Positions 1 to 64,000 of a stretch of 64,000 bases of DNA are shown here, piece by piece; positions within the stretch are counted from its first letter, which is position 1; each line of letters begins with the position of its first letter. The notes under the pieces are model-generated. The model searched no databases. It saw only the letters and a program-made list of their open reading frames with translations, and was not told the origin of the DNA. Origin of the DNA: Bradyrhizobium sp. RD5-C2 (GTDB taxonomy: Bacteria; Pseudomonadota; Alphaproteobacteria; Rhizobiales; Xanthobacteraceae); assembly GCF_019972155.1 (NCBI RefSeq), contig NZ_BOVL01000007.1:186001-250000 (forward strand), in the 5' to 3' direction. Position numbers and translations under genes: made by a program.

Positions 1-1090
1 GATGCAGGTGCCGGGCGGCATGCTCGCCGACCGCTTCAAGCCGCGCATCGTGATCGCGCTCGCGACATTGTTCTGGGGCTTCTTCCAGGCGCTGGCGGCG
101 CTGTCCACCAGCTGGATGCTGCTGCTGCTGACCCGGCTCGGGCTCGGCGCGTCCGAAGCGCCGATCTATCCGGCCGGCGGCAAGCTCAACGCGATCTGGA
201 TGACGCAGACCGAACGCGGCCGCGGAGCCACTCTGCTCGACGGCGGCGCACCGCTCGGCGCTGCGCTCGGCTCGATCGTGATCGCCTGGCTGATGGCGGC
301 ATTCAGCTCCTGGCGTGTCGCCTTTGTGATCGCCGGCATCGGCACCATGCTGTGCGGGCTGTGGGCCTGGTACTACATCCGCAACGCGCCGCGCGAGCAT
401 CCCTCGGTCAATGAAGCCGAGGCGCGCTATCTCGAGGAGGCGCATGCGATCGAGGACGCGGCGACGCCGCCGTCGTCGGGCGCGAGCGGGCTGGCCTATT
501 TCCGCTTCCGCTCGGTCTGGTGCATGTGCCTCGGCTGGATGTTCTTCAACACCACCTTCTATGGCCTGCTGACCTGGATGCCGACCTATCTGTTCAAGGT
601 GCACGGCTTCGACATCAAGGCGCTCGGCGGCGCATCCTTCATCATCTTCTTCGCGGGCTTCGTCGGCGAACTGGTCGGCGGCTGGATCGGCGACGGCTGG
701 CGGGCGCGGGGCGGGGCGCCCAACACCGTGTTCCGCACCCTGTTCGGCATCGCGGCGATCATGGCGACGGTGTCGATCTTCCTGGTCGCCTACGTCACCA
801 ACGCGGTTGTGGTCGTGGTGCTGCTGTCGACGACGCTGTTCTTCTTGCGCTGGTGCGGCATGTACTGGGCGATCCCGTCGGCGCTGGCGGGCCGCGGCAA
901 GTCCGGCTTCCTCGGCGGCTGCATGAATCTCGGCGGCAACATCGCGGGCATCACCACGCCCCTGATCGTCGGCTTCATCGTGCAGGCCACCGGCTCCTAC
1001 TTCCTCGCTTTGATGTATTTCGCCGCCGCGGGAATTGCGCTGTTGATCTGCTCGACTCTGATCGACTACAGCCGCAAGCTCCCGGTCTAG
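1..1090 (+). CDS. MFS transporter, 5' end outside window
   Basis: Partial permease of the major facilitator superfamily, probably importing the substrate of the catabolic genes that follow. The visible 362 residues begin at the conserved loop after transmembrane helix 2 (G-x-L-A-D-R-F-x-x-R at residues 6-15), so the first two helices and the true start lie upstream; the ATG at position 2 is internal. About ten hydrophobic helices follow, with a charged central loop around residues 130-160. The protein looks like the anion:cation symporter (ACS) type, but I cannot name the substrate. It precedes the Asp/Glu-racemase-like gene by 52 bp on the same strand and is probably the first gene of that operon. 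Confidence 0.85.
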   Translation, partial: MQVPGGMLADRFKPRIVIALATLFWGFFQALAALSTSWMLLLLTRLGLGASEAPIYPAGGKLNAIWMTQTERGRGATLLDGGAPLGAALGSIVIAWLMAAFSSWRVAFVIAGIGTMLCGLWAWYYIRNAPREHPSVNEAEARYLEEAHAIEDAATPPSSGASGLAYFRFRSVWCMCLGWMFFNTTFYGLLTWMPTYLFKVHGFDIKALGGASFIIFFAGFVGELVGGWIGDGWRARGGAPNTVFRTLFGIAAIMATVSIFLVAYVTNAVVVVVLLSTTLFFLRWCGMYWAIPSALAGRGKSGFLGGCMNLGGNIAGITTPLIVGFIVQATGSYFLALMYFAAAGIALLICSTLIDYSRKLPV

Positions 1091-1142
1091 AACGGATGCG
1101 GCCGAATCTGCCAAAGGTTCGGCCGCTTGACGAGGCTCACGA

Positions 1143-1919
1143 ATGACACGTCCTATCAGGCTCGGCATGCTGACGCCGTCGTCGAATACCGCACTCGAGC
1201 CGATCACCTGCGCGATGCTGGCAGGCGTCGACGACGTCTCGGCGCATTTCTCGCGCTTCAAGGTGACGGAGATCGCGCTGTCGGAACAGTCGTTGCGCCA
1301 GTTCGACGCCAGCGAGATTCTGCGCGCGGCAGAATTGCTCGCCCATGCCAAGGTCGACGTCATCGCCTGGAACGGCACCTCGGCAAGCTGGCTCGGCTTC
1401 GACCGCGACGAGAACCTGTGCGAACAGATCACGGCGGCAACCGGAATCAAGGCCTGCACCACGGTGCTGGCCTATCGCGACCTGCTGCGGCGGATCGGCG
1501 CCAAACGCATCGGTCTGGTGACGCCGTATCGCAACGATGTGCAGGACAAGATCATCGCCAACTGGAATTCGGCTGGGCTGCATTGCCTCGCCGAGCGACA
1601 CCTGTCGCTGCAAGACAATTTCTCTTTTGCCGAGGTCAGTGAGGCCGAGGTCGCAGACCTGATCGAGCAGGTGGTGCGCGAAGGCTGCGATGTCGCCGTC
1701 GTGCTCTGCACCAACATGCGCGGTGCGGGCGCTGCCGAACGGTTGGAGCGCGGATTTGGCGTTCCAGTGCTGGATTCGATTGCGGTGACGCTGTGGGCGT
1801 GTCTCGCAGCCGTGGGCTGCGATCCGGCGAGCGTGCACGGCTGGGGCAGCCTGTTCACGAATCCCGATCTGCGCGCGGCGACCGCGATCCCCGATCATGA
1901 CGATAAAGGCGTGCGGTGA
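1143..1919 (+). CDS. Asp/Glu racemase-superfamily protein, arylmalonate decarboxylase / maleate isomerase-like
   Basis: 258-residue cytoplasmic protein of the Asp/Glu racemase fold, closest in style to maleate cis-trans isomerase and arylmalonate decarboxylase. It shows the N-terminal G-x-L-T-P-S-S-N phosphate/carboxylate-binding type motif (residues 8-15), Gly-Thr-Ser at 78-80, Thr-Pro-Tyr at 127-129 and a single motif cysteine at 189 (L-C-T-N). Two-cysteine racemases and maleate isomerases carry Cys where this protein has Gly78. Gly-Thr-Ser plus Tyr plus one distal Cys is the arrangement I recall for arylmalonate decarboxylase (Gly74, Thr75, Ser76, Tyr126, Cys188). The reaction is therefore more likely decarboxylation or isomerisation than racemisation, but the substrate is unknown. 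The stop overlaps the GTG start of the next gene by 4 bp, so translation is coupled. Confidence 0.75.
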   Translation: MTRPIRLGMLTPSSNTALEPITCAMLAGVDDVSAHFSRFKVTEIALSEQSLRQFDASEILRAAELLAHAKVDVIAWNGTSASWLGFDRDENLCEQITAATGIKACTTVLAYRDLLRRIGAKRIGLVTPYRNDVQDKIIANWNSAGLHCLAERHLSLQDNFSFAEVSEAEVADLIEQVVREGCDVAVVLCTNMRGAGAAERLERGFGVPVLDSIAVTLWACLAAVGCDPASVHGWGSLFTNPDLRAATAIPDHDDKGVR

Positions 1920-2719
1920 CTGAAGCCAAGACCAAAACGAAGGCGATCAGACGGAGCAAGGAACCCAAGCGCGCGATCACGGCGCAACAACGGCGCCGCC
2001 TGCGCGTGCCGCGAGTCGGACTGCACGAGCAGGCCGCGGCGCGGCTGCGCACCATGATCGTGCGCGGCGAATTGGCGCCGGGTCAATCGCTGGGGGAGGC
2101 GGACCTGTCCGATGCGCTCGGCATTTCGCGGACCCCGCTGCGCGAGGCGCTGAAGCAATTGGCGAACGAGGGCCTGGTTGAACTCAGGCTCAACCACAGT
2201 GCCGTGGTGGCGCCGTTCCGCCGCGCCGAATTGACCGAATTGTTCGAGGCCGTCAGCGGCATCGAGCGCTGCGCGGCCGAGCTCGCCGCGCTGCGCATGG
2301 AGGACGCCGACTTCGAACGGCTCGACGCGCTGCAGGACAAGATCGAGTGGCATCACGGCCGCGGCGAGCTGCGCGACTATTTTCAAACCAACCAGCAGAT
2401 CCATTCGGCGATCGTCGGGTTCGCCCGCAACGCGGTGCTGAAGGCGACGCACGAGGCGCTGCTGGCGCGGGCCGAGCGGGCGCGCTTCTTCGCGCTCTCG
2501 GTGCTCGGGCGCTGGGATGAATCGGTGCGCGAGCACCAGGAGATTCTTGCCGCGCTCAGGCGACGCGATGCTGCGCGGGCCGGGCAGATCCTGGCCCATC
2601 ACGTGCGCCGCACCGGTGAGATCGTCGCCGAGACGCTGGATGGCAAGGGAGATGAGGCCGCGGTGCCGGACACTCTCGCGAAGCCGCGCGGCCGCAAGAC
2701 GAGGAACGTTGCGCCATGA
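1916..2719 (+). CDS. GntR-family transcriptional regulator with FCD domain
   Basis: DNA-binding regulator, 267 residues. A basic N-terminal tail (residues 1-35) precedes a winged helix-turn-helix (about 36-105, with the typical L-x-E-x-D-L-S-D-A-L-G-I-S-R-T-P-L-R-E-A-L recognition region) and an all-helical FCD ligand domain (about 110-235). It starts at GTG overlapping the upstream stop (GTGA) and its own stop overlaps the next ATG (ATGA), so it lies inside the operon between two enzyme genes. FCD regulators normally bind carboxylic acids and repress the operon they belong to. The operator is expected upstream of the permease, outside this window. Confidence 0.9.
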   Translation: MTEAKTKTKAIRRSKEPKRAITAQQRRRLRVPRVGLHEQAAARLRTMIVRGELAPGQSLGEADLSDALGISRTPLREALKQLANEGLVELRLNHSAVVAPFRRAELTELFEAVSGIERCAAELAALRMEDADFERLDALQDKIEWHHGRGELRDYFQTNQQIHSAIVGFARNAVLKATHEALLARAERARFFALSVLGRWDESVREHQEILAALRRRDAARAGQILAHHVRRTGEIVAETLDGKGDEAAVPDTLAKPRGRKTRNVAP

Positions 2720-3480
2720 AGATCCTGCTGCTCAATCCCAACACGACCGCGGCAGTGACGGATCTGCTCCATGCCGCCGGCAGCAAGGCGGCATCAGCCG
2801 GCACCGAGCTCGTGCCCGCGACCGCCTCGCGCGGCGTGCCTTATATTGCGACCCGCGCCGAGGCGCAGATCGGCGGCGCAATCGCGCTGGAGATGCTGGC
2901 GGAGGCCAGCCCGGGCATCGATGCCGCCATCATCGCGGCGTTCGGCGATCCCGGCCTGTTCGGCGCGCGCGAGCTGTTTGCGTTTCCGGTGGTCGGATTG
3001 GCCGAGGCCGCGATGCTCACCGCCTGCATGCTCGGCCGCCGGTTCTCGATCGTGACCTTCGCCGGCGCGCTGGCGCCCTGGTACGAGGAGTGCGTCGCCA
3101 TGCACGGGCTGAGTTCACGCTGCGCCGGCATCCGCACGCTCGACGGTGGCTTCCAGTCGATCTCCGACGTCCAGGCCGAGAAGGAGGAACTGCTGGTCGC
3201 ACTCGCCAACCAGGCGGTCGAACAGGACGGCGCCGACGTCGTGATCCTGTCAGGCGCGCCGCTCGCCGGCCTTGCCGCAAAGGTCCGCGACCGCATTCCG
3301 GTGCCCGTGGTGGATCCTGTCGCGGCCGCCGTGCGCCAGGCGGAGACGCTTACCGTGCTCAAGCCACGCAAGTCGGTCGCCGGCACTTTCCGCCGGCCCG
3401 ATCCAAAACCGACGATCGGGCTGGCCGAGCCGCTTGCCGCCATCATCGAACATCGCTCACCGAAAGAGGGGACGGACTGA
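2716..3480 (+). CDS. Hydantoin/allantoin racemase-family protein lacking both catalytic cysteines
   Basis: 254-residue member of the Asp/Glu/hydantoin racemase family. The start K-I-L-L-L-N-P-N-T is the family N-terminus, and the gene directly precedes the hydantoinase, the usual HyuE position. However, the two catalytic cysteines are absent. The first motif (A-C-F-x-D-x-G-L in family members) reads A-A-F-G-D-P-G-L with Ala75, and the second (L-G-C-A-G-M) reads L-S-G-A-P-L with Gly180. Surrounding structural residues are kept, so this looks like a diverged subfamily rather than decay. It may be a non-racemase enzyme or a binding/regulatory homologue. The start overlaps the gntR stop by 4 bp and the stop shares one base with the hydantoinase ATG. 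Confidence 0.75.
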   Translation: MKILLLNPNTTAAVTDLLHAAGSKAASAGTELVPATASRGVPYIATRAEAQIGGAIALEMLAEASPGIDAAIIAAFGDPGLFGARELFAFPVVGLAEAAMLTACMLGRRFSIVTFAGALAPWYEECVAMHGLSSRCAGIRTLDGGFQSISDVQAEKEELLVALANQAVEQDGADVVILSGAPLAGLAAKVRDRIPVPVVDPVAAAVRQAETLTVLKPRKSVAGTFRRPDPKPTIGLAEPLAAIIEHRSPKEGTD

Positions 3481-4892
3481 TGTCCTTCGACACCATCATC
3501 CGCGGCGGCACCGTCGTGACCGCTGCCGACACCTTCGCCTGCGACGTCGGAATCCGTGACGGCAAGATCACGGCGCTCGGTCACGATCTCGGCGATGCGG
3601 CCGAGATCATCGACGCCACCGACCGGCTGGTGCTGCCCGGCGGCATCGACAGCCACGTCCATTTCGCCCAGCCGTCGGGCGACGGCATCGTGATGGCCGA
3701 CGGCTTCGCCAGCGGCACCCGCTCGGCGGCGTTCGGCGGCAACACCACCGTGCTGCCGTTCTGCCTGCAGGAGAAGGGCCAGACGCTGCGCGAGGCGCTC
3801 AAGCACTATCATTCGTTGGCCGAAGGCGAATGCCATGTCGACGTCGCTTTCCATCTGATCGTCACCGATCCGACCGAGCATGTGCTGGGCCAGGAGCTCC
3901 CGGCGCTGGTCGAGGACGGTTACACCTCGCTGAAAGTCTTCATGACCTATGAGGGGCTGGCGCTGTCGGATCGCGAACTACTCGAGACCATGTCGGTCGC
4001 GCGCGAGACCGGCGCAATGTTGATGGTGCATGCGGAAAACTTCGATGCCATCCGCTTTCTCACCGACCGGCTGGAACGCGCCGGCAACACCGCGCCGCGC
4101 TTCCACGCGACCTCGCGGCCGATCCCGGTCGAGCGCGAGGCCACCCATCGCGCCATTTCGCTGTCAGAGCTCGTCGACGTGCCGATCATGATCGTGCATG
4201 TCTCGAATCGCGAAGCGATGGACGAGATCCGCCGCGCCCAGCAGCGGGGCTTGCGGGTGATGGGTGAAACCTGCCCGCAGTACCTGATGCTCACCGAGAA
4301 AGATCTCGATCAGCTCAACATGGAGGGCGCAAAGTACGTCTGCTCGCCGCCGCCGCGCGATGTCGCCAGCCAGCAGGCGTGCTGGGAAGGCCTGCAGCAG
4401 AAAGTGTTTTCGGTGTTCTCGTCGGACCATTGTCCGTTCCGCTACGACGACCCGCAAGGCAAGCTCGCGCCCAAGGGGCGAACCAGCTTCCGCTGGGTGC
4501 CGAACGGCATCCCCGGGGTGGCGACGCGGCTGCCGATCCTGTTCTCCGAAGGCGTGGTGAAGGGGCGCATCGACCTCAACAGCTTCGTCGCCTTCAGCGC
4601 CACCAACCACGCCAAGATCTACGGCCTCTATCCGCGCAAGGGTACGATCGCGGTCGGCTCGGATGCCGACATCGCGCTGTGGGACCCGAAGCGCAAGGTG
4701 ACGATCCGCCACGAGCTGATCCATGACGGCTCGGACTACACGCCTTATGAAGGGCTCGAAGTCACGGGCTGGCCGGTGATGACCATGGTGCGCGGCAAGG
4801 TGGTCGTCGACGACGGCACGCTGGTCGGCAGCAAGGAGCACGGCACATATCTGCCGCGCGCCAAGCCGCCGTCCGCCGCAACCATTCCGTGA
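3480..4892 (+). CDS. hydA: Dihydropyrimidinase / D-hydantoinase
   Basis: 470-residue cyclic amidohydrolase that hydrolyses dihydropyrimidines or 5-substituted hydantoins to N-carbamoyl amino acids. The binuclear metal site is complete: His59 and His61 (S-H-V-H-F), the lysine to be carboxylated at 152 (S-L-K-V-F-M-T-Y), His184 (M-V-H-A-E-N), His240 (I-V-H-V-S-N) and Asp316 (S-S-D-H-C-P-F). Length is normal for the family. The start is the ATG that shares a base with the upstream stop; the frame stays open far upstream but that part overlaps two other genes and is not coding. No carbamoylase gene is visible in the window, so the next catabolic step must be encoded elsewhere or be done by the alpha/beta hydrolase downstream. 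Confidence 0.92.
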   Translation: MSFDTIIRGGTVVTAADTFACDVGIRDGKITALGHDLGDAAEIIDATDRLVLPGGIDSHVHFAQPSGDGIVMADGFASGTRSAAFGGNTTVLPFCLQEKGQTLREALKHYHSLAEGECHVDVAFHLIVTDPTEHVLGQELPALVEDGYTSLKVFMTYEGLALSDRELLETMSVARETGAMLMVHAENFDAIRFLTDRLERAGNTAPRFHATSRPIPVEREATHRAISLSELVDVPIMIVHVSNREAMDEIRRAQQRGLRVMGETCPQYLMLTEKDLDQLNMEGAKYVCSPPPRDVASQQACWEGLQQKVFSVFSSDHCPFRYDDPQGKLAPKGRTSFRWVPNGIPGVATRLPILFSEGVVKGRIDLNSFVAFSATNHAKIYGLYPRKGTIAVGSDADIALWDPKRKVTIRHELIHDGSDYTPYEGLEVTGWPVMTMVRGKVVVDDGTLVGSKEHGTYLPRAKPPSAATIP

Positions 4893-4934
4893 TACGAAGG
4901 ATACTACCCGCGAACCAGAAGGCAGGAGACCACC

Positions 4935-5819
4935 ATGCCCTACGCGACGACAGATGACGGCTTGCGGCTCTATTTCGAGGAGACCGGATCCGGCCATCCG
5001 GTGATCCTGGTCCATGAATTCGCCGGCGATTTGCGCAGCTACGAGCCGCAGATGCGGCATTTCGGCAAGCGCTTCCGCACCATCGCCTACAATGCGCGCG
5101 GCTTTCCGCCGTCCGACGTGCCCGAGCAGGTCTCGTCCTACTCGCAGGCGCGTGCAGCCGACGATATTCTTGCCGTGCTCGATCACATCGGCGCGCCGAA
5201 GGCGCATATCATCGGCCTCTCGATGGGCGGTTTTGCAACGCTGCATTTCGGCATCCGGCATCCGGCGCGCGCATTGTCGCTGTGTATCGGCGGCTGCGGC
5301 TATGGCGCCGAGCTCGACAAGCGCGAGACGTTTCGCGCCGAAGCCGACGTGATCGCAGCTACGATCCGCAAGGAGGGCATGCCGGCGTTCGCCGAGCGCT
5401 ACGCCTACGGGCCCACGCGCGTGCAGTACGAGAACAAGGACCCGCGCGGCCACGCCGAGTTCAAGACCATGCTGGCCGAGCACTCGGCGGTGGGATCGGC
5501 CAACACCCAGCAGGGCGTCCAGAAGGAGCGTCCCTCGCTCTACACGCTGGTCGACGAGATGAAGCGCATCACCGTGCCGACGCTGATCATCACCGGTGAC
5601 GAGGATTGGCCGTGTTTGCTGCCGGGCATCTTGATGAAACAGAGCATCCCGTCGGCCGCGCTCGCCGTGATGCCGAACTGCGGCCACGCCATCAACATCG
5701 AGGAGCCCGACGAATACAACCGGATCGTCGGCGAATTCCTGTCGCAAGTCGAAAGCGGCCGCTGGCCGCAGCGCGATCCCAGAGCGATGAGTGCCTCGAT
5801 CACGGGGATGAAGGGTTAG
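4935..5819 (+). CDS. Alpha/beta hydrolase
   Basis: 294-residue alpha/beta-fold hydrolase without signal peptide. The nucleophile elbow is G-L-S96-M-G-G, the likely acid is Asp222 or Asp224 (T-G-D-E-D) and the base is His251 (C-G-H-A-I-N). Style resembles 3-oxoadipate enol-lactonase or C-C hydrolases. It lies 42 bp after the hydantoinase with a good ribosome site (GGCAGGAGACCACC before ATG) and probably ends the catabolic operon. Its role in this pathway (hydrolysis of an ester, lactone or amide product) is inference from position. Its last 20 bases overlap the 3' end of the convergent NTF2-like gene. Confidence 0.85.
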   Translation: MPYATTDDGLRLYFEETGSGHPVILVHEFAGDLRSYEPQMRHFGKRFRTIAYNARGFPPSDVPEQVSSYSQARAADDILAVLDHIGAPKAHIIGLSMGGFATLHFGIRHPARALSLCIGGCGYGAELDKRETFRAEADVIAATIRKEGMPAFAERYAYGPTRVQYENKDPRGHAEFKTMLAEHSAVGSANTQQGVQKERPSLYTLVDEMKRITVPTLIITGDEDWPCLLPGILMKQSIPSAALAVMPNCGHAINIEEPDEYNRIVGEFLSQVESGRWPQRDPRAMSASITGMKG

Positions 5820-6207
5820 GCTCGGGGCGCAATTGCCCCGTGCTCAAATGCTCGTGCGCAATCAGCCAACCGGATGGCTCTTTGCGAAACACTCTGGTTC
5901 CTCGGCCATCTCCGCCAATGTTCTCGCCGCGGACCCTGCCGGTCCATGCGAAGCTGTAGATGACGGCGGCCGAGGTGTCGGATTGCGTGATCCAGATCGA
6001 TTCCAGGGTCGCGTAGTTGTAGTTATCGACCAGCTTCCAATTGGCCTGCATTGTGGAGGCGAAAGCGTCCCTGCCGCATATTGCCGTCCCGTTGCTATAG
6101 AACAGCACGACGTCATCGGTGAGAAATGTCAGCGCGGAATGGATGTCCCTCTCGATCAACGATGCAGTAAAATCGGCCATGCAAGTCTGTGGCGTGTTTG
6201 CGGGCAT
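5800..6207 (-). CDS. SnoaL/NTF2-like domain protein (DUF4440-type)
   Basis: 135-residue single-domain protein of the NTF2-like/ketosteroid-isomerase fold. It has an N-terminal helix pair, the F-L-T-D-D-V-V-L-F-Y-S-N-G segment, an I-C-G-R-D-A-F region and a C-terminal beta-rich part ending W-L-I-A-H-E-H-L-S. Such proteins bind small hydrophobic ligands or act as isomerases or hydrolases; nothing here fixes a reaction. The gene is convergent with the alpha/beta hydrolase (20 bp overlap) and lies 143 bp beyond the end of the SDR gene on the same strand, so it may be read from the same promoter. Confidence 0.75.
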   Translation of the reverse strand: MPANTPQTCMADFTASLIERDIHSALTFLTDDVVLFYSNGTAICGRDAFASTMQANWKLVDNYNYATLESIWITQSDTSAAVIYSFAWTGRVRGENIGGDGRGTRVFRKEPSGWLIAHEHLSTGQLRPEPNPSSP

Positions 6208-6350
6208 GTCTGCTCTCTGTTCTCAGCGGCGAATTGCGATAGGAGAAAATCGGCGCAATGCGGCGAGATCCTGGGTGATCCCGAGACCGCTGCCCTGATT
6301 GGCCTCGGTGACCAAGCTGATGCATTCGTCTTGAGTAGCGGTCTCCATTC

Positions 6351-7100
6351 CTACGCTCGGCTCTCCGCGGCCCAGATCACGGCGTCGGCCCCGGCGGGGA
6401 TCCGCATCGGGCTCGACGGATCGGTCACCGCGCGCCACACCGCCTCGGCCACGTCCTGCGCGTGGGTGACAGGCCCTCCGTCGCCGAAGCGAGCGAAGAC
6501 ACTCTGCACGAGCTCGGCATAGGCCGCGTGGTCGAGGCCCTGCGCGTGGGCGCGTGCAGTATCGCCGAAGCGGGTCTCAGGCGAACGGCCCGGCAGCACC
6601 AGGCGCGCGCGCACGCCGAACTGCGCCAGCTCCAGCGCCATCGACTCGGTGAATGCGTTCACCGCCGCCTTGGTCGCGGTGTAGGACGCGATCAGAGGGA
6701 TCGATCTCAACGTCACGCTCGAGGTGACGTTGACGACAACGCCTGCCCTGCGTTGCCTGAACTGCGGCAGCACTGCCTGCGTGAGGGCCATCGTGCCGAA
6801 CGTGTTGGTCTCGAACAGCTCGCGGATCGTCGCCATCGGCGTGGCTTCGAATGGCGACGCCGCGCCGAAGCCTGCATTGTTGACGAGGGCATCGATCGGT
6901 CCCGCGGCCTCGACGGCGCGATGGATGCTGTCGGGATCGGTGACGTCGAGCGCGAGCACGCGCAGATGCGCCGAACGCGGCAGCACATCCTCGCGCGGCG
7001 TGCGCATCGTCGCGATGATGTTCCAGTCGCGGTCGAGAAAGTATTTGGCGGTTTCAAGTCCGAAGCCGGACGAGCATCCGGTGATCAAGATGGTGTTCAT
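6351..7100 (-). CDS. SDR-family oxidoreductase
   Basis: 249-residue classical short-chain dehydrogenase/reductase using NAD(P)H. The dinucleotide motif T-G-C-S-S-G-F-G is at 7-14, the N-N-A-G motif at 74-77 and the catalytic Tyr140-x-x-x-Lys144, with Ser127/Ser128 in the upstream strand. The ATG at 7100 is chosen because the motif begins six residues later. The frame is open further upstream, but that stretch contains the divergent promoter region and an inverted repeat. It is divergent from the AraC regulator at 7210, the usual arrangement for regulator and target. The physiological substrate is unknown. Confidence 0.9.
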   Translation of the reverse strand: MNTILITGCSSGFGLETAKYFLDRDWNIIATMRTPREDVLPRSAHLRVLALDVTDPDSIHRAVEAAGPIDALVNNAGFGAASPFEATPMATIRELFETNTFGTMALTQAVLPQFRQRRAGVVVNVTSSVTLRSIPLIASYTATKAAVNAFTESMALELAQFGVRARLVLPGRSPETRFGDTARAHAQGLDHAAYAELVQSVFARFGDGGPVTHAQDVAEAVWRAVTDPSSPMRIPAGADAVIWAAESRA

Positions 7101-7132
7101 GTTGTTCTTTGGGGGCTCTTGGTAGTGATTTG

Positions 7133-7157
7133 ACTGACACAGACGATAGGTGTCAGT
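7133..7157. promoter_or_regulatory. Inverted repeat, candidate operator between SDR and AraC genes
   Basis: A perfect 8-bp inverted repeat, ACTGACAC at 7133-7140 and GTGTCAGT at 7150-7157, separated by 9 bp, sits in the 109-bp gap between the divergent SDR and AraC-family genes. Its position suggests the regulator's binding site. AraC proteins often prefer direct repeats, so another dimeric regulator is also possible. Confidence 0.45.
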
Positions 7158-7209
7158 GCCCGGACGCTCTATGTTTGAAAGTCCAAGAGTCATTTGCAGG
7201 AGTCCGGAC

Positions 7210-8115
7210 ATGATCGATCCTCTTGCGGAGGTCGTCACGCTGCTGCAGCCAAGCGCCCGGTTCTCGAAGGCCGTGGTCGGCGCCGGGGCGTGGCATGTCC
7301 GCCGCTCCGATGCCGGGCAGCCGTTTTATTGCGTGGTCCTCGAGGGCGGGTGCCGGCTTGAGGTCGACGATCAAGAAGCGATCGAGCTAAAGGCGGGCGA
7401 CTTCATTCTGGTCCCCGCGGCGTATGACGTCGCGATGTCGAGCCTCGCGCGGTTTCCCGAGCCGACCGCCGAAACACGTCCCGTCGCGCTCGCCACCGGA
7501 GAGTTCAGGATCGGCGACCGGGACGGTCCAACCGATCTGCGGATGCTGATCGGCCATTGCAGCTTCGGCTCGGAGGACGCGAACCTGCTGGTGTCGCTGC
7601 TTCCCCAGCTGGTGCATGTGCGCGGCGAACCGCGGCTCGCCACCCTGATGCAGTTCGTCCGGGACGAATTCCGCGAACGCCGCCCGGCGCGCGAAGTGAT
7701 CCTGGCCCGTCTGCTCGAGGTTCTCCTGATCGAGGCGTTGCGCTCGACGGCGGGCACCGCGGCGTCGCGGGGTCTTGTGCGCGGGCTCGCCGACGAGCGT
7801 CTCGCTGTTGCGATCCGCCGGATGCATGAGAGCCCGACGCGGGCCTGGACGGTCGCGCAGCTGGCGAAGGAGGCGGCGCTGTCGCGTTCGGCATTCTTCG
7901 ACCGGTTCGGCCGCGCTGTCGGCGTCGCACCGATGGAGTATCTGCTGGCCTGGCGCATGGCGATGGCCAAGAACATGCTCCGACAGAACGAAAGCGGCAT
8001 CGCCGAAATCGCCGAACGTGTCGGCTACGGCTCACCAAGCGCATTCAGCGTCGCCTTCACCCGCCATGTCGGATTGTCGCCGACGCAATATGCGCGGGAG
8101 CAGATCGAGCCGTGA
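7210..8115 (+). CDS. AraC-family transcriptional regulator with N-terminal cupin
   Basis: 301-residue regulator. The first half is a cupin-type ligand domain (C-V-V-L-E-G-G-C, then L-K-A-G-D-F-I-L-V-P-A around residues 40-75), and the C-terminal ~100 residues hold two helix-turn-helix motifs of the AraC/XylS family (W-T-V-A-Q-L-A-K-E-A-A-L-S-R-S-A-F and I-A-E-I-A-E-R-V-G-Y-G-S-P-S-A-F-S). The ATG at 7210 is chosen over one 60 bp upstream because AGGAG lies 7 bases before it. It is divergent from the SDR gene, which is its probable target. Members of this cupin_6-type group commonly activate reductases in response to reactive aldehydes or similar compounds; that link is inference. Confidence 0.88.
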   Translation: MIDPLAEVVTLLQPSARFSKAVVGAGAWHVRRSDAGQPFYCVVLEGGCRLEVDDQEAIELKAGDFILVPAAYDVAMSSLARFPEPTAETRPVALATGEFRIGDRDGPTDLRMLIGHCSFGSEDANLLVSLLPQLVHVRGEPRLATLMQFVRDEFRERRPAREVILARLLEVLLIEALRSTAGTAASRGLVRGLADERLAVAIRRMHESPTRAWTVAQLAKEAALSRSAFFDRFGRAVGVAPMEYLLAWRMAMAKNMLRQNESGIAEIAERVGYGSPSAFSVAFTRHVGLSPTQYAREQIEP

Positions 8116-8219
8116 CGCGCGTGCCGGCGTCATCGAGATAGAGATCAATCCAACATCCTTCGCAAGCGCTGCAACCGACGCGTGAATCGAACGCGCGATG
8201 GTGGATCGCTGTGATGAAA

Positions 8220-8237
8220 CTTACACAGGGCTGTCAT
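8220..8237 (+). promoter_or_regulatory. PHO-box-like site (PhoB binding)
   Basis: CTTACAC-AGGG-CTGTCAT: two 7-mers with a 4-base spacer, matching the spacing and most positions of the PhoB box (CTGTCAT or CTTTCAC halves). The downstream half is a perfect CTGTCAT and the upstream half matches CTTTCAC at 6 of 7 positions. It ends 47 bp before the phosphoesterase ATG, where a PhoB site would activate transcription. Confidence 0.55.
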
Positions 8238-8284
8238 CGGTGATGGATAACTTGTCGCATGTCGACGTCATAAATCCTTAAAAA

Positions 8285-10000
8285 ATGGGGCAAGAAGTGA
8301 AGGCGAAATTCCTTTCAACGGTCGGAGTCTGTCTGGTCGCTGCTGCTGCAGTTGTGTGCAGCGCCGCCGCTCACGACGATGATAGAGACCACGATCATCG
8401 TCATCCGCACGACATTCACACCGCAACGCCGATCAAGCATCTCGTCGTGATCTTCAACGAGAATCGCTCGTTCGATCATTATTTCGCGACCTACCCGAAT
8501 GCGGCCAATCCGACCGGCTCGATTCCGTTTACGGCCAAGCCGCATACGCCGAAGGTCAACAACCTCGTCACCGCCAATCTGTTGACCAACAACCCGAACA
8601 CCAATCCGGCCAACGGCACCGGCGCGACCAATCCGTTCCGGCTCGACCGCACCCAGGCCAACACGCGCTCGCAGAACCATGCCTATACGCCCGAGCAGCA
8701 GGCGGTCGACAACGGCAAGGAAGACCTGTTTCCGGAATTCACCGGTCGCGGCACCGCCGGCGGCGTCGGCGCCTTCGGCACCAACGGGCAGGTGATGGGT
8801 TATTTCGACGGCAACACCGTCACCGCGTTCTGGAATTACGCACAGAACTTCGCGATGAGCGACAACAACTGGACCGACACCTTCGGTCCGTCGACGCCCG
8901 GCGCGCTCGAGGTGGTGTCCGGCCAGACCAATGGCGCGCAGAACATCGTCGGCACGTCATCGTCGATCGCCGACGGCCAGGGCGGCCTGACGCTGATCGG
9001 TGATACCGACCCTGCCTACGATTCCTGCTCGAGCACGACCAGCCAGGTCCTGATGACCAGCAAGAACATCGGCGACCTGCTCAATGCCGAAAAGATCAGC
9101 TGGGGCAGCTTCATGGGCGGCTTCGACCTGACGCTCAAGAACAGCAACGGCACCACCAACTGCGGCCGCAGCACGTTCTCGAGCAACGTCAACGGCACCA
9201 TCGCGGACTACATTCCGCACCACGCCTGGTTCCAGTACTACAAATCGACCGCCAACCCGACCCATGCGCGGCCGAGCTCGGTGAGCGCCGTGGGCCACAC
9301 CTACGTTCCCGGCAGCAAGACGCTCGATCCGGCCAATCATGCCTACGATCTCGAGGACTTCTACGCCTCGGTGAAAGCCGGCAACCTCCCGGCGGTCTCC
9401 TACATCAAGATGCCGGCCTATCAGGACGGTCATCCCGGCAACTCCGACCCGCTCGACGAGCAGGCCGGTAATGTCGAGCTGATCAATTTCCTGCAGAAGC
9501 AGCCGGAGTGGCACGACACCGCGGTCATCATCACCTATGACGACTCCGACGGCTGGTACGACCACCAGTACACCGCGCCGATCAGCGCCTCGTATGATCC
9601 GACCGCCGACCAGGTCAACGGTCCCGGCCAGTGCGGCCGCGGTATCGGCAAGCAGACGCAGCCGAAGGGCCTCAACGGCCAGCCGGTGAACGGCCGCTGC
9701 GGTCCCGGCACGCGGACCCCGTTCATCGTGATCTCGCCCTTCGCCAAGAAGAACTTCGTCAGCCACACCCGCATCTCGCAGGCGTCCGTCGTGCGCTTCA
9801 TCGAGGACAACTGGCTGCACGGCCAGCGTCTCGGCGGCGGCTCGTTCGACGACAGCGTCGAATCGATCTCGGACATGTTCGATTTCGATCATGGCCACGA
9901 TCACGATCACGACCGCGACGATCGGCAGAACAAGCTGTTCCTCGATCCGACGGCCGGCACGGTGATCGTCAGCCCGTCTGATGATCATCACCACCACTAA
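8285..10000 (+). CDS. Secreted phosphoesterase (phospholipase C / acid phosphatase AcpA-like)
   Basis: 571-residue exported enzyme of the phosphoesterase family (phospholipase C and AcpA relatives, alkaline-phosphatase fold). The N-terminus has a Sec signal peptide (hydrophobic 9-29, cleavage near A-A-A-H30). The diagnostic N-E-N-R-S-F-D-H motif is at 58-65. Later come G-P-S-T-P-G-A, Y-I-K-M-P-A-Y-Q-D-G-H, I-I-T-Y-D-D-S-D-G-W-Y-D-H and a P-F-I-V-I-S-P-F block, which carry metal-binding residues. Both ends of the mature protein are unusually rich in His and Asp (30-44, and the C-terminus ending in four His), suggesting extra metal binding. A GTG at 8297 is an alternative start. The PHO-box-like site and the peroxidase 24 bp downstream suggest a phosphate-regulated operon. 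Confidence 0.85.
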   Translation: MGQEVKAKFLSTVGVCLVAAAAVVCSAAAHDDDRDHDHRHPHDIHTATPIKHLVVIFNENRSFDHYFATYPNAANPTGSIPFTAKPHTPKVNNLVTANLLTNNPNTNPANGTGATNPFRLDRTQANTRSQNHAYTPEQQAVDNGKEDLFPEFTGRGTAGGVGAFGTNGQVMGYFDGNTVTAFWNYAQNFAMSDNNWTDTFGPSTPGALEVVSGQTNGAQNIVGTSSSIADGQGGLTLIGDTDPAYDSCSSTTSQVLMTSKNIGDLLNAEKISWGSFMGGFDLTLKNSNGTTNCGRSTFSSNVNGTIADYIPHHAWFQYYKSTANPTHARPSSVSAVGHTYVPGSKTLDPANHAYDLEDFYASVKAGNLPAVSYIKMPAYQDGHPGNSDPLDEQAGNVELINFLQKQPEWHDTAVIITYDDSDGWYDHQYTAPISASYDPTADQVNGPGQCGRGIGKQTQPKGLNGQPVNGRCGPGTRTPFIVISPFAKKNFVSHTRISQASVVRFIEDNWLHGQRLGGGSFDDSVESISDMFDFDHGHDHDHDRDDRQNKLFLDPTAGTVIVSPSDDHHHH

Positions 10001-10024
10001 CGCTCTGGGATCACTGGACGTCAT

Positions 10025-11374
10025 ATGAACGGCCGCATGTTGTGGCTTCTCGGCGCCGGCCTGCTCTGCATGGCCGGCGCCGTTGCGGCAGTCGAGACGA
10101 CAGGGCTTCCCGGGACGAAAGGACTCCCGGGGACGAATCCGCATCCGGTGCAGCTCAGGCGCCCGCCGGTCGCCCCGCTGTCCGGCATGGCGCAGCTCGG
10201 CCAGAAGGTCTTCTTCGACGCGTCGCTGTCGTCGTCGGGCGCATTGTCATGCGCGTCCTGCCACAGTCCGGACCACGCCTACGGTCCGCCCAACGATGGG
10301 GCGGTCATGTTCGGCGGGCCTGCGCAATCGCGGCAGGGGACGCGCGCCGTTCCGGGCCTGACCTACCTGGAACGCCAGCCGAATTTCAGCATCGGACCGG
10401 AGAAGGACGAGGACGACAATCTCGTCGACTTCGCACAACTGGCTGCGGCAGGCCAGCAGGCTGCGCGCGCGAAAAAGGTCGCGACCGGGACCGCGGCGTC
10501 GGCGGTCAACATCGTGCCGCAGGGCGGGCTGTTCTGGGACGGTCGCGCCGATACGCTGCAGGACCAGGCGATCTTCCCGCTGCTCGATCCCAATGAGATG
10601 GACGGCGGCAGCATCGAGGTGGTGGCGGGAAAGCTGCGCCAGGCGAGCTATGCGCCGCGCTTTGCCGAGCTGTTCGGCGCTCAGGTCTTCGACAACACGC
10701 GGCTGCTGGTCGCGGAGGCGATGTTCGCGGTCGCGCGCTATCAGGTCGAGGAGCCGAGCTTCCATCCCTATACCAGCAAGTTCGACTACTGGCTGGAAGG
10801 AAAGACGCGGCTAAGCGAAAGCGAGTTGCGCGGCCTGCAATTGTTCAACGATCCGGACAAGGCCAATTGCGGCGGCTGCCATACCTCGGCGCCGACCCGC
10901 GACGGCCTGCCGCCGCTGTTCACCGACCACCAGTACGAGGCGCTCGGCGCGCCGCGCAACGCCGCGCTCGCCGGCAACCGCGATCCCAATCATTTCGATC
11001 TCGGGGTCTGCGGTCCGTATCGCACCGACATTGCCGAACAGACGCAATATTGCGGGATGTTTCTGACGCCGACCCTGCGCAACACCGCGACCCGCCGCGT
11101 GTTCTTCCACAACGGCGTCTTCACGAGCCTCGAGCAGGTGCTCGATTTCTATAACTTCCGCGATACCAATCCGGAGAAGGTGTATCCGCGCGCGGCGGAC
11201 GGTACGGTGCGCAAATACGACGACCTGCCGGAGAAGCATCACGGCAATGTCGACGTCAGCGATCCGCCGTTCGAGCGCCATCTCGGCGACACGCCTGCGA
11301 TGACCGCACAGGATGAAGCCGACATCATCGCCTTCCTGAAGACGCTGACCGACGGTTACCAGCCGGAGCGGTGA
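10025..11374 (+). CDS. Di-heme cytochrome c peroxidase (CcpA/MauG family)
   Basis: 449-residue periplasmic protein with signal peptide (hydrophobic 5-22) and two heme c attachment motifs, C76-A-S-C-H80 and C282-G-G-C-H286. The spacing of about 200 residues and the G-L-F-W-D-G-R-A-D-T-L-x-x-Q motif (168-180) are typical of bacterial di-heme peroxidases and MauG-like oxidases. A short imperfect repeat of G-L-P-G-T lies just after the signal peptide (residues 28-37). It follows the phosphoesterase by 24 bp, so the two are probably cotranscribed. Classical function is H2O2 reduction with electrons from cytochrome c; a MauG-like protein-modification role for its neighbour cannot be excluded. Confidence 0.88.
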   Translation: MNGRMLWLLGAGLLCMAGAVAAVETTGLPGTKGLPGTNPHPVQLRRPPVAPLSGMAQLGQKVFFDASLSSSGALSCASCHSPDHAYGPPNDGAVMFGGPAQSRQGTRAVPGLTYLERQPNFSIGPEKDEDDNLVDFAQLAAAGQQAARAKKVATGTAASAVNIVPQGGLFWDGRADTLQDQAIFPLLDPNEMDGGSIEVVAGKLRQASYAPRFAELFGAQVFDNTRLLVAEAMFAVARYQVEEPSFHPYTSKFDYWLEGKTRLSESELRGLQLFNDPDKANCGGCHTSAPTRDGLPPLFTDHQYEALGAPRNAALAGNRDPNHFDLGVCGPYRTDIAEQTQYCGMFLTPTLRNTATRRVFFHNGVFTSLEQVLDFYNFRDTNPEKVYPRAADGTVRKYDDLPEKHHGNVDVSDPPFERHLGDTPAMTAQDEADIIAFLKTLTDGYQPER

Positions 11375-11446
11375 GCGGCCGCGACGGCCCACAGCGGAAC
11401 CCATACGTGAGTTGGCAGGTCCTCGTCATGCGCGCATACTGGGCGT

Positions 11447-12232
11447 ATGAATGTGGTCGAAGGCAACGGTGCCAGAATCCCCGCGATCGGGCTCGGCACC
11501 TGGGAGCTGCGCGGGCGGACCTGCGCCCGCATCGTCGAGCAGGCGCTGCGGCTCGGTTACCGGCACATCGACACCGCCCAGATCTATGACAACGAGCGCG
11601 AGGTCGGCGAGGGGCTGCGCGCCTCTGGCGTCAAGCGCGACGATGTGTTCCTGACCACCAAGATCTGGACCACGCATTTCATGGCGAAGGATCTCGAACG
11701 TTCCGCCAAAGAGAGCCTGGCGCGGCTGCGTCTGACCGAGGTCGATCTGTTGCTGCTGCACTGGCCGCATCCGCACGTGCCGCTTGCCGAGACGCTCGGC
11801 GCGCTGGCGCGGGTCAAGCAGGCGGGACTGGCGCGGCATATCGGGGTCTCGAACTTCAACGCGGCGCTGATCGAGGAGGCGGTGGCGGCGTGCCCCGAGC
11901 CGCTCGCCTGCGATCAGGTCGAGTACCATCCTTATCTGGGCCAGGCCGACGTGATTGAGGCCTGTGCGCGCCATGGCATGGCGTTCGTCGCCTACAGCCC
12001 GATCGCGAAGGGACGCGTCAAGGGCGACCGCGCGCTGGCGCGGATCGGCGACCGCTATCGCAAGACGGCTGCCCAGGTCTGCCTGCGCTGGCTGGTGCAG
12101 CAGAATGTCTCAGCGATCCCGCGCACCTCGAAGCTCGAGCGGCTCCAGGAAAATCTGGACATCTTCGACTTCGAGTTGTCGGATGAGGACATGCAAGAGA
12201 TTTCGGCGATCGGGAGCGTGGCCGCGCGCTGA
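11447..12232 (+). CDS. Aldo/keto reductase (2,5-diketo-D-gluconate reductase-like)
   Basis: 261-residue NADPH-dependent aldo/keto reductase with TIM-barrel fold. The catalytic tetrad is visible: Asp42 (H-I-D-T-A), Tyr47 (Q-I-Y-D-N-E), Lys72 (T-T-K-I-W) and His105 (L-L-H-W-P). The G-V-S-N-F signature near residue 138 and the C-terminal I-P-R-T-S-K cofactor motif (about 225-230) are also present. Length is normal. It stands 72 bp after the peroxidase with no clear ribosome site before ATG, so cotranscription is uncertain. It probably reduces small carbonyl compounds; the natural substrate is not predictable. Confidence 0.9.
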   Translation: MNVVEGNGARIPAIGLGTWELRGRTCARIVEQALRLGYRHIDTAQIYDNEREVGEGLRASGVKRDDVFLTTKIWTTHFMAKDLERSAKESLARLRLTEVDLLLLHWPHPHVPLAETLGALARVKQAGLARHIGVSNFNAALIEEAVAACPEPLACDQVEYHPYLGQADVIEACARHGMAFVAYSPIAKGRVKGDRALARIGDRYRKTAAQVCLRWLVQQNVSAIPRTSKLERLQENLDIFDFELSDEDMQEISAIGSVAAR

Positions 12233-12305
12233 CAGGCCATCTGACGGCCCTCTGACGGCCTATGGCGCATCGGGCCTTGCCTGTGAATCGCCACACGGAA
12301 AATGG

Positions 12306-12409
12306 CTAGAGCTTCGGTTCTGATTGAATCAGAACCGAAGCTCTAGATTCTTGTTTTGACGCGTTTTCTTGACGCGAACCGGTGTCCACTTCGCTCGAAA
12401 ACGCTCTAG
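12306..12409. repeat. Palindromic dispersed repeat, ctagag-bounded
   Basis: A 104-bp element starting with a perfect 20-bp inverted repeat (12306-12325 and 12327-12346, one-base loop), followed by a segment containing two GACGCG words and ending CTCTAG, the complement of its first six bases. I recognise the second half as a dispersed repeat frequent in Bradyrhizobium and relatives. It occupies the middle of the 302-bp gap between the aldo/keto reductase and the TolA-like gene; the rest of that gap shows no gene. Confidence 0.7.
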
Positions 12410-12534
12410 GCAGCGGTCCGGATCATGCTATTGCGCTGGCCGATTGCGGTTTTGGATCGAATGGGGATTGAGGCAGGCGGGTTCCGGCCGGTATTGTGAC
12501 CGGCGGGGAGACGACACTGATGTGATCGAGCGGG

Positions 12535-13455
12535 ATGAAGTTTCGGCCAAACGCGGATCTGCTGGCGTCGGTGTTCGTGCACCTGATGCTGCTCGCGCTG
12601 ATTTTCCTGTATTCGGAGGTGCATCAGTTCGATCCCGTCGCCGCTGACACGGTGCCGGTCGAGATCGTGACCCCGCAGGAGGTCGCCAGGAGCGAGGTCC
12701 AGACCGAGACCAAGCCCGATCCGGTGCCGAGCCCGTCGCCGACGCCCGAGTTTCAGTTGCCGTCGCTCGACAAGCCTGTCGACACCGCCAAGTCCGAACC
12801 ACCCGCGCAAGCGCCGGCACCGCAGCCGCAGCAGGCCCAGCAGCAGCCGCCGCAGAAGCAGGCGACGCCGCCGGAGCCCAAACCCAGCCCGGCTCCGCAG
12901 CATGCCGCGGTCGAGCCGCCGGCACCGCAGACGCCGGCACAACAGACGCCACGGATGCCCCAGCCGATGGCGCAGCAAGCGCCGCCGCCGTCGCAACCTG
13001 CCTATGCGCAGCCCGAACCTGACCTGTCCGTCAAATACAATGTCCTGCTTGGCTTGCCGCCCGACATCCCCATCAAGCCGCTGGCCGAAGCGCCGCACGG
13101 CCTCGGTCCCGGCAAGGACAATTTCGACGCCGCAGCCACCGAGCAGGCCGACGTCGGCTCCAGCGTGGTCGCCGAATTCCGCCGTCATCTGAAGAGCTGC
13201 ATGAAGCTCCCGGCGACGCTGAGCACCGGCGATGACGTCAGGATCAAGCTCCGGGTGTTTATGAAGCCCGACGGCAAGCTCGGCGCATCGCCGTTGTTGA
13301 TCGAGGCCACCGCATCGGAGAAGGGGCCCCTGCTGCTCAAGAGCGCGACCGAGGCGCTGCAGGCCTGCCAGCCCTATGCGATGCTGCCGCGGGATCGCTA
13401 CGGCGAATGGAAGGTGCTCGACCTCGACTTCACGCCGCGCGATTTTGCATCGTAG
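12535..13455 (+). CDS. TolA/TonB-like envelope protein
   Basis: 306-residue protein with the TonB/TolA architecture: a single N-terminal transmembrane anchor (about 8-24), a long Pro/Gln/Ala-rich spacer (about 50-165), and a globular C-terminal domain (about 210-306). The last contains S-C-M-K-L-P and two cysteines (C222-like and C280-like regions) typical of alphaproteobacterial TolA C-termini. It probably spans the periplasm and transmits force or holds outer-membrane partners. It is not in a tol-pal or exbBD operon: neighbours are an aldo/keto reductase and a convergent DUF599 gene. It is therefore an orphan paralogue, and whether it works with a Tol or Ton motor is unknown. Confidence 0.7.
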   Translation: MKFRPNADLLASVFVHLMLLALIFLYSEVHQFDPVAADTVPVEIVTPQEVARSEVQTETKPDPVPSPSPTPEFQLPSLDKPVDTAKSEPPAQAPAPQPQQAQQQPPQKQATPPEPKPSPAPQHAAVEPPAPQTPAQQTPRMPQPMAQQAPPPSQPAYAQPEPDLSVKYNVLLGLPPDIPIKPLAEAPHGLGPGKDNFDAAATEQADVGSSVVAEFRRHLKSCMKLPATLSTGDDVRIKLRVFMKPDGKLGASPLLIEATASEKGPLLLKSATEALQACQPYAMLPRDRYGEWKVLDLDFTPRDFAS

Positions 13456-13463
13456 GGAGGGGC

Positions 13464-13547
13464 GTCATTGCGAGCGAAGCGAAGCAATCCATCTTTCGAG
13501 TGTCTGGAAAGGTGGATTGCTTCGTCGCTGTCGCTGCTCGCAATGAC
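13464..13547. repeat. 84-bp palindromic intergenic repeat, copy 1
   Basis: Begins GTCATTGCGAGC and ends with its complement, with inner GCAATCCA / TGGATTGC arms. Exactly 84 bp, the same length as the copies at 44456 and 52356. It fills the gap between two convergent genes and could fold into a long hairpin that ends both transcripts. Confidence 0.8.
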
Positions 13548-13557
13548 GGCGCCTTCC

Positions 13558-14235
13558 TCAGCTTCCCATCGCCTGCCAGGCGTTGGAGGCGAACTGCCGA
13601 CGCCAGATCACGATGACGACCGCGGCTGTCGTGGCGAACAGCACCCAGGGACTGACGAACCAGCCGAGATAGCCGAGCGCGAAGAAGAACGCGCGCTGGC
13701 CGCGGTTGAAGTGCCGGCCCGCGGTCTCGAACAGCCGCGTGGTGCGGATCACATGCGCCTCGGCCTCTGGCGTATCGCGCTGGCCGGCCGGCGGCATCGC
13801 ACCGAACAGGATCGCAACATAGTTGAAGAGACGATAGGCCCAGGCGAATTTGAAGAAGGTGTAGATGAAGATCAGGATCAGCCCCATGCACTTGATCTCC
13901 CACAGAGCGGGCGAGGGCGAGAGGTTGACCGGCAACGCACCGAGCACCGCGAGCGCGTCGCTGGTCGCGCGCAGCAGCGCCAGCGCGCCGCCGATCGCGA
14001 TCAGGCTGGTGGAGGCAAAGAACGCGGTGCCGTTCTGCAGGCTCGCCATGATCTGCATGTCGACCATCCGCGCGTCGCGGTTGAGCAGATTCCGCACCCA
14101 GATCTCGCGATAGACATGCATTCGCGCCGACAGGCTGTCGCGACCATAAGCGGTGTGCTCCAGCGTGATGGCGTAGACCAGCCATTCCAGCGCAAAGAAG
14201 CCGACAGCCAGGATGTCGACCCAATAGCCGCTCAT
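13558..14235 (-). CDS. DUF599 family membrane protein
   Basis: 225-residue integral membrane protein of the DUF599 family. It has an N-terminal helix (about 8-24), a conserved cytoplasmic stretch with R-D-A-R-M-V-D, and helices near 70-90, 110-145 (including F-K-F-A-W-A-Y-R-L-F-N-Y) and 185-210. The family is conserved in proteobacteria and has no established function. The gene is convergent with the TolA-like gene (84-bp repeat between them) and divergent from the glutathione S-transferase gene 121 bp away. Confidence 0.85.
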   Translation of the reverse strand: MSGYWVDILAVGFFALEWLVYAITLEHTAYGRDSLSARMHVYREIWVRNLLNRDARMVDMQIMASLQNGTAFFASTSLIAIGGALALLRATSDALAVLGALPVNLSPSPALWEIKCMGLILIFIYTFFKFAWAYRLFNYVAILFGAMPPAGQRDTPEAEAHVIRTTRLFETAGRHFNRGQRAFFFALGYLGWFVSPWVLFATTAAVVIVIWRRQFASNAWQAMGS

Positions 14236-14356
14236 TGGTGCCTTCCTTCGTCAATGCTCTGCGACGGGTCCGCGCCGCGCTGCATCCCGCGTCATGTACA
14301 GGTTGAACGCGTGCAATGCACTATGGCAAACTGAGGTGGCAACAGGATTCACAGGC

Positions 14357-15010
14357 ATGCTCAAGCTCGTCATCGGCAACAAGAACTATTCGTCATGGTC
14401 GCTGCGGCCCTGGCTGGCGCTGCGCGCCAACGACATCCCGTTCGAGGAAATCTTCGTTCCGCTCTACACCGACCAGGCCGACAAGGACCGCATTCTCTCT
14501 TTCAGCAAGGCCGGCAAGGTGCCGACGCTGATCGACGGCGACGTCACGGTGTGGGATTCGCTGGCGATCATCGAATATCTCGCCGAGAAGTTTCCTGAAG
14601 CGAAGCTCTGGCCGTCGGATCGCGCCGCGCGCGCGCATGCCCGCGCGATCTCGGCGGAGATGCACTCCGGCTTCGTGCCGCTGCGCAGCGAGTGCGGCAT
14701 GAACCTGCACCGGCCGATCCGCGCCGTCGCGCTGTCGGACGATGCGCGGGCCAATGTGGCGCGGATCGAGGAGATCTGGGCCGATTGCCACGCGCGCTAC
14801 GGCAAGCAGGGCCCGTTCCTGTTCGGGGCATTCTCCGGGGCGGACGCGATGTACGCGCCCGTGGTGCATCGCTTCCGCACCTACGCGATCCAGGTGAAGC
14901 CCGAAGCGCAGCACTATGTCGATGCCATGATGCAGCTGCCGGCGTTCCAGCAATGGACCCGGGACGGCCTGGCCGAGACGCTGCTGATCGACCGATTCGA
15001 GAGCGTCTGA
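14357..15010 (+). CDS. Glutathione S-transferase
   Basis: 217-residue cytosolic glutathione S-transferase. The N-terminal thioredoxin-like domain starts L-K-L-V-I-G-N-K-N-Y-S-S-W-S-L-R-P, with catalytic serine candidates at 11-14, and carries the cis-proline V-P-T-L (about 54-57) and the D-S-L-A-I-I-E-Y glutathione-binding motif. The C-terminal domain is all helical. The ATG at 14357 is preferred over one 63 bp upstream because the thioredoxin-fold strand begins at once. Likely detoxification or stress function; substrate unknown. Confidence 0.88.
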   Translation: MLKLVIGNKNYSSWSLRPWLALRANDIPFEEIFVPLYTDQADKDRILSFSKAGKVPTLIDGDVTVWDSLAIIEYLAEKFPEAKLWPSDRAARAHARAISAEMHSGFVPLRSECGMNLHRPIRAVALSDDARANVARIEEIWADCHARYGKQGPFLFGAFSGADAMYAPVVHRFRTYAIQVKPEAQHYVDAMMQLPAFQQWTRDGLAETLLIDRFESV

Positions 15011-15126
15011 CGATCCCGGCGCTGCCGAATTGTGACAGCGGCGGCAAAGATCGCGGCTTGACGCCGCGGGGCCGAAGGCGTCGAATCCGAAAGACCGGTT
15101 TTGCAAGTCGTGAAAGGACTTAGACC

Positions 15127-15495
15127 ATGGGCATTCTCGATTCCCTGGAGAATTCACCGGAGCTGAAAGGCATGCTTGGCCAGCTCGGGGCGGCCGTGAT
15201 CCCCGTCGTGCTTGGCCAGGTGATGGGCAATGGCGGGCAGGGCGGCTTGTCGGCAATCGTGGCCAAGCTCGAGCAGGCTGGCCTCGGCGACCAGGTCAAA
15301 TCCTGGATCGGCACCGGCCAGAACCTGCCGATCACCGCCGAGCAGCTCCAGGAGGTGCTGGGCAGCGACACCGTCAAGCAGCTCGCCGCCAAGTTCAACA
15401 TTCCGGTCGACCAGCTGTCCAAGGTGCTGGCCCAGCAACTTCCGGCTGCGGTCGATGGCGCGAGCCCCAACGGCAAGCTGCCGCATACCGCCTGA
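15127..15495 (+). CDS. YidB/DUF937 family protein
   Basis: 122-residue protein resembling YidB. An N-terminal Gly/hydrophobic segment (M-L-G-Q-L-G-A-A-V-I-P-V-V-L-G-Q-V-M-G-N-G-G) is followed by a short helical domain with L-A-A-K-F-N-I-P-V-D-Q-L-S-K-V-L-A-Q-Q-L-P. Family members are small and abundant in proteobacteria; their function is not established. A good ribosome site (AAAGGA) precedes the ATG. The downstream 216 bp hold no clear gene until the next small ORF. Confidence 0.8.
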   Translation: MGILDSLENSPELKGMLGQLGAAVIPVVLGQVMGNGGQGGLSAIVAKLEQAGLGDQVKSWIGTGQNLPITAEQLQEVLGSDTVKQLAAKFNIPVDQLSKVLAQQLPAAVDGASPNGKLPHTA

Positions 15496-15711
15496 GGCCG
15501 CGGAACCGGGTTCCGGCCGAGCTCGGCGGGCAATTTCCGGCTGGCACGTAAATTGCTGCCTATCGCCCTGAAAAACCTGCAAAATCGTAGCTTCTCCATG
15601 CCCCAATCTTGCTGGATTTGGGGCGGTGCGATGTGCTACGTTGCCGCAGGGTTCTCAAAATGCCGGCTTGAGCTATCGGGACTGTCAGCTCAGCCAGCAA
15701 TCTCTAAGAAA

Positions 15712-15915
15712 ATGGAGAGGGCGTTGAAGCATAAGTACTCGATTGGCGAGATCGTCTATTTCACGGCGAGCAACGTGGCGCGCCCCGCCGCGAGCGGCAC
15801 CTATGAGGTGATCCGCCTGCTGCCGACCGATGGTGACGATTGCCAGTATCGTATCAAGAGCTCGACTGAAGCTTTCGAACGGGTGGCCAAGGAGAGTCAG
15901 CTCGCGCTGTCCTGA
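15712..15915 (+). CDS. Small hypothetical protein
   Basis: 67-residue soluble protein with the core K-Y-S-I-G-E-I-V-Y-F followed by Y-E-V-I-R-L-L-P and Y-R-I-K-S-S-T-E-A-F-E-R-V-A. This pattern looks like a small beta-barrel (SH3-like) sensor or adaptor; I recall similar short proteins across Bradyrhizobium but no function. The ATG at 15712 is the likely start; a TTG at 15724 is an alternative. The frame is open further upstream but that part has no protein-like character. Confidence 0.6.
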   Translation: MERALKHKYSIGEIVYFTASNVARPAASGTYEVIRLLPTDGDDCQYRIKSSTEAFERVAKESQLALS

Positions 15916-16068
15916 ACGCGTTGTGCGCAAGCCGGTGGCTGGAGCGGGTTCCGCGCCGTCGCCGTCAAAAGGCCCTGTTCGCAGACCCATTGTGCTGAAG
16001 GTTGGACGTCGGGATGGCGGCGTTCGCCGTCGCTGGCTGTGCTTACGCTGCGTTGAGGGACATCGCGC

Positions 16069-17016
16069 ATGAACTGGGCTTCCTCGCTGGATCAGATCTG
16101 GCGCTCACCGACCTTCCCGATGTGGCTGACGCTGGCCGCGGCGGGCTTCTTTGGGATCGTCGTTCTGGTCACGCTGCTGCGCGCGGAAAAGTCCGTCGCC
16201 AACGGCGCGCTGACCGTCATTACGCTGCTGTCGATCGCGGTTGCGGTCGCGGCGACGATCCGCGGCTTCGGGCCGGGCGGGCAGGCGGCGGCCGCCGACA
16301 CACGGACCGCGCAATTCACCAGCCAGACCGTGCCGGCGCTGGCCTGCGTCGACGAGCTCGCCGGAGATGCTGTTCTCAATGCCTGCGAGAAGGTGCTGTT
16401 CGGTTCGTCTGATACGGCCGCGGCTGCGGTCAGCTATGCGGCGGCGCAGATCTCGCGCCTGACCGCGCTCGGCGACCTCGCAACCGCGGAGCGTAATACG
16501 ACCACCGAATTGCAGGCGCTGCGCCGCGCCATCGAGCACGACCGCTACGGCCTCGTGGCCTACGCACTGATGGCGCGGGACCACTGCACGCCGACGGCGT
16601 GTCCCGCGTTCCGCTCGCTGGGCGACAACCATCAGATCATCAACAACATGAACGAGCGGACCTACGAGAACCTAGTCACGCGCTATGCGGCGTCCTGGAA
16701 CGGCCCGGCCGGCGCGCAGGCGTCGGCTGCCAACGGCCTGATCGCAGCGTTGCCGCAGTCGATGCCCACCGGCAAGCCGACCAATGCGGAGTTTCCGAGC
16801 GCGTCCTCGACGCCGCCGGTCAGCATCATGACGCCCGAACCGGCGAAGCCGGCCGCAGCGGCCCAGCCGCCGGCCGCACGCGCTGCCGCCGCGCCGCCCG
16901 CTGCCCCGAAGCGGCCGCCCGCACCGAAGCGCCCGGTCCAGATCGCGCCGGCTCCTGCGCCGGCGGCGCCGCCACCTGCCGCGGCGAGTGCGCCGGCGGC
17001 CGCGAACCAGGAATGA
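16069..17016 (+). CDS. Membrane-anchored hypothetical protein with Pro/Ala-rich tail
   Basis: 315-residue protein I do not recognise. Two transmembrane helices (about 17-37 and 46-64) are followed by a soluble, mostly helical domain (about 80-215). This contains four cysteines (C92, C104 and the pair around C172/C178: D-H-C-T-P-T-A-C) that could form periplasmic disulphides. The last ~90 residues are a low-complexity Ala/Pro/Lys tail. Such a layout suggests an envelope protein with an extended, cell-wall-spanning end. It is followed 118 bp later by the DUF1489 gene on the same strand. Confidence 0.7.
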   Translation: MNWASSLDQIWRSPTFPMWLTLAAAGFFGIVVLVTLLRAEKSVANGALTVITLLSIAVAVAATIRGFGPGGQAAAADTRTAQFTSQTVPALACVDELAGDAVLNACEKVLFGSSDTAAAAVSYAAAQISRLTALGDLATAERNTTTELQALRRAIEHDRYGLVAYALMARDHCTPTACPAFRSLGDNHQIINNMNERTYENLVTRYAASWNGPAGAQASAANGLIAALPQSMPTGKPTNAEFPSASSTPPVSIMTPEPAKPAAAAQPPAARAAAAPPAAPKRPPAPKRPVQIAPAPAPAAPPPAAASAPAAANQE

Positions 17017-17134
17017 GCTGATGGCGGCGGCGTGAGCCGTCGTCATCGCACCGTTCCGGGCAGTAAATCCCGATATCCACTGCCGCTGATATCGCTCCCT
17101 TTCCAAAGGGCGCGCCGGCCGCTACATCCGGCCC

Positions 17135-17575
17135 ATGCCGCTTCATCTCATCAAGCTTGCCGTCGGTTGCGACTCGGTCAAGGAACTCAAGGGTTGGGTC
17201 GCCGAACGGATGGCGACCGCGAAGAAAAAGGGCCTGCCGCTCCGTCACATCCACATCACGCGGATGACGCCGAAGCGCGAGGAGGAAATCCTCGCCGGCG
17301 GTTCGCTGTATTGGGTGATCCGTGGCGAGATCGCCGCGCGCGAGAAGATCATCGCGCTCGAGCCGTTCCGCGACAAGGACGGCATCGGACGCTGCCGGCT
17401 GGTGATGCAGCCCAAGGTGATCGCCGTCTCGCCGCGGCCGATGCGGCCGTTCCAGGGCTGGCGCTATCTGACCGCGGACTCCGCGCCGGCAGATCTCACC
17501 AAGTCGAGCGCAGCCAGCGTGGCGTCGATGCCGGAACCGATGCGCCGCGAGCTGCGCGACCTCGGATTGCTCTGA
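17135..17575 (+). CDS. DUF1489 family protein
   Basis: 146-residue cytosolic protein matching the alphaproteobacterial DUF1489 family: start L-H-L-I-K-L-A-V-G-C-D-S, then H-I-T-R-M-T-P-K-R, G-S-L-Y-W-V-I-R-G and F-Q-G-W-R-Y-L near the end. The family is nearly universal in Hyphomicrobiales and has no known function. It is convergent with the ClpP-like protein gene 43 bp away. Confidence 0.85.
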   Translation: MPLHLIKLAVGCDSVKELKGWVAERMATAKKKGLPLRHIHITRMTPKREEEILAGGSLYWVIRGEIAAREKIIALEPFRDKDGIGRCRLVMQPKVIAVSPRPMRPFQGWRYLTADSAPADLTKSSAASVASMPEPMRRELRDLGLL

Positions 17576-17618
17576 GCAACCGGATTGCTGTGAGCAATCG
17601 GAAGACCGCTGGCGCGGA

Positions 17619-18365
17619 TCACTGCGTTACGAGATGCAGCCGGCCCCATTCGGATGCCGGGATCTCGACATAGCGGCCGCCGCCCGCGTTGCTGACGGCG
17701 ACGTCGAGCAGTTCATGGTCGATCCCCATCTCGCCGAGATAGCGCCGGAACTGGTCGGTGAAGATCGAGGTCAGGCTTTCGCGATGCTCGGCCGAGACGT
17801 TGGGGGCGAGCCGGTTGTGGATCGCCATGCCGCTCAGCACCACGCGGCTGCCCGCCGGCAGGCTGCGATGCACGCCGCCCGACAGCACCAGCACGCAGGC
17901 AAGATCGCAGGCAATGCTGGACGACTTCTCCTTGGCGTCCAGCGGGCCGCCGGGCCGCTTCAGCGCAAAGCATTCTTCGCCGGGCTTCCCGTTGCAGGCG
18001 TCGACCTCGGTCGCCGCGACTGCGGTATCCATCCCACGGTCGCGCAGGATCCGGCCGAGGCTGGAGGCGACATTAAGGTTGGATTGGCCCTTGATGTTGA
18101 TCACCACCGGGAGCTTGCGTCCGGCCTGCCGGTCGAGGATTGCCAGCAGGCGCTTGTAAGTGTCCCATTGCACGGAGCCCTCGGCGGCGATCCAGTCCGA
18201 GCAGCCAGGGCCGCAGGAATCGGGCGCACCATGCGCGACGTAGAAGATCATCGCGCCGGGCGAGGAATTGACGCCGCCGACCGGCGGCCGGGTCTGCGCC
18301 TGCGCCGCGCCGACGGCCAACAGCGCGATGCAGTAGAGAATGCCTTGCCTGAAACAACTGACCAT
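17619..18365 (-). CDS. Periplasmic ClpP/crotonase-fold-like protein, nucleophile apparently lost
   Basis: 248-residue exported protein (signal peptide in the first ~24 residues, cleavage near A-Q-A-Q). The middle region reads V-V-I-N-I-K-G-Q-S-N-L-N-V-A-S-S-L-G-R-I-L-R-D-R-G-M-D-T, then C-D-L-A-C-V-L-V-L-S-G-G. This parallels periplasmic ClpP-like (COG3904-type) proteins, in which a strand-turn-helix with a glycine-rich loop is followed by a C-x-S-A-C motif. The serine position is Leu here, so peptidase activity is doubtful. Start: ATG 18365 with AGAGG 8 bases upstream, preferred over an in-frame TTG at 18389. It is followed 69 bp... downstream neighbour is DUF1489, convergent; panC lies upstream on the same strand. 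Confidence 0.55.
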   Translation of the reverse strand: MVSCFRQGILYCIALLAVGAAQAQTRPPVGGVNSSPGAMIFYVAHGAPDSCGPGCSDWIAAEGSVQWDTYKRLLAILDRQAGRKLPVVINIKGQSNLNVASSLGRILRDRGMDTAVAATEVDACNGKPGEECFALKRPGGPLDAKEKSSSIACDLACVLVLSGGVHRSLPAGSRVVLSGMAIHNRLAPNVSAEHRESLTSIFTDQFRRYLGEMGIDHELLDVAVSNAGGGRYVEIPASEWGRLHLVTQ

Positions 18366-18433
18366 TCCGATCGCCTCTGAAAGGCGCAATCATCCTTGCG
18401 TCGCGGCGGCGGCGCAAGCCTGACCCAGCACGG

Positions 18434-19285
18434 CTACACCGCGATGTTATCGATCAGGCGCGTGCCGCCGATCCTTGCCGCCACCAGCATCCGCATCGGC
18501 CCGTCCTTCAGCGAGCCGATCGGCGCCAGCGAGGCGGCGTGGCGGACCTCGAGATAGTCCAGCACGAAGCCGGCCTTGGTGATCTCAGCAGCGCCGGCGG
18601 CCATGGTGGTCGCGGCGTCCTCGCCGGCGCGCAGGCGGCCCGCCGCGTGCTTCATCACACGGTTGAGCTCGGGGGCCGCACGCCGTTCCTCCGCGGAGAG
18701 GTAGACGTTGCGCGAGGACATCGCGAGACCGTCGCGTTCGCGCACCGTCTTCGAGCCGATCACCTTGACGCCGAGATCGAGGTCCGCGGCCATCTGGGTC
18801 ACCACCCGGAGCTGCTGAAAGTCCTTCTCGCCGAAGATCGCGACATCGGGCCGGACTTGCGTGAACAGCTTGCCGACCACGGTGGCGACGCCGCCGAAGA
18901 AATGCGGCCGGAAGCGATCCTCCAAACCGGCGGTGGCCGGTCCTTCCGGCACGATTCGGGTGGCGAAGCCGTCGGGGTACATCGCCTTCACCTCGGGGTG
19001 CCAGATCAGGTCGACGCCTTCGGCGGCGAGCTTGGCGACGTCTTCCTTCCAGGTGCGCGGATACGAACCGAAATCTTCCGTCGGCGCGAACTGGGTCGGG
19101 TTGACGAAGATCGAGACGACCACCCGCTTGGCGCGACGCTTGGCGAGCCGCACCAGCGACACATGGCCGTCATGGAGCGCTCCCATGGTCGGGACCAGCG
19201 CGACGGTCGCCTTCTTGGCGCGCAGGGTGTCGACGGCGCGACGAAGGGCGGGGACGGTACGGACGACGGTGGGATTTCTCGGCAT
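18434..19285 (-). CDS. panC: Pantoate--beta-alanine ligase
   Basis: 283-residue pantothenate synthetase. It condenses pantoate with beta-alanine using ATP through a pantoyl-adenylate, the last step of vitamin B5 synthesis. The HxGH-type nucleotide motif is at 38-41 (H-D-G-H) after P-T-M-G-A-L. F-V-N-P-T-Q-F follows, then F-G-E-K-D-F-Q-Q-L (pantoate/ATP binding) and the KMSKS-equivalent [10 protein letters not shown]. Length is standard. panB is not adjacent in this window. The divergent neighbour is mipZ, 289 bp away. Confidence 0.95.
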
Positions 19286-19574
19286 CTGGTCTCGACTCGT
19301 GGGGCAATCTGGGTGGGGGGAATCCAGGTGGAACGTTTCGCGTCCGGCAGGTGGCGGAGCTTATCAAGTTCGAACCATTATCGGCAAACCGCCGCGCAAG
19401 CATTACCCGATCTCGCACGCGCATGGAGCGCAGGCCGCGTGCCGCCGATCGACGCAGCCGGCTTGCGCGCTCGATTCATCATTAAGGGCGGCTGCAATTG
19501 ATTTCCTTGCGCAGTGATGCATTTCACTTGACCGCAGCCGTGCGCGATTTGAAGATCATTGCGGGGATTGAATC

Positions 19575-20498
19575 ATGTTGGTGCAGGCTAGTCAGGGTCA
19601 GTCCGGCTCCGCACATGTCGTGGTGCTGGGGAACGAGAAGGGCGGTTCGGGCAAGTCGACCACCGCCCTGCATATCGCGGTTGCGCTCCTGAAGGCCGGA
19701 CAGCGCGTTGCCAGCATCGATCTCGACTGCCGCCAGCAGAGTTTCACCCGCTATATCAGCAATCGCCAGGCCTGGGCGCGGCGCTCCGGGCTCGATCTCG
19801 AACTCCCCGCGCATTATTGCATCAAGTACGGCGAGACGATGCAGATCGAGGAGAACGAGAACGCCGAATTCCAGCAGTTCATGGCCGCGGTGAGCGCGGT
19901 GGAACATGCCTATGATTTCATCGTCATCGATACCCCGGGCTCGGACAGCTACCTGATGCGGCTCGCGCATTCGATGGCCGACACGCTGGTGACGCCGATC
20001 AACGACAGCTTCCTCGATTTCGACGTGCTGGGCACCGTCGATCCCGCGACCTACGCGGTGATCGGCGAGAGCCATTATGCGGAGATGGTGCGCGACACCA
20101 GACGCAAGCGCCGCCAGCTCGACGGCGCCTCGACCGACTGGATCGTGGTACGTAACCGGCTGTCGATGCTCGGCTCGCGCAACAAGCAGCTCGTCGCCGA
20201 CGGCTTGAAGCAGCTGTCGCTGCGGCTCGGGTTCCGTGCGGTCGACGGCTTTGCCGAGCGGGTGGTCTATCGCGAATTCTTCCCGCGCGGGCTGACCGCG
20301 CTCGACGACATCGACGAGGCGACGCTCGGCACCCGCCCGAGCCTTGGGCACGTCACCGCCCGTGAGGAAGTGATGGGCCTGCTGCGCCAGCTCAAGCTGC
20401 CGCTCGACGAGCGCGGCCGCCGCCGCGCCGCCAACCGGGCCGAATGGTTCAGCCAGGTCGACAAGCCGCTGGAAGTCGACGACATCATCGGCAACTAG
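19575..20498 (+). CDS. mipZ: Division-plane positioning ATPase MipZ
   Basis: 307-residue ParA/MinD-family ATPase. The deviant Walker A motif E-K-G-G-S-G-K-S-T (21-29) includes the signature lysine. It is followed by I-D-L-D-C-R-Q and F-I-V-I-D-T-P-G-S-D (Walker B region), V-R-N-R-L, and the typical R-E-F-F-P-R-G-L-T segment near 235. MipZ forms a gradient from ParB-bound poles and inhibits FtsZ assembly away from midcell in alphaproteobacteria lacking MinCD. The gene stands alone, divergent from panC, as often seen in this order. No ParB or parS is visible here. Confidence 0.92.
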   Translation: MLVQASQGQSGSAHVVVLGNEKGGSGKSTTALHIAVALLKAGQRVASIDLDCRQQSFTRYISNRQAWARRSGLDLELPAHYCIKYGETMQIEENENAEFQQFMAAVSAVEHAYDFIVIDTPGSDSYLMRLAHSMADTLVTPINDSFLDFDVLGTVDPATYAVIGESHYAEMVRDTRRKRRQLDGASTDWIVVRNRLSMLGSRNKQLVADGLKQLSLRLGFRAVDGFAERVVYREFFPRGLTALDDIDEATLGTRPSLGHVTAREEVMGLLRQLKLPLDERGRRRAANRAEWFSQVDKPLEVDDIIGN

Positions 20499-20594
20499 GC
20501 CCGCAAGGCCGGCAATCCCGGTGGCGGCCCAGCATCGGGTAGATTCTCCGAGCGATCGGCTTGGGCGGTCGCAAGGCGATGAACGGAGGATCGA

Positions 20595-20780
20595 ATGGAA
20601 CGGCGCCAATTCATGTCTCTTCTCGGAGGAGCTGCGTTGGCACCGCTCGCCACCTAGCCGGCCTATGCGGACCCGTCCGACGCCTGCGGTGTTCCGGTCG
20701 CGCGGGACGATGGTTGGTCCGTCGCCTCCATCAATGAGGACAAGCTCGCCGACCGCGCTGTGTCCTGCAAGCGATTTCGC
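20595..20780 (+). pseudogene. Remnant of a twin-arginine exported serine-hydrolase-like protein
   Basis: After a good ribosome site (GGAGGATCGA), the ATG at 20595 opens a frame reading M-E-R-R-Q-F-M-S-L-L-G-G-A-A-L-A-P-L-A-T, a twin-arginine signal peptide. A TAG at 20655-20657 interrupts it. The same frame then continues P-A-Y-A-D-P-S-D-A-C-G-V-P and D-D-G-W-S-V-A-S-I as a mature N-terminus, before losing sense near 20780. A single TGG-to-TAG change would explain the stop. The rest of the gene is missing, so this is a truncated, decayed gene. The D-D-G-W start resembles class C beta-lactamase-like hydrolases, a weak guess. Confidence 0.6.
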
Positions 20781-20787
20781 CACGGGT

Positions 20788-21870
20788 TTAGTTCGGCTTC
20801 AGCACCGTCATCCTGAACGGTCCGCCATTGGCGGCGGCATGCGCAACGGCATCGTTGACGTGATCGAGATCGAAGGTCGTCACCTCGAACTGGTCGAGCC
20901 GCAACAGCCCGGCGCGCGCGAGGTTGACGAGGCCGAACGTCGCCTCCGGCGGATACATCCAGACGCCGTGAATGCTGATGCATTCGCGCATGATCCAGGG
21001 GTAGGGCAGGTCGAGCCCCGGTCCGCCCTGCATTCCGACGCCGCCCATCAGCACGACCCGGCCATAGGGACGCACCGTCATGATCGCGGCGCGCACAGTC
21101 GGTGTCGTCACCGATGGCGGCATCAGGTCGAGCACGCAGTCGATCGGGCCGGGCGCGGCGCGCCGCATCCGCGAGCGATCGTCGTCCTCGTTACCGCTCA
21201 GCCTGACCGGGCGCACGCGCGGGCCGAAGCGGCGGACCAGATCGGCCAGCACCTTCTCGTTGCGGCCCGGCGCGACGACGCAGGCCGCGCCCATCGCGAG
21301 CGCGACGGCGACCGCGGCGCTGCCGAAATTGCCGGTCGCGCCGCTCACCAGCACGGTCTCTCCCGGCTGCAGGCGAGCCGCCAGCAAGCCGCCATAGGGC
21401 ACGAGGCAGGTGCCGAGCGCGCACCATGATGGCGCGTCGGCCGGATCAATCGTGCCGATCCGCTTGACGTTCTCGGTCGGCACCAATGTCTGCTCGGCGA
21501 ACGAGCCGTGACGGAAGTGCCGTTGCAGACGCAGCCCGCCTTCGCCGCGCGCGCTCCAGCCCTGCAAGGTGATATCGGGCGAGATGCTGTCGTCGCGCGA
21601 GCGGAAGGTCGGATCGCAGTACACCCAATCGCCGGCGGCGAGGTGGGTGGCGTCCGGCCCGACGGCGCGCACCCGTCCGATGGCGCCGGGACCTGGAACG
21701 GCCGGCAACTCGAGCAGGTAGTTGCGCGCGCCGCTGAAAACCTCGTTGGCGTAGGACAGCACGCGCGTCGCTGCGACGTCGACGAGGACTTCGCCCGTTC
21801 CCATCACAGGTGCCGGGATCTCCTCGATCGCGAGCGGCGAGCCGAACGATTTCAGAATTGCTGCTTTCAT
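20788..21870 (-). CDS. Medium-chain dehydrogenase/quinone oxidoreductase-like
   Basis: 360-residue MDR-superfamily oxidoreductase. The N-terminal GroES-like domain has G-T-G-E-V-L-V-D-V and G-R-V-R-A-V-G-P-D-A; the Rossmann domain has V-L-V-S-G-A-T-G-N-F-G-S-A-A-V (about 168-182) binding NAD(P). The catalytic-zinc G-H-E motif is replaced (V-P-G-P-G-A-I-G), so it is probably a zinc-independent reductase. The start is the ATG at 21870, where the family M-K-A-A-I-L begins; the open frame upstream overlaps the control region. Divergent from the XRE regulator, which likely controls it. Confidence 0.85.
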   Translation of the reverse strand: MKAAILKSFGSPLAIEEIPAPVMGTGEVLVDVAATRVLSYANEVFSGARNYLLELPAVPGPGAIGRVRAVGPDATHLAAGDWVYCDPTFRSRDDSISPDITLQGWSARGEGGLRLQRHFRHGSFAEQTLVPTENVKRIGTIDPADAPSWCALGTCLVPYGGLLAARLQPGETVLVSGATGNFGSAAVAVALAMGAACVVAPGRNEKVLADLVRRFGPRVRPVRLSGNEDDDRSRMRRAAPGPIDCVLDLMPPSVTTPTVRAAIMTVRPYGRVVLMGGVGMQGGPGLDLPYPWIMRECISIHGVWMYPPEATFGLVNLARAGLLRLDQFEVTTFDLDHVNDAVAHAAANGGPFRMTVLKPN

Positions 21871-21935
21871 CTGGTCTGGCCCTTGGTTTGAGACCGGCAT
21901 GATCGGCGGGCGCGTTGCAGCCAACAAGACCTGGT

Positions 21936-21951
21936 ATTATCCTAGGATTAT
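21936..21951. promoter_or_regulatory. Palindrome, candidate operator between MDR and XRE genes
   Basis: ATTATCCTAGGATTAT: a perfect 10-bp core ATCCTAGGAT (21939-21948) extended by two more matching pairs on each side of one mismatch. It sits 24 bp before the XRE-regulator start and 65 bp from the divergent dehydrogenase start, in an AT-rich patch unlike its surroundings, as expected for an operator overlapping a promoter. Confidence 0.45.
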
Positions 21952-21975
21952 CGAACCCCCTCACGAGGTCCGGCG

Positions 21976-22752
21976 ATGGCCAGTCCGCGGCAAGGCGAAC
22001 TCGGAGACTTCCTGCGATCGCGGCGCGAGAAGCTCACGCCGAAACCGGTCGGCATCCCGGCCGGGCGGCGGCGCCGCACGCCGGGCCTGCGCCGCGAGGA
22101 GGTGGCCGACCTCGCCGGCATCGGCGTCGATTGGTATGTGCGCCTCGAGCAGGGCCGCTCGGTGAGCCCGTCGGCCGCGACGATCGACGCGCTGGCGCGG
22201 GCGCTGCGATTGAGCAAGGCCGAGCACACTCATTTGCGGGCGCTCGCCAAGGAGAGCGATCGGCGGCTGTTCGTGCCGGAGACGGTGCCGCCCGAGATCC
22301 GGCGCGCGGTCGAAAGCCTCAACCAGCCGGCCTATGTGACGGGACGGCGATGGGACGTGCTGGTGTGGAATGCGGCTGCCGAGGACGTCTTCGCCTTCGG
22401 CCGCCTTCCTGAGGGCGAGCGCAATACCCTGATCTGCATGCTGACCAATGCCGAAACCCGCCGGCTGTTTGCAGCGAGCTGGGCCGAGGAGGCGCGCAGG
22501 ATGGTGACCCAGTTCCGCAGGACTCACGACCTCTGGGCCGGGGATCCCGCCTTCGTCGACCTGCTGGCGAGGCTCCGCCAGGGCTGTCCCGAGTTCGAGG
22601 CCTGGTGGGGAACCCATGACGTCAGCAGCAGCGTCGCCGGACGGAAGGTGCTCAGCCATCCCAGGCGCGGCCGGCTCAATTTTGAGTACGCCAGCTTTCA
22701 GGCCAACGACGATCCCGGTCTGAAACTGATTATCTACACCGAAATCGGTTGA
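21976..22752 (+). CDS. XRE-family regulator with MmyB-like ligand-binding domain
   Basis: 258-residue transcriptional regulator. The N-terminal helix-turn-helix (about 10-80) has F-L-R-S-R-R, R-R-x-T-P-G-L-R-R-E-E-V-A-D-L-A-G-I and W-Y-V-R-L-E-Q-G-R, the hallmark of the MmyB/MLTR group. The C-terminal PAS-like domain (about 100-255) has W-D-V-L-V-W-N-A-A-A and the closing P-G-L-K-L-I-I-Y-T. Members respond to fatty-acid-like ligands. It is divergent from the MDR dehydrogenase and typically regulates such a reductase neighbour. Confidence 0.9.
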   Translation: MASPRQGELGDFLRSRREKLTPKPVGIPAGRRRRTPGLRREEVADLAGIGVDWYVRLEQGRSVSPSAATIDALARALRLSKAEHTHLRALAKESDRRLFVPETVPPEIRRAVESLNQPAYVTGRRWDVLVWNAAAEDVFAFGRLPEGERNTLICMLTNAETRRLFAASWAEEARRMVTQFRRTHDLWAGDPAFVDLLARLRQGCPEFEAWWGTHDVSSSVAGRKVLSHPRRGRLNFEYASFQANDDPGLKLIIYTEIG

Positions 22753-23083
22753 AATCCGTGTTCTCCCGGTGATTTCGGCCACACCACGGCCAAAAAGCCG
22801 GAACAAAGCAGCCCAAATCCAGTTTCTCCCCAACGGCGAGCCAAGGGTGAGCCAAGGCTTAAACGCAACCTTGGGAACTCGCGTCGAAGGGGAGAAGAGA
22901 GCAGGAGCCGTCGCGGTGAGACGTGTGCAACTGCACAAACTATAGGTGCGGCGCACAACGTTATGCCACCGAAGCCACAATATTTGGACTTCCTGTCACG
23001 GCGCTGTGACATATATTCTCAAAAGGAGGCCGAAGAGCCTCCGGCCAAAATCGCCCTGTAAAGGCGGGCACCTCGAGGACGTC
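22753..23083. other. Intergenic region with several candidate regulatory sites
   Basis: No gene is seen in these 331 bp. The part nearest the hydrolase is rich in symmetric elements: TGTGCA-AC-TGCACA at 22924-22937, TGCGGCGCACAA at 22947-22958 (fits the PhaR motif TGCRNYGCASMA as I recall it) and TGTCAC-N6-GTGACA at 22994-23011. These would lie upstream of or over the promoter of the hydrolase at 23084. Confidence 0.5.
22947..22958 (+). promoter_or_regulatory. PhaR-like motif upstream of alpha/beta hydrolase
   Basis: TGCGGCGCACAA matches TGCRNYGCASMA at all defined positions and differs by one base from the motif before the phasin gene (28477-28488). It is 126 bp upstream of the hydrolase ATG. 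Chance occurrence in 64 kb is possible, so the main support is the shared form with the phasin site. Confidence 0.4.
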
Positions 23084-24025
23084 ATGAAGCGTGGAATTCT
23101 CGTTCTGCTTTCGCTCTCCGTAGTGATCACGGGTGCGTATTTCACCGCGAGCAAGTGGGCGATCCGTCACGAAACCCTCATGTTCAAGGATCCGACCCGC
23201 GATGAGCGGCCGGTCGCGGTCGACGTTGCCGTGCGCTTCGACAAGGAGATGCAGGCCGACGCCGGCATGATCAAGCTCCCGGTTGCGATCCTCAATCATG
23301 GCAATACCGTCAAATTTACCGAATATTCCTTCCTCGCGAATGTGTTCGCGGCGCGCGGCTATCTGACCGTCAGCATTCAGAACGACCTGCCGTCGGATGG
23401 ACCGATGGTGACCAAGGTCGGCGAGCTCTACGTCGGGCGCCTGCCGCAGTATCAGCGCGGCATCACCAACATCAAATTCGCGATCGAGGAGATGAAGAAG
23501 CGTCAGCCGAACGCGGACTACAGCAAGCTGACGATGGTCGGCCATTCCAATGGCGGCGACATCGCGATGTATTTCGCCAAGCAGTATCCGGACGAGATCA
23601 AGAAGGTCGTCACGCTGGATAATCTGCGCGTGCCGTTCATGACCGACGGCAAGTTCAAGATCCTCTCGTTCCGATCGCACGATCAGCACTTCAAGCCCGA
23701 TCCCGGCGTGGTGCCGGACGAGGAGGAGTGCGAGAAGGCCGGCATCACCGTTGTGAACACCAACTTCCAGCACAACGACATGCGCGACACCGGACCCGAG
23801 AAGGCCAAGGACTCGATCCAGGCGATGCTCGATAAATTCCTGGCCGACACCGACAGCGATGTTGCGGCCGTCGATACCAGGAATGCGCCGCTGAAGATTC
23901 TGGAGCCGGGTCCAGTCTCGCTCTACGTGCCAGTCGAGAAGCCCCTGAGCTTCGGCGAGAAGGTCAAGAAGTCGCTCTCGCTGACCAAGACCGAGACCAA
24001 GAAGGATCCTTCGGTCACGAACTGA
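23084..24025 (+). CDS. Membrane-anchored alpha/beta hydrolase (lipase/esterase-like)
   Basis: 313-residue protein: an N-terminal signal anchor (about 4-22) followed by an alpha/beta-hydrolase domain facing the periplasm. The oxyanion region is A-I-L-N-H-G-N (68-74) and the nucleophile elbow G-H-S155-N-G-G. The likely base is His in N-F-Q-H-N-D (about 231). The last ~50 residues are Lys/Thr-rich and low complexity. Start: ATG 23084; the frame is open further upstream but contains regulatory repeats. No neighbouring gene reveals the substrate. The upstream PhaR-like site hints at a link with polyhydroxyalkanoate metabolism; that is inference. Confidence 0.75.
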   Translation: MKRGILVLLSLSVVITGAYFTASKWAIRHETLMFKDPTRDERPVAVDVAVRFDKEMQADAGMIKLPVAILNHGNTVKFTEYSFLANVFAARGYLTVSIQNDLPSDGPMVTKVGELYVGRLPQYQRGITNIKFAIEEMKKRQPNADYSKLTMVGHSNGGDIAMYFAKQYPDEIKKVVTLDNLRVPFMTDGKFKILSFRSHDQHFKPDPGVVPDEEECEKAGITVVNTNFQHNDMRDTGPEKAKDSIQAMLDKFLADTDSDVAAVDTRNAPLKILEPGPVSLYVPVEKPLSFGEKVKKSLSLTKTETKKDPSVTN

Positions 24026-24123
24026 CAGGGCCGGCCGGGATTCGATCCGGGCCGGCGGGCGCGTCACGTTGACCAATCCGATGCCGCGGCCCACATAGTG
24101 TTTGCTGTACGAGGCAAGCGCTG

Positions 24124-24864
24124 ATGGCTGGCAAGACGATCAAACCGACATCCGGAGGCGACGTGCGCCCGGCCGATGCGCCTGGCGTGCCGGCGTCGAG
24201 CGCCAATGACATCGCCGCGTTCGTGGCCAAGGCGCGCGCGATGTCGCCGCATCGCGCCGGCGCACGCGGCAGGCTGGTGTTCGCGCTCGACGCCACGATG
24301 AGCCGACAGCCGACATGGGACATGGCGTGCACGCTGCAAGCGGACATGTTCCGCGAGGCCGGCTCGCTCGGCAGCCTCGATATCCGCCTCGTCTATTATC
24401 GCGGCTTCAACGAGTGCCGCGCGTCGGGCTGGATCTCCGACAGCGCGCAACTCGCGCGGCTGATGGGCAGAATCGACTGCCAGGGCGGCAATACCCAGAT
24501 CGGCAAGGTGCTGTCGGAGACCCGCCGCGAGGCGGTCGCGGCAGGCGTGCGCGCGCTGGTGTTCGTCGGCGACGCGATGGAGGAGAACGCCGACGCGCTG
24601 TGCGCAAGCGCCGGAGAGCTCGGCCTGCTCAAGGTACCGGTCTTCATGTTCCAGGAGGGCGCGGACGCCACTGCCGAGCAGACGTTTCGCGAGATCGCGC
24701 GGCTGACCGGCGGCGCGTGGTGCAGGTTCGATCCCGGCGCGGCGGCACAGCTCCGCGAGCTGCTGCGCGCCGCCGCGGCCTATGCTGCCGGCGGTCGCGA
24801 GGCGCTGCTGCAGCTGGCGAAGACGACGAGCGGCGCGGCCAAGCTTATCGGTCAGATGAAATAA
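24124..24864 (+). CDS. VWA-domain protein
   Basis: 246-residue cytosolic protein. After a disordered N-terminus (1-35), a von Willebrand A-type domain begins R-L-V-F-A-L-D-A-T-M-S-R, a MIDAS-like D-x-T-x-S. Later strands follow: I-R-L-V-Y-Y-R-G-F, A-L-V-F-V-G-D-A-M-E-E and V-P-V-F-M-F-Q-E-G. VWA domains bind metal and protein partners, often chaperones or ATPases. It is 98 bp after the hydrolase and is followed, past the reverse-strand DUF302 gene, by a J-domain membrane protein. I recall VWA and J-domain genes being close in related genomes, so they may act together. Confidence 0.75.
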   Translation: MAGKTIKPTSGGDVRPADAPGVPASSANDIAAFVAKARAMSPHRAGARGRLVFALDATMSRQPTWDMACTLQADMFREAGSLGSLDIRLVYYRGFNECRASGWISDSAQLARLMGRIDCQGGNTQIGKVLSETRREAVAAGVRALVFVGDAMEENADALCASAGELGLLKVPVFMFQEGADATAEQTFREIARLTGGAWCRFDPGAAAQLRELLRAAAAYAAGGREALLQLAKTTSGAAKLIGQMK

Positions 24865-24877
24865 GCCGCCCGCCGGG

Positions 24878-25285
24878 TCAGGCTCCGCCCGACGTCGCGG
24901 CTTTGGCAATTGCGCCGAGCAGCGCCGACATGTTGGCCGTGATCTGTTGGGTCGCTTCCGCGACGCCGTGCCGCTCAGTGAGCCAGGTCGGATCATTGTA
25001 GGAGAGCCAACAGTCGCCGGCCTCGTCCTGCCAGACCAGCGCCTTGAGCGGCAGATCGATCCCGATGGTCTGCGCAGCCTGCATCAACGGCGTGCCGCCC
25101 TTCGCGTTGCCGAACACGAACAGCTCTGTCGGACGGAGCGTGAGGCCTACGCCGGCGGCGCCCGCGGCATGATCGATTTGCGCGAACAACGTCAGCCCGC
25201 GCGCCTGCAGTTCGGCCTTAAGCCGGTCGGCGGTTTGCTTCGGCCCGACATGGCTGCGAAGGCTGATCAGTCCGTCAATCGCCAT
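24878..25285 (-). CDS. DUF302 domain protein
   Basis: 135-residue cytosolic protein of the DUF302 family: start G-L-I-S-L-R-S, then T-A-D-R-L-K-A-E-L-Q-A-R-G-L-T-L-F-A-Q-I-D-H-A-A-G, L-R-P-T-E-L-F-V-F-G-N and D-L-P-L-K-A-L-V-W-Q-D. Small single-domain alpha/beta proteins of unknown function, sometimes linked to metal or redox stress. The start at 25285 has a strong GGAGGA site 6 bases upstream. It is inserted in reverse orientation between the VWA and J-domain genes (13 bp from the VWA stop). Confidence 0.85.
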   Translation of the reverse strand: MAIDGLISLRSHVGPKQTADRLKAELQARGLTLFAQIDHAAGAAGVGLTLRPTELFVFGNAKGGTPLMQAAQTIGIDLPLKALVWQDEAGDCWLSYNDPTWLTERHGVAEATQQITANMSALLGAIAKAATSGGA

Positions 25286-25414
25286 CAAGCTTCCTCCAGC
25301 GCGTTTGCCGCAAGCTACCCAATCGCAGGGGGCGGCGCCACGCGATGTGCCTTCACGCTCCAGTGAGACGAAGCTCCGCATGCTTTTTGCCGCCGGGCCG
25401 CTTATATTCAGCGC

Positions 25415-26134
25415 ATGCCAACCCTGATCGCCGGCGTCGTCGCAATTGTCATCCTTTATTCCGCACTGCAGATGTTTCGTGCGGCCAATCCAGCCGTGCT
25501 TGCGCGTGCGATCAAGATCGTGGGCGGGGTGCTCGCGCTGGCCGTCGCGGCCTTCACCGGCGTGCGGGGCGAACTGGCGGTGGCAATCCCGCTCGGCATC
25601 TTCGGCGCCGGATTGCTCGGCTGGTCGCCGTTCGGGAGCACCGGCTTTCCCAATTTCGGCGGCATGTTCGGCGGTTCGCGCAATCAGGGACAAAGCTCGC
25701 GGGTGCGCTCGCAATATCTCGACATGAGCCTCGATCACGACAGCGGTGTGCTCAAGGGCCAGATCGTGGCGGGACCGCAGGCCGGCCACATGCTCGACGA
25801 GTTCGACCTGTCGCAGCTGCTGGCGATGGTCCCGGGGTTCGACGCCGAAAGCGTCGCGCTACTTGAAAGCTATCTGGACCGCCGCTTTCCCGCCTGGCGT
25901 CAAGACGCACAGGGCGACCGGACAGGGGGGCAGGGCCGCGCGGCGGCGACCGGCAAAATGACGAACGAGGAGGCCTATCAGATCCTTGGCCTGCAGCCGG
26001 GAGCGTCGCGCGACGACATCGGCCGGGCTCACCGCGCCCTGATGAAGAAACTCCATCCCGACCAGGGGGGCTCGACGTATCTCGCTGCCCGTGTGAACGA
26101 GGCCAAGGATACTCTGCTTCGCACGCATCTCTAA
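25415..26134 (+). CDS. J-domain membrane protein (DnaJ/TIM14-like)
   Basis: 239-residue protein: an N-terminal transmembrane helix (2-20) and a second hydrophobic stretch (30-70), a soluble linker with L-S-Q-L-L-A-M-V-P-G-F-D, and a C-terminal J domain (about 180-239). The latter contains N-E-E-A-Y-Q-I-L-G-L-Q-P-G-A and the essential His-Pro-Asp (K-K-L-H-P-D-Q-G-G). It should recruit and stimulate an Hsp70 at the membrane, as in the mitochondrial import-motor component TIM14 or DjlA. No DnaK is adjacent. Confidence 0.85.
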   Translation: MPTLIAGVVAIVILYSALQMFRAANPAVLARAIKIVGGVLALAVAAFTGVRGELAVAIPLGIFGAGLLGWSPFGSTGFPNFGGMFGGSRNQGQSSRVRSQYLDMSLDHDSGVLKGQIVAGPQAGHMLDEFDLSQLLAMVPGFDAESVALLESYLDRRFPAWRQDAQGDRTGGQGRAAATGKMTNEEAYQILGLQPGASRDDIGRAHRALMKKLHPDQGGSTYLAARVNEAKDTLLRTHL

Positions 26135-26323
26135 CTCCGGCTACGCTACTGACGCCACAGCCGAGAGCTGCCTTCCGTTTCTGATTGATGCCCCGCGTGG
26201 CCCGCCGTTGTCCGGCGCGGCCGATCGTTCTTTCGGGAAAACTTAACCGTAAAATATTGACGAGAAGTTCTCATGGTTGCGCCGCGCGCGGAAAGGCCGG
26301 TCGTTCGCGCGGGCGGCGTGCAA

Positions 26324-26357
26324 AGCAAAAGGCCGGCGCTTGCGGCGCCGGCCCTTT
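26324..26357 (-). terminator. Rho-independent terminator of the DacC-type gene
   Basis: GGCCGGCGC (26331-26339) pairs with GCGCCGGCC (26345-26353) across a 5-base loop. Read on the reverse strand it lies 25 bp after the carboxypeptidase stop and is followed by TTTTGCTTT. Confidence 0.8.
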
Positions 26358-26378
26358 GAAATCAGCTGTTGCTGTCGA

Positions 26379-28175
26379 TCAGTTGCGAACGGTGATGCAG
26401 GAGATCTCGGCGCGCTTCAGCGTCTTGCACGCCGCTTCCGCCTGATCGCGCTCCAGGCCGGCAAAGCGGGCGCGGTAGAGCTTGCGATTGTCCTTGGCCA
26501 CCACCTCGGTGAACGGGTCCGCCTTGCTGAGCAGGCCGCGGGCCGAGCTGCGGGCGAGGTCGATGCGCTTGTTGGCCTCGCCTTCGGACTCGAGCGCGCC
26601 AACCTGGATGATCCAGCCGGAATGCGCGGCGCCTGGCTTGACGACGCTGGTCTGCGGCGCGGCCTGCAGGCTGCGGGTCGTCGGTTCGATTGTGGCCACG
26701 GCCTGCGGTGCCGGGGCGGCGGCCGGTGCATGGACGGACGAGGCCGGCAGCACGCCGAGGATGCCGTTGCCGGTGCCGAAGTTCGCCGGTTGCGGCGGCA
26801 TCTCGGGCCTCGAGGTTTCGGCAGCCCGCGCCATCATCGCATTGGAGGTCTCGGGAACTTCGCCGCGCGACGGGATGGTGCTGGTGATCGGGGGCGCGGA
26901 CTGTGCCGGGCCGGCGGCGGCGAGCCTGACCTGGCCGGCCTTGACCTGCACGGTCTTCACCTTGACCGGCTTCATCGGCTCGGCCGATCCGGGGATCGCG
27001 GCGATCGGCTGGGTCTGGATCACGCCGGAGGTCAGCGGGGCCGGCTCCGGCTTGGCCTGCGGCTCAGGCTTTGCCGGGGGCGGCGGCAGAGCGGCGGCGA
27101 CGGCCGCCATCAGCGAGGGCTTGCTGGCCGGGCGCGGCGCCTGCACCGCGACGGCTGCCGCGGCGGGCTCTGACGCCGCGACCGGCGCGGTGTCCGCGTT
27201 GCGGGCGTTGTCGGCATCGGCAACCTCGACATTGGCGTCGGCCGGGTTGCGCTCGGTGATCGCGGCGGCGGTGCGGGTGGTTGCGCCCTTGCCGATGTTC
27301 TCGGCCAGCAGGTTGCGCATGATGGCATCGCGGGAGCCGCCGCTGCGACCGCCGAGCACCACGCCGACCAGGAAGCGATTGCCGCGGTGGATCGAGGTCA
27401 CGAGGTTGAAGCCGGAGGCGCGGGTGTAACCGGTCTTGATGCCGTCAACGCCTTCGACGCTGCCGAGCAGGCGATTGTGACCGGTGATCGTATGGCCGCG
27501 GAAATTGAACGCCGTGGTCGAGAAGTAGCGATAGTAGCGCGGGAAGCGATCCTGGATGGCGCGGCCGAGCGTCGACTGATCGCGCGCGGTGGTGATCTGC
27601 TCGTCGTTCGGCAGGCCCGAGGCGTTGCGATAGGTGGTCCGGCTCATGCCGAGCGCGCGGGCCTTGCGGGTCATCATTCGGGCGAAGTCGTCTTCGCTGC
27701 CGCCGATCGCCTCGGCGATCACGACCGCGGCGTCATTGGCGGAGCGGGTGACGAGGCCCTTGATGGCGTCTTCGACCCTGATGGTCTGGCCGGGCCGCAG
27801 TCCGAGTTTGGTCGGGTCCTGCTCGGATGCATGCTCGGAAACCGGCATCTCGGTGTCGAGCTTCATCTTTCCTGAATCGAGGCGCTCGAACAGCAGATAG
27901 AGCGTCATGACCTTGGTGAGCGAGGCGGGGTGCCGCAGGCCGTCAGGGCTGTTTGATGTCAGCACCGAGCCGGTGTTGCCGTCGACGATGATCGTCGCGA
28001 ATTGCGGGCTGTAGCTTTCGCGCGCGGCCTCGCTGTGGTGGTGACGGGCGACGTGGCGCCGGTGACGGCGCGCCTCCGCGCTATCACTGGTGATCAGGAT
28101 CGCCGTCGTGACGGTAACGAGCCCAAGAACGCCAACTCGCAGCGCCCGCGAGGAGGCCAAGGTTGTTCGAAGCAT
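26379..28175 (-). CDS. D-alanyl-D-alanine carboxypeptidase (PBP5/6, DacC-type) with SPOR domain
   Basis: 598-residue periplasmic penicillin-binding protein that trims the terminal D-Ala from peptidoglycan stem peptides. After a signal peptide (about 1-35) and a His/Arg-rich patch, the serine-peptidase S11 domain shows S85-L-T-K88, S145-A-N147 and K247-T-G249. A long Pro/Ala-rich linker (about 295-510) leads to a C-terminal SPOR domain (about 520-598: W-I-I-Q-V-G-A-L-E-S-E-G-E-A-N, ending C-I-T-V). SPOR domains bind denuded glycan at division septa, so the enzyme probably acts at the septum. A terminator follows; upstream is a 423-bp gap shared with the phasin. Confidence 0.92.
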   Translation of the reverse strand: MLRTTLASSRALRVGVLGLVTVTTAILITSDSAEARRHRRHVARHHHSEAARESYSPQFATIIVDGNTGSVLTSNSPDGLRHPASLTKVMTLYLLFERLDSGKMKLDTEMPVSEHASEQDPTKLGLRPGQTIRVEDAIKGLVTRSANDAAVVIAEAIGGSEDDFARMMTRKARALGMSRTTYRNASGLPNDEQITTARDQSTLGRAIQDRFPRYYRYFSTTAFNFRGHTITGHNRLLGSVEGVDGIKTGYTRASGFNLVTSIHRGNRFLVGVVLGGRSGGSRDAIMRNLLAENIGKGATTRTAAAITERNPADANVEVADADNARNADTAPVAASEPAAAAVAVQAPRPASKPSLMAAVAAALPPPPAKPEPQAKPEPAPLTSGVIQTQPIAAIPGSAEPMKPVKVKTVQVKAGQVRLAAAGPAQSAPPITSTIPSRGEVPETSNAMMARAAETSRPEMPPQPANFGTGNGILGVLPASSVHAPAAAPAPQAVATIEPTTRSLQAAPQTSVVKPGAAHSGWIIQVGALESEGEANKRIDLARSSARGLLSKADPFTEVVAKDNRKLYRARFAGLERDQAEAACKTLKRAEISCITVRN

Positions 28176-28598
28176 CTACTTCCCCGTCCCAATTTCTATC
28201 TAGATCACTGGCTCGTGAGGCGAAATTGTGCCCGGCGGCCGTCGATCCTTGCCTGCGCAACAGACCACTTCGGGCAGAACCATCGGCCCTCGTGGCGGCT
28301 CAGGTCGCTCTTCTAGCTAAGGTGTTGTTCACAAACAGCTTTCAAGGCTGCCCGTCGGAAGGCGAACAAAGTCCAGGAATCAGGTTAGGCGGACCGAGTT
28401 TCCAAAAGATTAAGCAACCGTTGCGTAGTCCCCCGGGGTTTATCGCAAATGCTCAGGATTCGGGCAAATGTCGTTGTGCGTCGCACAATATTCGTTGACT
28501 TTATTGTGCGATGCGATATGTCTATCGCCGTCAGGGGGCCGGGAGCTTCCCGGCAATGGGAATTTGCGCCTTCAAGTCTGGGAAAAGGAATTCCATCC
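28176..28598. other. Divergent control region between DacC-type and phasin genes
   Basis: No gene recognised in these 423 bp. The last 130 bp hold the PhaR-like palindromes described separately; the remainder shows no structure I can name. A short frame beginning near 28449 runs into the phasin frame but has no protein-like character or ribosome site. Confidence 0.5.
28474..28515 (+). promoter_or_regulatory. Tandem PhaR-like operators upstream of phasin
   Basis: Site 1 (28474-28488) is TTGTGCG-T-CGCACAA, a perfect 7-1-7 palindrome containing TGCGTCGCACAA, which fits the PhaR motif TGCRNYGCASMA. Site 2 (28504-28515), read on the reverse strand, is CGCATCGCACAA, which fits at every position except the first. 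The two start 30 bp apart, about three helical turns. Phasin genes are classical PhaR-repressed targets. Confidence 0.6.
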
Positions 28599-28934
28599 AT
28601 GGTCAAGATCGAAGACATTCAGAACTACGGCAAGGAGCATATCGAGTCGGTCACTGCGTCTGCGAACAACCTGCAGAGCGGCGTCCAGGCGATTGCCACC
28701 GCCTATGGCGACTACGCCAAGAAGTCGTTTGAGGACACCAAGTCGTTCGTCGAGAAGCTGTCGGGCGTGAAGTCGCTGGACAAGGCGCTCGAGGCGCAGA
28801 CCGAGTACCTGCGCTCGTCCTACGAGACCTTCGTCGCGGAATCGCAGAAGATCGCCGGCCTGTACAGCGATTGCGCCAAGCAGACCTTCAAGCCCTACGA
28901 GGGCCTGGTCTCCAAGTTCGCGCCCGCTCAGTAA
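28599..28934 (+). CDS. Phasin family protein
   Basis: 111-residue amphipathic helical protein of the phasin family, which coats polyhydroxyalkanoate granules and controls their size. The sequence is almost entirely helix-forming, with I-A-T-A-Y-G-D-Y-A-K-K-S-F-E-D-T-K-S-F-V-E-K-L and Y-L-R-S-S-Y-E-T-F-V-A-E-S-Q-K-I, the typical phasin-2 pattern. Start: ATG 28599 with AAAAGGAA about 8 bases upstream. The two PhaR-like sites upstream and the strong terminator downstream indicate a single-gene transcript controlled by polyester accumulation. Confidence 0.88.
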   Translation: MVKIEDIQNYGKEHIESVTASANNLQSGVQAIATAYGDYAKKSFEDTKSFVEKLSGVKSLDKALEAQTEYLRSSYETFVAESQKIAGLYSDCAKQTFKPYEGLVSKFAPAQ

Positions 28935-28960
28935 GCGCTACTGATCAAGACAAACGAAAA

Positions 28961-28987
28961 GCCCGGCCGTTTCGGCCGGGCTTTTTT
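28961..28987. terminator. Bidirectional rho-independent terminator
   Basis: GCCCGGCCG (28961-28969), a 3-base loop, then CGGCCGGGC (28973-28981) followed by six T. The preceding AAAA gives a T tract on the other strand. It serves both the phasin (forward) and the TadG-like gene (reverse, stop at 29008). Confidence 0.9.
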
Positions 28988-29007
28988 GTTGTGCCTGAAG
29001 CGGGCGG

Positions 29008-30891
29008 TTATTTCGCCAGCCGCAGCTTGCTGAGCGCAGTTCCGATCGTATTGAACGTCGTCAGTATCTGGGTCGAGCTGGTCAGCATGTAGAACTTGTC
29101 GGGGCTGCTGGCGCAGTTTTGCAGGACGGTCGAGGTCGGATCGGAGGGCGTGCTCGTGTTCACCTGGATCGCGTAGATCGTGTACATCGGCGCACCATTG
29201 GCGTCCCTGGCGGCCTGCAGATTCTGGCATTGCAGGGTCTGCCGCGCATCGATCGGATTGCCGGACGCCTGGCTGCTGCCGTCGCCGTAATCGGGCCAGC
29301 GGTCCTCGGTGTTCAGACCGTCGGAAAGAATGATGATGACCCGGTTGTAGGTGGTGTTGGAGTCCTCCGCCGGCGCGTTCAGCGGACCGCCCACCAGAAG
29401 CGACTGCCACGCCCAGGCGAGGCCAACCGACTGGTCAGTGCCGCCGGTCGGCTGCATGGCGTTGACCGCCGTCTTGAGCGCGCTCCAGTTGTAGCTCAGC
29501 GGAATGATCGGCCCGAGCTGCGGCGAGGCGCTGTTGCTGCAATAGTACGAGCTGTTCTCATAGTACTCGTTGGCCGGGAACAGCGTGGTGACGTCGGAAG
29601 TGTTCGGCAGTACGCCGGTCGCGTCGTTCGGCTGGGTGCGGTCGGTGATGCAGCCCGTCCAGTTGCCGATCGGATTGGTGGACGCTAGCAGCCAGTTGTT
29701 CTGGACCGTCGGGAGCTGATTGGTCGAGGTCCACTTGTTGTTGGTCCAGCCCACCACGGCGCTCACGCGGGGCTGCCCCAGATTGTGCACAAGGTCCAAG
29801 GGGCCCGGCTGGGTCCAGTCGTGGGTGTACAAATTGCCGGAGCAGGATGTGACGCCGCCAGTGGTGGTGCAACTGCAGCCGGTGACGTTGTTACCGGACG
29901 AATTCTTCGGGCAGCTGCAGGATGACGACCCCGTGCAGAATACACCGGTGCCTGCCGGCGTGCTTACCCAGCAGCCGTTGTAACGCGTGTGCGAGTTATA
30001 ATCGACGCTCGGGCAGATGTAGCCCGAATAGGTCCCGCTCGACGGGATGTAGCTCGCGTTGGACGTGCTGGTCGGGGTGGTGTTGCAGGTAAAACCGCCG
30101 TTGCTGTTGGTCCAGGGGCATTTCGCGCCGGGTCCCACCGCGTGCCAGTTCATCGGCAGGCTCGCCTGCGTGCTGCCGTTGTTGGGCTGTGTGGTCGGCG
30201 GATTGAGCCAGTCGGTCCAGTCGATCCAGTTTTGGCCGGAATTGCTGCTACCGACGTTGACGACCTTGGCGAACGGAATGACGGAGATGTAGACGTCACC
30301 GTTGTTCTTGCTGAGCGCGCTGAGCTGATCGATCAGGCCGCCGGTTCCGGCCACGGCGTTTCGCAGCGCGGTAATCTTGCCGTCCTGAGCCATCGATCCC
30401 GTGTTGTCGAGGGCCAGCGCGACGCGCATCTTGACGTTGCCCCAGGTGGTGGTCGTCGAACCGCCGAAATTCAGCGTCGAGGAATAGCCCGCAACCTGCA
30501 GGAAGTAAGTCTTGATGTGGCCTGATCCACTCAGGAGGATCGTTGCCGCCGTGTTCGCGGTGGGGGTCGTATAGGTGGCCGAGACGCTAGCGCCCTGGCC
30601 GTCCTTGTTGGTGTAGAGGCTGTTGAAATAGGTCTGCGCCTTGCTCGGGATCTGCGCGGCCGTGATGCTGCCCATGGTCAGATCTTTGGACAGCATCAGC
30701 GCGGTCGAATCGAGCGCCGCCTGCATGGCGGAGCGGGCGTTATTGGCGCGGGTATAGTCGACCGCTGCGCCCACGAAGGCGAAGATCGGCAGAATGGCGA
30801 GGGTGAAGATCACCGCGACATTGCCGTCGGTTGCCTTGGAAAACCGGCGGATGGCCGCGCGGAAGCGATTGGAAATGGCTGAACCAAGCAT
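29008..30891 (-). CDS. TadG-like pilus-assembly/VWA protein
   Basis: 627-residue protein of the TadE/TadG type. The N-terminal R-F-S-K-A-T-D-G-N-V-A-V-I-F-T-L-A-I-L-P segment (about 17-45) is the prepilin-like transmembrane start of TadG proteins. A VWA domain follows, with MIDAS D162-N-T-G-S at its first strand. Its second half resumes near residue 470 (I-I-I-L-S-D-G-L-N-T-E-D). Between them lies an insertion with ten cysteines (residues 258-350) in a Ser/Thr/Gly-rich context, probably disulphide-bonded outside the cell. Start ATG 30891; an in-frame ATG at 30924 is possible. No other tad/flp genes are near, so it is an orphan copy. Confidence 0.8.
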   Translation of the reverse strand: MLGSAISNRFRAAIRRFSKATDGNVAVIFTLAILPIFAFVGAAVDYTRANNARSAMQAALDSTALMLSKDLTMGSITAAQIPSKAQTYFNSLYTNKDGQGASVSATYTTPTANTAATILLSGSGHIKTYFLQVAGYSSTLNFGGSTTTTWGNVKMRVALALDNTGSMAQDGKITALRNAVAGTGGLIDQLSALSKNNGDVYISVIPFAKVVNVGSSNSGQNWIDWTDWLNPPTTQPNNGSTQASLPMNWHAVGPGAKCPWTNSNGGFTCNTTPTSTSNASYIPSSGTYSGYICPSVDYNSHTRYNGCWVSTPAGTGVFCTGSSSCSCPKNSSGNNVTGCSCTTTGGVTSCSGNLYTHDWTQPGPLDLVHNLGQPRVSAVVGWTNNKWTSTNQLPTVQNNWLLASTNPIGNWTGCITDRTQPNDATGVLPNTSDVTTLFPANEYYENSSYYCSNSASPQLGPIIPLSYNWSALKTAVNAMQPTGGTDQSVGLAWAWQSLLVGGPLNAPAEDSNTTYNRVIIILSDGLNTEDRWPDYGDGSSQASGNPIDARQTLQCQNLQAARDANGAPMYTIYAIQVNTSTPSDPTSTVLQNCASSPDKFYMLTSSTQILTTFNTIGTALSKLRLAK

Positions 30892-31401
30892 GGCGCTCTC
30901 GTCAAAAATGGATTTCGCGGCCATCTCTACGTGCGCGGCTAAACAGATGGTGAATCGGGCAACGGAAACCCGGCGGGCGGCCCCGCAGAAGATCAAAAGC
31001 AGGGCAAAAGCACGGGCTATCCTGAATGCCGGCTAAATTGGATGCCCTAGTCCTTTGTCAAATCAGGCAGAAATGATTAACCTTCCGAGGGTTGCCGCGC
31101 TGGGAATCGGACCGGTGGGCTGCGGCGGGTCTGCGCTTGCGGCAGGCCGTCGTGAGGCCCATATTCGGGAGGTCGATCCGGCCGCCGGATCGGACCGGGA
31201 GCGGCAATCTGGAAAGCATTGCTGGGGGTTCCGCGATCAGTCTTGCGGCAATCGCGACCACCTTCCAATCGCCAACCGGTTTCCCGCCAGTTTCCCTTGG
31301 GGAATTCGAACGCCTGAGCCATGCTGCGATACACGTTGACAGTCCCGATCTCCGAGCCGGTTTCGGCCATGCCCGCGGTGTCCGCCGCGCCGGTGCCGAA
31401 A
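30892..31401. other. Gap of 510 bp without recognised gene
   Basis: Separates the divergent TadG-like and clpS genes. Open frames exist on both strands but none has a ribosome site with protein-like sequence. A small inverted repeat, GATCCGG / CCGGATC (31175-31191), is present. Promoters for both genes are expected here but I cannot place them confidently. The clpS start could be as early as 31321, which would shorten the gap. Confidence 0.4.
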
Positions 31402-31734
31402 ATGAGCAATGACGACAACCGCAACGGAACGGGCAGCGGCCCGTCGACCTCGGTCATCACCAAGGTCAAGCCGAAGACCAAGCGCCCGAACCTGTATCGT
31501 GTCCTGATCCTGAACGACGACTACACGCCGATGGAGTTCGTGGTTCACGTGCTGGAACGATTCTTCAACAAGGACGCCGAGGCGGCGACCAAGATCATGC
31601 TGCACGTTCACCATCACGGGATCGGTGAGTGCGGCGTGTTCACCTATGAGATCGCCGAGACCAAGGTGACGCAAGTCATGGACTTCGCGCGCAAGCATCA
31701 GCATCCACTGCAATGTGTGATGGAAAAGAAATAG
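31402..31734 (+). CDS. clpS: ATP-dependent Clp protease adaptor ClpS
   Basis: 110-residue N-end-rule adaptor that delivers N-degron substrates to ClpA. A flexible N-terminus is followed by the ClpS core [17 protein letters not shown], then V-L-x-R-F-F, A-x-x-I-M-L-x-V-H-x-x-G and the closing H-P-L-Q-C-V-M-E-K. These residues include the N-degron pocket (N-D-D, M, H). The ATG 31402 gives a product of typical length; in-frame ATGs at 31369 and 31321 are alternatives. It is followed by clpA in the conserved clpS-clpA order, though with a 260-bp gap. Confidence 0.92.
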
Positions 31735-31994
31735 TTCGCCGGAACGATTGATCCTGCCGCGGGGAGCGGAACGGGTTTTGCATCGCGTTTTTGACGCAGC
31801 GAACGGCGTTTCCGTATGATCACGGGCGCGCGGCCGGACAACGTTCCGGTGCCCCGAATTTAGAAGAAAACCATCATCGCGGGACCGGTCTTTCGCCACG
31901 ATCCGTCGTAACTATATCAATGGCGATCACGAAGGTTGTTATTGCCTGACCCGGTAATGGCGATCATGATGGCCGGGGGCCATAGAGGACGCGA

Positions 31995-34403
31995 ATGCCT
32001 ACTTTTTCCCAAAGCCTAGAACAATCCTTGCATCGTGCATTGGCGATCGCGAACGAGCGTCACCATCAATACGCGACGCTCGAACACCTTCTGCTGTCGC
32101 TGATCGATGACTCGGATGCGGCGGCGGTGATGCGGGCCTGCAGCGTCGATCTCGACAAGCTGAGGACCAGCCTCGTCAATTATCTCGAGACCGAATTCGA
32201 AAACCTGGTGACTGACGGCGCCGACGACGCGAAGCCGACCGCCGGGTTCCAGCGCGTGATCCAGCGCGCGGTGATTCACGTCCAGTCGTCCGGTCGCGAG
32301 GAAGTGACCGGCGCCAACGTCCTGATCGCGATCTTCGCCGAGCGCGAGAGCCATGCCGCGTATTTCCTGCAGGAGCAGGACATGACGCGCTACGACGCCG
32401 TCAACTACATCAGCCACGGCATCGCCAAGCGGCCCGGCGTGTCCGAGGCGCGGCCGGTGCGCGGCGTTGACGAGGAAACCGAGACCAAGGGCAACGAGGA
32501 CGCCAAGAAGAAGGGCGAGGCGCTCGATACCTATTGCGTCAACCTCAACAAGAAGGCGCGCGACGGCAAGATCGATCCGGTGATCGGCCGCAATGCCGAG
32601 ATCAACCGTGCGATCCAGGTCTTGTGCCGTCGCCAGAAGAACAACCCGCTGTTCGTCGGCGAAGCCGGCGTCGGCAAGACCGCGATCGCCGAAGGCCTCG
32701 CCAAGCGCATCGTCGACAGCGATGTGCCGGAAGTGCTGGCGGCCGCGACCGTGTTCTCGCTCGACATGGGCACGCTGCTCGCGGGCACCCGCTACCGCGG
32801 CGATTTCGAGGAGCGGCTCAAGCAGGTCCTGAAGGAGCTGGAGGCGCATCCGAACGCCATCCTGTTCATCGACGAGATCCACACCGTGATCGGCGCCGGC
32901 GCCACCTCCGGCGGCGCGATGGATGCGTCCAATCTGCTCAAGCCCGCGCTGGCTTCGGGCACGATCCGCTGCATGGGCTCGACCACCTACAAGGAATATC
33001 GTCAGCACTTCGAGAAGGACCGCGCGCTGGTGCGGCGCTTCCAGAAGATCGACGTCAACGAGCCGACGGTGGAAGACGCGATCGCGATCCTCAAGGGCCT
33101 CAAGCCCTATTTCGAGGATTACCATCGGCTGAAATACACCAATGAGGCGATCGAGGCGGCGGTGCAGCTATCGTCGCGCTACATCCACGACCGCAAGCTG
33201 CCCGACAAGGCGATCGACGTGATCGACGAGTCCGGCGCGGCGCAGATGCTGGTCGCCGAGAGCAAGCGCAAGAAGACGATCGGCATCAAGGAGATCGAAA
33301 CCACGATCGCGACCATGGCGCGGATCCCGCCGAAGAGCGTGTCGAAGGACGATGCCGAGGTGTTGAAGCATCTCGAGCAGACCCTGAAGCGTACGGTATT
33401 CGGCCAGGACAAGGCGATCGAGTCGCTGGCGGCGTCGATCAAGCTGGCGCGTGCCGGCTTGCGCGAGCCGGAGAAGCCGATCGGCAGCTATCTGTTCTCG
33501 GGTCCGACCGGCGTCGGCAAGACCGAGGTGGCCAAGCAGCTCGCGGCGTCGCTCGGTGTCGAGCTGTTGCGCTTCGACATGTCCGAATACATGGAGCGGC
33601 ACACCGTGTCGCGCCTGATCGGCGCGCCTCCCGGCTATGTCGGTTTCGACCAGGGCGGTCTGCTCACCGATGGCGTGGACCAGCATCCGCATTGCGTCGT
33701 GCTGCTCGACGAGATCGAGAAGGCGCATCCGGATCTGTACAACGTGCTGCTGCAGATCATGGACCATGGCCGGCTCACCGACCACAATGGCAAGCAGGTC
33801 AATTTCCGCAACGTGATCCTGATCATGACCACGAACGCGGGCGCGGCTGACCTGGCGCGGCAGGCCTTCGGCTTCACCCGGTCGAAGCGGGAAGGCGACG
33901 ATCACGAGGCGATCAACCGGCAGTTCGCGCCGGAGTTTCGCAACCGGCTGGATGCGATCGTCTCCTTCGCGCACCTCAATGCCGAGGTGATCGGCATGGT
34001 GGTCGAGAAGTTCGTGCTGCAGCTCGAAGCGCAACTCGCCGACCGCGACGTCACGATCGAGCTGTCCGAGCCCGCCAAGGCCTGGCTGATCGAGCACGGC
34101 TATGACGAGCAGATGGGCGCGCGTCCGATGGCGCGCATCATCCAGGAGCACATCAAGAAGCCGCTCGCGGATGAAGTTCTGTTCGGCCACCTCAAGGGCG
34201 GCGGACACGTCCGCGTCGTGCTGGTCAAGGACGAGGCGACCGCCAAAGACAAGATCGGCTTCGAATATCTCGAGGGCCCGGTCACGCCGAAGCCCGAGAA
34301 CCTGCCGCCGCGCAAGCGCAAGCCGCCGAAGGGCGGGCCGAACAATGGCGGCGGAGGCGGCACCAAGGGGCCAGCCTCGAAGGGGCCGATGGTCAAGGCC
34401 TGA
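31995..34403 (+). CDS. clpA: ATP-dependent Clp protease ATP-binding subunit ClpA
   Basis: 802-residue AAA+ unfoldase of the ClpAP protease. The N domain (1-145) binds ClpS. The D1 ATPase has Walker A G-E-A-G-V-G-K-T at 222-229 and the D2 ATPase G-P-T-G-V-G-K-T at 503-510. The I/L-G-F/L-type ClpP-binding loop region (about 610-630) precedes the sensor-2 motif G-A-R-P-M-A-R. It has no ClpB-type middle coiled coil. The last ~45 residues form a Pro/Lys/Gly tail (residues about 757-802) longer than in E. coli ClpA. The start is ATG 31995. A strong terminator follows. Confidence 0.95.
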
Positions 34404-34430
34404 GGCGCTAGCGAACAAACAAATGAAAAA

Positions 34431-34455
34431 GGCCGGCTGTCCAGCCGGCCTTTTT
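34431..34455 (+). terminator. Rho-independent terminator of clpA
   Basis: GGCCGGCTG (34431-34439), 2-base loop, CAGCCGGCC (34442-34450) and five T. AAAAA on the other side makes it usable for the reverse-strand MFS gene ending at 34496 as well. Confidence 0.9.
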
Positions 34456-34495
34456 GTTTAAGCCGATGGAGGCGCGCGTCGTGTGCGCGCGAGTT

Positions 34496-35917
34496 TCACT
34501 CGCCCTTCAAGCGCTGGCCCTCATGGACCCGTACCTGATCGGCGCCGCGGCTGCCGGCCGAGGACAGCCGCAGCGTGCTGAGCACCGCGCCCACGACGGC
34601 AAAGCCGACGCCGACCATCAGCGAGATCCTGGTGCCGTCGGCCGGATAGCGGGCCAGCAGCATCGCCACCAACGCCGCGCCGATGGTCTGTCCGAGCAGG
34701 CGCGCGGTCCCCAACATGCCGCTGGCGCCGCCCGAGCGCTCGCGCGGGGCGGCGGCGATCATGGTGCGGTTGTTCGGGGTCTGGAACAGGCCGAACCCCG
34801 CGCCGGCGAGCGCCATGCGCCAGATCACGTCGATCGGTGTCGCATGGACCGGCATGAACGCCAGCGTGCCCAAACCCAATGCGAACAGCAGCAGGCCGAT
34901 GCCGCCGAGCAGGCCGGCCGGGTAACGCTCGACCAGCCAGCCCGCGATCGGCGCTGCGAATGCGACCGCGATCGGCCACGGCGTGATCAAGAGGCCGATC
35001 TGCACCGCCGAATATCCGAAGTGGTTTTCGAGATAGAACGGCATCGCGACGAAGGCCAGCATCTGGCCGCAGAACGAGGCGATCGAGGTGCCGATCGACA
35101 GCGCGAAGATCGGAATCCGCAAGAGGTCGACCGGGAGCAGCGGTGAGGGCAGATGCTGTTGTCGCCGGTACAGCAGATGGGAAGCGACCGCGGCAATCGC
35201 GAACTCCAATGCGCAGAGATAGAGCGCCTCGCCATGGCCGGCACTGTCGATCGCGCTGATGCCGAACCCGAACGCGATGGCGCTCATCGCAGCGCTCTGC
35301 CAGTCGAAGGCGTGAACCGCGGGCCGGGTATGCGGCAGGAAGCGCCAGCCCAATGCCAGCGTGACGATGCCGAGCGGGACGTTGATGGCGAACAGATACG
35401 GCCAGGTGCCGACCGCCAGGATGACCGAGGCGATGGTCGGGCCGACCGCGGCCGAGATCGCGACCACCAGCGCGTTGACGCCGATGCCGCGGCCGAGCTG
35501 CGAATGCGGATAGATGAAGCGGACCAGCGCCGTATTGACGCTGAGGATGCCGGCAGCGCCGAACCCCTGCAGAATGCGGGCGACCGTCAGCAGCGGCAGC
35601 GTATGCGACAGCGCGCAGAACAGCGACGCCAGCGTGAACAGCAACAGCCCCGCCAGATAGACGCGGCGATAGCCGATGATCTCGCCGAGCGAGGCCAGCG
35701 GCAGCAGCGAGATCGTGATCGCGAGCTGATAGCCGTTGACGATCCAGATCGAGAAGGCGGGGCTGGCGTCAAGATCCCGGGCGATGGTCGGCAGCGCGAT
35801 GTTGGCGATCGAGCCGTCGACGACGGCCATCACGAGGCCGAGCGCGATCGTGAGAATGGCCCAATTGCGCTGCGGTTGCGGCAGCCCGTCGGGATGCTCA
35901 ATGATCGCGGACGACAT
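34496..35917 (-). CDS. MFS drug exporter, DHA2 (14-helix, EmrB/QacA) family
   Basis: 473-residue inner-membrane proton antiporter. The first helix motif L-x-M-A-V-V-D-G-S-I-A-N-I-A-L-P-T-I-A-R-D-L is the DHA2 motif D1. Motif A-like G-E-I-I-G-Y-R-R follows helix 2, and R-I-L-Q-G-F-G-A-A helix 4. Fourteen hydrophobic segments can be counted. Members export drugs, dyes or metabolites. No adaptor (EmrA) or regulator gene is adjacent. It is convergent with clpA and followed upstream by the PilZ gene. Confidence 0.88.
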   Translation of the reverse strand: MSSAIIEHPDGLPQPQRNWAILTIALGLVMAVVDGSIANIALPTIARDLDASPAFSIWIVNGYQLAITISLLPLASLGEIIGYRRVYLAGLLLFTLASLFCALSHTLPLLTVARILQGFGAAGILSVNTALVRFIYPHSQLGRGIGVNALVVAISAAVGPTIASVILAVGTWPYLFAINVPLGIVTLALGWRFLPHTRPAVHAFDWQSAAMSAIAFGFGISAIDSAGHGEALYLCALEFAIAAVASHLLYRRQQHLPSPLLPVDLLRIPIFALSIGTSIASFCGQMLAFVAMPFYLENHFGYSAVQIGLLITPWPIAVAFAAPIAGWLVERYPAGLLGGIGLLLFALGLGTLAFMPVHATPIDVIWRMALAGAGFGLFQTPNNRTMIAAAPRERSGGASGMLGTARLLGQTIGAALVAMLLARYPADGTRISLMVGVGFAVVGAVLSTLRLSSAGSRGADQVRVHEGQRLKGE

Positions 35918-36004
35918 GTCGTGAAATGGCTCTCGGTTCCAGCATGGGCGGGCTTACCGGATGCTGGATTAACCTGGCCTTTGCAACCCCCGAAATGACA
36001 GATA

Positions 36005-36029
36005 CCGGCCGCGATCGAAACGCGGCCGG
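36005..36029. terminator. Hairpin downstream of the PilZ gene
   Basis: CCGGCCGCG and CGCGGCCGG (9 bp, 7-base loop) lie 19 bp beyond the PilZ stop on the reverse strand. No T tract follows, so termination is only a possibility. Confidence 0.4.
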
Positions 36030-36047
36030 GGAGCTGCCGGAGGACGC

Positions 36048-36401
36048 TCAGCCCTGGCCGAGCAGTTCCTTGATCCGCCGCTGCAGCTGCCGCTTCTTGA
36101 TCTCGCTGCGGCGGACCCGCTCGTCGAGATCGCTGACCGGGGTGTCCGAGGTCATGATCCGGAACGCGAGGCCGACCTTGTTGGCCTGGCGCCAGATCAT
36201 CCGCGCCAGGAATGAGCGGCCCTTGCGCGCGACGTTGAGATTCATCTCTTCGGGCAGTCGCGTGGCGTCGCCAAATTCGACGCAGGCGCCGCCTTCACTG
36301 ATGTTGCGGACAACGCAATCCATCGTCGAGCCTCGCTCATTGATCTCCGCAACCGCACCGTAAAACACCTTGTCACGCGGGCTCTGGCGCCGGTCCTGCA
36401 T
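36048..36401 (-). CDS. PilZ domain protein
   Basis: 117-residue protein with a PilZ fold, the c-di-GMP receptor domain. The N-terminus has D-R-R-Q-S-P-R-D-K-V-F-Y, containing an R-x-x-x-R-like basic motif (R4-R5, R9). This is followed by C-V-V-R-N-I-S-E-G-G-A-C-V-E-F, the D/N-x-S-x-x-G motif. The C-terminal 30 residues are a charged helix. A strong AGGAGG precedes the ATG at 36401. It probably couples c-di-GMP level to motility or surface behaviour; pleD at 54667 is a potential c-di-GMP source. Confidence 0.88.
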   Translation of the reverse strand: MQDRRQSPRDKVFYGAVAEINERGSTMDCVVRNISEGGACVEFGDATRLPEEMNLNVARKGRSFLARMIWRQANKVGLAFRIMTSDTPVSDLDERVRRSEIKKRQLQRRIKELLGQG

Positions 36402-36552
36402 GGGAAATCCTCCTAAATTAACGGCAGGACTGTACCGGTCCGGGCACGCGAAAAGAAGGGTACGAACGGAACCCGTTGGAGTTAGTGTAAATTGTTTGCA
36501 TCTGTGAAGGTCCGGATTCCCGGCTATTTTGCGCCGCAAACCACCTGAGAAG

Positions 36553-37509
36553 TCAGTTCGGCACCCGGCTGTGCCGCCAATCGCGCGGAGAAAGGCCGTA
36601 ATGGTCGCGGAATACGCGGCCGAAATGCGAGAGATCGTTAAAGCCCCAGGCGAACGCAATCTCGCCGATGTGGCGATGCGCGTGTGCCGGTGAGGCGAGG
36701 TCGCGCTTGCAGCGCTCCAGCCGCTGCGCCAGCACGAAGCGCTGGAATGAAGTGTCCTCGTCGGCCAGCAGGCTGTTGACGTAGCGCGGCGAGATGCCGA
36801 GCGCCGCGGCGGTCTCGGTGAGGCTGAGCTCGGGGTTGGGCAGATGCGCGAGCACATGCGCCTTCAGCCGGTAGAGCAGGGCGGAGCGGTGGGTCGAGGC
36901 CGGTAGCGCCGCGCCGCCGAGCCGCTCGCTGATCGCCATCGCGAGCAGGTCGGCGGCCTGATCGGCGAGGCGGATCGCATTATCCGGATCGAGCTTGTCG
37001 GCGATCTCCGAGAGCCCGCTGATGAAATGCCAGGCGAGCCGCTGCACCGGGCGATCCGATGTGAATGTGGTCGCCGTCAGGCTCTGGGTGCCGGCAAAGC
37101 GCCGGTGCAGCATCGCGCGCGGCACCTGGAAGATGGTCTGCGTGAAGTCGTCGTTGAAGCGCAGCTCATACGGGCGCGTGGTGTCGTAGAACGCAAACTC
37201 GCCCGGCTGGATCACGGTCTCGCGGCCGTCCTGCACGACGGCGCCCGCGCCACTTTGGCCGAGCGCGAACAGAACAAAATCCTCGCTGGTGCGTGCGATC
37301 CGCGACGGCGTGCGCAGCACGCGCTGCCGGCCCGACGAGACGACGGAGCATTTCACCGTGCCGAGTTGCGCGCTGGTGATGGCGCCGTGGAAGGCGGTGC
37401 CGAGATCGGACTTGCAGTCGAGTTGCACGAACACGTCACAGACGATGTCGCGCCAGAGTGCCAGGCGCCGATGCGTGGGCGCGACTTCCGTGGTGAACAG
37501 GGCCGGCAT
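36553..37509 (-). CDS. AraC-family regulator (AraC-binding-like domain), probable NitR-type regulator
   Basis: 318-residue regulator: an N-terminal AraC_binding_2-type domain (about 30-190, with W-R-D-I-V-C-D-V-F and Q-P-G-E-F-A-F-Y-D-T-T-R-P-Y) and a C-terminal AraC/XylS double helix-turn-helix (about 215-315, with S-L-T-E-T-A-A-A-L-G-I-S-P-R-Y and H-I-G-E-I-A-F-A-W-G-F-N-D-L-S-H-F). A strong GGAGG precedes the start. It is divergent from the nitrilase/aldoxime dehydratase genes, matching the position of NitR-like activators in known aldoxime-nitrile clusters. Confidence 0.88.
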   Translation of the reverse strand: MPALFTTEVAPTHRRLALWRDIVCDVFVQLDCKSDLGTAFHGAITSAQLGTVKCSVVSSGRQRVLRTPSRIARTSEDFVLFALGQSGAGAVVQDGRETVIQPGEFAFYDTTRPYELRFNDDFTQTIFQVPRAMLHRRFAGTQSLTATTFTSDRPVQRLAWHFISGLSEIADKLDPDNAIRLADQAADLLAMAISERLGGAALPASTHRSALLYRLKAHVLAHLPNPELSLTETAAALGISPRYVNSLLADEDTSFQRFVLAQRLERCKRDLASPAHAHRHIGEIAFAWGFNDLSHFGRVFRDHYGLSPRDWRHSRVPN

Positions 37510-37529
37510 GAATTCCTCCCTTCACGAGT

Positions 37530-37550
37530 GCAAACGCTGGCCACGCAAAC
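37530..37550 (+). promoter_or_regulatory. Direct repeat, candidate AraC-regulator site
   Basis: GCAAAC occurs at 37530-37535 and again at 37545-37550, starts 15 bp apart. It lies in the gap between the AraC gene and the nitrilase gene. AraC-type proteins bind direct repeats of about this spacing. The motif is short, so support is weak. Confidence 0.25.
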
Positions 37551-37717
37551 AAGGCAAGCTTCGTACCGGGGACGGCCGGGGGAATCGCCTCCGCAGTCGA
37601 ATTTTCCTTCCGTCCTGGTCGAACGGCGTTCCCGGTCCCGGGGCAGCATGATGTCAGAGGCCGCTAGGCCCGATCAAGTACGAACCGGCCAGAGTGGCCG
37701 CCTGCGAGGAGGACAAC

Positions 37718-38725
37718 ATGGGCATCGAACATCCGAAATATCGCGTTGCGGTGGTGCAGGCCGCGCCTGCCTGGCTCGACCTCGACGCCTCCATCGCCAA
37801 GAGCATTGCCTTGATCGAGGAGGCCGCCGCCAAGGGGGCCAAGCTGATCGCGTTCCCCGAGGCCTTCATCCCCGGCTATCCCTGGTACATCTGGCTGGAC
37901 TCGCCGGCCTGGGCGATCGGGCGCGGCTTCGTGCAGCGCTATTTCGACAACTCGCTGAGCTATGACAGCCCGCAGGCCGAGAAGCTGCGGCTCGCCGTGA
38001 AGAAGGCCGGCATGACCGCGGTGCTCGGCCTGTCCGAGCGCGACGGCGGCAGCCTCTATTTGGCGCAATGGCTGATCGGGCCCGACGGCGAGACCATCGC
38101 CAAGCGGCGCAAGCTGCGGCCGACCCACGCCGAGCGCACCGTCTACGGCGAGGGCGACGGCAGCGATCTTGCGGTGCATGACCGCCCTGGCATCGGCCGC
38201 CTCGGCGCGCTGTGCTGCTGGGAGCATCTGCAGCCGCTGTCGAAATACGCGATGTACGCCCAGAACGAGCAGGTGCATGTCGCGGCCTGGCCGAGCTTCT
38301 CGCTGTACGATCCGTTCGCGCCGGCGCTCGGCTGGGAGGTCAACAACGCGGCCTCGCGGGTCTATGCGGTTGAAGGCTCGTGCTTCGTGCTGGCGCCCTG
38401 TGCGACGGTCTCGCAGGCGATGATCGACGAGATGTGCGACCGCGACGACAAACACGCGCTGCTGCATGTCGGCGGCGGACACGCCGCGATCTACGGGCCG
38501 GACGGCAGCTCGATCGCCGAGAAGCTGCCGCCCGACCAGGAGGGCCTGCTGCTCGCCGATATCGATCTCGGCGCGATCGGGGTCGCCAAGAACGCCGCCG
38601 ACCCGGCCGGGCATTATTCGCGGCCCGACGTCACGCGCCTGCTGCTGAACAAGAAGCCATCGAAGCGCGTCGAGCATTTCGCGCTGCCGCTCGACATCGA
38701 AGAGATCGACGCGGCCGCGAGCTGA
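37718..38725 (+). CDS. Nitrilase (carbon-nitrogen hydrolase)
   Basis: 335-residue aliphatic or arylaceto-type nitrilase converting nitriles to carboxylic acids and ammonia. The catalytic triad is Glu48 (F-P-E-A-F), Lys132 (R-K-L-R-P-T-H-A-E) and Cys167 (L-C-C-W-E-H), with the typical nitrilase P-G-Y-P near residue 52 and the C-terminal G-H-Y-S-R-P-D. Start ATG 37718 with GAGGAGG 6 bases upstream. It is followed 30 bp later by the aldoxime dehydratase, so the product of that enzyme is its likely substrate. Together they form an aldoxime to nitrile to acid pathway that releases ammonium. Confidence 0.93.
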   Translation: MGIEHPKYRVAVVQAAPAWLDLDASIAKSIALIEEAAAKGAKLIAFPEAFIPGYPWYIWLDSPAWAIGRGFVQRYFDNSLSYDSPQAEKLRLAVKKAGMTAVLGLSERDGGSLYLAQWLIGPDGETIAKRRKLRPTHAERTVYGEGDGSDLAVHDRPGIGRLGALCCWEHLQPLSKYAMYAQNEQVHVAAWPSFSLYDPFAPALGWEVNNAASRVYAVEGSCFVLAPCATVSQAMIDEMCDRDDKHALLHVGGGHAAIYGPDGSSIAEKLPPDQEGLLLADIDLGAIGVAKNAADPAGHYSRPDVTRLLLNKKPSKRVEHFALPLDIEEIDAAAS

Positions 38726-38755
38726 ACGCCTGACATCAAACCGGAGGCGACTGCC

Positions 38756-39808
38756 ATGGAATCCGCGATTCCCTCTCATCTGCAAACAGCGCGCTCCCGT
38801 CATCGTCGTGTGCCCGACGATTACGCGCCGCCTTATCCCTCGTTCGTCGCGCGCCACAAGCCCGCGGTCGCAAGCGTCATCATGGCCTATTTCGGCGTGC
38901 AATATCGTGGCGAGCCGACCGCCGCGGTGGCCGAGGCACTGGCACTGATCGCAATGCGCTTTGCCGGTGAGAACGGCCCGACGCATTGGGACCGCGCGCA
39001 ATATGTCGACCAGGCCGGCTTCTCCAACGTCGTCTCGGTCGCCTATTGGGACGATGCCGGGCGTTTCGATAGCTGGTTCGAGGCCGCGCGCGAGGCCTGG
39101 ACTGGCAGCGGCGCCAGCGATGGCGTCGGCCGCTTCATCGAGGTGCTACGGCCGAATGTCGAGCGTTACGAGACTTTGTTCTCGTCGCTCGGCCGCCCCG
39201 AGGGCGTCGCGGTCCTTGCCGACGGCATGAGCGCCGAGGTGCAGGAGCATGCGTACTGGGGCGGCATGCGCGACCGCATCCCGCTGTCGCAGACTGACGC
39301 GATGACGCCCGGCGGCGAACCGCGCGTGATCCGCGACGGCGCGCGCATCCGGGTGGTCGCGCATGACAATCTGTGCCTGATCCGTTCCGGCCAGGACTGG
39401 AGCGACACCGAGGCGTCGGAGCGCAAGATGTATCTCGACGATGTCGAGCCGGTGCTGCGCGAGGGCATGGATTTCCTGCGCGACGACGGCGTGCCGATCG
39501 GCTGCTACGCCAACCGCTACATGCGCGTCGTCGATGCAGATGGACGGTTGACGGAAAAGTCCTACGGCCAGAGCTGGTGGAAGTCTCTCGCGGCGCTGGA
39601 GCGCTGGGCGGAATCGCATCCGACCCATGTCCGGATCTTCGGCGCGGCGATGAAGTATCTGTCGACCTTGGGACCGGCCGCAAAGCTCAGGCTGTATCAC
39701 GAGGTCACGGTTGCCGCCGCCGACGAGCAGTTCTTTGAGTATCTCGGCTGCCACGAACGAACCGGCATGCTGGGCGCGGTACAGGTGGAGGCTGCACCAG
39801 CCCGCTGA
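38756..39808 (+). CDS. oxd: Heme-dependent aldoxime dehydratase (phenylacetaldoxime dehydratase)
   Basis: 350-residue cytosolic b-type heme enzyme that dehydrates aldoximes to nitriles. Family landmarks: P-P-Y-P-S-F and the A-Y-F-G-V-Q-Y segment early, T-H-W-D-R-A-Q-Y-V-D, and Y-W-G-G-M-R-D-R-I-P (Arg172/174, counterpart of the catalytic Arg). Further on are I-R-S211-G-Q-D-W (catalytic Ser), H-P-T-H291-V-R-I-F (proximal heme ligand) and L-R-L-Y-H315-E-V (distal His). These positions fit the characterised Rhodococcus and Pseudomonas enzymes as I recall them (Ser219, His299, His320). GGAGGCGA precedes the ATG. Cotranscribed with nitrilase. Confidence 0.92.
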   Translation: MESAIPSHLQTARSRHRRVPDDYAPPYPSFVARHKPAVASVIMAYFGVQYRGEPTAAVAEALALIAMRFAGENGPTHWDRAQYVDQAGFSNVVSVAYWDDAGRFDSWFEAAREAWTGSGASDGVGRFIEVLRPNVERYETLFSSLGRPEGVAVLADGMSAEVQEHAYWGGMRDRIPLSQTDAMTPGGEPRVIRDGARIRVVAHDNLCLIRSGQDWSDTEASERKMYLDDVEPVLREGMDFLRDDGVPIGCYANRYMRVVDADGRLTEKSYGQSWWKSLAALERWAESHPTHVRIFGAAMKYLSTLGPAAKLRLYHEVTVAAADEQFFEYLGCHERTGMLGAVQVEAAPAR

Positions 39809-40189
39809 CGCGAGTTGCATTCAAAATATCGAAAACAACCCCATGCACAGTAGTCGGTGGCTGCCGGCGTTCGACACGGCAGCTTGACGCGTCGGGCAAA
39901 TCAGCGGTAGACTTCTATTATTCAGAAGTGCAGGCGCACCTCAGCTTGCTCAGTGTCATCACCCGCGAAAGCGGGTGATCCAGTATTCTAGAGACGTCTG
40001 TGCTTGAGCTGAGAGGCCACGGCGTACTGCCCGGTCCATGTGCGCAATTGCGCACAGGCCGGGCGATGACAGCGGTGGACGACGATATAGCCCTCAATGC
40101 GATCCGATCTAAGAGCCGGCTTCGCTCGTCTCGCGCCCGAAAGCGGGAGGGTGTAGCGAGCGCGGCGTCAGGCCGTTCTAGCCAAACTT
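39809..40189. other. Gap of 381 bp holding a palindromic repeat
   Basis: No gene recognised between the aldoxime dehydratase and the convergent LysR gene. The central part (39955-40070) is a dispersed repeat described separately; a short frame over it is not protein-like. Confidence 0.5.
39955..40070 (+). repeat. Palindromic dispersed repeat, GATCCAGTATTC family, copy 1
   Basis: 116-bp element starting GTCATCACCCG and ending GCGATGAC. It contains the hairpin CACCCGC-GAAA-GCGGGTG at the left end, the word GATCCAGTATTC, GGCGTACTG, and a second hairpin with GTGCGCAATTGCGCAC. It shares the GATCCAGTATTC and GCGTACTG words with the element at 42167-42268, which lies in opposite orientation. Confidence 0.75.
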
Positions 40190-41041
40190 CTACGGCCGCA
40201 GCCGGCCGCCGCGTTCCGTAATGGCCTGCGCCAGTTCGACCGCCGGGCCGCGTCTGGTCCGGCGGGCGGTGCGGACCACGAACTCGACGCTGCCGAGCGG
40301 TGGCAGGCCTGACGCAGGCATTGCTTCGAGTCCATCCGGGATCAAGCCCTGCGCCTGCGGGGTGATGCCGAGACCGGCGAGCGCCGCGGCGCGCAGGCCG
40401 CTGAGGCTGCCGCTGGAGCAGACGATGCGCCAGGGCCGTCCGAACCGCTCCATCGCCTCCAGCACCACGCTGTGGCTGACGCTGGGTGGCGCGTAGAGGA
40501 TCAGGGGCAGGGGCTGGTCGGGATCGAGCCGCATGCCGGGCGCACCGGTCCACACCAGGCGGTCCTGCCATACCAGCTGGCCCTGTGCGTCGCCGGGCCG
40601 CCGCTTACCGAGCACGAGGTCGAGCTCGCCGGCGTCGAGCTGCTGGTACAGCACGGCGCTGAGGCCGATCGTCAGCTCGAGATCGACCTGTGGGTGACGG
40701 CGGACGAAGTCGCGCAGCAGATCGGGCAGGCGTGAACTGGCAAAATCTTCCGCGGCGCCGAACCGGACCTTCCCGCGCACCTGCGACCCCGCGAAGTAGT
40801 CGCGGGCGCGCGCATTGGCCTCGAGGATCGGGCGCGCAAAGCCCGCCATCGCCTCGCCGTCCGCGGTCAGCACGACCGAATGGGTGTCGCGCACGAACAG
40901 GCGGCGCCCCGCGGCGGCCTCGAGCTTGCGGATGTGCTGGCTGACGGTCGACTGCTTCAGGCCGAGGCGGCGGCCGGCTTCGGTGAAGTTCTGTGTCTGC
41001 ACCACGGTCAGGAAGGTTTCGAGCTGGACCGGGTCGAGCAT
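40190..41041 (-). CDS. LysR-family transcriptional regulator
   Basis: 283-residue LTTR. The N-terminal winged helix (1-60) has L-E-T-F-L-T-V-V-Q-T-Q-N-F-T-E-A-G-R-R-L-G-L-K-Q-S-T-V-S-Q-H-I-R-K-L-E. The C-terminal periplasmic-binding-protein-like effector domain (about 90-280) begins V-R-F-G-A-A-E-D-F. Divergent from the SBF-type transporter gene with a T-N11-A palindrome between, so it most likely controls that transporter in response to an anionic effector. Confidence 0.92.
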   Translation of the reverse strand: MLDPVQLETFLTVVQTQNFTEAGRRLGLKQSTVSQHIRKLEAAAGRRLFVRDTHSVVLTADGEAMAGFARPILEANARARDYFAGSQVRGKVRFGAAEDFASSRLPDLLRDFVRRHPQVDLELTIGLSAVLYQQLDAGELDLVLGKRRPGDAQGQLVWQDRLVWTGAPGMRLDPDQPLPLILYAPPSVSHSVVLEAMERFGRPWRIVCSSGSLSGLRAAALAGLGITPQAQGLIPDGLEAMPASGLPPLGSVEFVVRTARRTRRGPAVELAQAITERGGRLRP

Positions 41042-41054
41042 GGCAGCGTTCCAT

Positions 41055-41071
41055 CATTACATAACGTAATG
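41055..41071. promoter_or_regulatory. LysR-type operator (T-N11-A palindrome)
   Basis: CATTAC-ATAAC-GTAATG: perfect 6-bp arms with a 5-bp spacer, containing the T-N11-A core of LysR boxes. It starts 14 bp before the LysR gene start and 75 bp before the transporter ATG, as expected for an autoregulatory and activator site. Confidence 0.65.
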
Positions 41072-41145
41072 ACAATAACATCGGTAAGCGCGGTTCACAA
41101 TCGGCATGGGGAGAGCCATTTTGCGGTGAAAGAAAGGAAGCCACC

Positions 41146-42150
41146 ATGACCATCAGCCGCCTGCGCTCATTTTTGCCCGTCGACCCCTACATCGCCGCCA
41201 TCGTCGGCATGGTCGGCCTCGCCACCTTGCTGCCGCTGCACGGGCAGGGCACCGTGATCGGCGGCTACGCCACTGATGCCGCGATCGCGCTGCTGTTCTT
41301 CCTCCACGGCGCCCGGCTGTCGACGACGGAGGCGCTGGTCGGCGCCCGGCACTGGCGGCTGCACCTCGTGATCTTCCTGTCGACCTTTGCCCTGTTCCCG
41401 CTGCTCGGCCTCGCGGCGCATGCGCTGGCGCCGCATCTGCTGACGCCGGCGCTGTGGGCGGGCGTGATCCTGATCTGCATCCTCCCGTCGACGGTGCAGT
41501 CGTCGGTCGCCTTCACCTCGATCGCGCACGGCAATGTGTCGGCGGCGCTGTGCTCGGCGACCGCCTCCAACCTGCTCGGCATCGTCGCGACGCCGCTGCT
41601 GGCGGGCGTGCTGCTCTCCAGCCATGGCGGGTTCTCCGGCAATGCCGCACTCGACATCGTCGTGCAGCTGTTGCTGCCGTTCGTGGCTGGGCAATTGTCG
41701 CGTCCGCTGATCGGCCGCTGGGTCGAGCGGCATCACGCGATGCTCGGCCTAGTCGACCGCGGCTCGATCCTCCTGATCGTCTACACCGCGTTCAGCGACG
41801 GCGTCAGCCACGGCATCTGGCATCAGGTCAACGCGACGCAGATGGCCATCGTGCTCGGCCTCGATGCGCTGCTGCTGGCGGTCGTGCTGCTGATCACCAA
41901 TTTCGGCAGCCAGCTGCTCGGCTTCTCGCGCGCCGACCGCATCGCCATCATGTTCTGCGGCTCGAAGAAGAGCCTCGCGAGCGGATTGCCGATGGCCAGC
42001 GTGCTGCTCGCCGGGCAGTCGGTCGGCCTGATCGTGCTGCCGCTGATGCTGTTTCACCAGATTCAGCTGATGACCTGCGCCGCGCTGGCGCGGCGTTATG
42101 CGGGCAGCGAGGAAGGGTCGTCACATGATGTCGCCCGGGCGCATGCGTAG
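41146..42150 (+). CDS. Bile acid:sodium symporter (SBF-like, PF13593) family protein
   Basis: 334-residue membrane protein of the SBF/BASS superfamily with ten hydrophobic segments. Typical features are the F-F-L-H-G-A-R-L-S loop, I-L-P-S-T-V-Q-S-S-V-A-F-T (crossover region in helix 4) and the pseudo-repeat C-G-S-K-K-S-L-A-S-G-L-P-M-A in the second half. It probably takes up or exports an organic anion with sodium or protons. The LysR regulator is divergent. A repeat element follows the stop. Confidence 0.87.
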   Translation: MTISRLRSFLPVDPYIAAIVGMVGLATLLPLHGQGTVIGGYATDAAIALLFFLHGARLSTTEALVGARHWRLHLVIFLSTFALFPLLGLAAHALAPHLLTPALWAGVILICILPSTVQSSVAFTSIAHGNVSAALCSATASNLLGIVATPLLAGVLLSSHGGFSGNAALDIVVQLLLPFVAGQLSRPLIGRWVERHHAMLGLVDRGSILLIVYTAFSDGVSHGIWHQVNATQMAIVLGLDALLLAVVLLITNFGSQLLGFSRADRIAIMFCGSKKSLASGLPMASVLLAGQSVGLIVLPLMLFHQIQLMTCAALARRYAGSEEGSSHDVARAHA

Positions 42151-42166
42151 GCATTTCGCCCTCGCT

Positions 42167-42268
42167 GTCGTCCCCCGGCTTGACCGGGGGACCCAGTACG
42201 CCGCGGCTTCTCCGTGATCGGCTGGTGTCTCTGGAATACTGGATCGCCCGGTCGAGCCGGGCGATGAC
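42167..42268 (-). repeat. Palindromic dispersed repeat, GATCCAGTATTC family, copy 2
   Basis: 102-bp element. On the reverse strand it starts GTCATCGCCCGG, has a CGCCCGG/CCGGGCG hairpin, GATCCAGTATTCCAG, GCGTACTG, then a CCCCCGG/CCGGGGG hairpin and ends GACGAC. It is the inverted homologue of the element at 39955-40070; the two bracket the LysR and transporter genes. Confidence 0.75.
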
Positions 42269-42307
42269 ACTGTCAGTTAGGCGAGCAATGGGTCTTAACA
42301 CCCAGCC

Positions 42308-43237
42308 TTACGCGACGCGCAGGCCCTTCGCGATTTCCTTCTGCGCATCGAACTCGCGGCGCAGGCGGGCCAGCTCCTCGGCGCTCAGTGCGTCGGCGTT
42401 GCTGTAGTCGCGCTTCCAGGACGCGTCCTCGCTCCAGCGCAGCGGCGATTGCACGGTGGTCTGCGGGCCGGGCGCAGTTTCCAGCACGCGCAGCGCGAGC
42501 TCCAGCGTGAACGCCTGCGAGGCGACGTCGTGCGGCTTGCCGGCGGAATTGCCGAGCGGGAAATCGGAGAACAGGAAGCGTGGCACCGCGGCGTGCTCGA
42601 CGATATCCTTGGCGCAGCCCATCACGACGGTCGGGATGCCGTTGGCTTCGAGATGCCGCGCCACCAGGCTGACGGTCTGGTGGCAGACCGGGCAGTTCGG
42701 CACGAGCACCGCGACGTCGACCTTGTCGTCGCGGCAGCGCTTGAGGATTTCCGGCGCGTCGGTCTCGATAGTGACGCGGTGGCTACGGTTGGTCGGGGCC
42801 CCGAAGAAGCGCGGCGCGACTTGGCCGATTTTGCCGGCCGCGGCGAGGCGCTTGAGTTGCGGCAGCGGGAACCAGGTGCGGCTGTCGGTCGCCGTGGTAT
42901 GGGTGCGGTCATATGCGATGTGCGAGATTCGCAAATCGTGTTCCTCAGACGTGTGGCCGTCATAGACCGCATAGAATTTTGCCCCGCCATTGTATTTCGC
43001 GCCGGGGCCCTGGTCGCCTTTGGCGGGATCGAACGGCGCCGCGGTCGTGATGATGGCGACGCGGGACTGGCTCAGGGGCTTCTGCAGAGGTTGGAACGGG
43101 GCGGAGGTGTAGTGCGCCCAGCGGTAGGGGGTGGTGTAGCCGATCGCCGCATAATAATCGCGGGTCCGCTTCATGTAGCCGATCGGGGCGTCGTCGTCGG
43201 GGGCAAAGCCGAGTTGATCGTCTGAGGCTGCGGCCAT
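42308..43237 (-). CDS. Glycine/betaine/D-proline reductase selenoprotein B-like protein, cysteine form
   Basis: 309-residue soluble protein resembling the GrdB/PrdB-type selenoprotein B family. The key region is V-A-V-L-V-P-N-C182-P-V-C185-H-Q-T, where selenoenzymes carry selenocysteine in a U-x-x-C motif. This is followed by L-E-A-N-G-I-P-T-V-V-M-G-C and A-A-V-P-R-F-L-F. The CxxC suggests redox activity. Anaerobic glycine-reductase partners (GrdA, GrdC/D) are not present, and the organism is presumably aerobic, so the reaction must differ. Start ATG 43237 with GGGAG upstream. It lies beyond the aldoxime-nitrile and LysR/transporter modules on the reverse strand. Confidence 0.65.
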   Translation of the reverse strand: MAAASDDQLGFAPDDDAPIGYMKRTRDYYAAIGYTTPYRWAHYTSAPFQPLQKPLSQSRVAIITTAAPFDPAKGDQGPGAKYNGGAKFYAVYDGHTSEEHDLRISHIAYDRTHTTATDSRTWFPLPQLKRLAAAGKIGQVAPRFFGAPTNRSHRVTIETDAPEILKRCRDDKVDVAVLVPNCPVCHQTVSLVARHLEANGIPTVVMGCAKDIVEHAAVPRFLFSDFPLGNSAGKPHDVASQAFTLELALRVLETAPGPQTTVQSPLRWSEDASWKRDYSNADALSAEELARLRREFDAQKEIAKGLRVA

Positions 43238-43328
43238 TTTGCGCTCCCTTTTGCGCGCCATCATTTCAGTCCATAGCTAGACCACGAGCTTGCGGTGTCA
43301 AGCCGCGCCGCGCGGGAACAGATTTGCG

Positions 43329-44438
43329 ATGCGAACAGGTCTTTGCGCCGCATGGGTCATGCTTGTGTTGCTGGTGCCGCCGGCCGGCGCCGGCGCGGAG
43401 GACGCGCCTGCCGCAGCCCCGGCGACGCCGCCGAGTGCCGAGCAACCCGCAACGCCGCCCGCGGACAAGCCAGCCGCGCCCGCCGAGAACCCTGCAGCGC
43501 CGGCCGAGCAGCCTGCGCCGCCGCCGGGAGAGCAGGCCGCACCATCAGCCGAGAAACCTGCTGCTGCCACGCCCGCGGCACCTGCCGAGAAGCCCGCGGC
43601 GGCGGCAACCGACAAGCCCGCGGACGATGCGCGCGAGAGCGACACCCGCGAGGCGATGTGCCTGATGATCGAATCGGCGGCGCGGGCGAACGACCTGCCG
43701 CTCGAATTCTTCGCCCGCGTGATCTGGCAGGAGAGCCGTTTCCAGGCCGACGCGGTCGGCCCCATCACGCGGAACGGCCAGCGGGCGCAGGGCATCGCGC
43801 AATTCATGCCGGGCACGGCAAGCGAGCGCGGGTTGCTCGATCCGCTCGATCCGGTGCAGGCGCTGCCGAAGTCGGCCGAATTCCTGAGCGAGCTGCGGAG
43901 CCAGTTCGGCAATCTCGGCCTCGCGGCCGCCGCCTATAATGCCGGCCCGCGCCGGATCCAGGACTGGCTCGCCGGCTCCGGCTACATGCCGCAGGAGACG
44001 CGCAATTACGTCTCCGCGATCACCGGCTCCAGCGTCGACGACTGGGCCGCCGCCGGCCGCAACGGCAAGATGCCAGCGCGTGCGCCGACCACGAGCTGCC
44101 GCGAGCTGATGGCGCTGCTGAAGCGCGCGCCCAATCCGTTCGTGGCCGGGCTCGAACAGCACATCACGCTGTCGGCGGCCAAGGTGTGGGGCGTGCAGCT
44201 CGCCGCAGGCTTCAGCCGCGACAAGGCGCTCGCGATGTATGCCCGCGCCATCAAGCGGCTGTCGAGCGTGATCGGCGATCAGGATCCGAGCCTGCTCGGT
44301 TCGCGGCTGCGCACCCGCGGCAGCGCGATGTTCTACCAGGTGCGTATCGGCGCCGACACGCGCCCCGAGGCCGACAGCCTGTGCAGCCGCATCCGCAAGG
44401 CCGGCGGGGCGTGTTTCGTGCTGAAGAACCGGGCGTGA
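43329..44438 (+). CDS. Lytic murein transglycosylase (SLT family)
   Basis: 369-residue exported enzyme cleaving peptidoglycan glycan strands with 1,6-anhydro ring formation. Signal peptide about 1-23, then a Pro/Ala/Glu/Lys-rich low-complexity linker (24-103) made of short P-A-x-x-P-A units. The SLT catalytic domain (about 108-235) has catalytic Glu135 (W-Q-E-S-R-F), G-I-A-Q-F-M-P-G-T-A and A-Y-N-A-G-P. The C-terminal ~60 residues (M-F-Y-Q-V-R-I-G-A-D-T-R-P-E-A-D-S-L-C) resemble a SPOR domain. Start ATG 43329. Confidence 0.9.
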   Translation: MRTGLCAAWVMLVLLVPPAGAGAEDAPAAAPATPPSAEQPATPPADKPAAPAENPAAPAEQPAPPPGEQAAPSAEKPAAATPAAPAEKPAAAATDKPADDARESDTREAMCLMIESAARANDLPLEFFARVIWQESRFQADAVGPITRNGQRAQGIAQFMPGTASERGLLDPLDPVQALPKSAEFLSELRSQFGNLGLAAAAYNAGPRRIQDWLAGSGYMPQETRNYVSAITGSSVDDWAAAGRNGKMPARAPTTSCRELMALLKRAPNPFVAGLEQHITLSAAKVWGVQLAAGFSRDKALAMYARAIKRLSSVIGDQDPSLLGSRLRTRGSAMFYQVRIGADTRPEADSLCSRIRKAGGACFVLKNRA

Positions 44439-44455
44439 GGCACGGACTTCTCCAC

Positions 44456-44539
44456 GTCATTGCGAGGAGCGAAGCGACGAAGCAATCCATCTGTCCGAGC
44501 AAGCGGAGCAGTGGATTGCTTCGCTCCGCTCGCAATAAC
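44456..44539. repeat. 84-bp palindromic intergenic repeat, copy 2
   Basis: Begins GTCATTGCGAGGAGCGAAGC and ends CGCTCGCAATAAC (one substitution from the perfect GCAATGAC end). It carries inner GCAATCCA / TGGATTGC arms. Lies 17 bp after the transglycosylase stop. Confidence 0.8.
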
Positions 44540-44621
44540 GAGTGGGGTTATCGCCACTGCATACCCGCCCTGTGCCGCCGCTTGCTTGACCCATTGAGCA
44601 CCGCGCCCTAAGCCGCCAACA

Positions 44622-45395
44622 TTGCAAACCATCCGGCTTCCCGTGGCGCTTCCTCCGCTCGATTCTCCGCAATGGCAGACCTCGTTCCGCGCCTTCCTGT
44701 GGGGCGCGCGGTCGATCGGCGCCACCGTGCTGACGCTCGTGCTGTTTGCGACCTATCTCGGCATCGGCGCGCTGGCGCATGATAGTGGCTTCTCGCTGGG
44801 CTGGACGCTGGCGAGCACGGCGTTCGTCTGGGCGGGGCCCGCGCAGATCATCGTGATCACGACGCTCGGCTCCGGCGCCACCGTGCTGCAATCGGCGATC
44901 GCAGTCACCGTCAGCGCGATCAGGCTGTTTCCGATGGTGGTGTCGGTGCTGCCGATGATGCGCACCGAAGACACCAAGCGCCGGCATCTGATCCTGGTGG
45001 CGCACCTCACGGCGGTGACGCTGTGGGTCGAATGCTTCCGCTTCCTGCCGCAAGTGCCGCGCAACCGGCGGATTGCCTTCATCCACGGGCTCGGCCTGGG
45101 GCTGGTGTCGGTCTGCTTGATCGCCAATACCATCGGCTACACGCTCGCGGCCAACCTCACGCCGCTGCTCGCCGCCGGCATGCTGATGCTGACGCCGCTG
45201 GCCTTCCTGTTCTCCACCGCGCGCAACTGCCGCGAACTCGCCGACGTCATCGCGCTGGTGCTTGGGCTCTTGCTGTTCCCGCTCGCGGCGATGCTGAACA
45301 GCGGCGTCGACATCCTGGTCAGCGGCGTCGTCGCGGGAACCATCGCCTACGGCGTGCACCGGGCCAGGGCAGGCATCGTGAGGGCGCGCGCATGA
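44622..45395 (+). CDS. AzlC-family branched-chain amino acid exporter, large subunit
   Basis: 257-residue integral membrane protein of the AzlC family, which with AzlD exports branched-chain amino acids or analogues. Typical features are W-G-A-R-S-I-G-A-T near the start, G-x-S-L-G-W-T-L-A-S-T-A-F-V-W-A-G-P-A-Q-I in helix 2, R-L-F-P-M-V-V-S-V-L-P-M, and the later hydrophobic helices. The start is uncertain: TTG 44622 or GTG 44643, neither with a clear ribosome site. It overlaps the AzlD ATG by 4 bp (ATGA). Confidence 0.85.
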   Translation: MQTIRLPVALPPLDSPQWQTSFRAFLWGARSIGATVLTLVLFATYLGIGALAHDSGFSLGWTLASTAFVWAGPAQIIVITTLGSGATVLQSAIAVTVSAIRLFPMVVSVLPMMRTEDTKRRHLILVAHLTAVTLWVECFRFLPQVPRNRRIAFIHGLGLGLVSVCLIANTIGYTLAANLTPLLAAGMLMLTPLAFLFSTARNCRELADVIALVLGLLLFPLAAMLNSGVDILVSGVVAGTIAYGVHRARAGIVRARA

Positions 45396-45736
45396 GCACC
45401 TTCATCGGCGACTGGCACGCGCTCGCGATCCTGTTCGTGGCGGGCGTCATCCCCAACCAGATCTGGCGCATGCTCGGCCTGTGGTTCGGCGGCGGCATCG
45501 ACGAGAACTCCGAGCTGCTGGTCTGGGTGAGGGCGGTCGCCACCGCGATCCTCGCTGGTATCATTGCGCAGATCGTGGTGCAGCCGCCGGGCGCGCTCGC
45601 AAGCGTGCCGGATTGGCTGCGTTACGGCGCCGTCGCCGCGGGCTTCGTGGCGTTCATGCTGGCGAGGAAATCGATCTTCGCCGGCGTGATCGTGGGCGAA
45701 ATCGTGATGCTGTCAGGCAAATACTGGCTCGGCTGA
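45392..45736 (+). CDS. AzlD-family protein, small subunit
   Basis: 114-residue membrane protein with about four helices (W-H-A-L-A-I-L-F-V-A-G-V-I-P-N-Q-I-W-R near the start, then A-V-A-T-A-I-L-A-G-I-I-A-Q, and Y-G-A-V-A-A-G-F-V-A-F-M-L-A-R-K). AzlD subunits pair with AzlC. The start codon overlaps the AzlC stop by 4 bp, so translation is coupled. Confidence 0.85.
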   Translation: MSTFIGDWHALAILFVAGVIPNQIWRMLGLWFGGGIDENSELLVWVRAVATAILAGIIAQIVVQPPGALASVPDWLRYGAVAAGFVAFMLARKSIFAGVIVGEIVMLSGKYWLG

Positions 45737-45797
45737 TTGCGGCGACCGCATTATCCGTTACTCTCGTTCTCCAAGAAAACAACAACGGGGGAACGCC

Positions 45798-46778
45798 ATG
45801 CGGCGGGTCGCATCATCGGCAATCATTGTTGCTCTGGCCGCCTTGTTGGCCGCGGTGCTGCCGGCGCGTGCCGCGGATTATCCGACGCGGCCGATCAAGC
45901 TCGTCGTGCCCTATGCCGCGGGCGGTCCGACCGACGTGCTTGGCCGGATCGTCGGCGAATACCTCGGGCGCGATCTCAAGCAGGTGGTCGTGGTCGAGAA
46001 CAAGGCCGGCGCGCAGGGCGCGATCGGCGCCGAGGCCGTGGCGCGTTCCGATCCCGACGGCTACACGCTGTTCGTGACGGCGGCCTCGATCTTCGTGCTC
46101 AATCCGCTGCTCTACAAGAAGCTGCCCTACGATCCGGCCCGCGATTTCCGCCTCCTGTCCGTGATCACGGATGCACCGATGATCATGGAGGTGAATCCGT
46201 CGGTGCCTGCCAAGACGATCGCGGAGTTCGTCGCCTACGCCAAGACAAATCCCGGGAAACTCAATTTCGGCTCGGCCGGCACCGGTGGCACCGTTCACCT
46301 CGCCGGCGAGATGTTCAAGCAGATGGCCGGCGTCGAGATGACCCATGTGCCGTACAAGGGCGCGGGACCCGCGCTGCAGGATTTGCTGTCAGGCAACATC
46401 CAGCTGATGTTCGACACGCTCGGCACCGCGCTGCCGCCGGTCAAGTCAGGCATGCTGCGGGCGCTCGCCGTCAGCTCGACCGAGCGCATCCCCGACTTGC
46501 CCGACCTGCCAACGATCGCCGAGAGCGGCTATCCCGATTATGCGGTCAGCGTCTGGTATGGTATTGCGGCGCCGTCGAAGGTGCCTGACGACATCGCGGG
46601 CAAGATCAAGGCGAGTCTCGACCGGGCCTTGAACGACGAGGCGTTTCGCGCTTCGCTGGTCAGGATCGGTTTCCCGCCGCTGCGCGTAAAGAGCCAGGCC
46701 GAGATCGACAGATTTGTGGACACTGATCGCGCGCGGTGGGCGGGCGTGGTCAAGGCACTGAACATATCGTTGGACTGA
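45798..46778 (+). CDS. Tripartite tricarboxylate transporter substrate-binding protein (Bug family)
   Basis: 326-residue periplasmic binding protein. Signal peptide about 1-26 (cleavage after A-R-A-A), then D-Y-P-T-R-P-I-K-L-V-V-P-Y-A-A-G-G-P-T-D, the Bug-family start, and later G-T-G-G-T-V-H-L-A-G-E and P-Y-K-G-A-G-P-A. It binds carboxylates or other small anions. No TctA/TctB membrane subunits are adjacent, which is common for the expanded Bug families. GGGGGAACGCC precedes the ATG. trmO follows after only 3 bp. Confidence 0.9.
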   Translation: MRRVASSAIIVALAALLAAVLPARAADYPTRPIKLVVPYAAGGPTDVLGRIVGEYLGRDLKQVVVVENKAGAQGAIGAEAVARSDPDGYTLFVTAASIFVLNPLLYKKLPYDPARDFRLLSVITDAPMIMEVNPSVPAKTIAEFVAYAKTNPGKLNFGSAGTGGTVHLAGEMFKQMAGVEMTHVPYKGAGPALQDLLSGNIQLMFDTLGTALPPVKSGMLRALAVSSTERIPDLPDLPTIAESGYPDYAVSVWYGIAAPSKVPDDIAGKIKASLDRALNDEAFRASLVRIGFPPLRVKSQAEIDRFVDTDRARWAGVVKALNISLD

Positions 46779-46781
46779 CAC

Positions 46782-47273
46782 ATGGTACGTGAAATGGAAT
46801 TGCGCCAGGGCGAGGTCGCGGTCGACATGCCGACGGCGCGCGACGCCGGGCTCGTCTTCATCGGCCGCATCCGCACGCCCTGGACCTCGCGGCTGGCGAC
46901 GCCGCGGCAAGGGCGGCATGACGGCCCGGTGTGCCGGCTCGAGATCTTCGAGCCCTGGGTCGCCGCGATCAAGGGCGTCGATTTCTACTCGAACCTCGAA
47001 GTGCTGTACTGGCTGCACCAGTCGCGCCGCGACATCGTGCTGCAAAGCCCGAAGAACAACGGCAACACCCGCGGCACCTTCTCGCTGCGCTCGCCGGTGC
47101 GCCCCAATCCGATCGGCACATCGATCGTCAAGCTGGTGGGCGTCGAGGGCAATGTCATCCTGGTGCGCGGCCTCGACTGCCTCGACGAGACGCCGCTGAT
47201 CGACGTTAAGCCCGACCGCTGCGAGTTCACGCCATTGGCCCCGCCGCAGGCAGGGGATTTCGAGACGGAGTGA
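46782..47273 (+). CDS. trmO: TrmO/TsaA-family tRNA methyltransferase
   Basis: 163-residue protein of the TsaA/TrmO (UPF0066) beta-barrel family, which methylates N6 of threonylcarbamoyladenosine (t6A37) in tRNA using S-adenosylmethionine. Family features are the F-I-G-R-I-R-T-P-W start, L-E-I-F-E-P-W, L-Y-W-L-H, and the highly conserved R-S-P-V-R-P-N-P-I-G-T-S and D-C-L-D-E-T-P-L-I-D-V-K-P. The C-terminal extension of E. coli TrmO is missing. It starts 3 bp after the binding-protein stop. Confidence 0.85.
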   Translation: MVREMELRQGEVAVDMPTARDAGLVFIGRIRTPWTSRLATPRQGRHDGPVCRLEIFEPWVAAIKGVDFYSNLEVLYWLHQSRRDIVLQSPKNNGNTRGTFSLRSPVRPNPIGTSIVKLVGVEGNVILVRGLDCLDETPLIDVKPDRCEFTPLAPPQAGDFETE

Positions 47274-47285
47274 GACCTCTCCACC

Positions 47286-47390
47286 GTCATTCCGGGGCGC
47301 GCGGAGCGCGAGCCCGGAATCCATCGGTCCGCGGGTTTCTTGGTGAAATGGATTCCGGGCTCGCGCCAACAGGGCGCGCCCCGGAATGAC
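47286..47390. repeat. Palindromic dispersed repeat, GTCATTCCGGGGC family
   Basis: 105-bp element beginning GTCATTCCGGGGCGCGC and ending with its complement GCGCGCCCCGGAATGAC. Inner arms GAGCCCGGAATCCAT / ATGGATTCCGGGCTC make almost the whole length foldable. Lies 13 bp after the trmO stop. Confidence 0.85.
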
Positions 47391-47406
47391 GAGGAGTGAA
47401 GCTCTC

Positions 47407-47454
47407 CGTCGTCGAGATCCCGGGTTCGTCGCTACGCGCCGCCCCGGGATGACG
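47407..47454. repeat. Short or truncated palindromic repeat, GATCCCGGG type
   Basis: Begins CCGTCGTCGAGATCCCGGG and ends GCCCCGGGATGACG. It is about 48 bp long and looks like a shortened relative of the larger elements. It sits between the previous repeat and the end of the HIT gene (stop at 47464). Confidence 0.45.
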
Positions 47455-47463
47455 CCTTCGGCG

Positions 47464-47889
47464 TCACTTCAACGCCGCGATCAGCTTCGCCGCATTCGCC
47501 TCCAGCACCTTGCCGTCTTCCTTGTGGCTGGCAGGCGGCAACAGCGCGACGCCGTCCTTGCGCGGCATCACGTGCATGTGGAGGTGGAACACGACCTGGC
47601 CACCGGCGGGCTCGTTGAATTGCTGCACGGTGATGCCGTCGGCATCGAACGCCTTCATTCCGGCGGCGGCGATCTTGTGGGCGGCACGCGCGACGTGGGC
47701 GTAGTCGTCCGGCGTGATGTCGAGGATGTTGCGGGCAGGGGCCTTCGGAATCACAAGCGTATGCCCGGGCGAGCGCGGCATGATGTCGAGGAAGGCGAGC
47801 ACGTGCTCGTTCTCGTAGACCTTGTAGGACGGAAATTCGCCGCGCAGGATTTTTGCGAAGGGGTTGTTGTTGTCATAGGCGGCGGGCAT
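47464..47889 (-). CDS. HIT-family nucleotide hydrolase/transferase
   Basis: 141-residue histidine-triad protein. The core has F-A-K-I-L-R-G-E-F-P-S-Y-K-V-Y-E-N-E-H-V-L-A-F-L-D-I (Hint-type start) and the catalytic triad H102-x-H104-x-H106 in V-F-H-L-H-M-H-V. It hydrolyses nucleoside phosphoramidates such as AMP-lysine. Start ATG 47889, 67 bp from the end of the upstream GNAT-like gene, so the two may share a transcript. Confidence 0.92.
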   Translation of the reverse strand: MPAAYDNNNPFAKILRGEFPSYKVYENEHVLAFLDIMPRSPGHTLVIPKAPARNILDITPDDYAHVARAAHKIAAAGMKAFDADGITVQQFNEPAGGQVVFHLHMHVMPRKDGVALLPPASHKEDGKVLEANAAKLIAALK

Positions 47890-47956
47890 GGCGGCGGCTC
47901 CCTGGATTTTGCAAGTCTGTATCTGAAAATCTAATTTCTCGGTCGCGAGGCAAACG

Positions 47957-49207
<1,251 letters not shown>

Positions 49208-49233
49208 CGAGAGTGAAGACCGGTGCCTCTTTT

Positions 49234-49280
49234 GAGCATGATCTTTCCGGAATAGCTGGCTCCACTTCCGGATCATGCTC
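49234..49280. repeat. Rhizobial-type palindromic repeat (GAGCATGATC)
   Basis: 47-bp element: GAGCATGATC at 49234-49243 pairs with GATCATGCTC at 49271-49280, with inner CCGGAA / TTCCGG arms. I recognise it as a repeat widespread in Hyphomicrobiales intergenic regions. It lies 27 bp upstream of the GNAT-like gene start. Confidence 0.75.
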
Positions 49281-49362
49281 CGCATTCCGCCATCGCTGAT
49301 GACGACCAACTCCCGACAAGATCGTGCGTCGCAGCGACGAGTTCAAGAGTCTCTGCGACATG

Positions 49363-50115
49363 TCAGGTTCCCGGCACAAACCCTTCGAAAATCATCTGGT
49401 CGGCGTAGCGCGTCGCGCGCTCGCGCTGTTCCGCCGTGCGTACGGTCCAGGCCAGCAGCGGGCAGCCGAACACGTTGCGGGCGATCCAGGGCGCCGGCGC
49501 CGGCAGCTGGTTGACCCAGAAGGCGACGAAATGCGGCTCGGTCTGGAAGCCGTGGCGCAGGTACAGCATGCCGTCGCGCTGGGCCGGCGTCAGCTTGGTC
49601 CAGGAACTGTCGTCATAGGTGCGCTGGGCGGTGATGCCGCGCGGCAGGTTCGGCATGGTCTCGCGCAGCGCCAGCACCTGGTCGGGATCGAACGACATGC
49701 CGACCACAGGGCCGGAATAGGACGACAGCACCTCGGCCATCCGTCGAACCAGCTTGCGGTCGCCATCGAAATGGCTCTTCACCTCGATCACCAGCGGGAC
49801 GCGGCCGGCGACCAGTGCGCAGAGGTCGCCGAGCGTCATCATCTGCTCGGAGGTGTTCTTGAATTTCACCGCCTTGAGCTCGGCTGCGGTCTTGGCCGAC
49901 AGCGGGCCCGAACCTTCGGTGAGGCGGCCGAGCGCATCGTCGTGATGCACCATCGCCTCGCCGTCGGCGGTGAGCTGGATATCGCACTCGATGGCGAAAT
50001 TGCCCGCGACCGCGGCGGTAGCCGCGGCCGGCATGTTCTCGATGACGCCGCGTGCGGCATCGTGCAGGCCGCGATGGGCGACCGGCCGCTTGGTCAGCCA
50101 ATCAGGGGCGCGCAT
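49363..50115 (-). CDS. Glycerophosphodiester phosphodiesterase (GDPD/UgpQ-like)
   Basis: 250-residue TIM-barrel enzyme releasing glycerol-3-phosphate from deacylated phospholipids. Catalytic and metal residues: His14-Arg15 (A-H-R-G), Glu26-Asn27 (I-E-N-M-P-A), Glu43/Asp45 (E-C-D-I-Q) and His57/58 (V-H-H-D-D), then I-E-V-K-S for the metal-binding Glu. No signal peptide, so it is cytoplasmic. It starts 3 bp after the RidA stop, forming a two-gene transcript. Confidence 0.92.
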   Translation of the reverse strand: MRAPDWLTKRPVAHRGLHDAARGVIENMPAAATAAVAGNFAIECDIQLTADGEAMVHHDDALGRLTEGSGPLSAKTAAELKAVKFKNTSEQMMTLGDLCALVAGRVPLVIEVKSHFDGDRKLVRRMAEVLSSYSGPVVGMSFDPDQVLALRETMPNLPRGITAQRTYDDSSWTKLTPAQRDGMLYLRHGFQTEPHFVAFWVNQLPAPAPWIARNVFGCPLLAWTVRTAEQRERATRYADQMIFEGFVPGT

Positions 50116-50118
50116 CGC

Positions 50119-50586
50119 TCAGGCGACTTCGAACACGCCTTCGACCTCGACAGCGGCGTCCGCGGGCAGCGAGGCAACGCCGACGGTGGTGCGGGCATGG
50201 CGGCCCTTGTCGCCGAACGCCGCGACCATCAGATCGGAAGCGCCGTTCAGCACCTTCGGTCCGTCGAAGAAGTCCGGCGCCGAGTTGATGAAGCCGCCGA
50301 GCCGCACCACGCGCACGACCTTGTCGAGATCGCCGAGCGCCGCCTTGACCTGGGCCAGGAGGTTGATCGCGCAGCCCTGCGCCGCGGCGACGCCTTGCTC
50401 GAGCGTGACGCCGGCCCCTAACTTGCCCTTGGCGATCAGCTTGCCTTCGGCGTTGAAGCAGACCTGGCCCGAGACGAACAACAGGTTGCCGCTGCGGACG
50501 AAGGGGACGTAATTCGCGACCGGGGAGGTCGGCTGGGGAAGTGTGATGCCCTGTGACGCCAGTTTCTGTTCGACGGTACCCGCCAT
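50119..50586 (-). CDS. RidA (YjgF/YER057c/UK114) family protein
   Basis: 155-residue protein of the RidA family, which hydrolyses reactive enamine/imine intermediates. It has G-N-L-L-F-V-S-G-Q-V near residue 33 and G-x-L-x-x-V-V-R-V-V-R-L-G-G-F-I-N. The arginine region R-H-A-R-T-T-V-G-V-A-S-L-P is the substrate-binding motif. Start ATG 50586; the upstream open frame is non-coding. It is followed by GDPD on the same strand. Confidence 0.88.
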   Translation of the reverse strand: MAGTVEQKLASQGITLPQPTSPVANYVPFVRSGNLLFVSGQVCFNAEGKLIAKGKLGAGVTLEQGVAAAQGCAINLLAQVKAALGDLDKVVRVVRLGGFINSAPDFFDGPKVLNGASDLMVAAFGDKGRHARTTVGVASLPADAAVEVEGVFEVA

Positions 50587-50848
50587 TTTTGTTCCCCAAT
50601 TGGATTTGCACGAAGCCTGAAACGCGGTCAGGGCCAAGTTTGTTTCGTTTGTTTCGCGCATCGTGCCGCCGGTTGCAAGCGACGGTAAGGTGAGGGCGGC
50701 GCGGCGGTGACGTGCGGAGTCGCACGGAAAACTGCCAGAAATGACGGCAAATTCGCTGCTTACATTGCTATTTTGTCAGACTTGCCCCAGTTGCGGCGCA
50801 ATACCACCGTCACTATTGTGACGAATCCTGCCTCCTCGAGGAAAACCT

Positions 50849-51712
50849 ATGACCTTGCCGTTTCGGAATTCGTCGCGTGCCCTGGTGCTCACGATCGCCG
50901 TTGCCGCAGGATCTGGTCTGGTTCAAGGGTCCGCTGCTGCGGCCGGTGGGCCGTTTCTGGCGCATCAGGCGCTGTACGATCTGAGCCTCGTGAAGTCGCG
51001 CGGCTCCAATTCGGTCAGCGATGCGCGCGGGCGCATCCTCTACAATTTCTCCGGCAGCTCCTGCGAAGGCTACACCTCCGAATTCCGCCAGGTGTCCGAA
51101 CTCGACAGCGGCGAGGGCAAGGTGACGCTGTCCGATCTGCGCTCCTCGTCCTGGGAAGACGCGTCGGGCAAGAGCTACCGCTTCAAGATCGATACGCGGA
51201 TGAACGACAGTGACTCATCGCCGGTCGACGGGATCGCCGAACGCGTCGGCGATCATATCACCGTGAAGCTGACCCAGCCGGTGAAGAAGACCTTCAACCT
51301 CGACGGCAAGACCGTGTTCCCGACCGAGCAGATCCAGCACATCATCGCCGCCGCCCGCGACGGCAAATCGGTGCTCGAGCAGACCGTCTATGACGGCTCC
51401 GACAATGGCGAGAAGGTCTACAACACGCTGACCGTGATCGGCCGGCCGATCGCGGGCGACCGCGCGCCGTCATCGCCCGATCCGTCGACGGCGAGCGACG
51501 CGATGAAGACCATGACGCGCTGGCCGGTGACGGTGAGCTATTACGACAGCGACGCGCGGGCCAAGGATGGCGAGCAGACGCCGGTCTATGCGATGTCGTT
51601 CGAGCTCTACGAGAACGGCGTCTCCCGCGCGCTGGTATTGGACTACAACGATTTCGTGATCTCGGGCGCGCTGGACAAGTTCGACGTCAGGGACTCCAAA
51701 CCCTGCAAGTGA
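50849..51712 (+). CDS. eipB: Envelope integrity protein EipB (DUF1849)
   Basis: 287-residue periplasmic protein matching the EipB/DUF1849 family, which forms a spiral beta-barrel needed for envelope integrity in Brucella. Signal peptide about 1-33, then F-L-A-H-Q-A-L-Y-D-L-S-L, D-A-R-G-R-I-L-Y-N-F-S-G-S-S-C-E-G-Y and W-P-V-T-V-S-Y-Y. The C-terminus D-S-K-P-C-K provides the second cysteine of the conserved disulphide. Monocistronic by position. Confidence 0.88.
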   Translation: MTLPFRNSSRALVLTIAVAAGSGLVQGSAAAAGGPFLAHQALYDLSLVKSRGSNSVSDARGRILYNFSGSSCEGYTSEFRQVSELDSGEGKVTLSDLRSSSWEDASGKSYRFKIDTRMNDSDSSPVDGIAERVGDHITVKLTQPVKKTFNLDGKTVFPTEQIQHIIAAARDGKSVLEQTVYDGSDNGEKVYNTLTVIGRPIAGDRAPSSPDPSTASDAMKTMTRWPVTVSYYDSDARAKDGEQTPVYAMSFELYENGVSRALVLDYNDFVISGALDKFDVRDSKPCK

Positions 51713-51742
51713 CGGCTGGCTATCGCTAGCCACTCACTCGGT

Positions 51743-51864
51743 GTCGTCCCGGCGAAGGCCGGGACCCATAGCCACCGAAGGTCGTTATTGCGCAACGCTG
51801 GGGCCACAGCTTCCTTCAACAACTCAACCCTGTGGTAATGGGTCCCGGCCTTCGCCGGGACGAC
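51743..51864. repeat. Palindromic dispersed repeat, GTCGTCCCGG family
   Basis: 122-bp element starting GTCGTCCCGGCGAAGGCCGG and ending with the near-exact complement, with inner GACCCAT / ATGGGTC arms. The central ~70 bp are not symmetric. It occupies most of the gap between eipB and the second RidA gene. Confidence 0.85.
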
Positions 51865-51938
51865 GGCGGAGACCGCACTGGCCGGAACCATCAGACACGA
51901 GTACGCTTCCCAAAACACGCGTGTCAGGGAGGCACATC

Positions 51939-52340
51939 ATGAGCAAATCAGACCATCTGCGCCCCAGCGGCCTGCATCACAATCCGGCTTACTCCCACGT
52001 CGTCGTCGCCTCGGGTGCGCGCACGATCTACATTTCCGGACAGGTTTCCACCGACGAGGAGGGCCGGGTGGTCGGTGCCGGCGATCTCGCCGCGCAGACC
52101 ACGCAGGTGATGCAGAACCTCGGCATGGCGTTGAAGGCAGCCGGCGCGAGCTATTCCAACATCGTCAAGATCACGACCTTTGTGGTGGGATATAAACCGG
52201 AGCTTCGCCCGATCATCGGCAAGGCGCGCTCGGCGTTCTTCGAGGGCATGGAGCCGCCGGCCTCCACGCTGGTCGGTGTCACCGCACTCGCGGCGCCGGA
52301 ATGGCTGATCGAGATCGAGGCGGTGGCCGTCGCGGATTGA
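51939..52340 (+). CDS. RidA family protein (second copy)
   Basis: 133-residue RidA/YjgF protein, distinct from the one at 50119. Motifs: I-Y-I-S-G-Q-V, I-V-K-I-T-T-F-V-V, R-P-I-I-G-K-A-R-S-A-F-F, and P-P-A-S-T-L-V-G-V with the E-I-E-A closing motif. It probably deaminates 2-aminoacrylate-type imines. GGGAGG precedes the ATG. A palindromic repeat follows. Confidence 0.9.
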   Translation: MSKSDHLRPSGLHHNPAYSHVVVASGARTIYISGQVSTDEEGRVVGAGDLAAQTTQVMQNLGMALKAAGASYSNIVKITTFVVGYKPELRPIIGKARSAFFEGMEPPASTLVGVTALAAPEWLIEIEAVAVAD

Positions 52341-52355
52341 CGACAGTGCCTCACC

Positions 52356-52439
52356 GTCATTGCGAGGAGCGAAGCGACGAAGCAATCCATCGTTCCGCAT
52401 ACGCTGAAGCATGGATTGCTTCGCTGCGCTCGCAATGAC
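52356..52439. repeat. 84-bp palindromic intergenic repeat, copy 3
   Basis: Begins GTCATTGCGAGGAGCGAAGC and ends GCTCGCAATGAC, with inner GCAATCCA / TGGATTGC arms; same length as the copies at 13464 and 44456. Between the convergent RidA and dinB genes. Confidence 0.85.
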
Positions 52440-52462
52440 GGAGTCTGAGGTATCGTCCCGAG

Positions 52463-53779
52463 CTACTCCTCCGCGCTCTTCCCCGGCCCCTCATAGGCGA
52501 TGCCCCGGATCACGGCGGCATTGCCGAATTTCTTGCGCAGATTGTCGATCGCGCGTTCGGCGTGCGCCGAGCGGCGGTCGAGCATGTCGGAATCGTTGGC
52601 CTGCGAGCCCGGGCGCAGCGCGCTGACGCCGGCGCCCATCAGGCGGAACGCGGTGCCGTCGATCTCCTTGGCCAGCATCTCGCGCGTTACCGCAAAGATC
52701 TTTGCGGCCAATTGGGTCGGCGTCTGGATCGATTGCGAACGGGTGCGCTGGCGGAAATCAGCGGTCTTCAGCTTCAGCGTGATGGTGCAGCCCGAGAGGT
52801 CGCCGCTCTTCAGCCGCGCCGAGGTCTTCTCCGACAGCTTCCAGAGCAGTTTTTCCAGAACTGCAAAATCGCGGATGTCGGTCTCGAAGGTGGTCTCGCT
52901 CGAGATCGTCTTGGCGCCGCGATCGGGCACCACGCTGCGGTCGTCGATGCCGCGCGCCAGCCGCCACAGCCTGCGGCCTTCGCTGGCGAACTGCTTCATC
53001 AGTTCGTTCTCGTCGGCGCGCTGCAGGTCCGCGATGACGCGGAAGCCGCGCTGCACCAGCTTCTCCTGCGTCGCAGGGCCAACGCCGTAGATGAAGCCGA
53101 CCGGCTTGCTGGCCAGCATCTCGCGCGCCTCGTCCTGGTCGAGCGTGGCGAAGCCCCTGGGCTTGTCCAAGTCGGAGGCGATCTTGGCGAGGAATTTGTT
53201 GCGGGACAGCCCGACCGACACCGTGATGCCGATGTCGCGCTCGACGTCGCGGGCAAACCTGGCGAGCACCTTGGCCGGGATCATGCCGTGGACGCGCTGC
53301 GTGCCGGCGAGGTCGAGGAAGGCCTCGTCGATCGACAGCGGCTCGACTAGCGGCGTCAGCGCCTGCATCGCCTGGCGCACCTCGCGCCCGACCCGGACAT
53401 ATTTCGCCATGTCGGGCGGGATCACGGTCGCGTCGGGGCAGAGTTCCAGCGCCTTGAACATCGGCATCGCCGAGCGGACACCGTAGGTGCGGGCGATGTA
53501 GCAGGCAGCCGACACCACGCCGCGCTTGCCGCCGCCGATGATGACGGGGCGGTCGGCGATCTCAGGATTGTCGCGCTTCTCGACGGTGGCGTAGAACGCG
53601 TCGCAGTCGATATGCGCCAGCGCCAGCGCGGGTAGGGTGCTGTGACGCACCAGCCGCGGCGACCCGCAGTGGCTGCATCGCTTCACCTTGATGTCGAGAT
53701 CGCCGAGGCAGTCTCGGCAGAAACTGAGGGGGCCGTCGGAAGCTGGCGCCGCCGTCGTCACGGCACGTCGCGCTCCCAT
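52463..53779 (-). CDS. dinB: DNA polymerase IV (DinB) with N-terminal zinc-binding segment
   Basis: 438-residue Y-family translesion polymerase. Catalytic carboxylates: Asp58/Asp60 (H-I-D-C-D-A-F-Y) and Asp151-Glu152 (S-I-D-E-A-F). The thumb helix-hairpin-helix motif I-Y-G-V-G-P-A-T-Q-E-K-L is around 238-250 and a little-finger domain follows. The N-terminus carries two C-x-x-C pairs (C21-x-x-C24, C35-x-x-C38), a zinc-ribbon-like addition absent from E. coli DinB. No clear beta-clamp motif is seen at the very C-terminus. Its start overlaps the DUF3572 gene by 22 bp. Confidence 0.92.
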   Translation of the reverse strand: MGARRAVTTAAPASDGPLSFCRDCLGDLDIKVKRCSHCGSPRLVRHSTLPALALAHIDCDAFYATVEKRDNPEIADRPVIIGGGKRGVVSAACYIARTYGVRSAMPMFKALELCPDATVIPPDMAKYVRVGREVRQAMQALTPLVEPLSIDEAFLDLAGTQRVHGMIPAKVLARFARDVERDIGITVSVGLSRNKFLAKIASDLDKPRGFATLDQDEAREMLASKPVGFIYGVGPATQEKLVQRGFRVIADLQRADENELMKQFASEGRRLWRLARGIDDRSVVPDRGAKTISSETTFETDIRDFAVLEKLLWKLSEKTSARLKSGDLSGCTITLKLKTADFRQRTRSQSIQTPTQLAAKIFAVTREMLAKEIDGTAFRLMGAGVSALRPGSQANDSDMLDRRSAHAERAIDNLRKKFGNAAVIRGIAYEGPGKSAEE

Positions 53780-54057
53780 TTCGGGTCGCCCAGCACCTGG
53801 TGGGCGGCAGCGATGTTGGTCGGGTGCAGTTCGGAGGCGGCGGCGAACGCCGTCACAGTGGCATCGTCGCGCATCACGAAATCGAGCACGCTCGCAAGAA
53901 ATTGAGGATTGGAGGCAGCGTTCCGCAGCGTCTCTGGACCGATTCCGGTTTCGGCCAGGAACAAGCCCAGCCGCTCGGGATCGCCGGCAATGAAGCCGAG
54001 CGCCTGAATCGCAACGATTTCAGCGACTTCCCGAGGGTTGTGAACAGGCTTTTTCAA
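53758..54057 (-). CDS. DUF3572 family protein
   Basis: About 99-residue helical protein of the alphaproteobacterial DUF3572 family: K-K-P-V-H-N-P-R-E-V-A-E-I-V-A-I-Q-A-L-G-F-I-A-G-D-P-E-R-L, then L-x-x-V-L-D-F-V-M-R-D-D and A-A-H-Q-V-L-G-D-P-x-W-E. No ATG fits; a TTG at 54057 gives the usual start, and a TTG at 54135 would add 26 residues. The stop overlaps the dinB start by 22 bp, so the two are cotranscribed with dinB second. Confidence 0.75.
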   Translation of the reverse strand: MKKPVHNPREVAEIVAIQALGFIAGDPERLGLFLAETGIGPETLRNAASNPQFLASVLDFVMRDDATVTAFAAASELHPTNIAAAHQVLGDPKWERDVP

Positions 54058-54285
54058 CGCGCCGGTTTGCCTTTCCGTTAACTTATGGTCTCTAATGAGA
54101 GGCCCATCATGCCCGAGTCTTCCGCATGTGTTCAAGCAACGGAAACCACACTGCGGAAGTTGGATGTCGGGTTAACGGGTTAGAGCGATTCTGGCGCTAG
54201 TTTGAATTCACATTTTCGACGCGCTCCGCGCGCGGTGCGTGAGGTGCCGCAGCCGAGCCTGTTTCCTAAGTCTGGGAGGGACGGG

Positions 54286-54651
54286 ATGGCCAAAACCGTC
54301 CTGATCGTGGAGGACAACGAGCTCAATATGAAGCTCTTTCGCGATCTGTTGGAAGCGCATGGCTATCAGACTTCGGGCACCAGCAATGGCTTCGAAGCGC
54401 TTGATCTCGTCCGCAAGCTGCGCCCCGATCTCATCCTGATGGATATTCAACTGCCCCAGGTCTCCGGCCTGGAGGTCACGCGCTGGATCAAGGACGATCC
54501 CGATCTGCGCACGATTCCGGTGGTCGCGGTCACCGCCTTCGCCATGAAGGGCGACGAAGAACGCATCCGCGAGGGCGGCTGCGAAGCCTATTTGTCCAAG
54601 CCGATCTCGGTCGGCAAATTTATTGAGACTGTCCGACGCTTTATCGGATAG
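54286..54651 (+). CDS. divK: Single-domain response regulator DivK
   Basis: 121-residue CheY-like receiver. It starts [21 protein letters not shown], with phospho-acceptor Asp53 (L-M-D-I-Q-L-P) and Lys105-type switch residue (Y-L-S-K-P-I). DivK is the essential cell-fate regulator in the PleC/DivJ/CckA pathway controlling CtrA. GGGAGG precedes the ATG. pleD follows 15 bp after the stop, the conserved alphaproteobacterial order. Confidence 0.93.
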
Positions 54652-54666
54652 GGGAGTTGTGGTGCC

Positions 54667-56040
54667 ATGTCCGCGCGTATCCTCGTCGTCGATGATGTTC
54701 CGGCGAACGTCAAGCTGTTGGAAGCCCGGCTGTCAGCCGAATATTTCGATGTGCTGACCGCTTCCAACGGGACCGAGGCGCTGGACATCTGCGCGCGCGC
54801 CGAATGCGACATCATCCTGCTCGACGTCATGATGCCTGATATGGACGGCTTCGAGGTCTGCCGCCGCTTGAAGTCGAATCCGGCGACCCACTTCATCCCC
54901 GTCGTCATCGTCACCGCGCTCGACAGTCCTGCGGATCGCGTGCGCGGCCTCGAAGCCGGCGCCGATGACTTCCTGACCAAGCCGGTGTCCGACGTCGTGC
55001 TGATCGCGCGCGTGCGCTCGCTGACGCGGCTGAAGATGATGACCGATGAGCTGCGTATGCGCGCCATCACCTCGCTCGAGATCGGCATGCAGGCGCCCGA
55101 GCGCAGCGCGATCGCCGACCGTGGCACCGGCGGCCGTATCCTGCTGGTCGACGACCGGCCGTCGTCCTACGAGAAGCTGGCGCCGATTCTGTCCGCCGAA
55201 CACACCGTCGACGTCGAGACCAATCCGGCGGAAGCCTTGTTCCACGCCGCCGAGGGCAATTACGATCTCCTGATCGTGTCGCTCAGCCTCGACAATTTCG
55301 ATGGCCTGCGGCTGTGCAGCCAAGCCCGCTCGCTGGAGCGTACGCGCCAGGTGCCGATCCTCGCGGTCTCGGATGCCGACAACAACGCGCGGCTGATGCG
55401 CGGGCTCGAGATCGGCGTCAACGACTATCTGCTGCGTCCGGTCGACAAGAACGAACTGCTGGCGCGGGCGCGCACCCAGATCCGCCGCCGCCGCTACACC
55501 GATCATCTGCGCGACAACGTGCAGAACTCGATCGAGATGGCGATCACGGATGCGCTGACCGGCCTCAATAACCGGCGCTACATGGAGAGTCATCTCGCGA
55601 CCCTTGCGGAGCAGGCCTCGATCCGCGGCAAGCCGCTGGCGCTGATGATCCTCGACATCGACTACTTCAAGGCGATCAACGACACCTACGGCCACGACGC
55701 CGGCGACGACGTGCTGCGCGAATTCGCCGTTCGCATCCGCAAGTCGATCCGCGGCATCGATCTCGCCTGCCGCTATGGCGGCGAGGAGTTCGTGATCGTA
55801 ATGCCGGAGACGGACCTGCATGTCGCCGGCATGGTTGCCGAGCGGCTGCGCCGCTCGATCGCGGGCGAGCCGTTTGCCGTCGAGAAGGGCGGCAAGCGGA
55901 TCACGGTCACGATCTCGATCGGGCTGACCACGCTGGAGCGCAAGGGCGAGCAGGTCACCGACGTGCTCAAGCGCGCCGACACTGCGCTCTATCGCGCCAA
56001 GCACGACGGCCGCAACCGCGTGGTTTCAGCGGCGGCGTAA
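54667..56040 (+). CDS. pleD: Response regulator diguanylate cyclase PleD
   Basis: 457-residue cytosolic protein making c-di-GMP. Receiver 1 (1-120) has phospho-acceptor Asp53. Receiver 2 (about 152-270) lacks the acceptor (V-S-L-S-L where the Asp should be) and works as a dimerisation adaptor. The GGDEF domain (about 285-457) has the active site G-G-E-E-F at 371-375 and an inhibitory I-site R362-G-I-D365 five residues before. This is the standard PleD layout. Cotranscribed with divK. Confidence 0.95.
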   Translation: MSARILVVDDVPANVKLLEARLSAEYFDVLTASNGTEALDICARAECDIILLDVMMPDMDGFEVCRRLKSNPATHFIPVVIVTALDSPADRVRGLEAGADDFLTKPVSDVVLIARVRSLTRLKMMTDELRMRAITSLEIGMQAPERSAIADRGTGGRILLVDDRPSSYEKLAPILSAEHTVDVETNPAEALFHAAEGNYDLLIVSLSLDNFDGLRLCSQARSLERTRQVPILAVSDADNNARLMRGLEIGVNDYLLRPVDKNELLARARTQIRRRRYTDHLRDNVQNSIEMAITDALTGLNNRRYMESHLATLAEQASIRGKPLALMILDIDYFKAINDTYGHDAGDDVLREFAVRIRKSIRGIDLACRYGGEEFVIVMPETDLHVAGMVAERLRRSIAGEPFAVEKGGKRITVTISIGLTTLERKGEQVTDVLKRADTALYRAKHDGRNRVVSAAA

Positions 56041-56077
56041 TTAGAACTTTCCCGGATTTCGCTTCGCTCCATCGGCG

Positions 56078-56857
56078 CTATGATGCCGATATCTGCGCGC
56101 CGATCGCCGCGGCTGCCTGCTGCAGACGCGGCAGATAGCGGCCGGCGAATACGGCCTCACTCATCGCCGTCGATCGCCACACGATATTGACGCAGCCAAG
56201 CAGGCGCCCAGTACTGAGGATTGGCACCGCAATGCCGATGTCGCCCTGTCCCGCCGGCGCGGAGACACCGGTTGCGGCCCGGCAGCCATAGCCCTTTTGT
56301 CGGGTGTGTTCGAGGACGGCCTCGATGTTCCGGCGGAGTCCGGCGCCAGCGCGTGTGCTCCGGTCCGCTACGTGACAGGCGTCGGCGATCGCCTGCCGCC
56401 TTTCTGCGTCGCCGCAATACGCAAGCCAGGCACGGCCGAGGCCGGACCCCAGCAACGAGACGCGCAGCCCGATGGGCACCCGGGCGATCGGCAGCGGGGT
56501 GAGGGCGCGATTGCTCTCGATGATCTCCATTGTACCGTCGCGATAGACGCCGACGTCCGACGGCCATATGACGTCGCGGCACAGGTCGTGCAGCACCGCC
56601 GTGCTGCAATCGAGCAACTGCTCCTTTGCCTCGGAAGCTGCCGACAAACGTCCCCGCGACGTGCGTCGCCAACAGCCATCGGCCAGCCGCTGGCTGACAT
56701 AGCCGTGGCGTTCGAGCGTCGACAGCAGGCGCAGCAGGGTCGGCTTCGGGAGCCTCGTGATCCGATGCAAGTCGCGCAGTGCCATCGCGTCACGCGTCTC
56801 GAGTGCGTCCAGAACACCGAGGCCGCGTGACAAGGCCCTGACCGCATCTTGCTCCAT
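56078..56857 (-). CDS. IclR-family transcriptional regulator
   Basis: 259-residue regulator. The N-terminal winged helix (1-65) has V-L-D-A-L-E-T-R-D-A-M-A-L-R-D-L-H-R-I-T-R-L-P-K-P-T-L-L-R-L-L; the C-terminal GAF-like effector domain (about 80-255) follows, with P-I-L-S-T-G-R-L-L-G-C. Divergent from the sulfatase gene with an inverted repeat between, so probably its regulator. Confidence 0.9.
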   Translation of the reverse strand: MEQDAVRALSRGLGVLDALETRDAMALRDLHRITRLPKPTLLRLLSTLERHGYVSQRLADGCWRRTSRGRLSAASEAKEQLLDCSTAVLHDLCRDVIWPSDVGVYRDGTMEIIESNRALTPLPIARVPIGLRVSLLGSGLGRAWLAYCGDAERRQAIADACHVADRSTRAGAGLRRNIEAVLEHTRQKGYGCRAATGVSAPAGQGDIGIAVPILSTGRLLGCVNIVWRSTAMSEAVFAGRYLPRLQQAAAAIGAQISAS

Positions 56858-56901
56858 CTCTTAGCTCTTCCGTCGCCGGTGGGGATGTCTCTACATCCTC
56901 A

Positions 56902-56920
56902 CGTTCCACTCTCCGGAACG
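56902..56920. promoter_or_regulatory. Inverted repeat, candidate IclR-type operator
   Basis: CGTTCC-ACTCTCC-GGAACG: perfect 6-bp arms, 7-bp spacer, 45 bp upstream of the IclR gene start and 72 bp upstream of the sulfatase start. Position fits a shared operator for the divergent pair. Confidence 0.5.
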
Positions 56921-56991
56921 CCGGTTCAAGAGCAATTGATGGGCGCCACGGGGCCTCCTACGCTCGCTGCCATGCAATGTGGGAGGTCTCG

Positions 56992-58449
56992 ATGCCCAAA
57001 ATGACCCGCCGGAAATTGATCAACTCGGCAGCCGCAACGTCCGTCACGCTGGCTCTCGGGCAGCAGGGGGCATTCGCACGGACGCCGCCGAAGCAGCCGA
57101 ACATCATCTTCATCCTCGCCGACGATCTCGGATATGCGGATCTATCGTGCTACGGCCCGTCCGAGATGCACACGCCGAATATCGACCGGATCGCCGCGGG
57201 CGGTCTGCGTTTCCTTCAGGCCTATGCCAATTCGGCGGTCTGTTCGGCGACGCGCACCGCGCTGATCACCGGCCGCTATCAATATCGGCTTCGCCTCGGG
57301 TTGGAAGAGCCGCTCGCCGGCGCCGGCAAAACCGTCGGTCTGCCGCCGGAGATGCCGACCATCCCCTCGCTGCTGAAGAAGCTCGGCTACGGCACGACGC
57401 TGGTCGGCAAATGGCATATGGGAGAACTGCCGAAATTCGGCCCGTTGCAGAGCGGCTACGATCACTTCTACGGCTTTCGCGGCGGCGCGCTGGACTATTA
57501 CGCGCACCAGGGGCCGGATCATCACGACGACCTGTGGGACGACGACATGCCGATCCACAAGGTCGGCTATTCGACGGAGCTGTTCGGCGATCGCGCGATC
57601 AGCGTCATCGAGGGGTATGCCAAGGCCAGGCAGCCGTTCTTCCTCAGTCTGCATTTCAACGCGCCGCACTGGCCGTGGGAGGCGCCGGGCGATGAGGCGG
57701 AGTCGCAGCGTCTCGCGGCGAAGTCGCTGTTCGACTTCGACGGCGGCTCGCTCGCGACCTATCGACGGATGGTTCAGGCGATGGATGCCCAGATCGGCCG
57801 CATCCTGCGCACCCTCGAGACGAAGGGCATTGTCGACGACACCATCGTGGTCTTCACCAGCGACAACGGCGGTGAGCGCTTCTCGAACACCTGGCCTTTC
57901 ACAGGCCGCAAGACCGAGCTGCTGGAAGGGGGGCTGCGCATCCCGGCCGTGATCCGCTGGCCCGGCAGGATATCCGCAGGCCGGACGCATGAGCAGGTCA
58001 TGGCCAGCATGGACTGGCTGCCAACGCTGCTGGCCGCCGCGGGCGGGGCGCCGGATCCAGCGTACCCGTCGGACGGCATGAACCTGCTGCCCGTACTCAC
58101 CGCCAATCCGGCGCCGGTACCGCGCAAGCTGTTCTGGCGCTACAAGGCGAATGCGCAGCGTGCGGCGCGTGACGGCGATTGGAAGATCCTCAAGATGCTC
58201 GACAAGTCCTTCCTGTTCAATGTCGTGGCCGATCCGCTGGAGCGCGCCAATCTCAGGGATCGGCACCGTGACATCTACGACCGCATGGTCGCCGAATGGA
58301 CCGAGTGGAACAAGGACATGCTGCCGGAAGTGCGCGAGAGTTTTACGGACAGTTTCGACAGCGGCCAGCTCGCCGATCATTTCGGCGCGCAGAAGGCCAG
58401 CGGTGAGCCCGATCTCGAAAAGACGTTTCCGCAGCAGGGCCAACGGTGA
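56992..58449 (+). CDS. Sulfatase (arylsulfatase family), Tat-exported
   Basis: 485-residue type I sulfatase that hydrolyses sulfate esters. A twin-arginine signal peptide (T-R-R-K-L-I-N, then hydrophobic to about 29) indicates export after folding. Metal ligands include Asp44-Asp45 (A-D-D-L-G). The formylglycine motif is C84-S-A-T-R88 (C-x-A-x-R type). Later come G-K-W-H-M-G and T-S-D-N-G-G-E. The A in place of P in the C-x-P-x-R motif is an accepted variant. GGGAGG precedes the ATG 56992. Divergent IclR regulator. Confidence 0.9.
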   Translation: MPKMTRRKLINSAAATSVTLALGQQGAFARTPPKQPNIIFILADDLGYADLSCYGPSEMHTPNIDRIAAGGLRFLQAYANSAVCSATRTALITGRYQYRLRLGLEEPLAGAGKTVGLPPEMPTIPSLLKKLGYGTTLVGKWHMGELPKFGPLQSGYDHFYGFRGGALDYYAHQGPDHHDDLWDDDMPIHKVGYSTELFGDRAISVIEGYAKARQPFFLSLHFNAPHWPWEAPGDEAESQRLAAKSLFDFDGGSLATYRRMVQAMDAQIGRILRTLETKGIVDDTIVVFTSDNGGERFSNTWPFTGRKTELLEGGLRIPAVIRWPGRISAGRTHEQVMASMDWLPTLLAAAGGAPDPAYPSDGMNLLPVLTANPAPVPRKLFWRYKANAQRAARDGDWKILKMLDKSFLFNVVADPLERANLRDRHRDIYDRMVAEWTEWNKDMLPEVRESFTDSFDSGQLADHFGAQKASGEPDLEKTFPQQGQR

Positions 58450-58500
58450 GGGCTGGGTCGCCCGTTCTCGCGAGGGTGACCCAGCACTGGAGGAGCTGTC

Positions 58501-59706
58501 CTACCGCCCGCGCTTTACCGCGTCATAGGCCAGCCGCTTGAACTCGAACGAGAACGGATGGACGAACGCCATCTGGCGCTGCGCCATCATGACGCCGGCC
58601 ATCCCGGTCTTCGGCGAAATCCACCACTGCGTGCCCGCGACGCCGCCCCAGTAGAATTCGCCGGCCGCGTCGGGATGATCGATCGGCGAGGGGGTGAGGA
58701 TCAGGCCACCGGCAAGTCCGTGCGCCTTGCCGGGTTGCTCGCCCATCATCGCGAAGCGGATCCACTGTCCTTCGGGCAGCTGGTTGGACATCAACATTGC
58801 GATCGTGTCCGGCTTCAGCAGCGTCGGTCCGCCGGGCAGCAGGCTGCGGATCAACGCGACCATGTCGGGCATCGTCGAGACCAGGCCGCCGCCGCCATTG
58901 AGCCTGGCGACCGGGCGCAGATAGGCGCCGGGGAACGGCGCATTGTCGGTGCGGGTCAGCCCCGGCTTCATCGGCTCCATCAGATCGGCGCCGGCGTAAT
59001 AGGCGACGAGCCGGCCGTGATCTCTTTCCGGAACGACGAAGCCGGTATCGACCATGCCGAGCGGATCGAGGATGCGCGCCTTGATGAACTTGTCGAAGGT
59101 CTGGCCGCTGACCACTTCCACCAGGCGTGCCACCACGTCGATCGCAAGCGAATATTCCCACGAGGTGCCCGGCTGATAGATCAGCGGCAAATCGGCCAGG
59201 ACGTCGACCATTTCAGCCAGGGTCGTGTTGGGATTGTGCACGCCGCGCTCGTTGAGCGCCTTGAAGATGACTGTGCCGGGATCGAAGAAACCGTAGCTCA
59301 GGCCGGCGCTGTGGCTGAGCAATTGGCGGATGGTGATCGAACTCTTCGCGGGCTCGGTCTGATCGATCGACGTCGCGCCTTTCAGCAGGACCTTGCGGTT
59401 GCGGAGCTGCGGGATGAATTTCTCGATCGGATCGTCGAGCTGGAAGCGGCCATCCTCGAACAGCAATAGCGCCGCGCAGGAAGTGATCAGCTTGGTGTTG
59501 GAGAACACCCGGAAGATGTGGTCGGTGCGCAGCGGGGTCTGCGCTTCCTTGTCGGCCCATCCGACGCAGCCCGTGTCGGCGATGTCGCGCCCGACCAGAA
59601 CCGACCAGGAGATTCCGGACAGCAGATCGTTGTCGATATAGCGCTGCATGGCGGCGCGCGCCGGCGCGAGATCGTAGCCGGTGGCCGTCACCTTCAGATC
59701 TTCCAT
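58501..59706 (-). CDS. Serine hydrolase (beta-lactamase class C / esterase family VIII)
   Basis: 401-residue protein with penicillin-binding-type fold. The S-x-x-K motif is S69-N-T-K72, and the second motif tyrosine is in W-E-Y-S-L-A-I-D (about 185). The third motif region W-G-G-V-A-G-T-Q-W-W replaces K-T-G, as in family VIII esterases. No signal peptide, so cytosolic. Convergent with the sulfatase; the role is probably ester hydrolysis rather than beta-lactam resistance. Confidence 0.87.
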   Translation of the reverse strand: MEDLKVTATGYDLAPARAAMQRYIDNDLLSGISWSVLVGRDIADTGCVGWADKEAQTPLRTDHIFRVFSNTKLITSCAALLLFEDGRFQLDDPIEKFIPQLRNRKVLLKGATSIDQTEPAKSSITIRQLLSHSAGLSYGFFDPGTVIFKALNERGVHNPNTTLAEMVDVLADLPLIYQPGTSWEYSLAIDVVARLVEVVSGQTFDKFIKARILDPLGMVDTGFVVPERDHGRLVAYYAGADLMEPMKPGLTRTDNAPFPGAYLRPVARLNGGGGLVSTMPDMVALIRSLLPGGPTLLKPDTIAMLMSNQLPEGQWIRFAMMGEQPGKAHGLAGGLILTPSPIDHPDAAGEFYWGGVAGTQWWISPKTGMAGVMMAQRQMAFVHPFSFEFKRLAYDAVKRGR

Positions 59707-59833
59707 GGTTGTTCCCCAGTTGTGCCGCAGGTTGTCGCGCGGTCGTCAATCTCGCCGGACGGAATATCCAATCGGTATGCCGTCGCGTGCCGTCACGCTA
59801 CCAACCAAACCGGACTTGTGTACGCAACCGGAT

Positions 59834-60436
59834 TTATCCAGTGCGCTTGTTGTCCGCAGGCGCCGGGCCGCCGACCTTGACGCCCGCATTCGCCAGCAGC
59901 ACGCGGGCGGCTTCCTTGGCCGCGCGCGCCATGGCCGGATCGTCGCGCACCAGGTCCTGCGCGATCGAGCCGTCGACCAGCAGCGTCAGCTGGGTCGCAA
60001 GTGCCTCGGCCTCCGCGACGCCAAGCTGCCGCAGCAGATCGCGAAACCAGATCCGGCGGCTTTCCTTGAAGGCGATGGCGATGTTGCGCACGGTACGGTC
60101 CTCGTCGTCCGGCCCGAGCTCGGCGACCGCGTTCACGAACGGACAGCCGCGAAAATCCTTCGCCGAGAAGCGCCGCTCCAGCGAATCGAAGGTTGCGAGA
60201 ATCTGCTCGGCCGGCGGTCTGTCGGAGGGGCGCGGCTGCACGAAGCGGCGCTGCAGATAGGCCTCGATCAGCGCGTCCTTGGACGGGAAATGATTGTAGA
60301 GGGTGCGTTTGCTGATGCCGATCTCGGCCGCGATGGTGTCGACGCCGATGGCGCGAATGCCCTGCAGGTAGAACAGCTTGTCGGCGGTCTCGAGGATCCG
60401 CTCTTTCATGGTCTGTTTGGGAGGCGGGGAAGCCAT
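59834..60436 (-). CDS. TetR-family transcriptional regulator
   Basis: 200-residue repressor. The N-terminal helix-turn-helix (about 11-57) has I-L-E-T-A-D-K-L-F-Y-L-Q-G-I and V-D-T-I-A-A-E-I-G-I-S-K-R-T-L-Y-N-H-F. The C-terminal ligand domain has G-C-P-F-V-N-A-V-A-E, typical of the AcrR/YcdC group. Start ATG 60436. Divergent from the MFS gene with a clean operator between, so it likely represses it and itself. Confidence 0.92.
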   Translation of the reverse strand: MASPPPKQTMKERILETADKLFYLQGIRAIGVDTIAAEIGISKRTLYNHFPSKDALIEAYLQRRFVQPRPSDRPPAEQILATFDSLERRFSAKDFRGCPFVNAVAELGPDDEDRTVRNIAIAFKESRRIWFRDLLRQLGVAEAEALATQLTLLVDGSIAQDLVRDDPAMARAAKEAARVLLANAGVKVGGPAPADNKRTG

Positions 60437-60488
60437 GCGCCGGCGGTGATCCTCTTCGCTTGACAGTTGGCCCCCTGTATAGCCTAAG

Positions 60489-60504
60489 TACACAGGTCTG
60501 TGTA
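60489..60504. promoter_or_regulatory. TetR-type operator
   Basis: TACACAG-GT-CTGTGTA: perfect 7-bp arms with 2-bp spacer in the 133-bp gap between the divergent TetR and MFS genes, located 52 bp upstream of the TetR start and 65 bp upstream of the MFS start. Confidence 0.65.
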
Positions 60505-60569
60505 ACCAAAACATGCGTGAATCGCAGGCCGTGGCACTCGTGCCGCGCCGTCATGGGAGAATAAGAACA

Positions 60570-61802
60570 ATGCCCCTGTTGCAGGTCCTGCGTCCCACGC
60601 TTCCCATTCTGATCGGCGCCTCCATCATGCTCACGCTGAGCATGGGGCTGCGGCAGAGCCTTGGCATCTTCATGCAGCCGCTGACGCACGACATCGGGAT
60701 TTCGGTGTCGCATTTTACGTTGGCGCTGGCCGTGCAGAACCTGGCCTGGGGCTTCCTGCAGCCGTTCGCGGGCGCGATGACGGTGCGCTACGGCTTCCGC
60801 CCGATCATGGTGGTCGGTGCGCTGGCCTACATCGCGGGCCTCGTGCTGATGACGACGGCGCATGGCCTCGTCGCCATCATGATCGGCGCCGGTGTGCTGA
60901 TCGGCCTTTCGCTCGCCTGCACCGCGAATGCGATCGCGATGTCGGTCGCGGCGCGCGCGGTGTCGGAGACGGTGCGCTCGACCGTGCTCGGGATGGTCTC
61001 GGCCGCGGGCTCGCTCGGTGCACTGCTGTCGGCGCCGATCGGCCAGATGCTCAATGAAGGGTTCGGCTGGCGCGTCGGGCTTGCCGGATTCGTCATCCTG
61101 TCGATCGGGATGATTCCAGCCGCGTTGTACGCCGGTCGCGTCGACAAGATTCCGCTGCCGAAGCCCGCGGCCGATGATATCGGCAACGCCACGGCGGCGA
61201 CCGCGGCCAAGACCGCGTTCGGCAACGCGTCGTTCGTGGTGATGACCTGCGCTTACATGGTCTGCGGCATGCAGCTCGTCTTCCTCACCACGCATCTGCC
61301 GTCGTATCTGGCGATCTGCGGGCTCGATCCGATGCTGAGCGCGCAGACGCTCGGCATGATCGGCGGCTTCAACGTGCTGGGCTCGCTGTTCTTCGGCTGG
61401 GCCGGCCAGCGCTGGAACAAGCTCGCGCTGCTTGGTGGCATCTACATCCTGCGCTCGCTGGCGCTCGCCTGGTACTTCATGCTGCCGGCAACGCCGGGCT
61501 CGACCTTGCTGTTCGGTGCCATCATGGGCTTCCTCTGGATGGGCGTCGGTCCGCTGGTCGCGGGCGCGGTGGCCGAGATGTTCGGTCTGCGCTGGCAGGC
61601 GATGATCCAGGGCCTTGCCTTCATGAGCCACCAGGTCGGCAGCTTCCTCGGCGCTTATGGCGGAGGGGTGATCTACGACTCGCTCGGCTCCTACACCATG
61701 GCCTGGCGGATCGGCGTCGCGCTCGGTCTTGCCGGCGGCATCATCCAGGTCGCGTTCGCGCTGATCCGGCCAGCGCAGCCGCCATTGCTCAAGACCGCTT
61801 AG
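60570..61802 (+). CDS. MFS transporter
   Basis: 410-residue 12-helix major-facilitator permease. G-L-R-Q-S-L-G-I-F-M-Q-P follows the first helix; the helix 2-3 loop has G-A-M-T-V-R-Y-G-F-R-P, and the helix 5 region has A-A-G-S-L-G-A-L-L-S-A-P-I-G. It resembles oxalate/formate-antiporter-type or cyanate-type permeases. Start ATG 60570 after GGGAGA. Regulated probably by the divergent TetR repressor. A long terminator hairpin follows. Confidence 0.88.
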   Translation: MPLLQVLRPTLPILIGASIMLTLSMGLRQSLGIFMQPLTHDIGISVSHFTLALAVQNLAWGFLQPFAGAMTVRYGFRPIMVVGALAYIAGLVLMTTAHGLVAIMIGAGVLIGLSLACTANAIAMSVAARAVSETVRSTVLGMVSAAGSLGALLSAPIGQMLNEGFGWRVGLAGFVILSIGMIPAALYAGRVDKIPLPKPAADDIGNATAATAAKTAFGNASFVVMTCAYMVCGMQLVFLTTHLPSYLAICGLDPMLSAQTLGMIGGFNVLGSLFFGWAGQRWNKLALLGGIYILRSLALAWYFMLPATPGSTLLFGAIMGFLWMGVGPLVAGAVAEMFGLRWQAMIQGLAFMSHQVGSFLGAYGGGVIYDSLGSYTMAWRIGVALGLAGGIIQVAFALIRPAQPPLLKTA

Positions 61803-61814
61803 CTTCCGATTCCG

Positions 61815-61868
61815 GCGACCGGCGACTGCCCCATGCGAGGGCAGTCGCCGGTCGCTGCCTATTTTTCC
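61815..61868 (+). terminator. Long-stem terminator after the MFS gene
   Basis: A perfect 17-bp stem (61815-61831 with 61839-61855, 7-base loop), followed five bases later by ATTTTTCC. It lies 12 bp after the MFS stop. Confidence 0.75.
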
Positions 61869-61967
61869 ATCGATCGTTTGCTCCTGGAACGTGCAATGGA
61901 GCGCGAAGCCGTTCCGGCCGCAGATCGAAGTAGCAGTGCTTTCAAAACGTTACGCGGTACGCGTTCG

Positions 61968-61984
61968 TGGCACGAATCTTGTTT
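61968..61984 (+). promoter_or_regulatory. Sigma54 (RpoN) -24/-12 promoter for amtB
   Basis: TGGCACG-AATC-TTGTTT matches the sigma54 consensus TGGCAC-N5-TTGCW except for T in place of C in the -12 element. It lies about 250 bp upstream of the amtB ATG. Ammonium transporter operons are classical NtrC/sigma54 targets; an NtrC site is not clear by eye. Confidence 0.6.
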
Positions 61985-62058
61985 CAATTTGGCTAGAAAT
62001 CGTGCCGGAACCTGTCGTTGAGGTTCCGGCCTGGGGACCCATGGGAAGGGCTGGCCGC

Positions 62059-62223
62059 GATGAGGCTAGTCGCCGTCATTCTCCAGCCATCCGCGCACCA
62101 CGGCCTTCGCCGCGCCGCCGAGCAGCAGGCCCTTGTGCCTCGCGTCCGGTCTGACGCCGCGACGACTTCGGCGCCGACGCGCGGAACGCGCTGCATCCAT
62201 TCCGAACACCGATGTTTCTTGTG
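62059..62223 (+). pseudogene. Possible glnK (PII) remnant
   Basis: The ATG at 62059 opens a 54-codon frame reading M-R-L-V-A-V-I-L-Q-P, like the PII start M-K-L-V-x-A-I-I-K-P (five identities, three conservative changes in ten). It then loses all PII character: no G-Y-G or T-loop follows. The position directly before amtB is where glnK normally sits. This could be a decayed gene or chance. Confidence 0.25.
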
Positions 62224-62234
62224 ATGGGAGGACG

Positions 62235-63632
62235 ATGATGGAGTCTGCGACATACACGCGCCCGAAGCTCGTGAGAATCGTGGTTGCTTTGCTGGGAGTG
62301 GCGTTTCTTTGCCTGTTGTTCAGCAACCTTGCGCTGGCTGAGGATGCGGCGGCGCCGCCGGCCTGCGGCGGCAAGATCCTCGAGAAGTGCACGCCGAATT
62401 CCGGCGACACCGCCTGGATGCTCACGTCAGTCGCGCTCGTCCTGATGATGACGATCCCGGGGCTCGGCCTGTTCTATGGCGGCATGGTGCGCAAGAAGAA
62501 TGTGGGCGACACCGTGATGACCAGCTTCGCCGTGACCTGCCTGGTCACGATCCTGTTTGCCGTCGTCACCTACAGCCTGGCGTTTCGTGCCGGCACGCCG
62601 TTCATCGGCGGTCTGGATCGCCTGTTCCTCAAGGACATTCTGAGCGACATCGGCAAGGGTGGCATCGGTAATCCCAATCCACTCGCCGCGACCATTCCTG
62701 AGTCCGTCTACATCTGCTTCCAGATGACGTTCGCCATCATCACGCCGGCGCTGATTGCCGGCGCGTTTGCCGAGCGGATGAAGTTCTCGGCGATGCTCTG
62801 GTTCATCGGGCTGTGGGCGATCTTCGTGTATGCCCCGATCGCGCACTGGGTCTGGGGGCCCGACGGGATCTTCTCGGCGGGCAACGACGCTGCGTATGTC
62901 AAGGTTCTCGATTTCGCCGGCGGCACGGTGGTGCACATCAATGCCGGGGTGGCGGGCCTGATGTGCGCCATCATGCTCGGCAAGCGCGTCGAGACCGGGC
63001 CGGCGCACAACATGGTGCTGACCTTCATCGGCGCCTCGCTGCTGTGGGTCGGCTGGTTCGGCTTCAACGCCGGCTCCGCCGTCACCGCCGGAATGCAGGC
63101 GGGCATGGCCATGCTGGTGACCCAGATCGCGACCGCAGTGGCGGGCTTCACCTGGATGCTGGTGGAGTGGGCGTTGAAGGGCAAGCCGACCGTCGTCGGC
63201 ATCTGCTCGGGGGCCGTTGCGGGCCTCGTCGCGATCACGCCGGCCTCCGGTTTCGTCGGGCCGGTCGGCGCGTTTGCGATCGGCATCGCCGCCGGCGTCT
63301 GCTGCTACTGGGGATGCACCGGCTTGAAGCGCATGTTCAGCTACGATGACGCGCTGGACTGCTTCGGTGTCCATGCCCTCGGCGGCATCGTCGGGGCGCT
63401 GCTGACCGGGGTGTTCGCGGTCGAGCAGTATGGTGGTACGGCCGGCGTTCTGGAGGGAAATCCCGGGCAGTTCATCAATCAATGCATCGGCGTCGCGACG
63501 GTTTTCGTGTATGATGCCGTCGTGAGCCTGATCATCCTGTTCGTGATCAATCTCTTCGTCGGGCTTCGCGTGACGCGCGACATCGAGCGCGAAGGGTTGG
63601 ATCTGGCACTGCACGGCGAGGTCGTGCAGTAG
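62235..63632 (+). CDS. amtB: Ammonium transporter AmtB
   Basis: 465-residue trimeric inner-membrane ammonium channel. An N-terminal signal-like segment (about 12-35, cleavage near A-L-A-E) precedes eleven helices. Family features: G-L-G-L-F-Y-G-G-M-V-R-K-K-N near 75-88, the twin pore histidines (A-H-W-V-W-G around 198 and G-V-H-A-L-G-G around 390), and D-D-A-L-D-C-F-G. Start ATG 62235 with GGGAGG upstream. It usually forms an operon with glnK, here apparently missing. A small membrane-peptide gene follows. Confidence 0.93.
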   Translation: MMESATYTRPKLVRIVVALLGVAFLCLLFSNLALAEDAAAPPACGGKILEKCTPNSGDTAWMLTSVALVLMMTIPGLGLFYGGMVRKKNVGDTVMTSFAVTCLVTILFAVVTYSLAFRAGTPFIGGLDRLFLKDILSDIGKGGIGNPNPLAATIPESVYICFQMTFAIITPALIAGAFAERMKFSAMLWFIGLWAIFVYAPIAHWVWGPDGIFSAGNDAAYVKVLDFAGGTVVHINAGVAGLMCAIMLGKRVETGPAHNMVLTFIGASLLWVGWFGFNAGSAVTAGMQAGMAMLVTQIATAVAGFTWMLVEWALKGKPTVVGICSGAVAGLVAITPASGFVGPVGAFAIGIAAGVCCYWGCTGLKRMFSYDDALDCFGVHALGGIVGALLTGVFAVEQYGGTAGVLEGNPGQFINQCIGVATVFVYDAVVSLIILFVINLFVGLRVTRDIEREGLDLALHGEVVQ

Positions 63633-63645
63633 ACTTGGCGGCATT

Positions 63646-63677
63646 CCGCGCAAGCCGGCGATCGCCGGCTGGCGCGG
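63646..63677. terminator. Near-perfect palindrome downstream of amtB
   Basis: 32 bp: CCGCGC, one unpaired base, an 18-bp perfect palindrome AGCCGGCGATCGCCGGCT (63653-63670), one unpaired base, GCGCGG. It is 13 bp after the amtB stop. No T tract follows, so it may slow or attenuate transcription or protect the mRNA rather than terminate. Confidence 0.5.
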
Positions 63678-63701
63678 ATCAAAGCTGTTCGAGGTGATCC
63701 G

Positions 63702-63830
63702 ATGAACTGGTTCTATTGGAACACAGCGTGGTCGCTGTTCTTCAGCCTCATTTGGTTCATGACCATCACACACAATCCGGATGCGCGTATCGCTGACGCG
63801 CATCTGCGCGATGAGGCGTTCAAGGGCTAG
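63702..63830 (+). CDS. Small membrane peptide, 42 residues
   Basis: Short ORF with a ribosome site GAGGTG 6 bases before ATG. The product M-N-W-F-Y-W-N-T-A-W has an aromatic-rich start, one transmembrane helix (about 8-22: W-S-L-F-F-S-L-I-W-F-M-T-I) and a charged polar tail ending R-D-E-A-F-K-G. Composition and ribosome site are typical of real small membrane proteins. It lies 69 bp after amtB and could be cotranscribed; its last 4 bases overlap the end of the convergent reverse-strand gene. No family recognised. Confidence 0.55.
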   Translation: MNWFYWNTAWSLFFSLIWFMTITHNPDARIADAHLRDEAFKG

Positions 63831-64000
63831 CTCCGGTAGTAGCGCCACATCCTGAGGAACGTCCGGTGGATTTCGTCGGGCGTCCGATCGAATGGCTCGA
63901 GACTGACGCGGACCACGCCGCGGTGGTCCATGCGCCACGGCAAGCGCATCAAGAGCCGATAGGCCGGCCGCGTGCGCCAATCCGCCACCAGCGCGCTGCC
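63827..64000 (-). CDS. C-terminal part of an unrecognised protein, 5' end outside window
   Basis: Reverse-strand frame open from the window edge to a TAG at 63827-63829. The visible 57 residues include D-W-R-T-R-P-A-Y-R-L-L-M-R-L-P-W-R, then V-V-R-V-S-L-E-P-F-D-R-T-P and a helical end F-L-R-M-W-R-Y-Y-R-S. The even, gene-like composition and conserved-looking end make it convincing as the 3' end of a gene, but I cannot assign a family. Confidence 0.6.
   Translation of the reverse strand, partial: GSALVADWRTRPAYRLLMRLPWRMDHRGVVRVSLEPFDRTPDEIHRTFLRMWRYYRS

Follow-up and report, generated by a model that had tools for sequence, protein, structure and literature searches.

The closest described relative of the locus analysed here is the NitR-nit-oxd cluster of Bradyrhizobium sp. 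LTSPM299, whose aldoxime dehydratase is OxdBr1 (PMC8955678). In the accessible part of that report, oxd is described as having, in both Bacillus and Bradyrhizobium, two upstream genes whose products are probably a nitrilase and NitR, a regulator of the AraC type; the activity of OxdBr1 is published, with a specificity resembling that of OxdB and OxdRG, and a part in breaking plant defences or in supplying IAA is considered possible for aldoxime-nitrile pathways. The three-gene set of Bradyrhizobium, together with the ideas of detoxification and auxin formation, was thus in print by 2022. Three aliphatic aldoximes and one aryl-aliphatic aldoxime are given as excellent substrates of OxdBr1, and one oxime as not accepted, in the available text of PMC10107818. 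In Bacillus sp. OxB-1, an oxd-nit cluster with an AraC-like regulator is inducible by phenylacetaldoxime and has the same AraC, nitrilase and Oxd components as the locus described below (PMC4342420). The aldoxime clusters of Rhodococcus and Pseudomonas chlororaphis B23 share the first step, carried out by an OxdA-type enzyme, whereas they are stated in the accessible part of PMC8955678 to use a nitrile hydratase and an amidase instead of a nitrilase.

The window, a stretch of 64,000 nucleotides from the genome of Bradyrhizobium sp. RD5-C2 (8.26 Mb in 73 contigs), carries the same three kinds of genes as the LTSPM299 cluster, in the same genus. An earlier note on this DNA had described a nitrilase and an aldoxime dehydratase with an AraC regulator transcribed divergently from them; all three genes are intact, and their exact coordinates are collected in Table 1. 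The locus is a real, intact and ordinary member of the published aldoxime-nitrile pathway. Its likeness to OxdBr1 is read through third enzymes rather than head to head, OxdBr1 standing at about 47% to Rhodococcus/Pseudomonas-type enzymes in the available text of PMC8955678 and the window Oxd at 46% to OxdA.

Table 1. Features of the aldoxime-nitrile module, in window positions
Feature	Position	Strand	Length	Details
AraC-family regulator (NitR-like)	36553..37509	-	318 aa	divergent from nit-oxd; AraC_binding_2 + HTH_18
Candidate operator GTCGAA-N16-GTCGAA	37596..37623	+		half-sites 37596-37601 and 37618-37623, 22 bp apart
Nitrilase, arylacetonitrilase-type	37718..38725	+	335 aa	CN_hydrolase; Glu48/Lys132/Cys167
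Heme aldoxime dehydratase, OxdBr-like	38756..39808	+	350 aa	Dehydratase_hem; Arg174/Ser211/His291/His315

The regulator belongs to the AraC/XylS family, with an AraC-type DNA-binding domain containing two helix-turn-helix motifs and an effector domain (Pfam HTH_18, 7.4e-20, and AraC_binding_2, 1.3e-29, both above their gathering scores). Its best NCBIfam model is FeaR (NF007243), where its 146.7 bits fall below the cut-off of 199 and leave it outside that family. The nitrilase (CN_hydrolase, 1.7e-52, above the gathering score) is placed in the true nitrilase branch by this domain, by its Glu-Lys-Cys triad and by its nearest relatives, which are characterised nitrilases, and its best PDB match is NitA (6zby, E 1.1e-127, 61% identity). 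Oxd is a member of the Dehydratase_hem family (PF13816; 1.7e-84, 284.3 bits against a gathering score of 25), with OxdA as its best PDB match (3w08, E 9.2e-103, 46% identity). The enzyme of Bacillus sp. OxB-1, from another phylum, is distant: chain 7f2y, which we take to be the Bacillus phenylacetaldoxime dehydratase, matches the window Oxd at E 1.5e-51. No curated specific name is assigned to either enzyme because both score below the corresponding curated cut-offs, Oxd with 411.9 bits against 600 for the OxdA equivalog (NF050090, aliphatic) and the nitrilase with 228.4 bits against 502.6 for the Nit6803 family (TIGR04048).

The full nitrilase triad and the heme and catalytic residues of Oxd, also reported in the earlier note, were confirmed residue by residue. 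The window has the complete triad together with Glu139, as do 80 of 80 orthologous loci, these being the best 80 of 136 found, picked by similarity to Oxd. The same 80 loci all keep the four Oxd residues Arg174, Ser211, His291 and His315, equivalent to Arg178, Ser219, His299 and His320 of OxdA, among which His299 is presumably the heme ligand. Catalytic roles of the three others are described for OxdA in the accessible part of PMC5391958.

The starts of the divergent regulator and nitrilase genes are separated by 208 bp, the nitrilase begins with an ATG preceded by GAGGAGG, and oxd follows the nitrilase stop after 30 bp. Among the best 80 of the 136 loci, nit lies directly upstream of oxd on the same strand in all 80, with a gap of at most 130 bp; L039 and L044 have the longest gaps (124-130 bp), those of the remaining 78 loci being no longer than 90 bp. 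In 78 of these 80 loci the regulator gene is transcribed divergently; L111 has it on the same strand as nit and oxd, and L079 has none nearby. The divergent 78 include L087 (B. barranii subsp. apii 1S5), where an insertion, which we take to be IS66-like, splits the regulator gene at about 3175-6290 and leaves nit and oxd intact; this is a natural regulator loss. In Bradyrhizobium sp. dw_411 (L079, L139), the nearest relative of the regulator (55-56%) is encoded on a contig other than that of nit-oxd; L139 and L135 are the same regulator gene.

Most of these loci come from one genus, 77 of the best 80 of 136 being titled Bradyrhizobium, including the closest 27, and the rest Frankia, Bradyrhizobiaceae or Xanthobacteraceae. 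The contig titled Frankia sp. RB7 (L059) bears a Bradyrhizobium-like locus (Nit 89%, MFS 82%), pointing to a record that is mislabelled or mixed. Of 265 Bradyrhizobium genomes, 185 have a Dehydratase_hem match (183, all strong, when two weak ones are set aside), as do 21 of 397 genomes of an order-wide sample, 11 of the 21 being the source genome and others of Bradyrhizobium. With such a module in about seven of ten Bradyrhizobium genomes searched, it would seem that the genus routinely meets plant oximes and nitriles in soil, as a resource or a hazard, and that the trait is not tied to symbiosis alone. Beyond its own family, the three-gene arrangement recurs in one genome from the same taxonomic order (L123, L140), with Oxd at 66%, Nit at 70% and AraC at 42% over its first 96 residues. 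Among the best 80 of 136 loci, 59 have clpA on the same fetched stretch and 73 have an MFS gene conserved at more than 70%, and this shared neighbourhood therefore suggests that the locus may occupy an old chromosomal place.

Aligning the nit upstream regions revealed a conserved block, in which GTCGAA-N16-GTCGAA is proposed as a candidate operator, new here. No mention of an operator was found in the accessible part of the account of the LTSPM299 cluster (PMC8955678), and a literature search combining aldoxime dehydratase, nitrilase and direct repeat found none in print, although an earlier description is possible. The 123 loci with Oxd and a nitrilase of at least 65% yielded 101 distinct nit upstream regions, related orthologous sequences rather than independent samples, and an exact GTCGA pair spaced by 22 bp is present in 90 of them. 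Between 15 and 40 bp, the only other spacings in these 101 regions are 35 and 36 bp, seen once each. The 22-bp pair appeared in 62 of 3160 random 330-bp windows from the same loci, a control in which the operator itself could fall inside, and in none of 3062 windows from 80 loci with the nit upstream region left out. In that second control, counts averaged 10 per spacing, the highest being 61, at 21 bp.

Anchoring on a TTTT-NN-TTC core made 91 of the 101 regions readable, the other 10 having no strict core. The half-site pairs of the 91 are GTCGAG/GTCGAG (53), GTCGAA/GTCGAA (20), GACAAG/GACAAG (4) and near-matches (14). In eight single sequences from divergent lineages, 22 bp did not stand out in an unanchored scan of repeats at all spacings, so the repeat in those lineages rests on position-matched comparison. 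The out-of-family locus L123 shows, to the eye, GTCAAG and GGCAAG spaced by 22 bp, a motif picked after the fact. Searching the source genome with the long operator pattern, at up to two mismatches, gave three sites, the only perfect one being that of the module and the others having two mismatches; the reversed pattern gave zero sites in the same genome. The candidate operator is a useful and directly testable addition, and gives a direct route to the signal that the regulator responds to.

The GACAAG-N16-GACAAG form replaces the GTCGA-type repeat in L111, L119, L120 and L122. These loci form one lineage, and the change therefore counts as one concerted event. Their regulator lies on the same strand as nit, as seen in L111 and read from partial matches in L119, L120 and L122. 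L007, identical to L079 in its upstream sequence, has a CACAAG/GACAAG pair. When the window regulator and 75 others of the common type were compared with four of the variant type (L111, L120, L122 and L135, L119 being too partial), 12 of 95 aligned positions differed, counting those shared by at least 90% of the common type against four of four. With recognition helices assigned, as we assume, after the MarA and AraC structures, the second helix carries S294A, G297S, V299I and R301K (window numbering), each separating 76/76 from 4/4 regulators. Three differing positions (244, 245 and 248) fall in the first recognition helix and five outside both stretches. The first-helix change from VN to AS was ruled out as GACAAG-specific: AS is found in 3 of the 76 common-type regulators, those of L045-L047, which have the GACAAG-lineage letters at 244 and 245 although their loci keep exact GTCGA pairs. 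It is tentatively proposed, with somewhat less than even likelihood, that the regulator reads the 22-bp-spaced repeat and that its specificity switched once in Bradyrhizobium, from GTCGAA/G to GACAAG, a change tracking the four second-helix substitutions and the inversion or relocation of the regulator gene. The GACAAG case is one testable switch event and not a new kind of system; if the switch is true, it would provide two natural sensors of plant aldoximes or nitriles that may be orthogonal.

The conserved direct repeat might instead be a promoter or some other element, a reading in favour of which speaks the conserved TTTT-NN-TTC core sitting between the half-sites. This is somewhat unlikely, since both half-sites change alike where the second recognition helix of the regulator has changed, and the spacing of two helical turns is usual for dimers of the AraC family. 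Very probably the locus is the Bradyrhizobium aldoxime-nitrile pathway, in which Oxd and then the nitrilase act under a NitR-like regulator that would bind the repeat. Homology and gene order lend good support to the conversion of aldoximes to acids named in the earlier note. The heme Fe(II) enzyme Oxd would form nitriles by dehydrating arylacetaldoximes and alkylaldoximes, its substrates most likely being plant compounds similar to phenylacetaldoxime, and the Glu-Lys-Cys nitrilase would hydrolyse the resulting nitrile to an acid and ammonia. The divergent regulator most likely binds GTCGAA-N16-GTCGAA as a dimer and would activate nit-oxd in response to an aldoxime or nitrile. The acid may serve as a carbon and nitrogen source and the pathway in detoxification; such a catabolic and detoxifying role is the plainest reading. 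The source genome also encodes the phenylacetyl-CoA oxygenase PaaA of phenylacetate breakdown (549.7 bits), and catabolism is therefore favoured over auxin making. Three more relatives of the nitrilase (36-39% identity) and, elsewhere than in the module, a nitrile hydratase alpha subunit are encoded as well.

A different emphasis would make cyanohydrin-type nitriles of cyanogenic plants, mandelonitrile for example, the main substrates of the nitrilase, with Oxd as a side entry. Indeed, nitrilases of Bradyrhizobium USDA110, ORS278 and BTAi1 hydrolyse mandelonitrile, as stated in the available text of PMC3599355, and in most of the less related loci among the best 80 of 136 conservation is higher for the nitrilase (about 89%) than for Oxd (about 79%). 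This is nevertheless unlikely, as Oxd is linked to this nitrilase in 80 of 80 loci, although these were found through Oxd. As for auxin, OxdBr1 is reported in the accessible part of PMC8955678 to be similar to OxdB and OxdRG, acceptors of indole-3-acetaldoxime, so that formation of auxin from this compound by the module is possible. That its main natural role is to turn plant indole-3-acetaldoxime into indole-3-acetic acid acting on the host appears quite improbable: a related Bradyrhizobium nitrilase is reportedly best on mandelonitrile and phenylacetonitrile (same source, accessible part), and the locus itself gives no pointer to indole over phenyl substrates. The rhizobial background invoked earlier holds for the genus but not for this genome, where a search matching NodA in 163 of 265 Bradyrhizobium genomes had zero matches and where no nifH scored above the cut-off (best 24.4 bits against 394.35). 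The pair of nodA and nifH that marks a nodulating rhizobium was thus not found in the source genome; canonical symbiosis is therefore not implied for it, which also speaks against the auxin role. Oxd is commoner in genomes with a strong NodA match (118 of 139) than in those without (65 of 126), an odds ratio of 5.3 in a count that ignores kinship and leaves out 24 weak NodA and two weak Oxd matches. This association would favour the auxin role, whereas the 65 genomes with Oxd and no strong NodA count against it; because phylogeny is ignored, it is not used as evidence for a symbiotic role.

Two sites considered as regulon targets were rejected. The C21 site was dropped, as it falls within a long open frame with the look of a glycosyltransferase gene. 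The C19 site (GTCGAA...GACGA, L137 2334-2360), which ends 71 bp before an MFS gene, was not counted as a target, being kept in close relatives only. The best family of that gene is aromatic acid/H+ symport, with 160.9 bits against a cut-off of 418.55, and among 117 genomes searched it occurs in 13 besides the source genome. Six close genomes (92.5-95%) keep the site, two of them with a single-base change in the second half-site; the seven genomes at 80-81% lack it at that place, and the block there has the appearance of a different motif. Near the module, a relative of PrdB/GrdB-like reductase subunits is encoded on the minus strand at window positions 42308-43264 (TIGR04483, 89 bits, below the cut-off of 300), and it lies on the same stretch in 20 of the best 80 of 136 loci.
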